Below the pieces are notes generated by a model that did not search any database, was not told where the DNA came from, and was given only the letters and a program-made list of their open reading frames with translations. From Candidatus Kuenenia stuttgartensis (GTDB lineage Bacteria > Planctomycetota > Phycisphaerae > Sedimentisphaerales > CAMDDF01): 47,129 bases of DNA. Positions within the stretch are counted from its first letter, which is position 1, and every line of letters starts with the position of its first letter. The translations under genes were made by a program, and so were the position numbers. The stretch lies in contig CAMDDF010000004.1 of assembly GCA_945890885.1 (NCBI GenBank), forward strand, positions 1 through 47,129, given 5' to 3'. Positions 1-47,129 of this stretch are shown here, in pieces.

Positions 1-10
1 TATTATCCAT
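1..10 (-). CDS. Start of an unidentified gene running off the left edge
   Basis: Only the first three codons (Met-Asp-Asn) lie in the window. The start is supported by a perfect AGGAGG ribosome binding site at 17-22 (minus strand) with 6 nt spacing. No function can be given. The first 10 bases match the first 10 bases of the TlpA-like gene at 1912, which may be chance or may hint at a paralogue. Confidence 0.5.
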
Positions 11-109
11 CGTATGCCTCCTGTTTTTTGGTAACATTTTAATGAGGCAACAACGGAATTTCAGTAACAAAAACTATGAGTCAACGCGCTGTTAAATTTT
101 CAAATCCAA

Positions 110-210
110 AACGCCGAAGGCGTTCAACAACGATAGCCCCCAGTAAAGAGCGAAGCGATGCAACTGGGGGTAAAAATCCACCACCGCACAACCCGACCCC
201 AATGGGGTCG
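110..210. repeat. Three tandem hairpins in the left spacer
   Basis: Three perfect inverted repeats follow one another: AACGCC/GGCGTT at 110-124, CCCCCAGT/ACTGGGGG at 137-170, and CGACCCC/GGGGTCG at 194-210. The open frames across 76-484 cross these repeats and do not look like protein. The hairpins lie between the gene starting at position 10 and the 3' end of the methyltransferase gene. They could be REP-like elements or part of the dispersed repeat system; there is no clear U-tract, so terminator function is doubtful. Confidence 0.6.
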
Positions 211-241
211 AACACTTACACCAAACCCAGCCCCTGCCTCT

Positions 242-314
242 TGTCATCCCGAGCGAGCGAAGCGACGAGGGATCTATCCTTTGACTAAAAACTCAAAACT
301 AAGCACTAAAGACT
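242..314. repeat. Dispersed repeat, families A and D
   Basis: Positions 242-274 carry family A (a CATCCCGAGCG...AGCGA..GGGATC unit), also present at 5143-5170 and, inverted, at 13258-13284. Positions 283-314 carry family D (ACTAAAAACTCAAAACTAAGCACTAAAGAC type), whose inverted relatives are at 13222-13250, 13289-13317 and about 18101-18122. The unit abuts the stop codon of the methyltransferase gene. The function is unknown. Confidence 0.6.
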
Positions 315-1194
315 ATTTAACTGCTTTCATTGCTTTGATATGTGCAGGCGTAGTTCCGCAGCACCCGCCGATTATATTTGCACCTGCCGCAACAAGCCCT
401 TTGACCTGCTTGGCCATATCTTCCGGCGATTCAGGGAACACATCTTTGCCGTCAATATTCTGCGGCAACCCCGCATTGGCATGAACAAGAATCGGAACAC
501 TCGAAGACACCGCACGCATTTCCTTGACAATATCAATCATCCTTGCGATTCCATTGCCGCAGTTGGTGCCTATCACATCCGCCCCTGCCGCGATAGAAGC
601 CTTGGCCGCGTCAGCAGGCGAAACACCCATCATAGTTCTGTATCCTCCATGAGCAGTTTTTTCAAATGTAAAAGTACATATCACTTCGAGTTTTGTATTT
701 TCTTTAGTCGCCTTGATAGCAAGACAAGCCTCATCAATCGCGCTCATCGTCTCGATGCAGACAGCATCAGCGCCGCCCTTTTCGAGCGCCACCGCTTGCT
801 CTTTGAAAGAGTTATAAAGATCATCTTCGCTAACATCACCCATCACAAGAAGTTTTCCTGTCGGCCCGATAGATGCAATAACCCAACCTTTGTTCCCTAT
901 CGCCTTCTTTGATATTCTCGCTGCCGCCTCATTAAGCTCCGCGGCACGATTCGCCAGCCCGTAATGCTCCAGCTTATACGACGTACCGCCGAAGCTATCG
1001 GTTTCAATCATATCAGCGCCGGCATCAACATAGCTTTGGGCCACATCGAAAACATCGTCGGGTCGTTCAACGCACCATAACTCCGGACATTCACCCGGCT
1101 GTAGACCCTTCTTTTGCAGAAAAGTTCCCCACGCACCATCTGAAAACAGAATTTTACCGCCCTTGACAGCATCTACAATCCGACCTAAACCCAT
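313..1194 (-). CDS. Homocysteine S-methyltransferase domain protein (MetH N-terminal type)
   Basis: This 293-aa protein is a stand-alone homocysteine-binding barrel like the N-terminal module of cobalamin-dependent methionine synthase. Family knowledge says such enzymes move a methyl group onto homocysteine thiolate bound to zinc. The three expected zinc cysteines are visible: one in GTNCGNG (residue 212) and the pair in GGCCGTTP (278-279) near the C-terminus. DGAWGT and ETDSFGG near the N-terminus are also typical. There is no cobalamin-binding or folate domain, so a separate corrinoid protein would be the methyl donor; none is in the window. An upstream in-frame TTG at 1200 is rejected because AAGGAG lies 7 nt before the ATG at 1194 but only 1 nt from the TTG. 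The exact substrate is uncertain. Confidence 0.85.
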   Translation of the reverse strand: MGLGRIVDAVKGGKILFSDGAWGTFLQKKGLQPGECPELWCVERPDDVFDVAQSYVDAGADMIETDSFGGTSYKLEHYGLANRAAELNEAAARISKKAIGNKGWVIASIGPTGKLLVMGDVSEDDLYNSFKEQAVALEKGGADAVCIETMSAIDEACLAIKATKENTKLEVICTFTFEKTAHGGYRTMMGVSPADAAKASIAAGADVIGTNCGNGIARMIDIVKEMRAVSSSVPILVHANAGLPQNIDGKDVFPESPEDMAKQVKGLVAAGANIIGGCCGTTPAHIKAMKAVK

Positions 1195-1240
1195 TAGCAA
1201 TCTCCTTAGACTGACATTTCAAACGCCAGAACAGAACAAT

Positions 1241-1912
1241 TTATTTGCTTTTTACAATCTGCTTTAGCTCCGTCAGCGACGGCGAACCAATATAAACAAT
1301 TTTAACAACGCCATCTTTACCAATATGCATCGCTGCGGGCCTGCCTTGGGATGCCGGAATCGGATATATCGTCCCCATACTCTCAAAACCTGCACTGGCA
1401 ATAGCTACAGTGTAACCAATTTTCCTGCCATCTATAAAATCCTTAACCGTGCTGTCAGGCTCATCCGATACTGCCAGAATTTTCACTTCATCGCCCATAT
1501 CTTTCTGAAGAACATTTAGCGATGGAATCTCTTCAACGCAATATTTACACCAAGTTGCCCAGAACACCAGCACAACTTCCTTGCCCGTAAAATCACTCAG
1601 CTTTATATCGCTTCCATCAAGCCCCTTAACCGCAAAATCCGGTGCTTTCCGGCCATAAAGTTGCGATTCGATAGCATCCCATGTACGATTGTACAACTTC
1701 GTCTGAGCAGCTATAATATCCGCCAGTTTGTACTCCTTGGCTGCATCAAAAGGAACAGCTTGGTAAACTTTTCCAGGCACAGACACAACGGACGCATCCT
1801 GATTATCCCCACTTCTTGCATATATGATATAGCCGACTACCGCGATTATAACCAAAAAAACCGCCAAGATCGGCCATCGCCTATTTTGGGAGGAATTGTC
1901 ATTATTATCCAT
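1241..1912 (-). CDS. Membrane-anchored TlpA/ResA-like thioredoxin
   Basis: This 223-aa protein has an N-terminal hydrophobic anchor (about residues 13-32) followed by a redoxin domain. The active site WCKYC sits in VFWATWCKYCVEE, the usual TlpA/ResA context, so it should act as a thiol-disulfide oxidoreductase outside the cytoplasmic membrane. A cis-Pro candidate is in PIPASQGRPAAM. About 80 residues lie between the anchor and the thioredoxin fold, longer than a minimal ResA. AGGAG lies 8 nt before the ATG. It sits 46 nt upstream of the methyltransferase gene on the same strand, so co-transcription is likely, but a shared pathway is not obvious. Confidence 0.85.
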   Translation of the reverse strand: MDNNDNSSQNRRWPILAVFLVIIAVVGYIIYARSGDNQDASVVSVPGKVYQAVPFDAAKEYKLADIIAAQTKLYNRTWDAIESQLYGRKAPDFAVKGLDGSDIKLSDFTGKEVVLVFWATWCKYCVEEIPSLNVLQKDMGDEVKILAVSDEPDSTVKDFIDGRKIGYTVAIASAGFESMGTIYPIPASQGRPAAMHIGKDGVVKIVYIGSPSLTELKQIVKSK

Positions 1913-2115
1913 ACTTTTTCTCCTGCTTTTGTCGATTTAATTTCTATCCACACCTTGTACGCGATAAGATACACTTTGTTTTCACAAAAAACAATTAGAA
2001 AATCATCCTCATTCCGCCTTTAACCAGCAAAATACCTTGACAAAACCACCGTAACAACCATATTATGACGGGTTATGTAGTTTTTCTTGAATTGTACTAT
2101 TTGCGGAGACTAAAA

Positions 2116-3570
2116 TTGGAATCACGTTGCGTCAAGACGGTATGTATTGTCTTATTATTAACAGCATCAACATACTTTTCGGGCTGTACGGATAGTTCTA
2201 AATCAAAAGAGCAAAAGCAGGCTCATAAAGCAGTCAAGCAGGCTTTACAGGAATTTGCCAAAAACGGAGATATGCAGCAAGTGCAATCTATCCTCCGCTC
2301 GGTACCATCTCAGGGAGCTGGCCCAGCAATTGATATAATAAAAGCCAATGTCTCGCTGACACAGGCAAGTGATTCCTCTGCAAAACTTCCATCCACAGAA
2401 AAAACCGCGAATGAATCGCTTACAGAAATAAAAAATCTTACCTCAAGAATTAACGCGATGATTCTGAAAAAGGATCAGACCGCCGATGCCATCCAGCAGC
2501 GTAAAACTATGCTTGATACGCTCCAGAACGGTTCAGAAGACGCTCTTGGCCTAAAGGGACTGCAAGACATCAGAAACGAACGGGAAGCTTCAAAAACAGA
2601 AATCGAAGAGCAGATTGCCAAGCTGAATGAGCAAGCCAATCAAGCCAAAACCGAAGCCGAGAATATCCAGGCCAAGGCCAACGAATACTTTGAAAAAGCC
2701 CGCATAACAACTGATTTAGCCGAACAGGCAAAAATCGAACAGCAAGCCAACGGCGTACTCGCAGGCGATTCAAATTCAACAGGCAAATCTTACTATATGA
2801 GCCAGTATCAAGATGCACTTGACCAGGTCGCCAGCCTTGACAGCAACCTTGAAATAATCAGCATTGAGCTTGAAAACTTAAATTCGGAAATAGCGCAGAC
2901 CAGCCAAAAAATTCAGGACTACAAAGCGGCTGACGCTCAGTTGGATCTTCAGCAGACGATTACGTCCATGACTTCGCAAATCGATCAATTGAACGGCGCA
3001 ATGAATTCAAAACTGTCAGGACTTAACGAGACTGTCGCTGAATACAAAAAAATATCCAACGAGGCGGTTCAATTCCTCGACACTGCAATAAGCACATTCA
3101 ACCGCATACCAAGAGACAATTCGGATATCCAGCAAATCGTAAAATTGCTCCAGGCCGATGCGTTATCAACAAAGGCCGCTCTTCTGGCAGACCAGTCCAC
3201 TTTCTACGCAATGATTTCGGCGAATCTCTCAGCGATTGCAGCGCCTGCTGACAAATCAGTTTCTTCTTCGCTGCTTACAGGCTCGGAAGATTACAAAGCC
3301 GCCGCTGTCAAAATCACACAGGATGCCTTTGACGGGTTTGACCTTGCTGATACGGAATATGAGGGACTTAATTTCAAGCCCAATTGCCCCGTAATAAGGA
3401 ATAGATTGCTTAACCTTTTTGGGAAAGCAAAGCTGGCTGTCCTTTTTGAGAAAACGGAGATTTACGCCGCCGCCGCTGAATCTGCCAAAACCATAGTTGC
3501 CGAAGCTACCAATTGCACAGAAGAACTTCAGGACAGCTACATCACAAAAACATTAGATAGCTTAAAATAA
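2116..3570 (+). CDS. Coiled-coil lipoprotein of unknown function
   Basis: I do not recognise a named family. The protein (about 484 aa) starts with a basic-hydrophobic segment and a lipobox-like STYFSGC, so it is probably a lipoprotein. From about residue 75 it is rich in Gln, Glu, Lys and Ala with heptad-like spacing, indicating long coiled coils. The C-terminal 100 residues are more globular with four Cys. I chose the TTG at 2116 over the ATG at 2065: GGAG lies at 2105-2108, 7 nt before the TTG, and the 17 extra residues of the longer form would spoil the signal peptide. It stands alone, divergent from the tlpA-like gene. The predicted location is the periplasmic face of a membrane. Confidence 0.75.
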   Translation: MESRCVKTVCIVLLLTASTYFSGCTDSSKSKEQKQAHKAVKQALQEFAKNGDMQQVQSILRSVPSQGAGPAIDIIKANVSLTQASDSSAKLPSTEKTANESLTEIKNLTSRINAMILKKDQTADAIQQRKTMLDTLQNGSEDALGLKGLQDIRNEREASKTEIEEQIAKLNEQANQAKTEAENIQAKANEYFEKARITTDLAEQAKIEQQANGVLAGDSNSTGKSYYMSQYQDALDQVASLDSNLEIISIELENLNSEIAQTSQKIQDYKAADAQLDLQQTITSMTSQIDQLNGAMNSKLSGLNETVAEYKKISNEAVQFLDTAISTFNRIPRDNSDIQQIVKLLQADALSTKAALLADQSTFYAMISANLSAIAAPADKSVSSSLLTGSEDYKAAAVKITQDAFDGFDLADTEYEGLNFKPNCPVIRNRLLNLFGKAKLAVLFEKTEIYAAAAESAKTIVAEATNCTEELQDSYITKTLDSLK

Positions 3571-3583
3571 AATGCGATTGCCA

Positions 3584-3636
3584 AAATGAAAGCGTGAAAG
3601 TAAGCGACGGATAATTTGTAGGGCGGGGTGGTGAGT
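3584..3636. repeat. Dispersed repeat, families C and E, between convergent genes
   Basis: The segment AAAGCGTGAAAGTAAGCGAC (3588-3607) is an inverted, diverged copy of family C (TCGTGTCGCTTGCG.TCCACGCTTTCAT at 13440 and 14410). It is followed by TAGGGCGGGGTGGTGAG (3619-3635), a family E relative of the TAGGGCGGTGCTTTGACCCGCC unit found inverted at 14380-14407. It fills most of the short spacer between two convergent genes. No protein is encoded. Confidence 0.5.
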
Positions 3637-3672
3637 ATTCACTTCTCACTTCTGAATTGTAGCCATGCCGAC

Positions 3673-4935
3673 TTATCTGCTGGGAGCAGATACGGTTTCA
3701 GGCGTAATCAATACCTCAAAAATCTTTCCACGCCTGATTCTGCGTACATTAAATTCAAGATGCTCAATCTTTAGCCTGTAGTCCACCGCAGGAGTATGAC
3801 CAACTTGTTTTATGATCCACTCTGACAGATTACCGTCTGAGATGATATGTGGTGCTTTTAGCTTATCAGCGAGATTACGCATAGTTACACCTCCGCCGAC
3901 GATCCAGACGTTTTTGCTCAATGGGTGAACCATCTTCGGGAGCGTATCAAATTCATCTTCAATTTCACCAACAAGCTCTTCGACAATATCCTCCAGAGTA
4001 ATAAGCCCGACAGTACGCTTGTTTGCATCTTGCACAAGTGCCATATGTTCGTGTTCATCTACGAATGCCTTCAGGAGCTGCTGACAGGATGTATCTTCAT
4101 ATACAAACCGCAATTGGCGAATAATACCTTTCAGTGTCGGGTCAGCGGGATTGGTTCGCATTCGATAGACAAGCTCCTTAAAATTCACATAGCCTATAAT
4201 TTTATCGTGGTCTTGACCTTCTGCGACAGGAAATCGCGTGTGAGGGTCCATATGGGCGGTAATGATAGCATCGGTAAGTGTTTGAGAATTCGACAAAAAG
4301 GTTATCTGTTCTACCGGAATCATAAGGTTCTTTGCTGTTTTATTTGAAAGAGAAGTTACACCAGTAATAATATTTGCCTGATTTACAGAAATCTGTTTTG
4401 CCAGCCTGGCATAACCGGCAAGAGCATTTATTTCATCAAGATGAGCTGTATGGCTGACGGTGTGCTTTTTCTCAAAAGGCCTGTTTATGAATCTTAACAG
4501 GTTTATAACTGGTCGCAAAACAACAATGAGTATGTTAAGCGGCAAGGCGCTGCATTCCATGATATAGACATTAAAATGCACACCAATCGATTTAGGCAAT
4601 ATCTCGGTGAATTGCAGCATCAGATAAGTAAATATACCCGACGATACGCCTATTAGTTTTTCACCGAAAAGCAGGGCTACCTCGGCACCGACTATAGTTG
4701 CTCCTACCGTGTGAGCTATGGTATTTAATGTAAGAATAACGGTTATAGGCAACTCGATTTGTTCTTTGAATCGATGGATAATTTTGCCAATCTTTGGCTT
4801 GCGTTTTTCCAGCGACGCCAGCTCCCCTGGCGATAGGCTCAACAGCGCCGCCTCCACCAATGAACAAACACTTGATACGCCCAATGCTATTAACGCGCCA
4901 ATTATAAGAGCGGCAATGCTGCCTTCTGAATTCAT
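3673..4935 (-). CDS. CNNM/DUF21 membrane protein with CBS pair and CorC/HlyC domain
   Basis: The 420-aa protein has the order expected of the hemolysin-related CNNM/CorB family. An N-terminal DUF21 domain with several membrane segments (about residues 8-150) is followed by two CBS domains (about 205-325) and a C-terminal CorC_HlyC-like domain (about 340-415). Family members are linked to Mg2+/cation export and resistance; CBS pairs usually bind adenine nucleotides. The VGEIEDEFD stretch between the CBS pair and the C-terminal domain is characteristic. TTGGAG lies 8 nt before the ATG. The gene converges on the coiled-coil lipoprotein gene and appears monocistronic. The ion specificity cannot be read from the sequence. 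Confidence 0.88.
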   Translation of the reverse strand: MNSEGSIAALIIGALIALGVSSVCSLVEAALLSLSPGELASLEKRKPKIGKIIHRFKEQIELPITVILTLNTIAHTVGATIVGAEVALLFGEKLIGVSSGIFTYLMLQFTEILPKSIGVHFNVYIMECSALPLNILIVVLRPVINLLRFINRPFEKKHTVSHTAHLDEINALAGYARLAKQISVNQANIITGVTSLSNKTAKNLMIPVEQITFLSNSQTLTDAIITAHMDPHTRFPVAEGQDHDKIIGYVNFKELVYRMRTNPADPTLKGIIRQLRFVYEDTSCQQLLKAFVDEHEHMALVQDANKRTVGLITLEDIVEELVGEIEDEFDTLPKMVHPLSKNVWIVGGGVTMRNLADKLKAPHIISDGNLSEWIIKQVGHTPAVDYRLKIEHLEFNVRRIRRGKIFEVLITPETVSAPSR

Positions 4936-5072
4936 CGTTTCAACTCCAATCGTGTTTTTTACAAAAAAAAGAGCGTAAAACCTTTATACTATTTTATACC
5001 TCATAATTATACTTCTTCCGTTTAGTTTCACCCACCAAATTCCCTTTTCAAAAACAATTATAACCCCTCCAC

Positions 5073-5170
5073 CTGTCATCCCCAAGCAGGCTGGGATCCA
5101 GAAATAGAAGCCGAGTTGCGGAAGCAACCGGATAATTCCCCGTTGTCATCCCGAGCGTAGCCGAGGGATC
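5073..5170. repeat. Dispersed repeat, families B and A
   Basis: Positions 5073-5135 (CTGTCATCCCC...GGATCCAGAA.TAGAAGCCGAGT.GCGGAAGC.ACCGGATAA) are an inverted copy of the family B unit at 13336-13399. Positions 5143-5170 are a family A unit. The same A and B modules occur together in the 13222-13468 spacer but in different order and orientation. Confidence 0.65.
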
Positions 5171-5465
5171 ACTTTTGTTCTTTGCGGCCAACGGTCGACG
5201 ATTTTCCTCTTACGCCTTCTCTACAAATTAAATTTGCGTCTAAAAAAACCAACCTGATTAAAAAATCGGTGTAATTTGTGAAATTTGTTGTAAAAAAAAC
5301 TTGACGATTTTTAGGCCGAATTGAGCAATCCACAATATCTACTATTCATTTTTGCCCAAAAACCATGAAAAACCACCCGAAAGTCACCAAAGTTTAGGTA
5401 AACATTGAGCGCAAACCGTTTAACTTTTGCACCCTTCTAATTTCTCACTTTTGACCTCTAAATTC

Positions 5466-5500
5466 TTTCATTTAAATAACTTACAGTGATTTAAATGAAA
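5466..5500. repeat. Perfect 12-bp AT-rich inverted repeat
   Basis: TTTCATTTAAAT (5466-5477) and ATTTAAATGAAA (5489-5500) are perfect reverse complements separated by 11 nt. The low GC content makes it a poor terminator. The one-turn-plus spacing would fit a dimeric regulator site, but no adjacent gene start on either side makes an operator obvious. Confidence 0.6.
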
Positions 5501-5533
5501 AGTCTTATCGTACTTAGTGTCGCATTACCTACC

Positions 5534-5583
5534 CAAAAAACCGGCTAGCAACACCAAAAACGCCTATCTAGCCTTTTTATTTT
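5534..5583 (-). terminator. Bidirectional terminator after the kinase-phosphatase genes
   Basis: GGCTAG (5543-5548) pairs with CTAGCC (5568-5573). On the minus strand the stem is followed by a T-run (A-run at 5535-5540 of the plus strand); on the plus strand it is followed by TTTTTATTTT. It lies about 100 nt downstream of the phosphatase stop, so termination of that operon is the likely role. The 6-bp stem with a 19-nt loop is modest. Confidence 0.5.
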
Positions 5584-5683
5584 CCGAAAAAACCTCAAAT
5601 TTTCCAATTTTTTACCCCATTTTTAATGTGGATTTGGAAATTCCGAAATTTTTAACCCCAAATATTACTTAATTTGGGCTAAT

Positions 5684-6532
5684 TTATGCGATGGATGCCA
5701 GCGGCAATATACAGCTAATGAGTTCATCAATGCTGTATTTTTTTGAGCAATTGAATCTTACTACCACGCCGTGACTATGGTCGGATGCAATGATGAGCAT
5801 CCTATCGGTATATCGGTCAAACCCAGTCGGCTGACTCTGATGGCCGACAATAAATGTATCAACATCAAAAATCCCCGCAAGCTTGTTGATAATCTCCGGG
5901 CTTTGTCTTCTGCCCCAGGTAAACAGGTACGCAGATTGCGGGCGAACAATATCATTGACTTTGAGGTGCCGATTTAAAATGCCAGGTTCAAATTTTTCAA
6001 AAAGCCTGTCGGCTGGCAGCGAATGCGAAATCATAATCCGGTTAGGACACATTATCGCCAGAGGCTGAGCGAAAAGCAGCCTTGCCATTTCAAGGTCGAT
6101 ATTTTCCGATTCCTTTTTAAAATATCGCCTCATAGCATCCCGCATAGACTGATTCATTTCCTTGCCATTTTTCATAACCTCGCTTCTGCTTATAAAAGCG
6201 GTGTCGTGATTGCCTAGCAGAAAATGAACATTATCGGGATACTCAATTTTGAGCTTTACCGCGTCGATGAGCAATTGAAATGAAAGACAGCCGCCAGAAT
6301 CGTCCTCCGGGCCGCCGTGAATGAGTTCCTGCAAAATAATGTGTGTGTTCGGATTTTTATCGAGTTTGGCAAGACTTACGATTCTTTCAAAGTTCCTTCG
6401 ATTGCCGTGCAAATCGCCGCTTACAATAACATCAGCGTCAGCAGGCAGAAAAACGGTATTGGCTTTTCTGAACTTGTCCGACTGGTGTGCCGAAGCGCCA
6501 TCTTTAAGTATTTGCAGGACTTGCTGTGCCAT
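5684..6532 (-). CDS. PPP-like metallophosphoesterase (candidate protein phosphatase)
   Basis: The 282-aa protein has calcineurin-type metal-binding motifs: GDLHGN (residues 39-44), GNHD (107-110), a histidine in ISHS and GHQ near residue 230. Instead of the usual GDxxDRG block it has QELIHGGPEDD (68-78), which suggests a distinct subfamily. The likely activity is removal of phosphate from Ser/Thr, inferred from the fold and from its partner gene. The start is the ATG at 6532, with AAGG 5 nt upstream; a TTG seven codons earlier lacks a site. It overlaps the end of the kinase gene by 29 nt, so the two are probably translated together. Confidence 0.82.
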   Translation of the reverse strand: MAQQVLQILKDGASAHQSDKFRKANTVFLPADADVIVSGDLHGNRRNFERIVSLAKLDKNPNTHIILQELIHGGPEDDSGGCLSFQLLIDAVKLKIEYPDNVHFLLGNHDTAFISRSEVMKNGKEMNQSMRDAMRRYFKKESENIDLEMARLLFAQPLAIMCPNRIMISHSLPADRLFEKFEPGILNRHLKVNDIVRPQSAYLFTWGRRQSPEIINKLAGIFDVDTFIVGHQSQPTGFDRYTDRMLIIASDHSHGVVVRFNCSKKYSIDELISCILPLASIA

Positions 6533-7382
6533 TTGCCTTGATCTTATTGCCAAAAATACTGTGGATTAAAAGGTCAAGCCTTGAAATAATATCCGACATA
6601 TTGGAAGGCCTTCTCAACGGGTCTTCGTTTACGCATTCCATTATGAGTTTTGAAATGCCGGGATTGATTTTAGGCTGAATCTGCGAAGGTGATCTGACTT
6701 CCGCAGCAACACCGGTAAGCGATGCAATGGTTAAGCCGGAATTATTCTGCGGTATCAGCGTCGGCACATTCTTGCCGGTAAACGCCCAGTACATCGTAGC
6801 GCCAAGATTGAAAACATCGGTTCTGTAATCAAGCCTATGCCGCCTAACCTGTTCAGGTGCGATATAATCGGGCGTACCCTGTATCCTGGTCTTTATAGTG
6901 CCTATTTTACAGCCCTGGCCAAGGTCGATAATCCTGATCTGGCCTTCTTTGTTAATCATTATGTTATTGGGCTTAAGGTCGCAATGAATATAACCTTTAG
7001 CGTGCATAGCGTTTAAAGCTGTGGCTACCATCCTGAAAACCAGACAGCAGTCTATAAGGCTAAGGCCCCGGTAGTTTTCGAGCGTTTCGCCCTCGAAATA
7101 CTCCATAGACATAAGCAACTCGTTGACTTTCAATAACTTACGTCTTTTGATGAGTTTGTAGCATTTCCTGATATAAGGGTGGTCAACTTGCTGAGCAATT
7201 TTGTATTCGTTTTCAATCTGCTCAAAAATTCTGGTATCTTCGGGCCTTTCGAGAATTGCCCTTTTTAGCGCAATCTGGCTGTTAGTCTGGTCATCTTTTG
7301 CAAGATAGATGGTGCTTCTGGCACCAACGCCCAGCTTTTTCAAAATTGTGAAACCCGGTAAATCTACTACTTCTGGTGGCAT
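6504..7382 (-). CDS. Eukaryotic-type Ser/Thr protein kinase, soluble
   Basis: The 292 aa are almost all kinase domain. Visible are the glycine loop GVGARS (18-23), the ATP lysine (K40), the catalytic loop HCDLKPNN (D135, N140), a DLG metal motif (153-155) and GTPDYIAPEQ (169-178). The HRD arginine is Cys, so this is a non-RD kinase, probably not controlled by activation-loop phosphorylation. There is no transmembrane segment or sensor domain, unlike many planctomycete kinases. Its 3' end overlaps the phosphatase gene, which points to a writer/eraser pair acting on a common target. No SD is obvious before the ATG. Substrates are unknown. Confidence 0.9.
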   Translation of the reverse strand: MPPEVVDLPGFTILKKLGVGARSTIYLAKDDQTNSQIALKRAILERPEDTRIFEQIENEYKIAQQVDHPYIRKCYKLIKRRKLLKVNELLMSMEYFEGETLENYRGLSLIDCCLVFRMVATALNAMHAKGYIHCDLKPNNIMINKEGQIRIIDLGQGCKIGTIKTRIQGTPDYIAPEQVRRHRLDYRTDVFNLGATMYWAFTGKNVPTLIPQNNSGLTIASLTGVAAEVRSPSQIQPKINPGISKLIMECVNEDPLRRPSNMSDIISRLDLLIHSIFGNKIKANGTASPANT

Positions 7383-7622
7383 AATCTTTGTTTTCTAAAT
7401 CCAATAACTAAAAAAATATACAATAAAATCAATGGGATTCAAAATAGGTACAAGTGCCTAGCTCCCTTAAATCGCCCCAACAAGGCGCATCACTATTTAG
7501 TTAAAGATAGCGATTTAAAGAAATTATACAATATTTTTTTTAGTATTTGATAAAAATTACGCTTTGCAGGCTTGACTTTTTTTATAAAATATGGAAAATG
7601 CTCTGTCTTGGTTGTATTTTAA

Positions 7623-7695
7623 TCCCCGATAGCTCAATCGGTAGAGCGAGCGGCTGTTAACCGCTAGGTCGTAGGTTCAAATCCTACTCGGGGAG
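7623..7695 (+). tRNA. tRNA-Asn (GTT)
   Basis: The 73-nt sequence folds as a full cloverleaf. The acceptor stem TCCCCGA pairs with TCGGGGA, the anticodon stem AGCGG pairs with CCGCT around CTGTTAA, and the T arm is GTAGG TTCAAAT CCTAC. The anticodon GTT specifies Asn. CCA is not encoded. A partial, decayed copy lies at 9116-9151, beyond rsgA. Confidence 0.96.
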
Positions 7696-7700
7696 TTTTT

Positions 7701-7737
7701 AAACCCTTGTAAAATAAGCACTTACAAGGGTTTTTTT
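7701..7737 (+). terminator. Rho-independent terminator of tRNA-Asn
   Basis: AAACCCTTGTAA (7701-7712) pairs perfectly with TTACAAGGGTTT (7722-7733) and is followed by further T residues. It begins six bases after the tRNA end. Confidence 0.85.
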
Positions 7738-7800
7738 GTTGATTGGAATAATGGTTGGAATAATGCTTGACTTCAGGGGGTCTAGCTGGACGAAATATCG

Positions 7801-7977
7801 ATGAGGATGTTAGAAACGAATCTTTTTTACTCTTGGTGTGTAGAGAATACACTTGTGGAATCGCGGCTGGAAGATAAAATTATTGGCAATACTAATGACG
7901 GTCATCAGCGGGAAGTTACTCGTGAAATGTTGAATCAGGAAAAAAGTATCGAAAAATGGATAATACGCTCAAATTAG
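7801..7977 (+). CDS. Possible 58-aa ORF or gene remnant before rsgA
   Basis: The ATG at 7801 opens a 58-codon frame whose composition looks protein-like (motifs NTNDGHQREVT and NQEKSIEKW), and it overlaps the rsgA start by 22 nt. I do not recognise a family. There is no SD site. The frame is closed upstream by a TAG a few codons away. It lies between tRNA-Asn and rsgA, inside the suspected integrated segment, so it may be the tail of a lost gene instead of a working one. Confidence 0.3.
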   Translation: MRMLETNLFYSWCVENTLVESRLEDKIIGNTNDGHQREVTREMLNQEKSIEKWIIRSN

Positions 7978-9032
7978 AAGATTTAGGATACGGCGTTTTT
8001 TTTGAATCCAACCGTGGAACGGATGGTTTGCCAGTCGCACGGATTATTGTAGAACACAAGGAAGCTTACCGAATAAAAAACGCTGATGGTGAGTATCTGG
8101 CAAAGATAACCGGCAAACGGATGTTTAACGCTTTGTCACGCGAGGATTACCCTGCCGTCGGAGATTGGGTGGCTATCACATATTTGGGGGATGGACAGGC
8201 AGTAATACACCGGATATTGCCAAGAAAAACAATAATCAAAAGAAAAAGCAGCAACAGAAATGAATTTCAGATAATCGCTACGAACATTGATGTGGCTTTT
8301 GCAATTGAATCTCTAGACAGAGACTACAACTTGAACCGTTTTGAAAGATATTTTGCCATTACCAAAGATGGCGGCGTTAAACCGGCCATTATTTTAAATA
8401 AAATTGATTTGATTTCCAAAGAAGAACTGGAATCAAGGATAAACCAAATAAAGAACAGGTTTGGCGATGTTGATTTTATTCCGACCAGTACTCTGACCAA
8501 TGAAGGCCTGGATGTGTTAAAGGCGTATATAGTAAAGGGGAAAACCTATTGCTTTCTTGGATCTTCCGGCGTGGGAAAATCGTCTTTGATAAATAAACTT
8601 ATCGGAAAAGATGTCATAAAAACCAGCGAGATAAGCATTCGAGGCGACAGAGGAAAACATACCACCACCAGCAGGGAAATGTATTTTCTTGAAGATGGCA
8701 GTATCGTCATAGACAATCCCGGAATGAGAGAAGTGGGAATGACGGAAGTTGGTGATGGCATAAATAGCATGTTCGATGAAATAACCTCGCTTGCCCAGAA
8801 ATGCAAATACGTTGACTGCACCCATATCCACGAACCAGGATGCGCTGTGCTTTCTGCCATAAAGTCCGGTCAGTTGGATAAAGATAAATACAGTAATTAT
8901 CTCAATCTGAAAAAAGAAGCCGAACATTACGAGATGACCGAACTTGAGAAAAGGCAAAAAGAAGGCGAGTTCGGAAAATACATCAAAAAGGCAAAAGATC
9001 AGCTAAAACGCCACGGGCATAAGGATTATTAA
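7956..9032 (+). CDS. rsgA: Ribosome small subunit-dependent GTPase RsgA
   Basis: The 358-aa protein has the circularly permuted GTPase order of RsgA/YjeQ. An N-terminal OB-like domain (about 25-95) is followed by G4 NKID (148-151), G1 GSSGVGKS (202-209), switch GDRGKHTTT (230-238) and G3 DNPG (253-256). A C-terminal zinc site follows with C283, C288, H290 and C296. RsgA assists late maturation of the 30S subunit. The only SD-like bases (AGGA at 7937-7940) are 15 nt from the ATG, so translation initiation may be weak or coupled to the small upstream frame. The gene is bracketed by tRNA-Asn and a decayed tRNA-Asn fragment, a sign that it arrived by integration. Confidence 0.95.
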   Translation: MDNTLKLEDLGYGVFFESNRGTDGLPVARIIVEHKEAYRIKNADGEYLAKITGKRMFNALSREDYPAVGDWVAITYLGDGQAVIHRILPRKTIIKRKSSNRNEFQIIATNIDVAFAIESLDRDYNLNRFERYFAITKDGGVKPAIILNKIDLISKEELESRINQIKNRFGDVDFIPTSTLTNEGLDVLKAYIVKGKTYCFLGSSGVGKSSLINKLIGKDVIKTSEISIRGDRGKHTTTSREMYFLEDGSIVIDNPGMREVGMTEVGDGINSMFDEITSLAQKCKYVDCTHIHEPGCAVLSAIKSGQLDKDKYSNYLNLKKEAEHYEMTELEKRQKEGEFGKYIKKAKDQLKRHGHKDY

Positions 9033-9060
9033 AACACTGCTTACTATTCCATAAATGGAC

Positions 9061-9082
9061 TTCGTCATAAACTTATGTCGAA
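9061..9082. repeat. Hairpin after rsgA
   Basis: TTCGTCATAA and TTATGTCGAA are inverted copies with one mismatch and a 2-nt loop. No T-run follows, so a terminator role is weak. Confidence 0.35.
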
Positions 9083-9115
9083 ATTTTGCCTTAATCGTTA
9101 CCAACCCAAGCCAGC

Positions 9116-9151
9116 ATAGCCAATAGCGGTCAATTACCGCTAGGCCGTAGG
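9116..9151 (+). pseudogene. Decayed partial copy of tRNA-Asn (candidate attR)
   Basis: ACCGCTAGGCCGTAGG (9136-9151) matches 15 of 16 bases of the tRNA-Asn segment 7660-7675. It is preceded by AGCGG, so the anticodon stem could still pair, and by ATAGC-CAAT, which matches the D-arm ATAGCTCAAT with one base missing. The D-loop part is deleted and the anticodon loop is changed, so this is not a working tRNA. With the intact tRNA at 7623 it brackets rsgA, as left and right attachment sites would. Confidence 0.6.
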
Positions 9152-9184
9152 CTTGCCCTCTTTTCACAAGAAAACAAACCTGTT

Positions 9185-9667
9185 CTACTGAATTTGCGAC
9201 TTGGCAATGTCAATCACTTCATAATGAAACTCGCCGCGAGGGGTCTTTCCTGATGCCTTTTCTCCCAGCGAAAGCCCATGAATAGCATCTCCTACCGGCG
9301 AGAGAATTGAAATACTTCCCGTGTCTCTATCAGCATCATGAGGGCCAAGCAATTGATAGGTTACCTTCTCTTGAGTATTCAAATTCAACAAAGTTACGAC
9401 AGTACCAAACACGGCACGATCACATTGAACTGTTGTGCAATCAACTTTTTTTGAATGGTTTATTTTCGCCCTCAATTCACCTAGACGACCTTCGAGAAAG
9501 CCCAGTTGCTGGCGGCCGTAAGTGTACTCGCCGTTTTCCTTTAGATCGCCCATTTCACGAGCTTCACTAACCCTTTTCCTCACTTCAGCCGCTTCTTTAT
9601 CGAGTTGGCTCACTTCCTCCATGAGCTTATTGAAACCTGTTAGTGAGATTGGCATAAGGTCTAACAT
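9185..9667 (-). CDS. greA: Transcription elongation factor GreA family
   Basis: The 160-aa length and domain order fit GreA. An N-terminal coiled coil carries the acidic tip in the motif MGDLKENGEY (the tip inserts into the RNA polymerase secondary channel to trigger cleavage of backtracked RNA). A C-terminal FKBP-like domain ends with SPVGDAIHGLSLGE. The N-terminal IPISLTG-like start is present as MPISLTG at residue 5. The ATG at 9667 has GGAG 10 nt upstream; the ATG at 9655 is an alternative start. The middle contains an unusual VDCTTVQCDRAVFG segment with two Cys. Distinguishing GreA from GreB or Rnk-type relatives is not fully certain. Confidence 0.88.
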   Translation of the reverse strand: MLDLMPISLTGFNKLMEEVSQLDKEAAEVRKRVSEAREMGDLKENGEYTYGRQQLGFLEGRLGELRAKINHSKKVDCTTVQCDRAVFGTVVTLLNLNTQEKVTYQLLGPHDADRDTGSISILSPVGDAIHGLSLGEKASGKTPRGEFHYEVIDIAKSQIQ

Positions 9668-9937
9668 TCTGATAAATCTCCACGTAAAAAATAGTCTATT
9701 ACCTGATATAACATTTTATATTTCAGCCCAGCTACGCCGCTGAACCTGCTTTTTAGATAAAATACCAAATCTGCCTGAAATGTTCAAGTTTTAACTTCCG
9801 ATATATTGACCGTTTAGTTCTGATAATTACCGTCCATCAGAGACATTGATGTAATTGAAGAGCTATAAAATATGTTGTGGACAGATGGCGAACGGATTAT
9901 AATCATTAAAAATAATCTGATTTAAGGGCGGATATTT

Positions 9938-10666
9938 ATGAAAGAGATTTTACAGTCAAAAATGACGGATAAGTCGGCATCACCACGACAAGGCAGAAGT
10001 TCCGGTTCAGGACTATTTCGCCATTCTGTTGCCTGTTTTCTGTATGTGTTATCAGTGATGTTAATTTCCACTCCATTTATCCAGCATTTAAAAAGTGGCG
10101 AAATAATTGCGGGGTTAATGATGACAATGGTACTGTTATTTGCAGTGCCTGCTGTCGGCAACAGCCGCATGGCGCTGGTATGGGCAATTGTACTTGTGAT
10201 ACCCGCGATAATTGCAAAATGGGTTTATCACTTGTGGCCGAATGTGATGCCTCAGATCGCCTTTCTTGTGTTTGGTTTCTTGTTCATACTGTTTGTGATA
10301 GCAAATCTGTTTCATTTCATTTTCCGTACGCGACGTGTTGACTCCGAAGTATTATCTGCGGGCATAGCGACGCATCTGATGATATGCCTGCTCTTTTCTT
10401 TGGTCTATCAATTGGTCGCCCTTCTTGTTCCGGATTCCTTTGCCTTCTCAGCCGCCGTTGCCAATAGCTCAATGAAAGGCTTTACCGCCACTTACTTCAG
10501 CTTCATCACTCTTTGTACCGTTGGCTATGGTGATATTATACCCGTGTCCGATGCGGCTCGGGCGGTGGCGATGGCAGAAGGCGGTATCGGCGTATTTTAT
10601 ATTGCAACTCTTATTGCTCGGCTAGTGTCGCTCTATTCTTCGCGTGAAATCACAGAAAAAATGTAA
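9938..10666 (+). CDS. Two-TM potassium channel-like protein
   Basis: The 242-aa protein has several N-terminal hydrophobic segments (about 30-48, 55-72, 78-97, 104-126). An Ion_trans_2 unit follows: helix 143-165, pore helix 180-193, selectivity filter TVGYGD (194-199), and a last helix at about 212-232. The filter is the K+ channel signature. Six membrane segments resemble a voltage-gated channel layout, but no arginine-rich S4 is visible. There is no RCK or cyclic nucleotide domain. Its 3' end lies directly on the breakpoint of the truncated gcvPB gene, so it may have arrived or been joined by the rearrangement that destroyed gcvPB. Confidence 0.8.
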
Positions 10667-10943
10667 CTTTCCTTTTTTATTTGGTGCAAAATTCCTCATC
10701 GACGAAGGCTACCATCCGCCGACAATATACTTCCCGTCAATTGTCAAGGAAGCGTTGATGATTGAGCCTACGGAAACGGAAAGTAAGGAAACAATTGATG
10801 AATTTATTGACGCGATGATTAAAATAGCTAAAATGGCAGAATCTACGCCTGAGAAATTCAAGAATTTCCCGCAAAAGACCCTTGTTGGCAGGCTAGACGA
10901 AACCGCGGCGGTCAAAAATTTAAATGTGAATTATATAAGCTAA
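10644..10943 (+). pseudogene. gcvPB: C-terminal remnant of glycine dehydrogenase subunit 2 (GcvPB)
   Basis: From about 10683 the frame reads [17 protein letters not shown], then [19 protein letters not shown] and a closing RLDET, the conserved C-terminal end of the PLP-dependent P-protein of the glycine cleavage system. Only about 87 residues of a roughly 480-residue protein remain. The PLP-lysine domain is absent and the frame opens inside the end of the channel gene. The remaining coding frame is undamaged, so truncation may be recent, or the fragment may still be translated. The stop is 4 bp before galM, suggesting gcvPB and galM were once neighbours in one operon. Confidence 0.85.
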
Positions 10944-10947
10944 AAAA

Positions 10948-11988
10948 ATGAATATAACCGAAAAAGTATTTGGCACACTGCCCTGCGGAGAGAAAGTACG
11001 AATTTTTACCCTCTCCAACGATAGCTCAATAACTGTAAAAATAACAAACTACGGCGGAATTGTTCAGTCAATTTTAACGCCGGATAAAAACGGCAATATC
11101 GCGGATGTTGTCCTTGGATTTGATACGCTTGAGGAATACATAAATAAATCGCCGTACTTCGGGTGCATAGTAGGAAGATATGCGAATCGAATCGCAAAAG
11201 GCAGATTTAAACTCGAAAATACCGAATACGTTCTGGCTAAGAATACCGGCAACAATCATCTTCACGGCGGCAATGTCGGATTTGATAAAGTTTTATGGGA
11301 GCCGAAAATTTCACAAAGCAAAGACAGCGTTTCGCTTGAACTTACCTATCTCAGCAAGGATGGTGAAGAGGGCTATCCGGGAAACCTGTTGTGCAAAGTG
11401 ATTTACACCCTGACCTGCGACGATGAACTGAAAATTCAGTACCACGCCACGACAGACAAAACCACGGTTGTAAATCTTACAAACCATAGCTATTTTAATC
11501 TTGCTGGGCACGACAGCGGCAAAATCTATAACCACATGATTCAGATTTTCGCTGATAAATATACCGAAGTCGATGAAAATTTCATACCAACCGGTCGAAT
11601 TCTTCAGCTTGCAGGGACAGCACTGAATTTAACCCGCCCAGCCAAAATAGGCGACGGGATCGGGAAAGTCAGCCCCGGCTTTGACCATAATTATGTTCTG
11701 AACAATGACAACGCCAGCGTCGTAAAAGCCGCTGAAGTTTACGAGCCGTCATCAGGCAGAATGATGCAGACCTTTACCGATGAGCCGGGCATTCAGTTTT
11801 ACACCGGCAATTTTCTTGACGGCATCAAGGGCAAAAACGCTGTATATGAAAAACATACAGGATTTTGTCTAGAAACACAGCATTATCCGGATTCTCCGAA
11901 TATTCCGGATTTTCCATCGACAGTGCTTAAACCAGGTATGCAATATTCTTCGCAGACCACATATAAGTTTGCGGTAAAACATGAATAA
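10948..11988 (+). CDS. galM: Aldose 1-epimerase (mutarotase)
   Basis: The 346-aa protein matches the galactose mutarotase family in length and motifs. NHLHGG (about residues 101-106) and NHSYFNLAG (about 178-186) hold the two active-site histidines, and ETQHYPDSPN near residue 312 holds the catalytic glutamate. It interconverts alpha and beta anomers of aldoses such as glucose and galactose. The gene has no clear SD; it begins 4 bp after the gcvPB remnant and may depend on read-through from it. Its stop overlaps the truD start by 8 nt, so the two are co-translated. Confidence 0.94.
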   Translation: MNITEKVFGTLPCGEKVRIFTLSNDSSITVKITNYGGIVQSILTPDKNGNIADVVLGFDTLEEYINKSPYFGCIVGRYANRIAKGRFKLENTEYVLAKNTGNNHLHGGNVGFDKVLWEPKISQSKDSVSLELTYLSKDGEEGYPGNLLCKVIYTLTCDDELKIQYHATTDKTTVVNLTNHSYFNLAGHDSGKIYNHMIQIFADKYTEVDENFIPTGRILQLAGTALNLTRPAKIGDGIGKVSPGFDHNYVLNNDNASVVKAAEVYEPSSGRMMQTFTDEPGIQFYTGNFLDGIKGKNAVYEKHTGFCLETQHYPDSPNIPDFPSTVLKPGMQYSSQTTYKFAVKHE

Positions 11989-13222
11989 TCTAAACAATGA
12001 AGCGATGCTTCCGTTTTTGACCGCTCAGATAGATGGTATCGGCGGCATCATTAAAATGTACGAAGATGATTTCGTCGTTGAAGAGATGCCATTGTATGAT
12101 ATGGATGGGCAGGGAAATCATATTTACGCATTGATTGAGAAAAAGGGAATAGCCACGATGGATGTTCTTGGCAATATCGCTCGTGCGCTGCATATAACCC
12201 GAAAGCAAATCGGCTTTGCAGGTTTAAAAGATGCTCGTGCGATAGCCCGTCAGTGGATTTCCATAGAAAATATTGAGCCAAAGAAATTATCAGGTCTTAA
12301 AATCGCCCGCGTAAAATTTCTTCAGATTGGCAGGCACAGCAATAAACTCAGGCTGGGACATCTGGCAGGCAACATGTTTGTTATTCGACTGCGAAAAATT
12401 GATTATCCCGCAAAACAGGCTATCAAAACAGCTGAAGATATAATGTCGATATTGACCAGCAAAGGTACGCCAAACTATTTCGGGACGCAGCGGTTCGGCC
12501 AGAGGAATGATACGCATCTGCTCGGAGAAGCTATCGCAAAAGGCAATGTCGAAAAGTTCATCGATATATTTCTCGGCGGTGATGAAAGACAGGATTCGCC
12601 GACGATTGTTGAAGCGCGAAAATTTTATGAAATCGGCGAGTACAAACAGGCACATGATGCATGGCCATACGTTTATGCTGACCAGAGGCGGGTACTCAAA
12701 ACGCTAATAAAAAAGAAGGGTTCCAAAAAACAAGCGTATCACGTTGTTGACAAACATTTAAAGGCGTTTTTCGTTTCAGCATATCAGTCTTATCTGTTCA
12801 ATCGGGTTGTCGCAGCGCGTATGCCGGATATTGACAAGGTACTCATCGGCGATATGGCATATAAGCATCTCAATGGTGCATGCTTTCACGTTGAAGATGC
12901 TGATGCGGAAAATCCGCGATGCAGCAGTTTTGAGATAAGCCCGACCGGCCCGCTGCTTGGGATTCGGATGACCAGGCTGACCGGTGTCGCAGGCGATATC
13001 GAAAATGGTATCATTGATGCGGCTGGTTTGAATGAACGGGATTTGAAGCAGATGAGCGAATACGGCGCAAGTGGTGCCCGCAGACCAATGCGTTTTCAGC
13101 CGAGAAATACAAATGTTTCCGCCGGGCAAGACAGGTTCGGCCCATACATAGAATTGCGATTCGAACTTGATTCAGGCTGTTATGCAACATCGTTAATACG
13201 GGAAATCAGCAAAACTAGTTAG
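11981..13222 (+). CDS. truD: tRNA pseudouridine(13) synthase TruD
   Basis: The 413-aa protein has TruD hallmarks: an N-terminal DDFVVEE block (29-35), the catalytic aspartate D84 in GLKDARA, and NYFGTQRFGQ further on. The C-terminal half carries the family's insertion domain. TruD makes pseudouridine at position 13 of certain tRNAs. The start overlaps the galM stop (ATGAATAA arrangement), implying an operon, but the two functions are unrelated. The gene ends in a spacer packed with dispersed repeats and converges on dapF. Confidence 0.93.
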   Translation: MNNLNNEAMLPFLTAQIDGIGGIIKMYEDDFVVEEMPLYDMDGQGNHIYALIEKKGIATMDVLGNIARALHITRKQIGFAGLKDARAIARQWISIENIEPKKLSGLKIARVKFLQIGRHSNKLRLGHLAGNMFVIRLRKIDYPAKQAIKTAEDIMSILTSKGTPNYFGTQRFGQRNDTHLLGEAIAKGNVEKFIDIFLGGDERQDSPTIVEARKFYEIGEYKQAHDAWPYVYADQRRVLKTLIKKKGSKKQAYHVVDKHLKAFFVSAYQSYLFNRVVAARMPDIDKVLIGDMAYKHLNGACFHVEDADAENPRCSSFEISPTGPLLGIRMTRLTGVAGDIENGIIDAAGLNERDLKQMSEYGASGARRPMRFQPRNTNVSAGQDRFGPYIELRFELDSGCYATSLIREISKTS

Positions 13223-13468
13223 TCCTTAGTTTTGAGTGTAAGTGTTGAGTTAGAAGAGATCCCTCGGCTGCGCTCGGGATGACAGCGAGTTAGTCTTTAG
13301 TGCTGAGTTTTTAGTCGGCAGGAGAGAAGTTTGTTTATCCGGTCGCTTCCGCGACTCGGCTTCTATGCTGGATCCCCGCCTGCGCGGGGATGACAGCGGG
13401 CTAAAAAGAGCTATCGAATACAAGTCGGAAAATAACATCATCGTGTCGCTTGCGCTCCACGCTTTCAT
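13222..13468. repeat. Composite of dispersed repeats between truD and dapF
   Basis: Modules in order are: D (13222-13250), A inverted (13258-13284), D (13289-13317), B (13336-13399, containing the hairpin CCCCGC-CTGC-GCGGGG) and C (13440-13468). Members of every module recur in other spacers of this window in different combinations. No protein is encoded. The arrangement suggests repeat insertion into, or shuffling within, 3' spacers. Confidence 0.7.
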
Positions 13469-13485
13469 ATTAGAGCAATTAACGG

Positions 13486-14355
13486 TTACAGTACTCCGTT
13501 GAAAACTTCTGTAGCGGGGCCTGTCATATAGACACAATTGTCCTGGCTGCACCAGAAAAGTTCAAGGTCGCCGCCGGGCAGATGTGCAAGAATTTCTCTG
13601 CCGCATCTTCCGGTGAGGCTCGCGGCTACCGCACAAGCACATGCACCGGTTCCGCAGGCAAGCGTTATTCCGGAGCCGCGTTCCCATGTACGCATCGTTA
13701 TCTCTTTTTTCGATTCAACCTTTACAAAATGCACATTAATCCGCTGGGGGAAAAGCGGGTAATTCTCTATGACGGGGCCGACCTGCTCAAGGTCTATGCC
13801 TGCAACATCATCGCAGAAAAATACCGCGTGCGGATTGCCCATTGATACGCATGTAATCTTTAGCTTCTGTCCCTGGATTTCCACCTTTTCATCAACAATT
13901 TTATCGCCTCTTAGTCTGACGGGAATGTCTTCGGGCTTGAGTATCGGCTGACCCATATTAACGCAGACTTTTTCGACCTTGTCATTATCATTAACCACCA
14001 AGCCAAGCGTCAGCACTCCCCTGCCAGTTTCAACACGGAGAGATTTTTCAAATGACGACTTGCCAGGCACATCAAAAACGCCAGCACCCTTGGCAAGCTT
14101 GCGGTCATAGGTAAATTTCGCAATGCAACGGATTCCATTGCCGCACATCTGGGATTCGCTGCCGTCGGCGTTGAACATTCGCATTTTAACGTCAGCAATA
14201 TCCGATGGACAAACCAATATCAGGCCGTCTGAGCCGATGCCGAAATGTCTGTCGCTCACCATAATAGCAAGCTGGGCAGGGTTTGCGACCTTCTCCTCAA
14301 AACAGTTCACATAGACATAATCGTTGCCTATGCCGTGCATCTTTGTGAAATTCAT
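13486..14355 (-). CDS. dapF: Diaminopimelate epimerase DapF
   Basis: The 289-aa enzyme converts LL- to meso-diaminopimelate for lysine and peptidoglycan synthesis. The two active-site cysteines are present: C71 in MCGNGIRC and C234 in ACGTGACACA. The N-terminus MNFTKMHGIGNDY is typical. The start is the ATG at 14355, with AGGAG 6 nt upstream; a longer frame reaching 14430 would run into dispersed repeats. Both flanking spacers are packed with repeat modules. It appears monocistronic. Confidence 0.96.
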   Translation of the reverse strand: MNFTKMHGIGNDYVYVNCFEEKVANPAQLAIMVSDRHFGIGSDGLILVCPSDIADVKMRMFNADGSESQMCGNGIRCIAKFTYDRKLAKGAGVFDVPGKSSFEKSLRVETGRGVLTLGLVVNDNDKVEKVCVNMGQPILKPEDIPVRLRGDKIVDEKVEIQGQKLKITCVSMGNPHAVFFCDDVAGIDLEQVGPVIENYPLFPQRINVHFVKVESKKEITMRTWERGSGITLACGTGACACAVAASLTGRCGREILAHLPGGDLELFWCSQDNCVYMTGPATEVFNGVL

Positions 14356-14660
14356 ACTATCTCCTAAATATAGCGTAATCGGCGGGTCAAAGCACCGCCC
14401 TACAAACCTATCGTGTCGCTTGCGATCCACGCTTTCATTTTAATTTTATCCGGTCGCTTCCGCGATGCGGCTTCAATATGCTGTAAAATTCGCGATTATC
14501 AGCAAAAAAACTGATTTTCTAACCCAGATAGTACCTAATTTGAATTGTTTTTTCAACGTCAAATTTTTATCTGGATTTTATAATGTTTTGGGCTTATAAT
14601 CCCTTGTATCGGGGAAACCAATGGATATTTTAATGTGCTCTTTGGCATATTATCAATTAA
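14356..14660. other. Spacer upstream of dapF and SRP RNA
   Basis: The dapF-proximal part is repeats (14380-14476). The rest (14477-14660) is AT-rich and should hold the divergent promoters of dapF and the SRP RNA. TATTAT at 14648-14653 is a candidate -10 for the RNA, with no good -35; TATAAT at 14594-14599 is another. Confidence 0.4.
14380..14476. repeat. Dispersed repeat cluster E-C-B upstream of dapF
   Basis: Module E (GGCGGGTCAAAGCACCGCCCT, 14380 onward), module C (14410-14438, one base different in its core from 13440-13468) and a partial module B (14447-14476) lie head to tail. Module E recurs near 40321 and 3619. Confidence 0.65.
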
Positions 14661-14757
14661 TGGTCGGGTCCCAGGCAAGCTAAGACCGTGAACCTGGTCA
14701 GACGGGGAACCGAGCAGCCATAAGCGAAATTTTGGCTGTGCATGGTAAACCCGACCA
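14661..14757 (+). ncRNA. ffs: Signal recognition particle RNA (small bacterial type)
   Basis: The ends TGGTCGGG and CCCGACCA pair to close a 97-nt hairpin. Internally, CCTGGTCAGACGGGGAACC and GAGCAGCC give the conserved domain IV: a symmetric loop GTCAG/AGCAG, the Ffh-binding site, capped by a GGAA tetraloop. This is the short 4.5S-like form without an Alu domain. A run of T follows at 14759-14765 and probably ends transcription. The RNA pairs with Ffh for co-translational membrane targeting. Confidence 0.92.
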
Positions 14758-14808
14758 CTTTTTTTAAAATAATTATTGACTAATAATTAAATTAAAAGGG
14801 GTAAGCTT

Positions 14809-14991
14809 ATGAGAGTTAGAATAGAAGATTCATGCACTGCGTGCGGGCTTTGTATCGAAACCTGCCCGGAAGTTTTTGAAATGGGTACTGAAATTGCCCA
14901 GCCAATCATCGGCGATGTACCCCCAGAGTTTGAAGACAGCGTCATCCAGGCTGCTGACGAATGCCCGGTCGAAGCAATTATTGTGGATTAG
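14809..14991 (+). CDS. Single-cluster 4Fe-4S ferredoxin
   Basis: The 60-aa protein has one CxxCxxCxxxCP motif (CTACGLCIETCP, from residue 9) and a distal Cys in DECPVEAI near residue 53. This pattern fits a Thermotoga-type monocluster ferredoxin with one 4Fe-4S cluster. The acidic composition suits a small electron carrier. AGGGG lies about 9 nt before the ATG. It ends 15 bp from proC, which converges on it. The partner enzyme is not evident from the neighbourhood. Confidence 0.92.
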   Translation: MRVRIEDSCTACGLCIETCPEVFEMGTEIAQPIIGDVPPEFEDSVIQAADECPVEAIIVD

Positions 14992-15006
14992 AGCGAATTA
15001 ATTTCT

Positions 15007-15807
15007 CTACTCTGATAATTCAACGCTTCTGGAATGCGCCCTTTTTATGCCGGCGACGAGGGTATTTTCTAAGCCTGCCTCGGTGAAGACTTTCAATGCG
15101 GCCTCTGTTGTTCCGTTGGGCGATGTAACTTTCCGCCTAAGTTCAGCGGGATGATCGTTGCTTATTAGAGCCAGTTCCGCGGAGCCTTTGGCTGTTTGCA
15201 ATACCAGCTTTCTGGCAATCTCGCTGTCAATACCAAGCTCAACAGCGGCATCAATCATTTTTTCCATCAGCAAAAAGAAATACGCGGGCCCTGACCCGCT
15301 GACGGCTGTTACCGCATCAAGCATAGACTCGTCATCCAGAATCAGCGACTGCCCTACTGCATTAAAAATCCGTTTAACCTTCTCAATCGCTGGCTGAGCC
15401 TTTGGGTTGGAATAAATACCAGCAACTCCAAAACCTGCCAGTGCGGGCGTATTGGGCATGACCCTTACGATCGCAACATTACCAAGGTAGCGTATTATCC
15501 GCGCGATTCTAACTCCAGCCGCGATAGAAACAACGATAGTATCCTTGCGTATTGAGTCTTTTATTTCATCGAGTACCTTGTCCATCACCTGCGGCTTTAC
15601 GCTAAGAACGACTATATCGACCATTGCTGCCAACTGGGCATTGTTCTCAGCTATATTTATGCCAAACTGATTTTTCAGTGTGCGTAATTTTTCGGAGTCA
15701 ACGTCGCTGACCCAGATATTTGAAAAATTATAGACATTTTTGTCGATAATACCCTTAATCAACGCCAAGGCCATATTGCCTGAGCCAATGAAACCTATCA
15801 ATGCCAT
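15007..15807 (-). CDS. proC: Pyrroline-5-carboxylate reductase
   Basis: The 266-aa protein catalyses the last step of proline synthesis with NAD(P)H. The Rossmann motif GFIGSGNMA is at residues 5-13. VRVMPNTPALAG (about 113-124), the VSGSGPAY block (about 168-175) and the C-terminal KVTSPNGTTEAAL are diagnostic of the family. The length is normal. The gene stands alone on the minus strand. Confidence 0.95.
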   Translation of the reverse strand: MALIGFIGSGNMALALIKGIIDKNVYNFSNIWVSDVDSEKLRTLKNQFGINIAENNAQLAAMVDIVVLSVKPQVMDKVLDEIKDSIRKDTIVVSIAAGVRIARIIRYLGNVAIVRVMPNTPALAGFGVAGIYSNPKAQPAIEKVKRIFNAVGQSLILDDESMLDAVTAVSGSGPAYFFLLMEKMIDAAVELGIDSEIARKLVLQTAKGSAELALISNDHPAELRRKVTSPNGTTEAALKVFTEAGLENTLVAGIKRAHSRSVELSE

Positions 15808-15961
15808 TAGAGTCCTTCACTGTTTTATTTGCAAGTTTACGCATAAATTGTACCTGAAACGAGCTGAAATGTAAAAAGGAAAAATCTTCGTCAATTTATG
15901 CCCTGGTTAAATTTTTTGAATGCGAACAAGGAAATACCAATCCAAAATTAATTAATATGAC

Positions 15962-15991
15962 TTGATTTTCTGCCTATATTTTTATTATAAT
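15962..15991 (+). promoter_or_regulatory. Sigma70-type promoter of the FHA-GAF gene
   Basis: TTGATT (15962-15967), an 18-nt spacer and a perfect TATAAT (15986-15991) lie upstream of the ATG at 16021. This rules out the in-frame TTG at 15991, which sits inside the -10 box. Confidence 0.6.
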
Positions 15992-16020
15992 TGCTGGGGA
16001 GGCCTTTTCGGGAAAGACAG

Positions 16021-16884
16021 ATGTATTTAATCATTAAACATAAAGACCAGCCTGCAAAGGAATTGCGGTTCCGTGACGGGCCAATATACATTGGCCGACA
16101 GCTAGGCTCTCAGGTTTTCCTGCCGGATAAGGCGGTTTCACGCCAGCACGCGGTAATATACAGCACCAAAGACGGCCGATGGGTTCTGGAAGACCTTGAT
16201 TCGGCAAATAAAACATACCTCAACAATAAGGCAATTCACAAGTCACAAATCAACGATGGAGATATTTTCCAGATTAGCGATTTCAGCATTGAAGTCAAAT
16301 TAGTAGCCACAACTTCTTCACCGACACCGATAAATATGGATGACACACTGCTGAACGTTATGCAGGAACTTCGGCTGGTAAGCAGGAAATTCGATGAAAC
16401 AAACGGCCAGGCTTTCAGGCTTTCTTCCACAGGGATCAAAAATTATGCTGAGGCAGTCTGTGCAATATGCAAAGCCAAAACCAAAGGAGAGCTTCTGGAT
16501 ATACTGGTCGAAATTTTCCAAAAGCATTTTTTAATTTTTCATGTATGGATAGGCTTTAAAACCGTCGATGAACCTACATTTTATAACCACTTAGGAAAAA
16601 CACCTTCAGGCGTTTCATTTGAGCTTGACAGCCTTGTGCTAAAGAGCCATATCATAAGCTCAGTTGAGAAAATGGAGTTTAAGCTAATTCCAAGGCTGTA
16701 TAGCGAGGACAAAAATCAGGATAAAATCCGTTCAGCACTCATCGCGCCGATTTTGTTTGAAAAAAAATGTTACGGCGTAATTTACATCGATAATGGCTTG
16801 CAGAACGAGCAATACGATATAATGGACTTAAATTATCTTATGTTACTTTCCATCAACATTGGCAGTGTGCTTCAAAAAATTTAA
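16021..16884 (+). CDS. FHA-GAF domain protein
   Basis: The 287-aa protein begins with an FHA phosphothreonine-binding domain (about residues 10-90). Its key motifs are YIGRQLGS, VSRQHAV and, further on, SANKTYLNN. A linker is followed by a C-terminal GAF-like domain (about 140-285), recognised by the pattern RSALIAPILFEKKCYGVIYIDN. FHA domains read Thr phosphorylation, so it is a plausible downstream reader for a kinase such as the one at 6504-7382, but no link is shown. There is no membrane segment. The start at 16021 is preferred from the promoter position, though the ribosome site is weak (GGGAAAG). Confidence 0.85.
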   Translation: MYLIIKHKDQPAKELRFRDGPIYIGRQLGSQVFLPDKAVSRQHAVIYSTKDGRWVLEDLDSANKTYLNNKAIHKSQINDGDIFQISDFSIEVKLVATTSSPTPINMDDTLLNVMQELRLVSRKFDETNGQAFRLSSTGIKNYAEAVCAICKAKTKGELLDILVEIFQKHFLIFHVWIGFKTVDEPTFYNHLGKTPSGVSFELDSLVLKSHIISSVEKMEFKLIPRLYSEDKNQDKIRSALIAPILFEKKCYGVIYIDNGLQNEQYDIMDLNYLMLLSINIGSVLQKI

Positions 16885-16935
16885 ATCTTTCAAAATTTTT
16901 GCAATAAATCCCCTTTTTTTTGCGTCTTTGGATAC

Positions 16936-17463
16936 ATGATAAAATATAAGAATGGTTGCCGTGCGTTTACTCTTGTTGAACTGCTGGTAGTAATATCGAT
17001 AATAGCGTTGCTATTGGGCGTTCTTGTGCCTGCTGCCAACAAAGCCAGAAATTACGCAAAAAAAGTCGTCTGCAGGACAAGCCTTTACAATTGCGGGCTG
17101 GCAGTGAGAATGTATCTTGATGATAATAAGCAATATATGCCCCCTGCTGCCCAATTACCTTCGGTAAATGTAACTAAACGTCCCATCGCAGATTATCTGG
17201 CATCGTACATCGGCGACAAAAAAGCGTTGAAGTGCCCAGGGGATAAACAGCAGAAGTTTTTCCTGCAGGAAGGCTCAAGCTATGAATACAACATGTCTCT
17301 TGGAGACCAGAGGGTGGAAAAAACATTTCTGGCGGAACGCCACGGCGTTAGCCAAGTGAATGTTTTAAATGACTATGAATCTTTTCACGGCAAAAAAGGC
17401 GTTGTTGGCTCTGTCAACTATTTATATGCTGACAGCTACATAGGAGACAGGAGCAGAAAATGA
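16936..17463 (+). CDS. Type IV pseudopilin-like protein, planctomycete type
   Basis: The 175-aa protein has a prepilin leader ending at RAFTLVELLVVISIIALLLG, with cleavage expected before Phe and the hydrophobic helix behind it. The body has paired Cys and a C-terminal VNYLYADSYIGD, related to the H-X9-DG ending common in planctomycete pseudopilins. It would be processed by prepilin peptidase and assembled or exported. The stop overlaps the next start (ATGA at 17460-17463), so it is translationally coupled to the Arg/Gly-rich membrane protein. It is outside the pilus assembly operon, about 1 kb upstream. Confidence 0.85.
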   Translation: MIKYKNGCRAFTLVELLVVISIIALLLGVLVPAANKARNYAKKVVCRTSLYNCGLAVRMYLDDNKQYMPPAAQLPSVNVTKRPIADYLASYIGDKKALKCPGDKQQKFFLQEGSSYEYNMSLGDQRVEKTFLAERHGVSQVNVLNDYESFHGKKGVVGSVNYLYADSYIGDRSRK

Positions 17464-18089
17464 AAGCAAATAAAATGACAGCTAAAAAAAGTATTAAAAA
17501 TTTTGCATGGAGCAAGAAAAATGTCATTATTGCATTTGCAGTTGTCGCTGTTCTGGTAATTGGAACCGTTTTGGGAGGGGTTAAACTCTATGGTAAAGAC
17601 CGGCCTGTAAGGATTGATTTGAGCGGAAAATCTGAGGAGCAGATACGGGCGTATATGGAATCCGAGGAATTTAAAAAACTCGACAGAGAAGCTCGGCACC
17701 AGTACGGCAGAGCGGCGATGGAACAGGCAATGGAAAAACGCATGAATGGTTTTTTCGAGGTTGCTCCCGAGCAAAGAACTGCATATCTCGATAAAATGAT
17801 AGATGAAATGCAGGAAAGAAGAAGACAAATGCCTCCACGGGGTGCTGGCGATAGAAGTGGGGAACCAAGACCACAGGTATCGGGCCAGAATCAGGCCGAG
17901 GGCGGCAGCCCACAGAGCGGACAAGCTAGACGCGGCGGCGGTGCAAGGAGAGGCCCTGAGGGTATGCGGGCGAGACAGGAAAGGTCTACTCCCGAACAGA
18001 GAGCAAAAAGAACAGAATTTTTCGAAGCAATGCGAAATAGAATGAAAGAGAGAGGGCTTGATTTCAGGCCCGGCGGCGGTGGACGATAG
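17460..18089 (+). CDS. Membrane protein with Arg/Gly-rich tail, unknown function
   Basis: No family is recognised. The 209-aa protein has a basic N-terminus, one transmembrane helix (about residues 22-42) and an alpha-helical charged region (about 55-125). It ends in a low-complexity tail rich in Arg, Gly, Pro and Gln (about 125-209, ending PGGGGR). It is strongly basic overall. Coupling to the pseudopilin by ATGA overlap suggests a shared process at the cell envelope. The tail could bind polyanions, but this is only inference from charge. Confidence 0.65.
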   Translation: MKANKMTAKKSIKNFAWSKKNVIIAFAVVAVLVIGTVLGGVKLYGKDRPVRIDLSGKSEEQIRAYMESEEFKKLDREARHQYGRAAMEQAMEKRMNGFFEVAPEQRTAYLDKMIDEMQERRRQMPPRGAGDRSGEPRPQVSGQNQAEGGSPQSGQARRGGGARRGPEGMRARQERSTPEQRAKRTEFFEAMRNRMKERGLDFRPGGGGR

Positions 18090-18470
18090 CAATTATCAAA
18101 ATTGGTCTTTAGTGTTGAGCTAAAGAAAGACATAAGGCACGAGTGTGATGAAACGTCAACCGTTTATTGTCAGCCGTCAACCACAAAAAACATTAAGTGT
18201 TGGATGTTCATATTATCGCGTCGCTTGCGCGCGACGCTATTGGGATTCTAATTTTTAGTTAATGGCCTGATTATCGGACGGTGCAAATAAAAGCGGGGTA
18301 ATATTTTGTTATAGGGGCGTTATTTTTTATATTTTACGGGAAAGTGTGCATTTTCATAGCGATAGTGCAATTATTTTACTTATGCGGCAGGCTTTTCCTG
18401 ACGATTTTGTTATAGCGTATCAAAGTTTTTAAATTCAGGTACACTTGTATAAAGGCTGGAATTGGTAAAA
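18090..18470. other. Spacer before the pilus operon
   Basis: The left half carries dispersed repeats. The right half is AT-rich and presumably holds the operon promoter. TATAAA at 18448-18453 is a possible -10, without a convincing -35. No riboswitch or small RNA is recognised. Confidence 0.35.
18101..18240. repeat. Dispersed repeat modules D and C
   Basis: GGTCTTTAGTGTTGAGCTAAAG (about 18101-18122) is a module D relative. ATTATCGCGTCGCTTGCGCGCGACGCTAT (18212-18240) is a module C variant in which the core has become a perfect palindrome, GCGTCGC/GCGACGC. Confidence 0.5.
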
Positions 18471-19427
18471 ATGTTATCATTTTTGAAAAAAGATAATAGC
18501 GCCGTCGGAGTGGATCTGGGCAGCGGCTATTTAAAAATGGCACAACTCAGCTTTGAGGGGAAAACGCCCTGCCTTATAGAGGCTGCTTGCGAAAAAGTTC
18601 CGGTTGAAATCAAGGCAGGCAGCGCTGAATGGCAGCGATGGTCGGTCAAGGCAATCAAAAATGTAATGGCCAAGGCCAAATTCAAATCGAAAAATTTTAT
18701 CAGTGCTATGCCCTCAGACGATGTTTACATCGAACACGTCAAAATCGGCAAAAATGAGGCTGATATCGAAAAGGCGGTTTTTGAGATAATAAAAAACAAG
18801 CTGCCCTTTGATGCAAACAATGCCCTGGTTAAATGTGTTTCCAACGATGAATTTGACCGTAAGTCCAGACGTGATGTTGTTGCGATGGTGGTCGATAAAG
18901 TCAAGGTTGACAGGCATCTGGCGATATTTGAAAAAGCGGGGCTAAACCTCAAGAGTATGAGCGTATGGCCTTTGGTGATAACGACGACATATAAGAATTT
19001 TTTCGCGAGAAGAGCATGCGATTCGGATATGGTGGCAATGCTGCTGGACATAGGTTTCAATCACAGCAATATTATCATCACAAAATGTGATAAGCTGCTT
19101 TTTGCCAAATTGATACCTATTGGCCTAAACGGGCTCGTTACCGAAGATGCAAGCGAAAAACTTGTGGCAGAGCTTTCCGGATGCGTAAGGTATTTCGAGT
19201 CGATGGAGACAGGTTTGGGAATTTCCCGGCTGTTGTTTCTATCCGGCAAAAGCGTTGACAAGGCTGTATGCGAAAAGATAGCAGAGCTTGCAAAACAGAT
19301 GCATATACCCGCACAGATAGGAGATGTTCTGGCAGCGGTTGAAATTAAAAACGGCAATCAAATATCGATAGACCGATGCGAAGGCTCGCTGGGATGGGCG
19401 ACAGCTTTCGGATTGAGTTTATCTTAA
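18471..19427 (+). CDS. pilM: PilM-type actin-like assembly ATPase
   Basis: The 318-aa protein is a PilM/GspL cytoplasmic-domain homologue. The N-terminal VGVDLGSGYLKMA is the phosphate-1 motif of actin-like ATPases. Later blocks IPIGLNG and LFLSGKS also fit. PilM links the inner-membrane PilN-PilO platform to the ATPase. An in-frame TTG lies 9 nt upstream (18462), but the purine-rich GGCTGGA fits the ATG better. It is the first gene of the assembly operon; pilN follows after 22 nt. Confidence 0.88.
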   Translation: MLSFLKKDNSAVGVDLGSGYLKMAQLSFEGKTPCLIEAACEKVPVEIKAGSAEWQRWSVKAIKNVMAKAKFKSKNFISAMPSDDVYIEHVKIGKNEADIEKAVFEIIKNKLPFDANNALVKCVSNDEFDRKSRRDVVAMVVDKVKVDRHLAIFEKAGLNLKSMSVWPLVITTTYKNFFARRACDSDMVAMLLDIGFNHSNIIITKCDKLLFAKLIPIGLNGLVTEDASEKLVAELSGCVRYFESMETGLGISRLLFLSGKSVDKAVCEKIAELAKQMHIPAQIGDVLAAVEIKNGNQISIDRCEGSLGWATAFGLSLS

Positions 19428-19449
19428 AAAAACAGTGAGGTAATTAATT

Positions 19450-20208
19450 ATGGTTAATATAAATTTTGTTCCTGACGATTACATTCAAAAAAAGGATTCC
19501 AACAGGTCTAACTGGATGTACCTGTTTTTGTGTCTGACGATGGTAGGCGCTCTTGCAGGAACTTTCGGTATCATCAAGATGAGGCAAAATGCCGTGAACA
19601 GGCAGAGCCAGATGATACAGCAGAAGCTTGCCAAAGCCCAGGAAGATATTGTTATGTTTGAACAGCTCCAGATCAAACGAAAAGAAATGATGCAGACGGC
19701 TCTGACGGCTGTGGGGCTGCTCGAAACAGCGCCCAGAAGCGTAATTGTCGCTTCATTGACGAATACTTTGCCCGAAGGAACATCACTTTTAAAGGTTGAG
19801 ATTTCGGAAAAGGTTGCCAATAAGGCACTTGCAATCAGGGGCGGAACATACGCAAAGGCTAGCCAAAATACTCCTGCTACCACTGCTGCTTCAGCTAAGA
19901 AAGATACTACGGCTACGGCAACAGCAAAGGCCGCACAATCCGCTATACAGCAAGTTGCACAAAAGCAAGTTTCAACGCTTATTCAAATTGAAGGAATTGC
20001 ACCCAGCGATAAACAGGTCGCTGATTTTATAGCAAATCTTGACAGCTGTGCGTTGTTTAACGAGGTTGACCTTGTTTATACGAAAGAATTTAAGCAGGAT
20101 AAAAACGAGAACAGGTCAATACGAACTTTTAAACTTACGACAAGTTTGAAGAAAGACGCGGCAGTTACCAAAGGGTACATTGAAGATTTAAGGTTTAAAG
20201 GCGTTTAA
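19450..20208 (+). CDS. pilN: PilN-like pilus assembly protein
   Basis: The 252-aa bitopic protein starts with the typical cytoplasmic peptide MVNINFVPDDY, the PilM-binding INLLP-like motif. One transmembrane helix (about 22-42) and a coiled coil (about 45-80) follow, then a periplasmic ferredoxin-like domain. A Thr/Ala/Lys-rich low-complexity insertion (about residues 138-175) splits the periplasmic domain and is unusual. GAGGT precedes the ATG by about 9 nt. Position between pilM and pilO supports the assignment. Confidence 0.82.
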   Translation: MVNINFVPDDYIQKKDSNRSNWMYLFLCLTMVGALAGTFGIIKMRQNAVNRQSQMIQQKLAKAQEDIVMFEQLQIKRKEMMQTALTAVGLLETAPRSVIVASLTNTLPEGTSLLKVEISEKVANKALAIRGGTYAKASQNTPATTAASAKKDTTATATAKAAQSAIQQVAQKQVSTLIQIEGIAPSDKQVADFIANLDSCALFNEVDLVYTKEFKQDKNENRSIRTFKLTTSLKKDAAVTKGYIEDLRFKGV

Positions 20209-20226
20209 TAATTTAAGGACAGAGCT

Positions 20227-20760
20227 ATGAATAGCGGAATACGAAAAATAGTTTTCTTTCTTGCCCTTATCGGGATGGTTTATCTTGGGTGGGCATATAT
20301 GATTAAGCCTGCCAATGCAGAGCTGGTTGTAAGGAGAGCCCAACTTCAAAAGGATACGGATAAGCTTACTGAGATTGAGCGGGAAAAGGCCAATGCTGAA
20401 AGTCTTGATGAACAAATCAAGCAGATGGAAGAGGCGATCCATTTCTTTGAAAATAAGTTTCCCCATAAGAGCCAGATACATCAGGTTCTAAGCCAGGTTA
20501 CGGAGATTATCAGCAAGTACGGTTTAAAGCCTAAAACGAATATTGCACTTAAGCCTGAACAAAGCAACGGCTATATCGAGCTTCCCATTAAAATGCAGCT
20601 TGAGGGTAGTTTTAATTCGTTTTACGGTTTTCTGCTGGAACTTGAGAAACTCGACAGAATTACCAAAATACGCGAACTTGAAATTAAAAATGATGATAAA
20701 ACAGGCGGTATAGTAGCTAATTTCACGATGAGTATATTCTTTCAGGACATTAAAAAGTAG
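20227..20760 (+). CDS. pilO: PilO-like pilus assembly protein
   Basis: The 177-aa protein has an N-terminal transmembrane helix (about 7-24), a coiled coil (about 30-80) and a small C-terminal alpha-beta domain (about 85-175) with LPIKMQLEGSFNSFYGFLLELEKLDRI, the usual PilO signature region. PilO pairs with PilN to form the periplasmic alignment ring. AAGGA lies upstream of the ATG. It follows pilN by 18 nt. Confidence 0.85.
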   Translation: MNSGIRKIVFFLALIGMVYLGWAYMIKPANAELVVRRAQLQKDTDKLTEIEREKANAESLDEQIKQMEEAIHFFENKFPHKSQIHQVLSQVTEIISKYGLKPKTNIALKPEQSNGYIELPIKMQLEGSFNSFYGFLLELEKLDRITKIRELEIKNDDKTGGIVANFTMSIFFQDIKK

Positions 20761-20793
20761 AGCTGATTTTAGATATATCAGGAGAAATATGAA

Positions 20794-21444
20794 ATGTTAA
20801 ATTTCATGAATGAAAATAGCAAATTTGACAATGATGAAGAAAACGCTTCTTCGCAGGGTCAGATTTCAAATGAACAGACAAATGCTGGCCAGATTCAGGA
20901 AGACGATTATCTGACGACATCGGTCGATAAAAGCAATGTGAAACGCAGCACAATGATACTTGCTGCGATTTTTGTAATCGGTGCAGGTGCAATACTTTTG
21001 ATGATTAAAAATGTCTGCCCTCAGTCAGCCAATGCAGCAAGTGTCGCCAAAGCTGAAAATGAGCTTGATATGGCTATCGCAAGGCTCAGCGGAATCAAGG
21101 CGGAAATATTCCAGAAGATGGACAGTATCGCAAAGAAATTCGATGAATACTCAAATATCGAACAGGTCAATGTCAACCAGCTCAGGAAAGACCCTTTCAG
21201 AAATCAATATGCCAATTCATCGAGTCGAAATGACGGTCAGTCATCTGGAACACAAAGTTCCAGCGGGTATTTGCAACTTGACAGCATAATTCAGTCCGAT
21301 GACGGTAATTTCTGTATGATTGACGGGAAGGTGCTGAAAGAAGGAGATGTCGTAGATGGTTATACGGTAAAGGTGATAGAAAAGAATTTTGTGAAGCTCG
21401 AAAGCAATGGCGATGTTAAAATTTTGAAAATAGATATGCTATGA
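20794..21444 (+). CDS. PilP/GspC-like bitopic protein
   Basis: The 216-aa protein has an acidic, disordered N-terminus of about 50 residues, a transmembrane helix (about 54-72), a helical stretch, the motif RKDPFRN and a C-terminal beta domain (about 160-216). In that domain LQLDSIIQ, MIDGKVLKEGDVVDGYTV and VKLESNGDVKIL follow the homology-region pattern of PilP and GspC. In other systems that domain contacts the secretin; no secretin gene is in this window. It is not lipidated, unlike classical PilP, so it is closer to GspC in topology. Its stop overlaps pilB by 4 nt (ATGA). Confidence 0.72.
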   Translation: MLNFMNENSKFDNDEENASSQGQISNEQTNAGQIQEDDYLTTSVDKSNVKRSTMILAAIFVIGAGAILLMIKNVCPQSANAASVAKAENELDMAIARLSGIKAEIFQKMDSIAKKFDEYSNIEQVNVNQLRKDPFRNQYANSSSRNDGQSSGTQSSSGYLQLDSIIQSDDGNFCMIDGKVLKEGDVVDGYTVKVIEKNFVKLESNGDVKILKIDML

Positions 21445-23327
21445 GAAATTTACTTTTTTTAAATAGAAAATCAGAACAGGCCACTAAGACTAGCCGGGAT
21501 AATATTTTCGGCGATAGTGATGCGATTCGCGGACTAAGTAATCTGTACAGTCCCGAAGGCGAAGTAGATGTTCGCAGAGATATTGCTGACGAACTGTTCG
21601 ACAGCGGCAAGATAAACACCAGCGGACTTGAAAAGGTTCGTCAGGTTCAAAGAGAAAAACCAGGCACCGATGCTGCATTGATAGTCAAGCAGCTTCATCT
21701 GGCAAATGATGTCGATATACTGGCAGCCAGGGCCGCTCTTTATGGATATAAATTCGTGGCACTTCACGCCGAGGATGTCGATAGAAATGCGTATTTGAAG
21801 CTTGACAAGGCGTATATAAAAAGCAACAGGATCATGCCCGTAAAATTCACTGATGACGGGAAAGGTATTGTTCTGGCAACCAGCGAGCCCGGCAATGTTT
21901 ATGTTATCGAAGAAGCTAAAAAGCTGGCGGGTCTCAATGTTGAAATCATAGTCTGTAAAGATGAAGATATTGACGCAGTAAGTAAAATTGTCGAAGCCAG
22001 CGTGCTTGATTATAACGTTGACGAGATAATGAGCGATATGGATGAGGATGTCGAGCTTATCCAGGATGATACGAATGAAAATGAAGACCTTGAACAGATG
22101 GCAGGCGAATCGCCCGTTATCAAGTTCGTTAATTATCTTATAAGCAATGCACTTCACGAAGGTGCAAGCGATATTCACATCGAGCCTAAGGATAAATACA
22201 GCAGGATACGTTATCGTATTGACGGGGTACTTTTTGAAACAATGCAGGCACCCTTAAAAATGCACTCTGCGGTTACGTCCCGTCTGAAGATAATGAGCAA
22301 TCTCGATATTTCAGAACGCCGGCTCCCTCAGGATGGAAAAATAGCGGTTATCGTCGGCGGTCGGTCGCTGGATTTGCGAGTATCAACGCTTCCTGTTACA
22401 CAGGGCGAAAAAATCGTAATTCGTATTCTCGATAAGAGAAATATTATGCACGGTCTGGATACTTCGGGCATGGAGCCTGATACGCGAAGTATGTTTGAAA
22501 AGCAGATAACTCTGCCTCACGGAATTATACTTGTTACCGGCCCTACCGGCTCAGGAAAAAGTACAACGCTATATTCTGCGCTTAACCAGATGGACGGCGA
22601 TAGACTTAATATTTCGACGGTTGAAGACCCTGTCGAATATGAGCTTGGATTCTGTAATCAGGTACAGACAAAAGAGAGCATCGGCTTATCATTTTCTGCA
22701 TCGCTTAGGTCGCTGTTAAGACAGGACCCTGATATTATAATGATCGGTGAAATCCGAGATTCCGAAACAGCAAGAATCGCTGTTCAAGCGGCATTGACGG
22801 GACACCTTGTGTTATCGACGCTTCATACCAATGACGCGCCCAGCTCGATTACAAGACTTATCAATATCGGGGTGGATCCTTACCTTATAGCAGCATCTTT
22901 AAATGCGGTGCTGGCTCAGCGCCTTGTGAGAAAGATATGCGAAAACTGCAAGGAACCTTTTCAGGCACCTGATAGTCTCAGGAGACAGCTTGGATGTTCG
23001 GATTTAGATTATAGTCAGCTTTATCACGGTAAAGGTTGTGATAAATGCAGGAACAGCGGCTACCAAGGCAGAACCGGCGTTTACGAACTGCTGGTTATGG
23101 ATGATAGGTTCCGGAAGATAATAAACGCTGATGCCTCAGCTTCAAATTTACAGAAAGCGTTTGCTGAAAGAGGCGGAAGAAGCCTTTTTGGTGACGGTTT
23201 AGCTAAAATCCGCAAAGGTGTTACCACCATAGAGGAAATATTAAGGGTAACGCAGGCAGGCGAGATAGATATGGGAGATGATGTGTCCGAAAAGGAACAG
23301 ACAGCCCAGCCTGCAAATCAGGATTAA
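21441..23327 (+). CDS. pilB: PilB/GspE-type assembly ATPase
   Basis: The 628-aa protein has an N-terminal MshEN-like domain (about 45-190), a linker with acidic repeats (about 195-222) and the ATPase core. Walker A is GPTGSGKST (367-375), the Asp box is at about 395-400, Walker B is RQDPDIIMIGEIRD (427-440) and the His box is HLVLSTLHT (455-463). A CxxC...CxxC zinc site (C500, C503, C533, C536) is characteristic of extension ATPases. It should drive pilus or pseudopilus extension. A Gln/Glu tail follows. Translational overlap with the upstream gene supports stoichiometric production. Confidence 0.93.
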   Translation: MRNLLFLNRKSEQATKTSRDNIFGDSDAIRGLSNLYSPEGEVDVRRDIADELFDSGKINTSGLEKVRQVQREKPGTDAALIVKQLHLANDVDILAARAALYGYKFVALHAEDVDRNAYLKLDKAYIKSNRIMPVKFTDDGKGIVLATSEPGNVYVIEEAKKLAGLNVEIIVCKDEDIDAVSKIVEASVLDYNVDEIMSDMDEDVELIQDDTNENEDLEQMAGESPVIKFVNYLISNALHEGASDIHIEPKDKYSRIRYRIDGVLFETMQAPLKMHSAVTSRLKIMSNLDISERRLPQDGKIAVIVGGRSLDLRVSTLPVTQGEKIVIRILDKRNIMHGLDTSGMEPDTRSMFEKQITLPHGIILVTGPTGSGKSTTLYSALNQMDGDRLNISTVEDPVEYELGFCNQVQTKESIGLSFSASLRSLLRQDPDIIMIGEIRDSETARIAVQAALTGHLVLSTLHTNDAPSSITRLINIGVDPYLIAASLNAVLAQRLVRKICENCKEPFQAPDSLRRQLGCSDLDYSQLYHGKGCDKCRNSGYQGRTGVYELLVMDDRFRKIINADASASNLQKAFAERGGRSLFGDGLAKIRKGVTTIEEILRVTQAGEIDMGDDVSEKEQTAQPANQD

Positions 23328-23493
23328 AAAAAATTAGAAGTTATGCTGGACAACTGTGCAAAGTGAGTGGATAATTACCATAAACTTACAGACAGGGGAT
23401 ATAAATGAGTATGGTATGTTACAAAGCCAGGATGGTAAAGGTAAATAAACAGGGAAGATTCACTCACTAGAACACACAGGAAAGGAACCCAAA

Positions 23494-24606
23494 ATGGACA
23501 TCAAACAAGTATTGGCACGGGCAATTGCAGCTAAGGCATCGGACGTTCACATTAATGTAGGAATGCATCCTGTTTTGAGAATCAATACCGAGCTTGTGCA
23601 TCTGGATGAGTTCGAAGTTGTTACTGACGAAATGGCCAAAAATATGGTTTTCGGGATGGTAGGCGAAAAAAAATACGCCAAATTCGAAGAAAAGATGGAT
23701 CAGGATTTTTCCACGACAATCGAAGACGGCAGCAGATTCCGCGTGAACGCACATATACAAAGGGATACAATAGCTATTTCGTTCAGGGCAATATCGTCCT
23801 CAATACCTTCTCTTGAGAAGCTGCACCTTCCTATGATAGCACAAGAACTTACCAATCTTCCTCGAGGATTGGTTCTGGTTACCGGCCCTACCGGCTCAGG
23901 CAAAAGTACAACGCTTGCGTCGATGATAGATGTTATCAATATCAAATACGGCAAAAGGATTATCACCCTTGAAGACCCCGTTGAATATGCTATGAAAAAT
24001 AAGCTGTCGATGATTGAACAGCGTGAAATCGGACAGGACTGCCCTTCTTTTGAATCGGGCTTAAAGCACGTTCTAAGACAAGACCCTGATGTTATTCTTG
24101 TTGGTGAAATGCGAGACCTTGAGACGACCAGTTCGACAATTACCGCTGCTGAGACGGGCCACTTTGTGCTTTCGACCCTTCATACGGTCAATGCTTCGCA
24201 AACCGTCGAACGCGTGATTGATATTTATCCTTCGGGTCAGCAAAACCAGATACGAGCGATGCTGTCGAATACGCTTCAGGCGGTTATTTCGCAGACGCTT
24301 TTCAAAAGAATTGACGTGCCTGGGATGGTGCCTTGCGTTGAGATTCTGCTTTGCACCTCCGCGGTAAGAAACTGTATCCGTGAAAATAGAATTTATGAAA
24401 TACCCAATATAATCGAAACCAACAGAAGAATCGGGATGCAGACGATGGATCACAGTATTGCTGATATGTACAGCAAGGGATACATTGACAAGGAAGAGGC
24501 GATTATGCGTTCGACCAATCCCGGCAAGATGAGCAAAACGCTCGATACAGTTGACAGCGAAAAAAGTGCCGCCGCTGGTAAGAAATCAAAGGTGGCAGTA
24601 AGATAA
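23494..24606 (+). CDS. pilT: PilT-type retraction ATPase
   Basis: The 370-aa protein has the PilT N-terminal motif ASDVHI (15-20), Walker A GPTGSGKST (131-139), LEDPVEY, Walker B RQDPDVILVGEMRD and a His box. A form of the AIRNLIRE retraction motif (AVRNCIRE) is present near residue 291. PilT powers retraction, so the system probably makes dynamic type IV pili, not only a type II secretion pseudopilus. A 166-nt gap separates it from pilB. The C-terminal Lys/Ala-rich tail (about 355-370) is not part of the usual family. Confidence 0.93.
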   Translation: MDIKQVLARAIAAKASDVHINVGMHPVLRINTELVHLDEFEVVTDEMAKNMVFGMVGEKKYAKFEEKMDQDFSTTIEDGSRFRVNAHIQRDTIAISFRAISSSIPSLEKLHLPMIAQELTNLPRGLVLVTGPTGSGKSTTLASMIDVINIKYGKRIITLEDPVEYAMKNKLSMIEQREIGQDCPSFESGLKHVLRQDPDVILVGEMRDLETTSSTITAAETGHFVLSTLHTVNASQTVERVIDIYPSGQQNQIRAMLSNTLQAVISQTLFKRIDVPGMVPCVEILLCTSAVRNCIRENRIYEIPNIIETNRRIGMQTMDHSIADMYSKGYIDKEEAIMRSTNPGKMSKTLDTVDSEKSAAAGKKSKVAVR

Positions 24607-24669
24607 GAGTATCTAAAACTACGGAAAAAGTTAGCTAAATACCAAACAAATTCACAATATGAATTTTCG

Positions 24670-24710
24670 AATGCCCAAGATCGCATCTTTGCGTATTTTG
24701 GGCATTTGTG
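24670..24710 (+). terminator. Possible terminator after pilT
   Basis: AATGCCCAA (24670-24678) and TTGGGCATT (24698-24706) form a 9-bp stem followed by TGTGTTTTATT. The imperfect T-run suggests partial termination before pilC. Confidence 0.5.
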
Positions 24711-24822
24711 TTTTATTAGTTATAGTTTATATAGAGCACTGTATATTTTCTATCAATAATTTTATCTGCGATACGAAGTTTCTCTATGTAAATTTGCAGG
24801 ATATAATTGGAAAGCGATTAGT

Positions 24823-25986
24823 ATGGCCTTTTTTGAAAACATGGCAAATGGCAGCCGAGGCAGCTCGGCTGGGGTGGTATCGATGTCAGCTTCTAAAAAA
24901 GACGATTTCGATATACTGAAACAGATACGGGAATTTCGTGTTGAGTTTGGTCCTTCTTCAAAGGATATACTTAACTTCACTATGCAGCTTTCGGTGATGA
25001 TTCGCGCTGGAATTTCCATTCCTGATGTAATGGAGTCTATCGGCTCGCAAGTCGAAAACCGCAAGTTCAAGGCTGTGATACTCGACCTTAAACAACGTAT
25101 CGAGTCAGGCCAGAGTTTCTCACAGGCCCTGAATGAACATTCGGATATTTTCGGTAATCTCTATATCAACATGATAGCTGCCGCTGAAGTTTCAGGCTCA
25201 CTTGGATCAATGCTTGATAAGCTTGCTGAATATCTTGATCAGGAGGCTGAAACACGTTCACAAGTTAAAGGCGCAATGGTATATCCTATCATCATCGCGA
25301 CGATGGCAGTAAGTTCAACGATATTTCTACTGACATTTGTTCTGCCCAGATTCACCGCCATATTTGCAGGCAAAGAACATCTGCTTCCTTTGCCTACCAA
25401 AATGTTAATGGCAACAAGCGCATTTATGAGGGGCTACTGGTATTTCCTGATTCCCGCTGCCTGCGCAATAGCCTGGGGGCTTTGGTTTTATTGCACTACC
25501 AAGCAAGGCAGAGAAGTCTGGGATAAATTAAAATTAAAGATACCTCTTATGGGTAAGTTGTGCAGTAGTCTTTATATTACTCGAAGCCTGCATACGATGG
25601 GCGTGCTTTTCAATGCAGGCGTACCTATACTTGATATTCTGAATATTACCGCGCAGATTGCAGGAAATGTCCATTACAAAAGGATGTGGCTCAAAGTGCA
25701 TGAGGACGTTCGTCAGGGCAAAAAAATAGCAGCAAGCCTCAGCGAGTTCAGTCTGATGCCCGGCGGCGTTGTCCAGATGATACGCAGCGGTGAAGAATCG
25801 GGCACTATGAGCGAAGTCCTCGAGGATGTTACTAATTATTATTCTAGAGAACTAAGAACAACTATCAAGATGGTTACATCGATGATCGAGCCTATTATGA
25901 TAGTTATCATGGGCGTACTTGTCGGCTTTATCGCGATGAGCGTAATTCTGCCTATCTTTAAGATGTCATCGCTTGTAAGTTCTTAA
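24823..25986 (+). CDS. pilC: PilC/GspF inner-membrane platform protein
   Basis: The 387-aa protein carries two T2SSF domains (about 50-170 and 250-375), each ending in strongly hydrophobic helices (about 150-175, 200-222, 355-380). Motifs SVMIRAGISI, GSLGSMLDKLAEYL and GVLFNAGVPI are typical. GspF/PilC connects the ATPase to the pseudopilin assembly site. The N-terminal 40 residues are Gly/Ser-rich and variable. GGAAAG lies upstream of the ATG. The first pseudopilin gene follows 11 nt after the stop. Confidence 0.92.
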   Translation: MAFFENMANGSRGSSAGVVSMSASKKDDFDILKQIREFRVEFGPSSKDILNFTMQLSVMIRAGISIPDVMESIGSQVENRKFKAVILDLKQRIESGQSFSQALNEHSDIFGNLYINMIAAAEVSGSLGSMLDKLAEYLDQEAETRSQVKGAMVYPIIIATMAVSSTIFLLTFVLPRFTAIFAGKEHLLPLPTKMLMATSAFMRGYWYFLIPAACAIAWGLWFYCTTKQGREVWDKLKLKIPLMGKLCSSLYITRSLHTMGVLFNAGVPILDILNITAQIAGNVHYKRMWLKVHEDVRQGKKIAASLSEFSLMPGGVVQMIRSGEESGTMSEVLEDVTNYYSRELRTTIKMVTSMIEPIMIVIMGVLVGFIAMSVILPIFKMSSLVSS

Positions 25987-25997
25987 GGCTGGAAAAA

Positions 25998-26423
25998 ATG
26001 AAACACAAATGTAGAAATGGTTTGACAATAATTGAAGTCCTTATAGCGATAATGCTTATAGGCGTGGCAGTGGCTGGGCTTGTTGCAGCCAATGGCTCTT
26101 TGACCCAGCTCAATGGAGCAGGCGTTGAGCTAAGCACCGCTGAGTTTCTCATAGAGCAGGTCAGGGAAAGAACCGCTGGAATGGAATTTGCGTCGCTGAA
26201 CAGTCTCGACAGCAGATGCTATGGCCCTCCCCAGGATGCCGCAGGCGTTGAGCTAGCGGATTATTCCAATTACGAGCAGCAGATAAGGGTTAAACATGTA
26301 ACCAATGATGACCTTACCGTAATCGACAATACCAGCATCAGTGATTACATCCGCATTAGTGTTGATATAGTTCGGGAAGATAGAATTGTATCATCCGGCA
26401 GTTGGATAAGGGCTAAATACTAA
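25998..26423 (+). CDS. Minor pseudopilin, GspI/PilV-like
   Basis: The 141-aa protein has a short basic leader and the prepilin motif GLTIIEVLIAIMLIGVAVAG with the conserved Glu at position 5 of the mature form. The first mature residue is Leu, not Phe, as in GspI-type minor pseudopilins (TLIEVLVA pattern). The C-terminal domain is small and ends in SGSWIRAKY. Position directly after pilC and before a second pseudopilin supports a role in priming pilus or pseudopilus assembly. Confidence 0.75.
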   Translation: MKHKCRNGLTIIEVLIAIMLIGVAVAGLVAANGSLTQLNGAGVELSTAEFLIEQVRERTAGMEFASLNSLDSRCYGPPQDAAGVELADYSNYEQQIRVKHVTNDDLTVIDNTSISDYIRISVDIVREDRIVSSGSWIRAKY

Positions 26424-26443
26424 AGCAGCACATGGGGTTCATA

Positions 26444-26944
26444 ATGAAATTTTCACGAAAAACCAAAGGCTTCACGCTGGTTGAAATTATCATTGCGGTT
26501 GTTTTGGCGGCGATGCTGATGACAGCTCTGGCAGTAGCATTCGACGCATCCGTAAAAAATTATTCCGCTAACGACAGTATTTTCAAGTCTATGAATATGT
26601 CGCGTCAGGCACTACAAAGAATGACAACGGCGATACGGACAGCGGGTTCTATCGTTCTGCCCGGCGATGAGGGTACAAATCAATGTACAATTGAAGATGC
26701 TGATGGCAAAAGCTATACATATGAGTTTAGAAGTGCTGATAATACACTTTATCTTATAGACAATGATAACTCTAAAGAGTATCTGCTTTGCGGAAATGTG
26801 TCTAATTTGAATTTTACCAAGACAACTGGGCTTGTCGGCGAACTTACACTTGTGAAAAATGTTCAAATATCTATGTCTGTAACCATCGGCGGCCAAACAA
26901 AGACGCTTAACGCTGCGGCCGTGGTAAGACGGAATATGAGATAA
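26444..26944 (+). CDS. Minor pseudopilin, GspJ/PilW-like
   Basis: The 166-aa protein has a class III leader KTKG before FTLVEIIIAVVLAAML. The longer body with RQALQRMTTAIRTAGSIVLP (about 46-65) resembles GspJ/PilW proteins. The start at 26444 is chosen over the ATG at 26432 because GGGG sits 7 nt before it, while the upstream ATG has no site. It is the last gene of the assembly operon and meets a bidirectional terminator. Confidence 0.78.
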   Translation: MKFSRKTKGFTLVEIIIAVVLAAMLMTALAVAFDASVKNYSANDSIFKSMNMSRQALQRMTTAIRTAGSIVLPGDEGTNQCTIEDADGKSYTYEFRSADNTLYLIDNDNSKEYLLCGNVSNLNFTKTTGLVGELTLVKNVQISMSVTIGGQTKTLNAAAVVRRNMR

Positions 26945-26950
26945 AAATAA

Positions 26951-26990
26951 AAAAAAAACGCCACAGGTCGGATGACAAGTGGCGCCTTTT
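26951..26990. terminator. Bidirectional terminator between the pilus operon and tig
   Basis: CGCCAC (26959-26964) pairs with GTGGCG (26979-26984). An A-run precedes it and CCTTTT follows, so the hairpin can serve both convergent transcripts. Confidence 0.6.
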
Positions 26991-27011
26991 GCAATATTTT
27001 GCTATATATTC

Positions 27012-28457
27012 TTAGTCTTCTTTCTTTTTGGCTGCTTTCTTTGCGGGTTTTTCCGCTGAATCTTCTTTGTCTTCAGCCTTTTTCGTTGTCTTCTTGGCTG
27101 CGGCTTTCTTAGCAGGCTTTTTCTCTGCATCTACTTCGGAAATCTCAGCCTTTTCGAGAATTTTTTCAATACATTTTTCTTCTCTTACCTGTATTGTAAA
27201 CTGTGCAAGCGAGCCGTCCTTAATCATATCTTCACGCATCTTTTCAGGTCTTCTGCCTCTTTGTATTGCTACCTGAGCGATATGGCTATTAACTTCAGCG
27301 TCATCGACTTCGATCTTGAACTCATCAGCGATTTTGTCCATAATGAAGAAATATTTAAGCTGCTCTTTAGCTTGCTCTTCGCTAGAGGTTCTAAGCTCTT
27401 CCATCTGGGCTTCAACTTTTTCTCTTTCTGTGCCACGCATCACCATGTTTATATACTGCCTCTGAAGAAGTCTTGCCGACTGGTCAGCGACAACATCGCC
27501 GGGCAGATCAAAAGTGGTATTTTCAAGCAGGTACTTGCGAATATCTTCTGCCATTGCATATCTGCTCTGACGCTCAAGCATATTCTCAGCGTGTTCACGA
27601 ATTGAGCTTCTCAGCCCCTTCTCGTCTTCAACACCGAATCTGGCAAAAAATTCTCCGTTCATTTCCGCTATCTCAAGTTTCTTGACATCCTCAACAGTAA
27701 TATCAAGCGTAACCTTCTTATCACGATATTTTTCGTTGTAGAAAGTCTTTGGCACTTCCACAACTGTTGTTCTGACATCGCCTTGTTTTGCTCCTATAAG
27801 CAGTTTATCAAGTTCCTGCACAGGCACCCCTGCCACGACACCTTTTTCACGAACAAAAATAGCTGTTCCTTCGTTTGAGGCATCGCTTTCCCCGCCTTCA
27901 ACGGTTACCTTGACATTGGCAATAATCTGGTCGCCAGATTCAACGGTTGCGCCATCGACAGGCTTCCAGAGACCAGCACCTTTACGGAGTTCTGTCAATT
28001 CTTCATCAATCTGTGCATCGGTAACTTCGGCTTTGGGCTTTTCAACCTTGATACCATCAAGTGCCGGCAGCGTGAACTCAGGTCTGACTTCCACTTCGAA
28101 ATCAAATTTCATCGGGCCAGATTCCGGAAGATTAATTGATTCAATATCAACATTCGGCTCGGAACCTATCATATCAATCTTATTGTCCTTAATTGCAGCG
28201 TCGGTCGCATCGGCAAGGAGTCGAACCTTTACCTGCTCGCTGATGTCTTTTCCGAACCGTTTTTCCAGCAACCTCATTGGAGATTTGCCTTTTCTAAAAC
28301 CTGGAATTGCAGCTTCTCTGCGGAGTTCCTTATAGTCTTCTTCCAGCTTGGCCCTGATTTTCTCTTCAGGGATTTCCACTGAAATTTTCTTTTTACACGG
28401 GCCGATATCAGAAATTGATACGACATTTTTAACTTCATCTTTGTTTTCTTCAGTCAT
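27012..28457 (-). CDS. tig: Trigger factor
   Basis: The 481-aa chaperone has the ribosome-binding signature GFRKGKSP (53-60) in its N-terminal domain, an FKBP-type PPIase middle domain (about 165-250) and a helical C-terminal chaperone domain (about 265-440). It binds nascent chains at the exit tunnel. The last 35 residues are an unusual Lys/Ala-rich tail with repeated PAKKAA-type units, resembling histone H1 tails, absent from the E. coli protein. TAAGGAG lies 7 nt before the ATG. The usual clpP/clpX neighbours are not seen; a tRNA-Gly with tandem terminators lies upstream. Confidence 0.93.
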   Translation of the reverse strand: MTEENKDEVKNVVSISDIGPCKKKISVEIPEEKIRAKLEEDYKELRREAAIPGFRKGKSPMRLLEKRFGKDISEQVKVRLLADATDAAIKDNKIDMIGSEPNVDIESINLPESGPMKFDFEVEVRPEFTLPALDGIKVEKPKAEVTDAQIDEELTELRKGAGLWKPVDGATVESGDQIIANVKVTVEGGESDASNEGTAIFVREKGVVAGVPVQELDKLLIGAKQGDVRTTVVEVPKTFYNEKYRDKKVTLDITVEDVKKLEIAEMNGEFFARFGVEDEKGLRSSIREHAENMLERQSRYAMAEDIRKYLLENTTFDLPGDVVADQSARLLQRQYINMVMRGTEREKVEAQMEELRTSSEEQAKEQLKYFFIMDKIADEFKIEVDDAEVNSHIAQVAIQRGRRPEKMREDMIKDGSLAQFTIQVREEKCIEKILEKAEISEVDAEKKPAKKAAAKKTTKKAEDKEDSAEKPAKKAAKKKED

Positions 28458-28496
28458 TTTCAGACTCCTTAAATTTAATTTATTATTAAAATTCCA

Positions 28497-28531
28497 ATAA
28501 AAAACCCTCTGCCTGGTGGTTTTGAGGGTTT
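28497..28531 (-). terminator. Terminator upstream of tig (second of two)
   Basis: On the minus strand AAACCCTC pairs with GAGGGTTT (plus-strand 28502-28509 and 28524-28531) and is followed by TTTTTTATT. It lies between tRNA-Gly and tig, so it would end transcription from the tRNA. Confidence 0.6.
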
Positions 28532-28537
28532 ACTTTA

Positions 28538-28577
28538 CGAAAAAACAGGCTCTGAATATACTTCTCTCTGCCTGTTC
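28538..28577 (-). terminator. Terminator downstream of tRNA-Gly (first of two)
   Basis: On the minus strand AACAGGC and GCCTGTT (plus-strand 28570-28576 and 28544-28550) form a 7-bp stem followed by TTTTTTCG. It is about 90 nt beyond the tRNA end and is backed by a second terminator. Confidence 0.65.
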
Positions 28578-28669
28578 TTCACTTATCAACCATTCCGGCA
28601 ACCACCGTCGCGCTATTTTATTTAGCCGATACCTTCCCGGAACTATATTTTTAATGCCTTAAAGGCAAA

Positions 28670-28741
28670 AGCGGGCGATGAGACTTGAACTCACGACATT
28701 CACGTTGGCAACGTGACGCTCTACCACTGAGCTACGCCCGC
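28670..28741 (-). tRNA. tRNA-Gly (GCC)
   Basis: The reverse complement starts GCGGGCG and ends CGCCCGC plus a discriminator base, giving a full acceptor stem. The D arm GTAGCTCAGTGGTAGAGC is standard. The anticodon arm CACG-TTGCCAA-CGTG gives anticodon GCC for Gly. The T loop is TTCAAGT. CCA is not encoded. Confidence 0.96.
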
Positions 28742-29016
28742 GTCAGGCGAAAAGGTAATATATTAAACTATCGCGCAGGTTTCAAGAGTAATTTTAACAA
28801 ATTTTCATAAAAAACGGGATAATATATCTGTACTATGAAGACATATGATATAGCCTTATGCAACAATCTACCTTTCCCACCCCTTTAAGACGTAAGAACA
28901 TAGCAAAAAGTGACAAGAAAAATAAAAAAAAGATTAAATTTCCGAAAATTGTCCGCTTTTCAGTAATCAACTGCTATTTTCGGGGCATTGGAATCTGCAT
29001 ATCCCTTTACCTTTTA

Positions 29017-30357
29017 TTATTTTTTATCTTTTTCTTCTTCTCTGCGTTTTGGCTTTATTATCAGGCGAATTGGAACTTCCGCTATCGGCAATATTTCACG
29101 CAGCCGATTTAGGATAAACCGCTGATAGTTTTCCTCGAACAATTCCACACGGTTGACAAACAACACTATCGTTATCGGGTTGGTTTCTATCTGTGTTGCA
29201 TAATATATCCTCGGGAAGCCAATTTTCTTTCGCGGAACAGATACGGGAGCATTGGTTATTTCCTCGAAAAACTTATTGAGCCTTCCGGTTGAGATTCGCG
29301 TCGATGCCTGCTTAAAGAGCTGCTTGGCCAGGTCAATTACACTCTGGATATTTTTTGCATCCTTTGCAGTCGTAAACGCTATCGGTGCATAACGCAATCC
29401 CGGCATAACCTTCGTCAGGTAATCGCTGTAATCTTCAGTATCAGCCGTTTCTTTTGCAAGGTCCCACTTGTTGACTACCAGTATGCAGGGCTTGTATTCT
29501 TCGGCTATAAAGTTGGCAAGTTTTTTGTCCACCTGCGACACATGCTCGGTAGCATCAATCATAAACAGAACCACGTCGGCTCGCCTGATGCTTCTGGTCG
29601 CACGGGTATAGCTATAAAAATCTATATCGTTATTTACTATCTGGCTTTTTTTGCGGACACCAGCGGTATCGATAGCAACAAAAGTTTCGCCATCTTTTTC
29701 GAATCGAACATCGACAGCATCACGAGTAGTACCCGGCACCTCCGAAACGATAACACGCTCTTCGCCGACGATAGCGTTGATGAAAGAGCTTTTGCCCGCA
29801 TTACGCTTGCCGATAAGGGCAAATTTCATAACCTCCTGTTTGGGGGTTTCGCTTGGCATATGTGCAACTTCTTTGAGCACCCTTTCCATAAGCACTCTTT
29901 TGTTCATGTTGTTTAATGCCGAAATGCACACAGCTTCGCCGAAGCCAAGCCTTGCAAATTCACCAGCCTGCGGGAAAAGTTTTGCAGTATCCGCCTTGTT
30001 GGCTGCGACGACGACCTTCAATTTGGTCTTTCGCAGAAGCTGGGCGATCTTTTCATCCAGCGGCATTATACCGTCGCGAATATCGACCACGAATATCACA
30101 AGGTCTGCCTTGCTCATAGCGGTATGTATCTGGGTGGTAATGTGATCTTCGAGTGCATCGGAATCGACGATGCCATAGCCGCCGGTATCGACAAGTTCAA
30201 TATATCTGTCATCAATCTCAAGGATTGTGCTTACCCTGTCGCGCGTAACGCCAGCGGTAGGGTCAACGATACTTATCATCTGCCCTGCCAGAGCATTAAA
30301 CAGGCTGCTTTTGCCGACATTTGGCCGACCAACGATAGTTATTACAGGTAATGCCAT
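29017..30357 (-). CDS. der: Ribosome-associated GTPase Der (EngA)
   Basis: The 446-aa protein has two tandem GTPase domains and a C-terminal KH-like domain, the unique Der layout. The first domain has GRPNVGKS (10-17), DTGG and NKAD (120-123). The second has GKRNAGKS (183-190), DTAG and NKWD. The first GxxxxGKS of domain 2 has Ala in place of Val. Der is needed for 50S subunit assembly. The ATG at 30357 has AAGGA 7 nt upstream; a TTG two codons earlier is less likely. The udg gene lies 81 nt upstream on the same strand. Confidence 0.95.
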   Translation of the reverse strand: MALPVITIVGRPNVGKSSLFNALAGQMISIVDPTAGVTRDRVSTILEIDDRYIELVDTGGYGIVDSDALEDHITTQIHTAMSKADLVIFVVDIRDGIMPLDEKIAQLLRKTKLKVVVAANKADTAKLFPQAGEFARLGFGEAVCISALNNMNKRVLMERVLKEVAHMPSETPKQEVMKFALIGKRNAGKSSFINAIVGEERVIVSEVPGTTRDAVDVRFEKDGETFVAIDTAGVRKKSQIVNNDIDFYSYTRATRSIRRADVVLFMIDATEHVSQVDKKLANFIAEEYKPCILVVNKWDLAKETADTEDYSDYLTKVMPGLRYAPIAFTTAKDAKNIQSVIDLAKQLFKQASTRISTGRLNKFFEEITNAPVSVPRKKIGFPRIYYATQIETNPITIVLFVNRVELFEENYQRFILNRLREILPIAEVPIRLIIKPKRREEEKDKK

Positions 30358-30438
30358 AAACAATCCTTATCTTATCGAGAATACCAAACGAGGCATTATA
30401 CCACACTGCGTGAGAAAATGCAAAACGATATGTAAATG

Positions 30439-31176
30439 CTACTTCGGAGCTTTAATCCCCAACAGTTTCATGACCTTTTGCAGGTCTTCCCATACCCGTT
30501 TGCGGTTATCGACCGAATAGTTCCGCAGCAGATACGAAGGATGGTACGTCGGCATCATCTTTATAGGTTTAGCTCCCTCGGATGGGTAATAGTCGATAAA
30601 CTGCCCGCGCATCTTGCCGATGGCATCGTTGGTTTTCAACAGTGTTTTGGCTGCATGTGCGCCGAGGGCAACAATCACTTCAGGATTGATAACCTCAAGC
30701 TGACGCTGGAGAAACGGCAGGCAATGGATGATCTCATCAGGCTTGGGGTCGCGGTTCTCCGGCGGACGGCACTTTAAGATATTACAGATAAAGACATCTT
30801 TCCGCTGCAATCCCATCGCACTTATCATATTTGTCAAAAGCTGCCCCGACCTACCAACAAAAGGCCTACCCTGTTCGTCTTCATCTGCCCCCGGAGCCTC
30901 GCCGACAAAAACTATTTTGGCGTGCGGATTGCCCTCGCCCGGCACAGGATTGGTACGTGTAGCACCGAGCCCGCAGCAGCAACACTGCTCGATATCCATC
31001 GCAATTATAGCGAGTTCTTCGGAAACACTATCGTGAAAAGCAGGCATAACATCCTGTTTTGCAGGTATTTGCGTGCCTTTGAGGCTGAAGCCCTCGACAA
31101 AGAATTTATCTATTTCAATATGCTGTTTTATCGCTTTTTTAATATCCATAGGTGGGGATTCTAATGCCAAACGCAT
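30439..31176 (-). CDS. Family 4 uracil-DNA glycosylase (Fe-S)
   Basis: The 245-aa protein has type 4 UDG motifs: GEAPGADEDEQGRPFVG (about 93-109) for the active site and HPSYLLRN near the C-terminus. Cysteines in CCCCGL and CNILKC, with others nearby, can hold a 4Fe-4S cluster. It removes uracil from DNA at the start of base excision repair. The N-terminal 50 residues lie before the core. An ATG at residue 10 (31149) is an alternative start; neither has a clear SD. The gene diverges from the ECF sigma factor gene. Confidence 0.92.
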   Translation of the reverse strand: MRLALESPPMDIKKAIKQHIEIDKFFVEGFSLKGTQIPAKQDVMPAFHDSVSEELAIIAMDIEQCCCCGLGATRTNPVPGEGNPHAKIVFVGEAPGADEDEQGRPFVGRSGQLLTNMISAMGLQRKDVFICNILKCRPPENRDPKPDEIIHCLPFLQRQLEVINPEVIVALGAHAAKTLLKTNDAIGKMRGQFIDYYPSEGAKPIKMMPTYHPSYLLRNYSVDNRKRVWEDLQKVMKLLGIKAPK

Positions 31177-31287
31177 AAATATTCAAAAATATTATTCATT
31201 TTTATGATATTTTGAATTATTTGTAATAAAATAGGCGTACCTGCGACTTATACATAGAAAACAGCTGCTTTCGGAGTTTTAGATTTA

Positions 31288-31773
31288 GTGATCAACTGGC
31301 AAAATATTATTGAACAGCACGGACGTACTGTCTGGCAAGCTGCATACAGACTGGTGAATAACCATGACGATGCCAGCGACTGCTATCAGGAAGCCTTTGT
31401 GAACGCGCTGGATATATCAAAAACTCAGGAAATCGGCAATTTTAGGGCGCTGCTTGTAAAACTTGTCACCGCCAGAGCACTGGACAGACTAAGAAGAAAA
31501 AAAACGCACAACAATATAATAGAAAAATTAAAAAATGGAACGCCGGACCGCTCCAAAGACAGTCCATCCGCTAACCTGGAAAATTTTGAATTAAGCCAGC
31601 TTATGCTTGAAGCCATTAAAAAATTGAAAAAGAAAGAAGCCCATATTTTCTGCATGAGATATCTTGACGATTTGAGCTATAGCGAAATTGCGGAAACAAT
31701 GAATATTAAACAGAGTATGGTCGGTGTAATACTTCATAGAACCAGAAGTCGTCTGAAAAAGATTCTGGATTAA
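31288..31773 (+). CDS. ECF RNA polymerase sigma factor
   Basis: The 161-aa protein has sigma region 2 (about 10-75, with the motif DASDCYQEAFVNA) and region 4 (about 105-160, with a helix-turn-helix around LSYSEIAETMNIKQSMVGVILHRTRSRL). It starts with GTG; GGAG lies 12 nt upstream. A LolA-like membrane protein follows after 16 nt and a pseudopilin after that. The gene order sigma, putative anti-sigma, target-like envelope gene suggests local control. The specific promoter is unknown. Confidence 0.88.
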   Translation: MINWQNIIEQHGRTVWQAAYRLVNNHDDASDCYQEAFVNALDISKTQEIGNFRALLVKLVTARALDRLRRKKTHNNIIEKLKNGTPDRSKDSPSANLENFELSQLMLEAIKKLKKKEAHIFCMRYLDDLSYSEIAETMNIKQSMVGVILHRTRSRLKKILD

Positions 31774-31789
31774 ATTCAAAAGGTGTAAT

Positions 31790-32593
31790 ATGAATGATAA
31801 AGATTTTGAAAATTTGCTGGATAAATCAATCGCAGCTTTAAAACAAAATACACAGAACATTACCGCATCTGATGAAGTAAACGAAAAAACACTAAAATTA
31901 TTGGCGGCAGCAGATAGACGGCCCAATATCCTGTTTAATGACTTCTTGAAAAGTAAAAACTTTAAAACTTTTGCGGCTGCAAGTATTTTACTAATCGCCA
32001 TGATGGGGTTTCATGCTATTGTCAGCAATTTCGATGCAACAACCCTGGCGTGGTCTGAGGTCAAAAATAATTTTGAGCAAATAGATTTTCTGCATTACTA
32101 CCACTTTGAAATAAAAAATAACGGTTCTCAAAAATACAGCGAAGGATGGTATATCAATGGCAAAATTTACGGAAAAGATGATACTCAAAACTTAGTTACC
32201 GTCGATGACGGGGTCACAAGAATAACATATGATTATGATGGCAACACGGTAAAAACCGAAAAAACCGGCATTGAAAACCCAGCCAGCTTCAAAGAAAGTT
32301 TTTCTATTTTTGGAAAAATCACCAAAGGTCTTCTGCGATACAATGACGATGAAATACTTAATCAAATACCGTCTTACGCTGGCAAGGATTTTTTAATCTA
32401 TAGGTTTGATGCCCCAAAAAACATGAACGAATGGATCGAATCCGTCAATATAACTGTAGGAAAAAATTCGAAACTTCCTGTACAGATGAAAATTTATCAA
32501 AGAAAATCCCATGATGATTATGGGCTTTACATTTTCGATTATGAACAGATAGAAATTCCCGAATATCTAAAAAAAGTAGCTCGTATTAACTAA
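31790..32593 (+). CDS. Single-pass membrane protein with LolA-like outer domain, possible anti-sigma factor
   Basis: The 267-aa protein has a cytoplasmic part of about 60 residues, one transmembrane helix (about 62-80, AAASILLIAMMGFHAIV) and an outer domain of about 185 residues. The position directly behind an ECF sigma gene and the topology match an anti-sigma factor. The outer domain has the motif VGKNSKLPVQMKIY, also seen in modified form at 34960-35802 and 38336-39670, typical of LolA/LppX-fold beta proteins. AAGGTG precedes the ATG by 5 nt. There is no zinc anti-sigma motif (HxxxCxxC). The role is inferred from context. Confidence 0.6.
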   Translation: MNDKDFENLLDKSIAALKQNTQNITASDEVNEKTLKLLAAADRRPNILFNDFLKSKNFKTFAAASILLIAMMGFHAIVSNFDATTLAWSEVKNNFEQIDFLHYYHFEIKNNGSQKYSEGWYINGKIYGKDDTQNLVTVDDGVTRITYDYDGNTVKTEKTGIENPASFKESFSIFGKITKGLLRYNDDEILNQIPSYAGKDFLIYRFDAPKNMNEWIESVNITVGKNSKLPVQMKIYQRKSHDDYGLYIFDYEQIEIPEYLKKVARIN

Positions 32594-32625
32594 ATTAAAA
32601 CAAAAAAAATTTGAGAACAGAGAAA

Positions 32626-33399
32626 ATGCGCACTTACAAAAACAATTACCGAGCTTTCACGCTGGTTGAACTTCTGGTTGTCATATCCATACTAACATTA
32701 TTAATCAGCATCCTCATACCAAGCCTTGCAAAAGCAAGAGAACGTGCAAGACGCGTTACATGTATGAGCAACATAAGGCAATGCACCATCGCATGTAATC
32801 TCTACGCGGCGGATTTCAATGGTTGGCTGCCGTTAGGCAATATATGGGGAGATGAAAGCAAAGAAGAGGGCTGGCTCGATTTAAACTATCAATCCGCCAT
32901 GTATATACACTTAAACTATAACATAGATGAGTCCCACGCAATGTGTACATCATGGGCATCCGAAAAAGATAAATATTTTTATACGCCGGCTTCGGTCAAC
33001 AATGATAACTTCAAGGTAGGCGGAACCAGAATTGGATATGTTTATTACGGTAGAAGATTCGATAAAGAATCAAGCGTGTACTCCCCAATACTTGAAAATG
33101 GACAGGTTTACAAAACCCCACAAAGAATATATGATTCCCAAAAAATCTCAAGCAAAACATTATTTTCATGTTTCCATTGGGACGGCATCAGCACAGGCAG
33201 CGGCTGGGGGGCAAAGATACCACATATCGGCGGAGGCAAAGGCCAATATATACAGCCTTCGCAACAAAGTTTGATACCTAAGCCGGAAGGACTGGTTATT
33301 AGTTACTTAGACAGTTCTTCAGGATGGGTAAACTGGAAAAAGCTGAAATGGATTGAGCAGGCAAGTTCAATCAGATTGTATTTCAGCGATTTTCGATAA
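32626..33399 (+). CDS. Type IV pseudopilin-like protein
   Basis: The 257-aa protein has a leader ending YRAFTLVELLVVISILTLLISI, with a typical cleavage site before Phe. The body has CMSNIRQCTIACNLYAADFNG, a segment common in planctomycete pseudopilins just after the N-terminal helix. I chose the ATG at 32626; an in-frame TTG at 32611 is possible. It is the third gene of the sigma/anti-sigma group, separated by about 30 nt, so it may be part of the regulon. The large, Trp- and Tyr-rich outer domain is of unknown function. Confidence 0.8.
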   Translation: MRTYKNNYRAFTLVELLVVISILTLLISILIPSLAKARERARRVTCMSNIRQCTIACNLYAADFNGWLPLGNIWGDESKEEGWLDLNYQSAMYIHLNYNIDESHAMCTSWASEKDKYFYTPASVNNDNFKVGGTRIGYVYYGRRFDKESSVYSPILENGQVYKTPQRIYDSQKISSKTLFSCFHWDGISTGSGWGAKIPHIGGGKGQYIQPSQQSLIPKPEGLVISYLDSSSGWVNWKKLKWIEQASSIRLYFSDFR

Positions 33400-33416
33400 T
33401 TCTATCATCAATGATA

Positions 33417-33444
33417 TTGAAATCAGATTTGCTTATGATACAAT
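33417..33444 (+). promoter_or_regulatory. Sigma70-type promoter of the LysR gene
   Basis: TTGAAA (33417-33422), a 16-nt spacer and TACAAT (33439-33444) lie 28 nt before the LysR ATG. The match to the consensus is 5 of 6 at both boxes. Confidence 0.55.
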
Positions 33445-33472
33445 AAGTCTTTCTAATGACGAAAGGTTCATA

Positions 33473-34378
33473 ATGCAAATTGAAAATCTTCAGATTTTCT
33501 GCGATCTTGTCGAGTCGAAAAGTTTTTCGCGCGCAGGCGAAAAAAACTTCGTCAGCCAGTCGGCAGTATCTCAGCAAGTTTCGCAATTTGAAATGGAATT
33601 CAAATGTCAGCTTCTCGATAGAAAAAAAAGGCCCTTTGAGCTTACCGAAGCAGGCAAGGTATTCTATAAGGCTTGCAGGGAAATCCTTACGACATATCAG
33701 AGATTCAAGAGCGACCTTTCGCAGATGTCTTCCGAATCCAGGGTTTCAATTAAAATAAGCGCTATCTTTAGTATCGGTATGCATATCCTTCAGGAATTTG
33801 TCAGGCAATTTATGTCAAAATATCCCACCAGCAATGTTGAGCTGGATTTCGCCAATTCAGATAAAATTTACAAGGATGTTCTGGCTGGTCAAATCGACAT
33901 CGGAATAGTGGCAGTACCGAAAAAAGACAGGCATTTCGACGTTTTCGATTTCGTCGATGATGAGCTTGTTCTTGTCTGCAGCAAGAAACATACGCTGGCA
34001 GATGAAGCGGACATTGATATTCATCGGCTCCAGATGGAACGGTTTATCACTTTCGGCAAAGACGTACCAACAGGACAACTCATCGACAGCATACTCCAGA
34101 AATACGGCGTTGTTGTAAATACCGTGATGGAGTTCGATAATACCGAAACCATCAAACGGGCCGTCGAAATCAATTCCGGCATAAGCATCCTGCCGATTTC
34201 GACTGTTATGGCAGAACATCAGGCAGGAACACTTTGCGTGTTGCGTTTCACAAACGAAAGGCTCATCCGCCCATCAGGGGTAGTAATCCGCAAGAATAGG
34301 GTTTTATCCGAACAAACAAAATATTTTATTGAATTGCTAACCGGCGAAAAGGGTAAGATTCGAGCAAATGAAATTTAA
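33473..34378 (+). CDS. LysR-type transcriptional regulator
   Basis: The 301-aa protein has an N-terminal winged helix (MQIENLQIFCDLVESKSFSRAG, then SQSAVSQQVSQFE, residues about 1-60) and a C-terminal substrate-binding domain (about 88-295) with GQIDIGIV. The frame extends 40 codons upstream, but the ATG at 33473 matches the family start, has AAAGG 7 nt before it and lies just after a promoter. It overlaps the HAD gene by 11 nt. It may control itself or neighbouring genes; the ligand is not predictable. Confidence 0.92.
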   Translation: MQIENLQIFCDLVESKSFSRAGEKNFVSQSAVSQQVSQFEMEFKCQLLDRKKRPFELTEAGKVFYKACREILTTYQRFKSDLSQMSSESRVSIKISAIFSIGMHILQEFVRQFMSKYPTSNVELDFANSDKIYKDVLAGQIDIGIVAVPKKDRHFDVFDFVDDELVLVCSKKHTLADEADIDIHRLQMERFITFGKDVPTGQLIDSILQKYGVVVNTVMEFDNTETIKRAVEINSGISILPISTVMAEHQAGTLCVLRFTNERLIRPSGVVIRKNRVLSEQTKYFIELLTGEKGKIRANEI

Positions 34379-34958
34379 AGCGGTAATATTCGATCTTGAC
34401 GGTACGATAACCAAGCCGACACTTGATTTTGATGCTATCAAACATGAGATAGGCATGAAAGATATGTCGATGCCGCTGCTGGAAGCTATGGATAAAATGA
34501 GCGAATTTGAACGCATCAGGGCAGAAGAAATTATTTTAAGGCACGAATCGCTGGCTGCGAACAATTCGACACTCAATGATAATGCAGCTGAAACGCTGGA
34601 GGCTATTTCAGCCAGAGGGCTTAAAATCGGAATACTAACACGAAATATCGCCAAACATGCTGAGATTGTCGCTCAAAAGCATAACTTAAAATTCGATTTA
34701 ATTGTTGACCGTTTCACGGGCCCGGTAAAGCCCGACCCATTTGGGGTATTGCATATCTGCCGACACTTTGGTATAATCCCCGCACAAGCGGTAGTTGTGG
34801 GAGATTACCTGTTTGATATTTTGAGCGCCAAGTCCGCAGGGTCCGTGGCGATACTGCTGAAAAATAATGAAGACTCCGACGAATTTGCAAAGCACGCAGA
34901 TTATACAATAGATAATTTGAGTCTTTTGCTGCCTATTATTGACAAAAATGGAGATTGA
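34368..34958 (+). CDS. HAD-superfamily phosphatase
   Basis: The 196-aa protein has the HAD motifs: FDLDGT (motif I, residues 8-13), LTRN (motif II), a lysine in GPVKPDP (motif III) and GDYLFDI (motif IV). The cap insertion is short and helical, as in phosphoglycolate phosphatase-like members. The first 11 nt overlap the LysR gene, giving translational coupling. A sugar phosphate or 2-phosphoglycolate is a plausible substrate, but unproven. Confidence 0.85.
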   Translation: MKFKAVIFDLDGTITKPTLDFDAIKHEIGMKDMSMPLLEAMDKMSEFERIRAEEIILRHESLAANNSTLNDNAAETLEAISARGLKIGILTRNIAKHAEIVAQKHNLKFDLIVDRFTGPVKPDPFGVLHICRHFGIIPAQAVVVGDYLFDILSAKSAGSVAILLKNNEDSDEFAKHADYTIDNLSLLLPIIDKNGD

Positions 34959-34959
34959 T

Positions 34960-35802
34960 ATGAAAAAAATATTTATCGTGCCTGTTTTAATGTTATGCCT
35001 GCCAAGCTTTTGCTTTGCTATGGGTTGCCCGTGCGCCTCTGCCGAAGGTGATATCGTATGTAAAACATCTGCAACAGGCTATTCCAAAGACAAAAAAATA
35101 GAAGAGCAAAAACCACAGGATAGCGTCGAAACCGTACTGGCTGGCCTGACAGAAAAAACTGGCAGACTTAAATCATACCAGGCTCAGATAACCTCAACAT
35201 TCAAACAGCCGCTGCTTGAAACCAGAACCGTAAGAGAAGGCATAATTTATTACCTGAAAAGTGCTGATGAAAATAAACTGAGAATAAATTTTCAAAACCG
35301 CAAGGATGATGACCTTGAGCCGGAAAAAGACCGGCAGGAATATATTTTCGATGGGGTTTGGCTTACAAGGATAAACTACCCCACCAGCTATGTCGAAAAA
35401 CTCCAGCTTGCTCAGGAAAACGCCCCTGCTGATGCTATGGAGCTTGTAGGCGAAAATTTCCCGCTAATAGGTTTTTCTAACATCGAAAAACTTCGGAACG
35501 ATTTCGATATATCGCTTGTAACGGATTCTAATGACGTAACTTACAAAAATGCAGTCCACCTGAAACTTACCCCAAAAGCCCAAAGTTCCTATGCTGAGCA
35601 GTACAGCCAGATGGATTTCTGGGTAGATAAAAATATATCGCTTCCTGTTCGGATACAGGCCTTAACCGCTGAAAAAGATATTTATGACCTTACCTTTACA
35701 AAGATAAAATTTAACGGGCCAATCAAAAAGGATACCTTCAAAATCGATTATCCAGCTGATTTTACCGTCGAAATCAAGCCTATGGACAGCCCAAAAAGCT
35801 AA
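34960..35802 (+). CDS. Secreted LolA-like protein
   Basis: The 280-aa protein starts with a clear signal peptide MKKIFIVPVLMLCLPSFCFA. The mature part has the look of a LolA/LppX fold: KSYQAQITSTFKQPLLETR near its start, EYIFDGVWLTRIN in the middle and the motif VDKNISLPVRIQAL near residue 230. Such proteins carry lipoproteins or lipids in the periplasm. I chose the ATG at 34960 with GGAG 6 nt upstream; an earlier TTG (34939) would give an extended, poorer signal. It begins one base after the HAD stop, so it belongs to the LysR-HAD operon. Cargo is unknown. Confidence 0.72.
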   Translation: MKKIFIVPVLMLCLPSFCFAMGCPCASAEGDIVCKTSATGYSKDKKIEEQKPQDSVETVLAGLTEKTGRLKSYQAQITSTFKQPLLETRTVREGIIYYLKSADENKLRINFQNRKDDDLEPEKDRQEYIFDGVWLTRINYPTSYVEKLQLAQENAPADAMELVGENFPLIGFSNIEKLRNDFDISLVTDSNDVTYKNAVHLKLTPKAQSSYAEQYSQMDFWVDKNISLPVRIQALTAEKDIYDLTFTKIKFNGPIKKDTFKIDYPADFTVEIKPMDSPKS

Positions 35803-35910
35803 AAAAGGCGATAATCACAAGAAAATAGGGGTTTTTAACTTGCAATCACAGATTTTTTCTGCAAAATGATGCAGTTACAGGTAATCTGTACAGTATGGAA
35901 AGGATAATCA

Positions 35911-36387
35911 ATGGCGACAGGATTAGTCGTTTACTATTCAAGAAGCGGCAACACCAAAACTATGGCAGAGCTAATCGCCGCAGCTATGGATAAAGAAGGC
36001 GTTAAAACCCAAGCCAAAGAGGTTTCGCAGGTCAGCCCAAACGACTTGGTTGAAGTGGACGCGATAGTCATCGGTTCGCCGACATATTACGGCCATATGG
36101 CTGGAGAAATTAAAAAGCTTTTCGATGATTCTGTCAGCAAGCACGGCAAACTCGATGGAAAAGTCGGCGGAGCATTTTCAAGCTCGGTCAATATCGGCGG
36201 CGGAAACGAAACCGTCATTATGGGCATTATCGAGTGTATGCTCATTCACGGCATGGTAATTCAAGGCGACGCTCAGGGCGACCATTACGGGCCTGTTTCG
36301 ATAGGCAAGCCGGACGACAGAGTTATAACCCAGTGTAAAAGACGCGGCAAAAAAATCGCAGAGCTTACACTGAAGCTGTTTAAATAG
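35911..36387 (+). CDS. Flavodoxin-family protein (WrbA-like)
   Basis: The 158-aa protein has the FMN-phosphate loop SRSGNTKTMA (about 10-19) and the loop GSPTYYGHMAGEIK (about 54-67), followed by SVNIGGGNET. The pattern fits WrbA-like or flavodoxin_2-like proteins that bind FMN. A role in electron transfer or quinone reduction is typical. GGAAAGGATAATCA precedes the ATG. The 108-nt spacer upstream contains short palindromes but no clear promoter. Confidence 0.85.
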   Translation: MATGLVVYYSRSGNTKTMAELIAAAMDKEGVKTQAKEVSQVSPNDLVEVDAIVIGSPTYYGHMAGEIKKLFDDSVSKHGKLDGKVGGAFSSSVNIGGGNETVIMGIIECMLIHGMVIQGDAQGDHYGPVSIGKPDDRVITQCKRRGKKIAELTLKLFK

Positions 36388-36393
36388 TATAAT
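36364..36393 (+). promoter_or_regulatory. Possible promoter for the Hc1-like gene
   Basis: CTTACA (36364-36369), 18 nt and TATAAT (36388-36393) overlap the end of the flavodoxin gene. A perfect TTGACA directly after it (36394-36399) has no matching -10. Confidence 0.35.
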
Positions 36394-36458
36394 TTGACAA
36401 GCGTTATTGTCATTAAATTTTCTAAACCAATCAGTTTAATTAAATGGAGAACACAAAA

Positions 36459-36632
36459 ATGAAGGAATATGAAGAACTCAAAACGCTGGTAGCAGAAATT
36501 GAAGCAGACATCGCCAAAGCAGAAGGCGGCAACAAGGCAGCAGGCACACGCGTCAGAAAACAGATGCAGACCATCAAACAGGCTGCTCAGGTATTAAGAA
36601 GCAAAGTCCTTGAAATCAGGTCAGAAGATTAA
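36459..36632 (+). CDS. Histone H1-like protein, chlamydial Hc1 family
   Basis: The 57-aa protein is almost all alpha-helical and charged. The core AEGGNKAAGTRVRKQM closely follows the AEKGNKAAAQRVRT region of chlamydial Hc1, and flanking spacing of Leu, Ile and Lys also agrees. Hc1 compacts DNA in chlamydial elementary bodies; short homologues occur across the PVC superphylum. The Lys-rich C-terminal tail of Hc1 is missing here. The ATG at 36459 has GGAG 9 nt upstream; an ATG at 36444 lacks a site. Function as a nucleoid protein is inferred from homology only. Confidence 0.75.
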   Translation: MKEYEELKTLVAEIEADIAKAEGGNKAAGTRVRKQMQTIKQAAQVLRSKVLEIRSED

Positions 36633-36687
36633 TATCGCATCTTGTGTAATTTTAAAATTTTTAACCTGTTTTTATTAAGGAAAGTGA

Positions 36688-37161
36688 ATGCCACCCACCC
36701 AGTTATTTGATATGTCAGGCATCGATTTGAATAAGGTGCTTTTTGACAGGGATGAAATCAAAAAGGAGAACCCGCAGGATTTTGAGATGCAGCAGCTTGA
36801 CGGGATTATCTGGTATGACAAAGACAGCTTTATGAGTCTTGGTTACAAGGATGTAACGGATAAAGAATTCTGGTGCAGGGGTCATATTCCCGGCAGGCCG
36901 TTAATGCCTGGCGTTATTATGGTCGAAGCCGCCGCGCAAATGTCGAGCTTTGCAGTAAAAAGGTTTTACGGCCTTAAAGGTTTTATCGGATTTGCAGGCA
37001 TTGAAAACGCAAAATTCCGAAAACCTGTCGAGCCAGGCTCAAGACTGTACCTGTTGTGCTACATTAAAGTTTTCAAAAGAAGAAAATTTACTGCTATCGT
37101 GCAGGGCGTAGTTGACGACACAATGGTATTCGAATGCGAAGTATCAGGATTGAATGTTTAA
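36688..37161 (+). CDS. FabZ-like beta-hydroxyacyl-ACP dehydratase
   Basis: The 157-aa hot-dog protein has the FabZ active site FWCRGHIPGRPLMPGVIMVEAAAQ (about 61-84 in pieces), with catalytic His in GHIPGRP and Glu in VEAAAQ. An N-terminal extension of about 35 residues precedes the fold. Fatty acid elongation is the likely role, although the Cys-Arg before the catalytic His differs from the usual FxGHFPG. AAGGAAAG precedes the ATG. The UvrC-like gene follows after 3 nt. Confidence 0.83.
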   Translation: MPPTQLFDMSGIDLNKVLFDRDEIKKENPQDFEMQQLDGIIWYDKDSFMSLGYKDVTDKEFWCRGHIPGRPLMPGVIMVEAAAQMSSFAVKRFYGLKGFIGFAGIENAKFRKPVEPGSRLYLLCYIKVFKRRKFTAIVQGVVDDTMVFECEVSGLNV

Positions 37162-37164
37162 CAG

Positions 37165-38304
37165 ATGAATTCTGATAAACTTGAACTTTTTGACGGCTGC
37201 ATAGAAATCGAGCCGGACACAAGTTTTGAGACAATCTCAATAATCACCCCTTCTTCAAAAGGGGTGATTTTATTTACGGATGCCAACGATACCGCTGTTC
37301 AGCTTTTGATTGCCGCAAATATACGAAGAACCGTGCGTGCAAAACTCTTCACCGAGGAACCCCAGCAAACCAAAAGGCGCACAGACCTTACCGCGATAGT
37401 ACGCAAAATTTATTTCCATAAATGCTGGGGCGAATTTGAAACTGGCCTATGGCATTACAGAATCGCCAAACAAATCTATCCGCTAAATTACGCAGAACAG
37501 ATAGCGTTTGCAAATGCGGTGTATTTAAAGATTGACCCCTCCGCAAATTGGCCGGAATTTGCAATAACGGAATCGCCGGCATCAAATGGTAAATCCGTTA
37601 TATTCGGGCCGTTTGATTCGCGCAAATCGTATGGTATTTACAGCGAAGCTATCATAGAGGCGTTTTCGCTTTGCAGGCGTTCCCAGTGCATTGACAATCC
37701 GCAAAAGGCAATGTCGTGTCCGTATCTGCAAATGGGGCTCTGCGATGGGGTCTGCATTGGAAAGATATCACGAGGGGAATATCTTGAGCGTATTAAAAAA
37801 GCTGTCGATGCTGCGGGCGAGCCTGCGTTAATCCTTGAAGCGTTAAATGCTAAGATGCTTGCACTGAGTGGGCAGATGAAATTTGAGCTGGCCCAGAGCG
37901 TAAAGGATAAACTCGAAGAATTCAGTAAGCGGCTGAATAGTTTTTACTGGATTAAGGAACTGTCGAAGCTGGCGGTGCTGCATATAGATTTGTCGGATAA
38001 AATTAAAATCAAAGGCCGAAAAACCAAGATACAGATGTTCGCTGCATTTTTAATAACTGCACGCGGCATCAGCCAACTTGAAAAATTCGATATCGATGGG
38101 GTGGACAAAATCGTTGAAACAATTCGAAGCGTCGTAAATCTGCCGCGACAAACCAGGAATACTCAAGACCTTCGGGAACCGCTTTCGCTATTTTCGTATT
38201 ACCTTTATAAGTCGAATCGTCCGGGAATCTGGATTGGCTGTGATGGACAAATTGATACTTCGAAAATCAAATCGAAGATTACGCAAATGACACAGATTTC
38301 TTAG
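37165..38304 (+). CDS. Orphan UvrC-like protein with degenerate GIY-YIG domain
   Basis: The 379-aa protein aligns by eye with the first half of UvrC. Residues 33-62 (KGVILFTD then AANIRRTVRAKLF) correspond to the GIY-YIG core, but the YVGK tyrosine is lost. GPFDSRKS (148-155) and the Cys set C170, C175, C185, C193 and C197 match UvrC's Fe-S region (CPYLQMGLCDGVC). MKFELAQSVKDKLEEF (238-253) is a UVR (UvrB-binding) motif. The C-terminal RNase H and HhH nuclease domains are replaced by about 120 residues of unknown type. It probably does not cut DNA like UvrC. It is co-transcribed with FabZ. Confidence 0.75.
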   Translation: MNSDKLELFDGCIEIEPDTSFETISIITPSSKGVILFTDANDTAVQLLIAANIRRTVRAKLFTEEPQQTKRRTDLTAIVRKIYFHKCWGEFETGLWHYRIAKQIYPLNYAEQIAFANAVYLKIDPSANWPEFAITESPASNGKSVIFGPFDSRKSYGIYSEAIIEAFSLCRRSQCIDNPQKAMSCPYLQMGLCDGVCIGKISRGEYLERIKKAVDAAGEPALILEALNAKMLALSGQMKFELAQSVKDKLEEFSKRLNSFYWIKELSKLAVLHIDLSDKIKIKGRKTKIQMFAAFLITARGISQLEKFDIDGVDKIVETIRSVVNLPRQTRNTQDLREPLSLFSYYLYKSNRPGIWIGCDGQIDTSKIKSKITQMTQIS

Positions 38305-38335
38305 TCATTTTTTTAGACACGGATTTGTATAATAA

Positions 38336-39670
38336 TCAATTCGCTTTAATCTCTATTAATGACTCGGCAAACTCCCGCAACTTTTCATCGCTCATTTGTT
38401 TATTGGCAGATAGACTCATAACCGTTCCATTCTGCATGACAATCATCATCGTAAATCGTTCATCGCTAAGGTTTTTAATATCAAAGAAATCCGGCTTTGC
38501 CTTTGCGAAACTTTCCAGAAAACGTTGTGCATATATTTGACCATTTGGATGACCGTAAAGCTTAATACCATTAGGAGTCTCAAAAACAAGTTGCTGCTTG
38601 GGTATCCACACCATTTTTGTCAAGTCATAACAATTTCCCTGCCCTAATATTATTATGTTTCCATCATTGCATACTATGCCGGTTACATACATTTTTTCTC
38701 TTGAGCCAAGCGGGTCAAGAATTTCTATCATACAAAGCTTCACTATCGGCGGTAATTTTCCAACAGTATATGCAGTATGGTTAAGTCCTTGTCGAATATC
38801 TTCTGCGGTGATCTCCTTGGGTTCAACAGGCCTGTAATCCTTGACTATTGTTTCAATCTTGTACCCTTCCGGAGCATCGGTACTGAATGCGGATGGGCCA
38901 AGATTGAAATCAAATTCAAATTCATCATTGAAAATGGTTTGCCCCGCACCAAACTCAGATTTAGGGTGTTTAATTTCTATTTCAACCGGAAGCTTTGTCT
39001 TCTCGTCAACCCAAACGGTGAAATCATTGTATACATTTGGCTGATGTCTGAATCCATACAAGGTTTTCCCATCCTGTTTTTTTGTGCCAAGTTTTTCTAC
39101 GGCTTTCTGCTCAAACTGTTTGACCATATCTATTATGTCAGGGTCCTCTTTTGGGCCAGCTCCAATAAGCTTGGTGAGAGTACCTATTTTCTGAGCCGTA
39201 TGAAGTTGTAAAATTATTACATCCGTGCCTCGCATATCAAAAATCTGTATGATGGCGCCGTTTGCAACTTCCTGCCGCCGCTGCGAAAGGTTCAGGTGGT
39301 AAATATTCATTGTTGGCAACTGAGGGCCTTCTTCACGAACAACCCGTTGACGGCATTTGTATTTTGTATAGCAGTTAAGCTGTTCAACTACTTGTGCCCA
39401 ACCAACAGACGATGTTTTTTCAAAAATACTGATTCCTGCAATTACTGCTGCAATAGCTACCGCAGCGGCAGCGAATTTAATTATTGTCTTATGCATTGTG
39501 ATTCTCCTTAGGTATTCAAAGCGAGGTTTGCAGGCAATGACAGGTTTTTCATTTTTGATGCGATTCATAACAGAATCTTTTACGGAGCCTGTGCTGTTTA
39601 CAAACTCGCTCAGTTTTTTTAGTTTTTGTTCGATATTATTTTCAGTAGTCATTTTCGACATTCTCAACAT
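38336..39670 (-). CDS. Membrane protein with LolA-like outer domain, possible anti-sigma factor
   Basis: The 444-aa protein has a cytoplasmic N-terminus of about 60 residues, one transmembrane helix (about 66-82, FAAAAVAIAAVIAGISIF) and a large outer part. Residues about 85-285 hold a LolA-like domain with VDEKTKLPVEIEIK, and the C-terminal 130 residues form a separate region. It is encoded 5 nt after an ECF sigma gene, so it is a candidate anti-sigma factor, as for the protein at 31790. The start is uncertain: ATGs at 39670, 39661 and 39652 are in frame. Confidence 0.58.
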   Translation of the reverse strand: MLRMSKMTTENNIEQKLKKLSEFVNSTGSVKDSVMNRIKNEKPVIACKPRFEYLRRITMHKTIIKFAAAAVAIAAVIAGISIFEKTSSVGWAQVVEQLNCYTKYKCRQRVVREEGPQLPTMNIYHLNLSQRRQEVANGAIIQIFDMRGTDVIILQLHTAQKIGTLTKLIGAGPKEDPDIIDMVKQFEQKAVEKLGTKKQDGKTLYGFRHQPNVYNDFTVWVDEKTKLPVEIEIKHPKSEFGAGQTIFNDEFEFDFNLGPSAFSTDAPEGYKIETIVKDYRPVEPKEITAEDIRQGLNHTAYTVGKLPPIVKLCMIEILDPLGSREKMYVTGIVCNDGNIIILGQGNCYDLTKMVWIPKQQLVFETPNGIKLYGHPNGQIYAQRFLESFAKAKPDFFDIKNLSDERFTMMIVMQNGTVMSLSANKQMSDEKLREFAESLIEIKAN

Positions 39671-39675
39671 TTATT

Positions 39676-40203
39676 TTATTCAGCACGGAGGCTGGTTAAT
39701 CGTTTCGCAAGAGTTTTTCTTGCCCGTGAAAGCAGAGATGTCGCAGAGCCGACCGGTCGGCATGTAATTCGTGCGGCATCATCTACGCTATGGCCATCGA
39801 AGTATCGCAGGGTAATTAAATCACGTTGCGAAGCCGGAAGTTTCATTATCGAATTAAGCAATTGCGCGTTATCCTGGTCAAGCTGGCCGTTGCGATTATG
39901 GGCTGGTATATCCTCAATTTGTTCAAGGCTAACCTGATGTTTTTGCTTTTTCAGGATTTCGATGGAGCAATTTTTTGCGATTTTTAATAGCCACGATTTA
40001 AAAGCATCTAAATTTTTCAATGAGCCCAAATTTTTGTAAGCGGTAATAAAAGTATCCTGCGTTGCATCATCGGCATGATGAATATTCTTGAGAATACCAA
40101 GGCACACCATACGCACGAGATTTTCGTATCGCTCGACAAGCTCCGAAAAAGTCTCTGTCTGGCCAGACAAAACAGATTTAATTACGTCTGAATCTTTTAT
40201 CAA
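39676..40203 (-). CDS. ECF RNA polymerase sigma factor (RpoE-like)
   Basis: The 175-aa protein has region 2 (FSELVERYENLVRMVCLGIL, then HHADDATQDTFITAYKNLGSL) and region 4 (RDLITLRYFDGHSVDDAARIT, then SLLSRARKTLAKRL). It starts with TTG, and GGAG lies 7 nt upstream. The next gene downstream is the LolA-like membrane protein. The two ECF pairs in this window (with 31288-32593) share layout but are not close in sequence. Confidence 0.9.
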   Translation of the reverse strand: MIKDSDVIKSVLSGQTETFSELVERYENLVRMVCLGILKNIHHADDATQDTFITAYKNLGSLKNLDAFKSWLLKIAKNCSIEILKKQKHQVSLEQIEDIPAHNRNGQLDQDNAQLLNSIMKLPASQRDLITLRYFDGHSVDDAARITCRPVGSATSLLSRARKTLAKRLTSLRAE

Positions 40204-40315
40204 TTTTTTACTCCAGCTGAAGGTCTTCTGATATTATGAGGGCAGAAAGGGGGAAAATGCGACAAAATTTTATCGGAAAATTGCAAAATGTGACTGATTT
40301 TATATATAACCCCGT

Positions 40316-40428
40316 CAAACGGCGGGCCAAAGACCACACCCTTGCACTGGTTCCCCGCCTGCGCGTGGATGACAACGCAAAGTAATAAACCACCCCGGCC
40401 TTCGGCCACCCCGCCTTGGCAGGAGGGG
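40316..40428. repeat. Dispersed repeat cluster upstream of the ECF gene
   Basis: GGCGGGCCAAAGACCACACCCT (40321 onward) is module E, also at 14380. CTGGTTCCCCGCCTGCGCGTGGATGACAA (about 40348-40376) is part of module B. CACCCCGGCCTTCGGCCACCCCGCC (about 40391-40415) is a GC-rich hairpin unit (GGCC-TTC-GGCC) not seen elsewhere here. Confidence 0.55.
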
Positions 40429-40464
40429 AACTTAATTATCCGGCAATAGCGATTTCGGCTGCTG

Positions 40465-41643
40465 TTAGCCGTGCTGTTTCAGGCGGTCAAGTTCATCGAG
40501 GCACATTTTTTTCTGGCCGGGGTCTTTGAGCCTAATCTGCGCACGTTCGAGATATTTGGCCGCCAAATCATTCTTCTTCAAATACCGTGCATAAACCACG
40601 CCTAGCATCAGTTCAACCTGCTCGGAATAATGATAGCTGCTGTAATGGATCAGAAATTTTTCATAGGCTTCGGCGCATTCTTCCCATTTGCTCATAGCCA
40701 TAAGCTGATTGGCAACATCAAGCATCTGTGCCCTGCCCAGCACCTGAGCCGAATCCAGTCTGGTCAGTTCAATGTATTTCTCCGCTGCTGATGTCATATT
40801 GCCGGAATCTATATAGCTTGCAATCTGGTCGCGAATCTGCTGAATATCCCGAATCTGCTGCTCCTGCTGTGGGGTAAGCTCTCTCTGCCTGGCAACGACC
40901 TTTTTCGCCCTGCCGCTACCGTCAAAGCCCTCTTCGACCATTTGCCTGAATTGGCGGCGCTGATTCCACCGTTTAAGCATCGACCACATATCAAATGCGC
41001 TTCGCTGAATCAATCCTGTGCCCAACATCAGCATTATCGAAAGAATACCGAAAAGATAGCCTGACAGGTGCGCATCATAAGCAACATTATGCGTTCTTCG
41101 CTCAATGACGTTGTCCCACACTATCATTTTAAAGCCGATGAAATAAAACGCCGGCAAATCGAAAGTTCCGATGATTAAAAACCACCAGATAACCGTTATC
41201 AACGTCTGCGGAAACAGCACCAGATATGCACCGGTAACCGCGGCGATGGCACCGCTCGCCCCGACAAGGGGAATATCGCTGCCGTGAATAAGGCAGTGGC
41301 CAAATCCAGCAAATATGCCGCCAGCAAGGTAAAAACACAGATAGCCTAAATGGCCGAGCTTGTCGTTTACGTTGTTGCCGAAAATGAAAAGAAAAAACAT
41401 ATTGCCGAGAATATGCCCAATTCCGGCGTGCAAAAACGCATATGTAACAAACTGATGCAGTGCAGGCTCTGAGGGGCTTAACTGGAAAGCTTGCGCCCAA
41501 GGTCTCAAAGTGTCCATAGTGCCCTGCATCGTCTTGACTGGATACCACGACAGCAGAAAAATAGCGATGTTGGCCACTATAATGGCATAATTCATATACG
41601 GGGTCTTTTTTAAAACGACATTGGTTCTAATCGGCAAAATCAT
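40465..41643 (-). CDS. Rhomboid-family intramembrane protease with C-terminal helical repeat region
   Basis: The 392-aa protein has an N-terminal rhomboid domain (about 15-215) of six membrane segments. The catalytic Ser is in LVGASGAIA and the His in YDAHLSGYLFG; the GHILGNM motif is also present. From about residue 235 a soluble part follows. It has a charged, Gln/Glu-rich linker and helical repeats (about 285-385, KYIELTRLDS, AYEKFLIHY) resembling TPR units. The soluble part probably recruits partners or substrates in the cytoplasm. The gene diverges from the M24 peptidase gene. Confidence 0.88.
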   Translation of the reverse strand: MILPIRTNVVLKKTPYMNYAIIVANIAIFLLSWYPVKTMQGTMDTLRPWAQAFQLSPSEPALHQFVTYAFLHAGIGHILGNMFFLFIFGNNVNDKLGHLGYLCFYLAGGIFAGFGHCLIHGSDIPLVGASGAIAAVTGAYLVLFPQTLITVIWWFLIIGTFDLPAFYFIGFKMIVWDNVIERRTHNVAYDAHLSGYLFGILSIMLMLGTGLIQRSAFDMWSMLKRWNQRRQFRQMVEEGFDGSGRAKKVVARQRELTPQQEQQIRDIQQIRDQIASYIDSGNMTSAAEKYIELTRLDSAQVLGRAQMLDVANQLMAMSKWEECAEAYEKFLIHYSSYHYSEQVELMLGVVYARYLKKNDLAAKYLERAQIRLKDPGQKKMCLDELDRLKQHG

Positions 41644-41749
41644 TAAAAATCTCTACACTAATTACAATTAAACTGAATACAGACTAAACACTGGGGCATT
41701 TTAACTGGGCAGGCCTTTTTCTACAAGTATAAAACATCCCTGAATCCTT

Positions 41750-41778
41750 TTGACGACAGCGATGTTGAGGTATATAAT
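41750..41778 (+). promoter_or_regulatory. Near-perfect sigma70 promoter of the M24 peptidase gene
   Basis: TTGACG (41750-41755), exactly 17 nt, then TATAAT (41773-41778). Transcription should begin near 41785, one or two bases from the ATG at 41787, predicting a leaderless message. Confidence 0.75.
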
Positions 41779-41786
41779 CAACACTT

Positions 41787-42881
41787 ATGAACATCGACCC
41801 AAAAAGAAGAATCCGAAATTTAAAATCGGAGCTTAAAAAGCTCAATATTGATGCGATGCTGGTTACAGGGTCGTCCAATGTCAGCTATCTCAGCGGCTTT
41901 ACCGGACATGACAGCTGGCTGATTGTTGGGCCTTCGCAAAATTATCTCATCACGGACTCCCGATATACCGAACAGGCCAGGAAACAGTGCCGCCACTGCA
42001 AAGTTATAGAACGCAAAAACTCCCTTTCCAGTGCGGCGGCGGAAGCACTCAACAAGATAGAGTCCATAAAGGTTGCTGGAATTGAGGATGATGTTCGGCT
42101 AGATATTTACAAGCTTGTCCGCAGAAAATTAAACTCGCGATTGATCGCGGTTAAACAAATCGTCGAAAAGCTGCGTCAGGTAAAAGACGACCAGGAAATC
42201 GCTTTCATCCGAAAAGCTGGTGATATCGCCATCAATGCGTTGAGGTTGACGCTTGAGCAAATCAAGTGTGGAATGAGCGAGTGCCACTTGGCGGCGATGC
42301 TGGATTATAATATCCAGAAACAGAGTTCCAAGCCAGGCTTTGATACGATTGTGGCGTTTGGCGAAAACGCATCCCAGCCGCATTATCAGCCAGGTGCGGT
42401 AAAGCTCAAGAAAAATGATACGATACTGATTGACTTCGGAGCCAGGTACAATGGCTACACGTGCGATATAACAAGGTGCTTTGCGTTTGGCAAGGCGAAT
42501 AAAAAATATATCACTGTCTATGAAGCGGTTCTGGAGGCCCAGCAGGCGGCGATAGCAAAAATCGCTGCGGGCGTATCCGTCGGCGAAGTGGAGCGGGCTG
42601 CTCGTGATGTCATTACCAAAGCAGGCTTGCCGCAGTACGGCCACGGCACAGGCCACGGGCTAGGGCTTGATGTGCATGAGATGCCGACAGTCTCCGAGAA
42701 AATCACTGTCGGAAAACTTATGGTCGGCCAAGTGATAACAATTGAGCCTGGAGTGTATATTCCGGGCAATCTGGGCATTCGCATCGAAGATGATGTAGTT
42801 GTTACAAAAAAAGGATGTAAACTGCTAACCCCCAGCGACTTTAAAGACCCCAAAGCAATCAATAATCTATCGCAGTTGTAG
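41787..42881 (+). CDS. M24 family aminopeptidase (Xaa-Pro type)
   Basis: The 364-aa protein has the creatinase-type N-terminal domain (about 1-130) and the pita-bread catalytic domain. The metal ligands are visible: Asp in LIDFGARYNGYTCDITR, His in GTGHGLGLDVHEMP, Glu in TIEPGVYIPG and Glu in IRIEDDVVV. The likely activity is removal of an N-terminal residue before proline. No SD is present before the ATG, consistent with the leaderless transcript predicted from the promoter position. The gene converges on the membrane phosphatase gene. Confidence 0.93.
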   Translation: MNIDPKRRIRNLKSELKKLNIDAMLVTGSSNVSYLSGFTGHDSWLIVGPSQNYLITDSRYTEQARKQCRHCKVIERKNSLSSAAAEALNKIESIKVAGIEDDVRLDIYKLVRRKLNSRLIAVKQIVEKLRQVKDDQEIAFIRKAGDIAINALRLTLEQIKCGMSECHLAAMLDYNIQKQSSKPGFDTIVAFGENASQPHYQPGAVKLKKNDTILIDFGARYNGYTCDITRCFAFGKANKKYITVYEAVLEAQQAAIAKIAAGVSVGEVERAARDVITKAGLPQYGHGTGHGLGLDVHEMPTVSEKITVGKLMVGQVITIEPGVYIPGNLGIRIEDDVVVTKKGCKLLTPSDFKDPKAINNLSQL

Positions 42882-42898
42882 CAAATGTCAAGCGACTT

Positions 42899-44332
42899 TC
42901 AGACCCGCCTGATAACCACCGCAGTCGTGTCGTCCAATTGCTGGGCACCTTCAGCAAAGGAACTAACAGCGGCATCAATGGTGTTTAGGATAGACTGGGC
43001 AGAATAGGCTGCGCAACCACTAAGGGTCTGACAAAGCCTGTCAGTGCCGAATTGCGCCCTGTCGCTTGTCCTTTGCCATTCGACAAAACCATCGGTTAAA
43101 AGCAGTAGAATGTCGCCAGACTCCATTTTCAGCTTGGTATGCGGGCCATACTGTTCAGCCGCATCAAGACCCAGCGGAATGCCATCACCGCCGAAGGTAC
43201 AGATATCTCCTGTCGATTTGCGATAGAACAGCGTTGGCCCATGGCCTGCGGATATAAGTTCGACCGTGCCATCAGGCGACAAGATAGCAATGACCATTGT
43301 GATAAATCGGCCGGTACCCTTGAGGTCATCGAAAATCAAACTATTGATTCCAGCCAGCAGCGCCTCTGGATCAGGGGTTGACGGAGCAGTTGCTCTCCCA
43401 TACGCCCGGCACACGGCCATCACCAGCGCCGGGCCAATGCCATGTCCGGTTACATCTGCCAGTGCCACAACCAGTCGACCGTCCGGCATCTGCTGCCAGT
43501 CGTAATAGTCGCCGCCAGCCTGCTGGGCAGGACGTGCCATGCCGGCAATATCGAAGTTTGGAATTGTCGGCGGAGTCGAGGGCATCAGCCCCATTTGGAT
43601 ATCCCGCGCAATCGAAAGATCATGTTCAATGTTAGCCAGTTCACGGCGGGCCTGTTCAGCGGCGATGGTTTCCGCGACGGCCTGCGTAACATACACACGG
43701 GCTTGCGCGGCGATAGCGGCCGCAGTAATACCAATCAGTACAAGCATAAATCCATAGCTGAACATCTGCGACCAAATATCTGAGTTGATTTTCGATGAAT
43801 GAATCACCCATATAGTCAAAACAGCATGAGCTGCCCCCGCAGTTACACCCGTCCATAAACAGACCATTGGCCGTAACCGCAGAATATAGAGCATCGTAAC
43901 TAGCGGCAGTACAAGAATGACCGGTGCAGAGAGACTGCCGTATCCGCTATGTGGGGAGAATTTCTGAAGAATCACCATTACGGTAATTGGCATCGCCAAA
44001 TCCACTATGACGCTGACAATCCCGCCAGTACGGTTTTTACGCCCTTTCGTAAGATCAGTCTTTAGCCGCCAGCAAGCATCAAGAAAAACTATAACTTCAA
44101 ACACTATTCCAAACAACAAAAGACAAATAGCCGAGAAAATAATAATTTTTGATGACGCAACGCCTCCTCCAATCCAGCCACGCAACAGTACCATAAACAG
44201 TAGCGACACCCAGACAAATGCGAGCAGGCTGGCACGCCATTGTTCGCTGCGAAGTAAACGGCTCTGAAACGCCGGGCTGGAGATGATAGCAAGTTGTGTG
44301 CTGTCCGTAATTGTTTTTCCATCTGTTTTCAT
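42899..44332 (-). CDS. Membrane-bound SpoIIE/RsbU-type PP2C phosphatase
   Basis: The 477-aa protein has an N-terminal membrane part with about six helices (about 33-235) and a C-terminal PPM phosphatase domain (about 250-475). The manganese-binding acids are in GGDYYDW, ALADVTGHGIGPAL, LLLTDGFVEW and QLDDTTAVV. Family members dephosphorylate STAS antagonists such as the one encoded at 45949-46308. The membrane part may sense an unknown signal. It is the last gene of the partner-switching cluster, 20 nt after the PAS phosphatase gene. Confidence 0.88.
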   Translation of the reverse strand: MKTDGKTITDSTQLAIISSPAFQSRLLRSEQWRASLLAFVWVSLLFMVLLRGWIGGGVASSKIIIFSAICLLLFGIVFEVIVFLDACWRLKTDLTKGRKNRTGGIVSVIVDLAMPITVMVILQKFSPHSGYGSLSAPVILVLPLVTMLYILRLRPMVCLWTGVTAGAAHAVLTIWVIHSSKINSDIWSQMFSYGFMLVLIGITAAAIAAQARVYVTQAVAETIAAEQARRELANIEHDLSIARDIQMGLMPSTPPTIPNFDIAGMARPAQQAGGDYYDWQQMPDGRLVVALADVTGHGIGPALVMAVCRAYGRATAPSTPDPEALLAGINSLIFDDLKGTGRFITMVIAILSPDGTVELISAGHGPTLFYRKSTGDICTFGGDGIPLGLDAAEQYGPHTKLKMESGDILLLLTDGFVEWQRTSDRAQFGTDRLCQTLSGCAAYSAQSILNTIDAAVSSFAEGAQQLDDTTAVVIRRV

Positions 44333-44352
44333 GGCTATTCACATCTTTCAAT

Positions 44353-45462
44353 TTAAAAACGTATCTCAATAATCGTAAGGTCATCATCCAGCCTGATAGA
44401 GTTGGAATATTTCAAAAGTTCCTCTTCCAAAGCTTCTTTCTGAAGAGGCTTCTGTGGATATCCCTGTTTTTTCAGAATACGAATCAGCCCTTCAGTGCCA
44501 AGCAGTATGCCCTCTGCATTTTTGACTTCAACAGCGCCATCGCTGAAAAGCAATAAGCAGTCCCCCTGATGAATTTCAGCGGATAATTCCTCATAGTCGG
44601 CATCTGCCATAAGGCCCAGTGGAAATCCTTCGCTCTTGAGGCATTCATAACTGCCGTCGGCATGCATCAGGACTACTTCCGGGCCGCCTGCACTGGCAAA
44701 CCTGAAAACATGTTTGTTCATATCAACTAATCCGCATAGTGCCGTAGCGAAAGACCCCTCCGCCTTCATCACCGCTGCAAGATCCTTGTTGACACGGCTG
44801 ACAAACTCTACTGGATTTTTTATCAGCATATGATATCGATTCCATAGTGAACTCAGGTGCATTGTATAGAGTGCCGCAGCGACACCATGCCCCGTTACAT
44901 CGGCAAGCACAAGGCCATACTGGCCATTGCCAATATCTTTGATCGAATAATAGTCCCCGCCTATGATGCCATGCGGGATGTAATGCGTTGTAAAAGTCAG
45001 CGAAATGCCTTTTGGAACATCTTCTTTCATCGCCATTTGCTGGATTTCCTTGGCACGTTCCATATCATGAACAGTGGCTGAGGCATCTCGGAATGTCTCT
45101 ACGCCGCCAATCACTTTCCCCGAATCATCTAAAATAGGGGCGACGACAACCTCCAAAGGTATCCTCTTGCCATTTGCGCCTTGCGCATATACAAGTTGGC
45201 CAACCTTGCTTAACATACCGGTAACCATCGCGCGATGAAGAGGGCAAAATTCACTTCCGCACAGCTTGTGACCATCCTTGTCAATATGGCAAAGAATATC
45301 GTCGAAACAATGTTTCCCGATAACGTCCTCCTCTCGCCAACCAGTGATACTAACCGCTCGCTTACTCCAATAGATAATCCGCCGTTCCGTATCACAAACA
45401 TAAATACCGTCGTAGAGAGAATCTATCAGAGCCTCAACGGTTATATTTTTCATAGATTCCAT
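44353..45462 (-). CDS. PAS domain PP2C phosphatase (RsbP/SpoIIE-like)
   Basis: The 369-aa protein has a PAS domain (about 8-125; VCDTERRIIYWSKRAVSITGW) and a SpoIIE phosphatase domain (about 140-369; GGDYYSIKDI, LADVTGHGVAAAL, LLFSDGAVEV, LDDDLTIIEI). The PAS domain holds Cys residues (CHIDKDGHKLCGSEFCPLH) that could bind a metal or a cofactor. It resembles the energy-stress phosphatase RsbP. GGAA precedes the ATG at 45462 by 6 nt. It lies between the RsbW-like gene and the membrane phosphatase gene. Confidence 0.9.
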   Translation of the reverse strand: MESMKNITVEALIDSLYDGIYVCDTERRIIYWSKRAVSITGWREEDVIGKHCFDDILCHIDKDGHKLCGSEFCPLHRAMVTGMLSKVGQLVYAQGANGKRIPLEVVVAPILDDSGKVIGGVETFRDASATVHDMERAKEIQQMAMKEDVPKGISLTFTTHYIPHGIIGGDYYSIKDIGNGQYGLVLADVTGHGVAAALYTMHLSSLWNRYHMLIKNPVEFVSRVNKDLAAVMKAEGSFATALCGLVDMNKHVFRFASAGGPEVVLMHADGSYECLKSEGFPLGLMADADYEELSAEIHQGDCLLLFSDGAVEVKNAEGILLGTEGLIRILKKQGYPQKPLQKEALEEELLKYSNSIRLDDDLTIIEIRF

Positions 45463-45508
45463 ATTGTTCCAACTTTCTTTAATATGTTTTTATATTTTAT
45501 GGCTGCAT

Positions 45509-45910
45509 TTACTTCCGCGAGAGCTTTACCATATATACGCTATTGCCTTTTTTATTGTATTCGACACTGTCCATGTATTCCCGCATCAGCACAATACCTC
45601 TTCCGGTAACGCTATTAATATTTTCATCCTGTCGAGGATCAGGCACAGTATTCGGCTTAAACCCACACCCTTCATCCGTGATTGATATCTCAAACTTATC
45701 CGGTGTGATTAAATACTCCACAATTATGCGTTTAAGCGGATCATACTGATTGCCATGTTCGACAGCATTGATCATTGCCTCCTCAATTGCCATGTGAATG
45801 CCAAAGATTTCATTCTTAGTGAAGTCATCAGGATTGATTTCTCCCACTATCTCTCTGCAAAGTTTACGCGCAATGTCGCTGGAACTTTGAATAACTATCG
45901 TTTTCTGCAT
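45509..45910 (-). CDS. RsbW-like serine kinase/anti-sigma regulatory protein
   Basis: The 133-aa protein has the HATPase_c fold of anti-sigma kinases: N box HMAIEEAMINAVEHGN (about 40-55), G1 ITDEGCGFKP and G2 GRGIVLMREYMD. It should phosphorylate the STAS protein encoded just upstream and hold a target sigma or other effector. I chose the ATG at 45910 with GGAAAG upstream; a GTG at 45949, which would just overlap the STAS stop, is less likely. Confidence 0.87.
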   Translation of the reverse strand: MQKTIVIQSSSDIARKLCREIVGEINPDDFTKNEIFGIHMAIEEAMINAVEHGNQYDPLKRIIVEYLITPDKFEISITDEGCGFKPNTVPDPRQDENINSVTGRGIVLMREYMDSVEYNKKGNSVYMVKLSRK

Positions 45911-45948
45911 AGGGCTTTCCGTCAAATCTTTGGTGCAGCTATGCCGCA

Positions 45949-46308
45949 CTACTGGAGGCTCTCCACGGCCGCGTCAACATCTTTACGAATATCAAACACC
46001 TTATTCAGCCGTGTGATCTTAAAAACCTCCAAGATTTCCGAGGCAATCTCGCACAGTCGAAGCTTCCCACGCTTTTCATTTATCGCCGAATTTACTTTTA
46101 TCAGCACGCGAAGTACGGCCGATGAAAGAAAAATCACATTTTCAAAATTAAGCACAAAATTCACTACATTTGCCTTTTTAATCATTTGGAGAAGTGATTG
46201 TTCCAGTGAAGCAATTTCGGTGTCTTCAATAAGCTGCGGTGTCAACAAAGTGATAACAATCACATTTTTTATATTCTTCGTGGCTATTTGAGGTTCTGTA
46301 GCTGCCAT
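45949..46308 (-). CDS. STAS-domain anti-sigma factor antagonist (RsbV-like)
   Basis: The 119-aa protein is a single STAS domain. VNFVLNFENVIFLSSAVLRVLIK carries the phosphorylatable serine (S62 or S63) in the usual position, though the normal DSSGLG has become LSSAVL. It should switch between the RsbW-like kinase and the two phosphatases encoded in the same cluster. AAGGAGAG lies 6 nt before the ATG. Confidence 0.87.
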   Translation of the reverse strand: MAATEPQIATKNIKNVIVITLLTPQLIEDTEIASLEQSLLQMIKKANVVNFVLNFENVIFLSSAVLRVLIKVNSAINEKRGKLRLCEIASEILEVFKITRLNKVFDIRKDVDAAVESLQ

Positions 46309-46367
46309 GCGATGCTCTCCTTAAAAAAATAGTTTATAAGTGTTTTTAAATACAAAATCACATCAAC

Positions 46368-47129
46368 TTACTGTACCTTTTTAATGATTTGGTCAAGCTT
46401 CTCGGCCATTGCAGCATCCACCTCCGCCAGCAGTTTCTGCTGCACACGGGCATCATCAACCTGGTCCATCAGAAGATAGGTCAATCCGAGTCCCACATAG
46501 GCTTCGGCGTAATCCGGCTTCATCGACTGTGATTGCGTGAATTGCATTAAGGCGGCCTGATAGGATCCCACACGAAGTGATTGAATGCCTAAAAACAGAT
46601 ATGCTTCCGGAAAAACAGGCTGATGAGTGACTGCCTTTTTGTATTCCGTCGCGGCTTCACTGTGCAGACCGGCTTTGTCCAATAAGATTCCTGCCAGGAA
46701 ATAAGCTTCGGCATATTGAGGATTCGTATCAATCGCTTTCCGAAGGGCCACCCTCGCCTGTAACCCCTGATCTGCCAGTTGATAAACGAGTCCAAGATGT
46801 AAATAAATTTCCGCCACATCCGGCTTCAGCTCAATCGCCTTTTGATAAGCCTCGATTGCTTTTGGATAATCTCCCTTAAGAGAATATATCCGCCCAATAA
46901 AATACAAAGGGCCTGGGGCCTGTGGATTATCCTGTGCCGCTTTTTGACAGATTTCCATCGCCTTTTCCTGTTCCCCTCGGCGGAAATATATCCACCCCTT
47001 TAAAACCTCCGCCCGTGTGAATTTAGGGTCAATCTTGAGGCATTTGTCACACGTTGATTCCGCGTCTAAATAGCGTTCCATGACAGTATAAGTCCAAGCC
47101 AAGGTGTACAAGTTTTCAATATCATATTG
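46368..47129 (-). CDS. TPR-repeat protein, 5' end outside the window
   Basis: The visible 253 residues are at least six TPR units (such as PGPLYFIGRIYSLKGDYPKAIEAY and EIYLHLGLVYQLADQGL). The frame is open to the window end (the in-frame TTG at 47111 is not a credible start), so the gene continues outside. TPR arrays mediate protein contacts. It lies 59 nt upstream of the STAS gene on the same strand and may belong to the signalling operon. Confidence 0.88.
   Translation of the reverse strand, partial: QYDIENLYTLAWTYTVMERYLDAESTCDKCLKIDPKFTRAEVLKGWIYFRRGEQEKAMEICQKAAQDNPQAPGPLYFIGRIYSLKGDYPKAIEAYQKAIELKPDVAEIYLHLGLVYQLADQGLQARVALRKAIDTNPQYAEAYFLAGILLDKAGLHSEAATEYKKAVTHQPVFPEAYLFLGIQSLRVGSYQAALMQFTQSQSMKPDYAEAYVGLGLTYLLMDQVDDARVQQKLLAEVDAAMAEKLDQIIKKVQ

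Follow-up and report, generated by a model that had tools for sequence, protein, structure and literature searches.

Orthodox Cho is a known active nuclease. In the classification of Dunin-Horkawicz et al. (2006), a Cho-like UvrC subfamily has the plan C4-UvrBb without EndoV-HhH, with one Gloeobacter example, and an exonuclease-fused variety, Cho-like+Exo, is specific to Actinobacteria (PMC1564403). UvrC itself is reported to carry a [4Fe-4S] cluster near its GIY-YIG domain (PMC8837605). At the RNA level, several types of RNA end inside ORFs have been documented in E. coli (PMC7815308). In a limited literature search, we found no description of a catalytically dead Cho-like branch or of the linkage of one to FabZ.

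Here we analyze a 47,129-nucleotide stretch of DNA (the window) from a planctomycete of the order Sedimentisphaerales, class Phycisphaerae, whose genome assembly comprises 2.1 Mb in 152 contigs and is 96% complete. The window contains a gene for a Cho-like protein that is predicted to have lost its nuclease centre. The open reading frame, 37165-38304 on the + strand with 379 codons, is real, and an ORF check returns the same coordinates and frame as the preliminary description. It starts 3 nt past the stop codon of a FabZ-like gene, as had been noted, and ends 31 nt ahead of a convergent gene. The convergent gene encodes a 444-residue protein, and an adjoining 175-residue ORF resembles a sigma factor (38336-40203 for both). 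The parts of the UvrC-like gene are as follows.

37165..38304, + strand: Cho-like pseudonuclease gene, 379 aa, with a predicted dead GIY-YIG domain, a C4 (Fe-S type) motif, a UVR motif, and a family-specific C-terminal domain (ORF, orthologs, alignment, model, tree)
37246..37509, + strand: GIY-YIG scaffold, about residues 28-115 (Foldseek to UvrC GIY-YIG domains, alignment-column counts)
37666..37764, + strand: cysteine motif C170-x14-C185-x7-C193-x3-C197, residues 168-200, expected Fe-S ligands (alignment)
37834..37929, + strand: UVR-like helical hairpin, residues 224-255 (Pfam PF02151, E 0.015; helices in the model)
37939..38301, + strand: C-terminal domain, residues 259-379, beta-beta-beta-alpha-alpha-beta-alpha, conserved in the family

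The GIY-YIG scaffold and its lost active site

The full-length AlphaFold2 model of the window protein (pLDDT 91.5, pTM 0.86) finds its top PDB matches in the UvrC GIY-YIG domains 1yd6, 1yd2-1yd5, and 1ycz, with Foldseek probabilities of 0.99-1.00 and TM scores of 0.69-0.74 on target length, in agreement with the GIY-YIG scaffold proposed earlier. A search of solved structures by sequence returns no real match to the window protein.

In the joint alignment, numbered after Thermotoga UvrC, the catalytic positions Y19, Y29, K32, R39, Y43, E76, and N88 are occupied in the window protein by I35, Q46, I49, T56, K60, H97, and Y109, respectively. The preliminary description, which recorded a replaced catalytic tyrosine, understated the loss: all seven positions are lost in the window protein and in 30 of 30 sequences of the order. 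Y29, K32, Y43, E76, and N88 are lost in all 50 family members, and among the 20 class-wide members Y19 is kept in 9 and R39 in 5. The aligned UvrC rows with letters at these columns keep all seven residues (33/33). Because the active site is lost across members of both the order and the class, its loss is old and common to the family, not a local accident. Thus, the catalytic Tyr, Arg, and Glu (and Asn) that mark active GIY-YIG nucleases such as UvrC and Cho are missing.

The cysteines, the UVR motif, and the C-terminal domain

The C4 motif is the best conserved part of the protein in the alignment of the order. C170, C185, C193, and C197 do not vary among the 30 sequences of the order or among the 20 class-wide homologs. 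C185, C193, and C197 coincide with UvrC cysteines, and C170 is shifted by two residues relative to UvrC. The same ligand set as in UvrC suggests that the window protein carries a [4Fe-4S] cluster. Of the "four to five" Fe-S cysteines proposed earlier, these four stand and the fifth, C175, is not conserved.

The UVR-like hairpin that follows scores below the Pfam cut-off in the window protein (E 0.015); among 20 distant family members, 15 match the motif (best E 4.5e-6). The earlier assignment of a UvrB-binding motif is therefore weak for the window protein and holds for the family. Taken as anatomy, the idea of a dead, UvrB-binding-type relative of UvrC is well supported by the fold, the lost active site, and the C4 and UVR motifs.

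The C-terminal domain, modeled alone, is predicted to fold (pLDDT 88.8). When full-length profiles are compared, the match to long planctomycete UvrC (E 2.3e-36) runs from the core into the UvrC middle segment, up to residue 326, and two NCBIfam profiles reach residues 337 and 349 of the window protein. The tail on its own gives less: its profile compares with UvrC at P 0.026, a search of NCBIfam yields single chance matches only, and its model has no convincing match in the PDB, so that the profile search proposed earlier returns no family for the tail alone. The domain occupies the place of the UvrC middle segment, and homology to that segment is suggestive only. The tail had been called unrelated to UvrC; it is instead a conserved domain of the family into which the full-length comparison continues. 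The earlier statement that the second nuclease half is missing is correct, since the RNase H/EndoV and HhH parts of UvrC are absent from the window protein and there is no match past the middle segment. Three orthologs (L031:1483-2877, L007:1204-2472, and L029:1300-2478) have extra stretches near the UVR-tail junction and in the tail, in frames that are otherwise open.

Comparison with described relatives

The window protein shares with the Cho-like subfamilies (PMC1564403) a UvrC-type GIY-YIG fold, four cysteines after it, and a UvrB-binding (UVR) region, the last at the level of the family (15/20), and like them it has neither EndoV/RNase H nor HhH. The domain plan thus matches one already known, here in a form that appears catalytically dead. 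In contrast to the exonuclease-fused Cho-like proteins (PRK07883), the window protein has no N-terminal exonuclease and starts with the GIY-YIG part. It further differs from Cho-like proteins by the loss of all catalytic GIY-YIG residues, by the conserved C-terminal domain, by the linkage to a FabZ-like gene, and, in one order, by an intragenic hairpin. Its N-terminal half resembles that of UvrC (TIGR00194) in fold, C4 motif, and UVR motif, possibly together with the start of the middle segment, whereas RNase H and HhH are absent, the 3'-incision centre is predicted to be dead, and the protein falls in a separate clade. Orthodox Cho (NF007833) is likewise truncated and has a UvrC-type GIY-YIG domain and C4 motif, but its match is limited to residues 28-215 (E 4.5e-6) and its C-terminal domain is not recognized.

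The closest NCBIfam family is PRK07883, which comprises DEDD-exonuclease/GIY-YIG fusions (E 5e-22, residues 28-349) and is matched by all 20 class-wide members tested. UvrC (6e-13) and Cho follow, all far below equivalog cut-offs. With the UvrC equivalog TIGR00194, the window protein reaches 47.8 bits against a cut-off of 285, and the other UvrC copy of the same genome passes with 379 bits. That second copy, for which the preliminary description had proposed a search, lies on contig C5, has 442 residues, and is catalytically complete; the genome also encodes a UvrB-like protein with a UVR motif at its end. In the 442-residue UvrC (contig C5:35919-37247 = L003:1465-2793), the UvrC profile matches jump from 235 to 365, which leaves out the middle segment. 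The HhH end also seems to be lacking, whereas the GIY-YIG half retains every nuclease residue. Short UvrC proteins of this kind are found elsewhere in the phylum.

Distribution and descent

Orthologs (E below 1e-14) are present in 52 of 98 genomes of the order and absent from about half; in one family of the order (f7), all sampled members lack the gene. Because whole families of the order do without it, the gene is dispensable. Homologs some 400 residues long (E 1e-35 to 1e-69) occur in many further families of Phycisphaerae. A wider distribution in the phylum is not supported: among 199 genomes sampled over the phylum, there is no family member outside the class, where matches score like ordinary UvrC. 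Plasmids give no DNA match and one distant protein match.

In a tree of 83 proteins, the 50 family members separate from 33 UvrC proteins with 100/100 support, and the 30 sequences of the order form one clade within the family. This tree was built without exonuclease-fused Cho-like proteins, and the root of the family is not placed in it. Identity among orthologs is about 30-40%, compared with 59-71% for the adjacent FabZ-like protein, and the frame is nearly always open, with one listed match flagged for an internal stop. As judged from the tree and the distribution, the family is old, has been inherited vertically within the class Phycisphaerae (Planctomycetota), and exists alongside ordinary UvrC. 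The label "orphan", given to the protein earlier, is therefore misleading.

A hairpin in the codons of the former GIY motif

A terminator scan of the window locates an RNA element near the start of the UvrC-like gene.

37242..37269, + strand: perfect 11-bp RNA hairpin, codons 26-35, covering the former GIY motif (terminator scan)
37270..37278, + strand: U-rich tract after the hairpin, TTATTTACG (T content against the synonymous null)

The hairpin lies in the codons for ITPSSKGVI, the former GIY strand. Its folding energy stands out against dinucleotide shuffles (z -3.58) and against a synonymous-codon null (z about -3.3), in which randomization used each gene's own codon usage; a hairpin forced by the peptide alone is rejected by this null. 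Orthologs have hairpins at the same codons with different sequences, in registers that differ between clades, and there is one folding peak along the gene, at residues 18-37. Folding is significant against synonymous randomization in 16 of the 30 sequences of the order (z to -5.4) and in 1 of 20 outside it. The flavodoxin orthologs of window gene 35911-36387 show a weaker folding excess at codons about 12-27 (29% of genes below z -2), a peak near the start that comes without a terminator-like site.

We counted as terminator-like a stem of at least 7, with one mismatch allowed from 9, and at least 5 T in 9. These thresholds were set after the element had been seen, and the synonymous null, the neighboring genes, and the out-of-order homologs serve as guards. 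Such a site is found at this position in 25 of 43 orthologs, compared with 2.5 in the synonymous null (maximum 7 in 50 randomized sets), and the hairpin is absent in the other 18. Elsewhere in the same genes, the count is 3 in 672 windows; for the FabZ-like and flavodoxin genes at these loci, it is 0 in 168 and 0 in 147 windows, and none of 20 members outside the order has a site at the position. Over 30 sequences, the four codons that follow the motif are richer in T than under the synonymous null (z 5.1). Stem covariation in eleven related sequences is 0.203 versus 0.131 when shuffled (reached in 1 of 500), and slid structures give at most 0.073. Rfam returns one sub-threshold match, rliG (20 bits against a gathering score of 55), which we regard as chance.

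A G+C-rich stem followed by a U-tract and maintained by selection has the anatomy of an attenuator, and from this anatomy we infer termination at the hairpin; another RNA role is possible. As in premature termination and the ORF-internal RNAs of E. coli (PMC7815308), RNA 3' ends within a coding sequence are a regulatory possibility, the difference being that the present case is deduced from conservation of hairpin and U-tract across orthologs. Alternatively, the hairpin could be real without being a terminator, and could act on translation speed or RNA stability, give rise to an ORF-internal small RNA, or mark the end of the upstream operon, overlapped by the gene only by chance. This alternative, which we consider possible yet doubtful, is in line with the ORF-internal RNA ends known in E. 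coli, with the variation of register among clades, and with the scarcity of canonical terminator-like sites between genes of the window, in view of which the host genome may not rely on intrinsic terminators. The enrichment of the U-tract past codon need argues for termination instead, and the hairpin is kept in L019 and L020, where the UvrC-like gene is not behind a FabZ-like gene. An origin as the mere end of the FabZ operon is further weakened by the FabZ-like loci without an adjoining UvrC-like gene, none of which (0/36) has a terminator-like site within 250 nt.

Linkage to the FabZ-like gene

The genes upstream of the UvrC-like gene include the following.

34368-34958, + strand: HAD hydrolase, outer part of the conserved block (Pfam, synteny)
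34939-35802, + strand: LolA/MucB-like lipoprotein chaperone, outer part of the conserved block (Pfam, synteny)
35911..36387, + strand: flavodoxin-like/WrbA-like protein, conserved block (profile matches, synteny)
36444..36632, + strand: histone H1-like Hc1 protein, conserved beside the pair (Pfam Hc1 8.6e-22, synteny)
36688..37161, + strand: FabZ-like 3-hydroxyacyl-ACP dehydratase, 157 aa (Pfam FabA 2e-18; NCBIfam fabZ below cut-off)

The FabZ-like gene is directly upstream of the UvrC-like gene in 26 of 29 loci of the order, mostly preceded by the Hc1 and flavodoxin genes, and LolA-like, HAD, and LysR genes prolong the block further upstream. The FabZ stop overlaps the next start in 13 of 25 junctions. 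Elsewhere in the class, the FabZ-like neighbor is kept in 13 of 20 loci. Accordingly, the linkage, described earlier as unexpected, belongs to a neighborhood conserved across the class. In the window, the series LysR, HAD, LolA-like, flavodoxin, Hc1, and FabZ-like spans 33353-37161; its order is conserved over much of Sedimentisphaerales, and the block from LysR to FabZ-like is present also in genomes without the UvrC-like gene.

The FabZ-like protein has His66 and Glu80 invariant in the alignment of its family. The same genome encodes an LpxC-FabZ fusion whose score passes the FabZ cut-off; a further two FabZ-like genes adjoin ketosynthase and acyl carrier protein genes. Therefore, the linked FabZ-like protein is not the sole FabZ and is probably not the housekeeping one. 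Genome contigs were scanned with FabZ-like as query, the UvrC-like protein having no conserved stretch for such a scan. FabZ-like genes without an adjoining UvrC-like gene occur at many loci, and the UvrC-like gene lacks a FabZ-like neighbor in 3 loci of the order and in 7 of 20 loci of the class; all 10 such genomes tested have a FabZ-like gene elsewhere. By gene order, the linkage is old but dispensable. At three of the seven unlinked class loci, an XerC/D-type recombinase gene lies near on the same strand (L078:5488-6471, L082:499-1512, and L087:1779-2753), and L082 has a MutY-like gene about 3 kb off.

For the protein, the rival explanation with most weight starts from this setting. In this view, the protein senses redox state or iron through Fe-S chemistry, in connection with the FabZ-like enzyme and with envelope or lipid metabolism; the UvrC fold serves as a cluster scaffold only, and there is no repair role. 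The immediate and often overlapping FabZ-like neighbor, the C4 motif as the best conserved part, and a basic K or R in place of Y43 in 49 of 50 members would fit such a sensor. We nonetheless judge it unlikely, as each gene persists without the other beside it, in many genomes of the order for the FabZ-like gene and in the unlinked loci for the UvrC-like gene; the retained UVR motif and the recombinases near three unlinked loci also point away from it.

Discussion

The explanation that we prefer, to which we give an even chance, is that the protein is a non-cutting, cluster-bearing, UvrB- or DNA-binding accessory of repair and that an attenuator within the coding sequence limits its expression. 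On this account, the family descends from a Cho-like UvrC paralogue whose nuclease centre disappeared in the common stock of Phycisphaerae and which has since been retained as a non-cutting protein. Its cysteines would bind a [4Fe-4S] cluster, as in UvrC, and through its UVR and C4 parts it would dock on UvrB or on damaged or branched DNA. Nucleotide excision repair could thereby be modulated without cutting, for example by the UvrC site being held or vacated. Most transcripts of the FabZ-like operon would end at the intragenic hairpin, which would serve as an attenuator, unless they are closely followed by a ribosome entering from the overlapping fabZ stop. Expression would then be low and translation-dependent, by read-through of the attenuator in the 5' coding sequence, and the FabZ linkage would reflect co-expression and no shared reaction. 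The fast evolution of the protein (about 30-40% identity) is unusual for a core repair factor and speaks against the repair reading, as do the absence of the gene from whole families of the order and the sub-cut-off UVR match of the window protein. A more specific version, in which the dead nuclease is kept class-wide for a non-cutting repair role and in one order an attenuator overwrites the GIY motif, coupling expression to translation from the FabZ-like gene, is put forward only tentatively.

It is very improbable that the protein still cuts nucleic acids through an active site rebuilt in the GIY-YIG fold. The same kinds of replacement recur throughout the family (Y43 to K/R, E76 to Y/H/F, and N88 mostly to Y), indicating that the pocket is under constraint, but the order has lost the metal-binding glutamate along with both motif tyrosines, and in the alignment columns none of the 50 members has an acidic ligand in place of E76. 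A decaying duplicate without function, which the loss of all catalytic residues, the fast divergence, and the absence from about half of the order's genomes might suggest, is hardly credible given a frame that is nearly always open in the 52 genomes that have the gene, cysteines and other residues that are invariant at 30-40% identity, and conservation across class-level distances.

If the preferred explanation is true, the UvrC/Cho family would include a pseudonuclease branch that a whole class has retained alongside canonical UvrC. Because canonical UvrC is still present, the pseudonuclease would serve as a natural experiment on the action of the Fe-S and UVR parts in the absence of cutting, and could help to isolate the role of the UvrC cluster. 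The hairpin in the codons of the lost active site would be a testable case of regulatory RNA and protein code written on the same bases.
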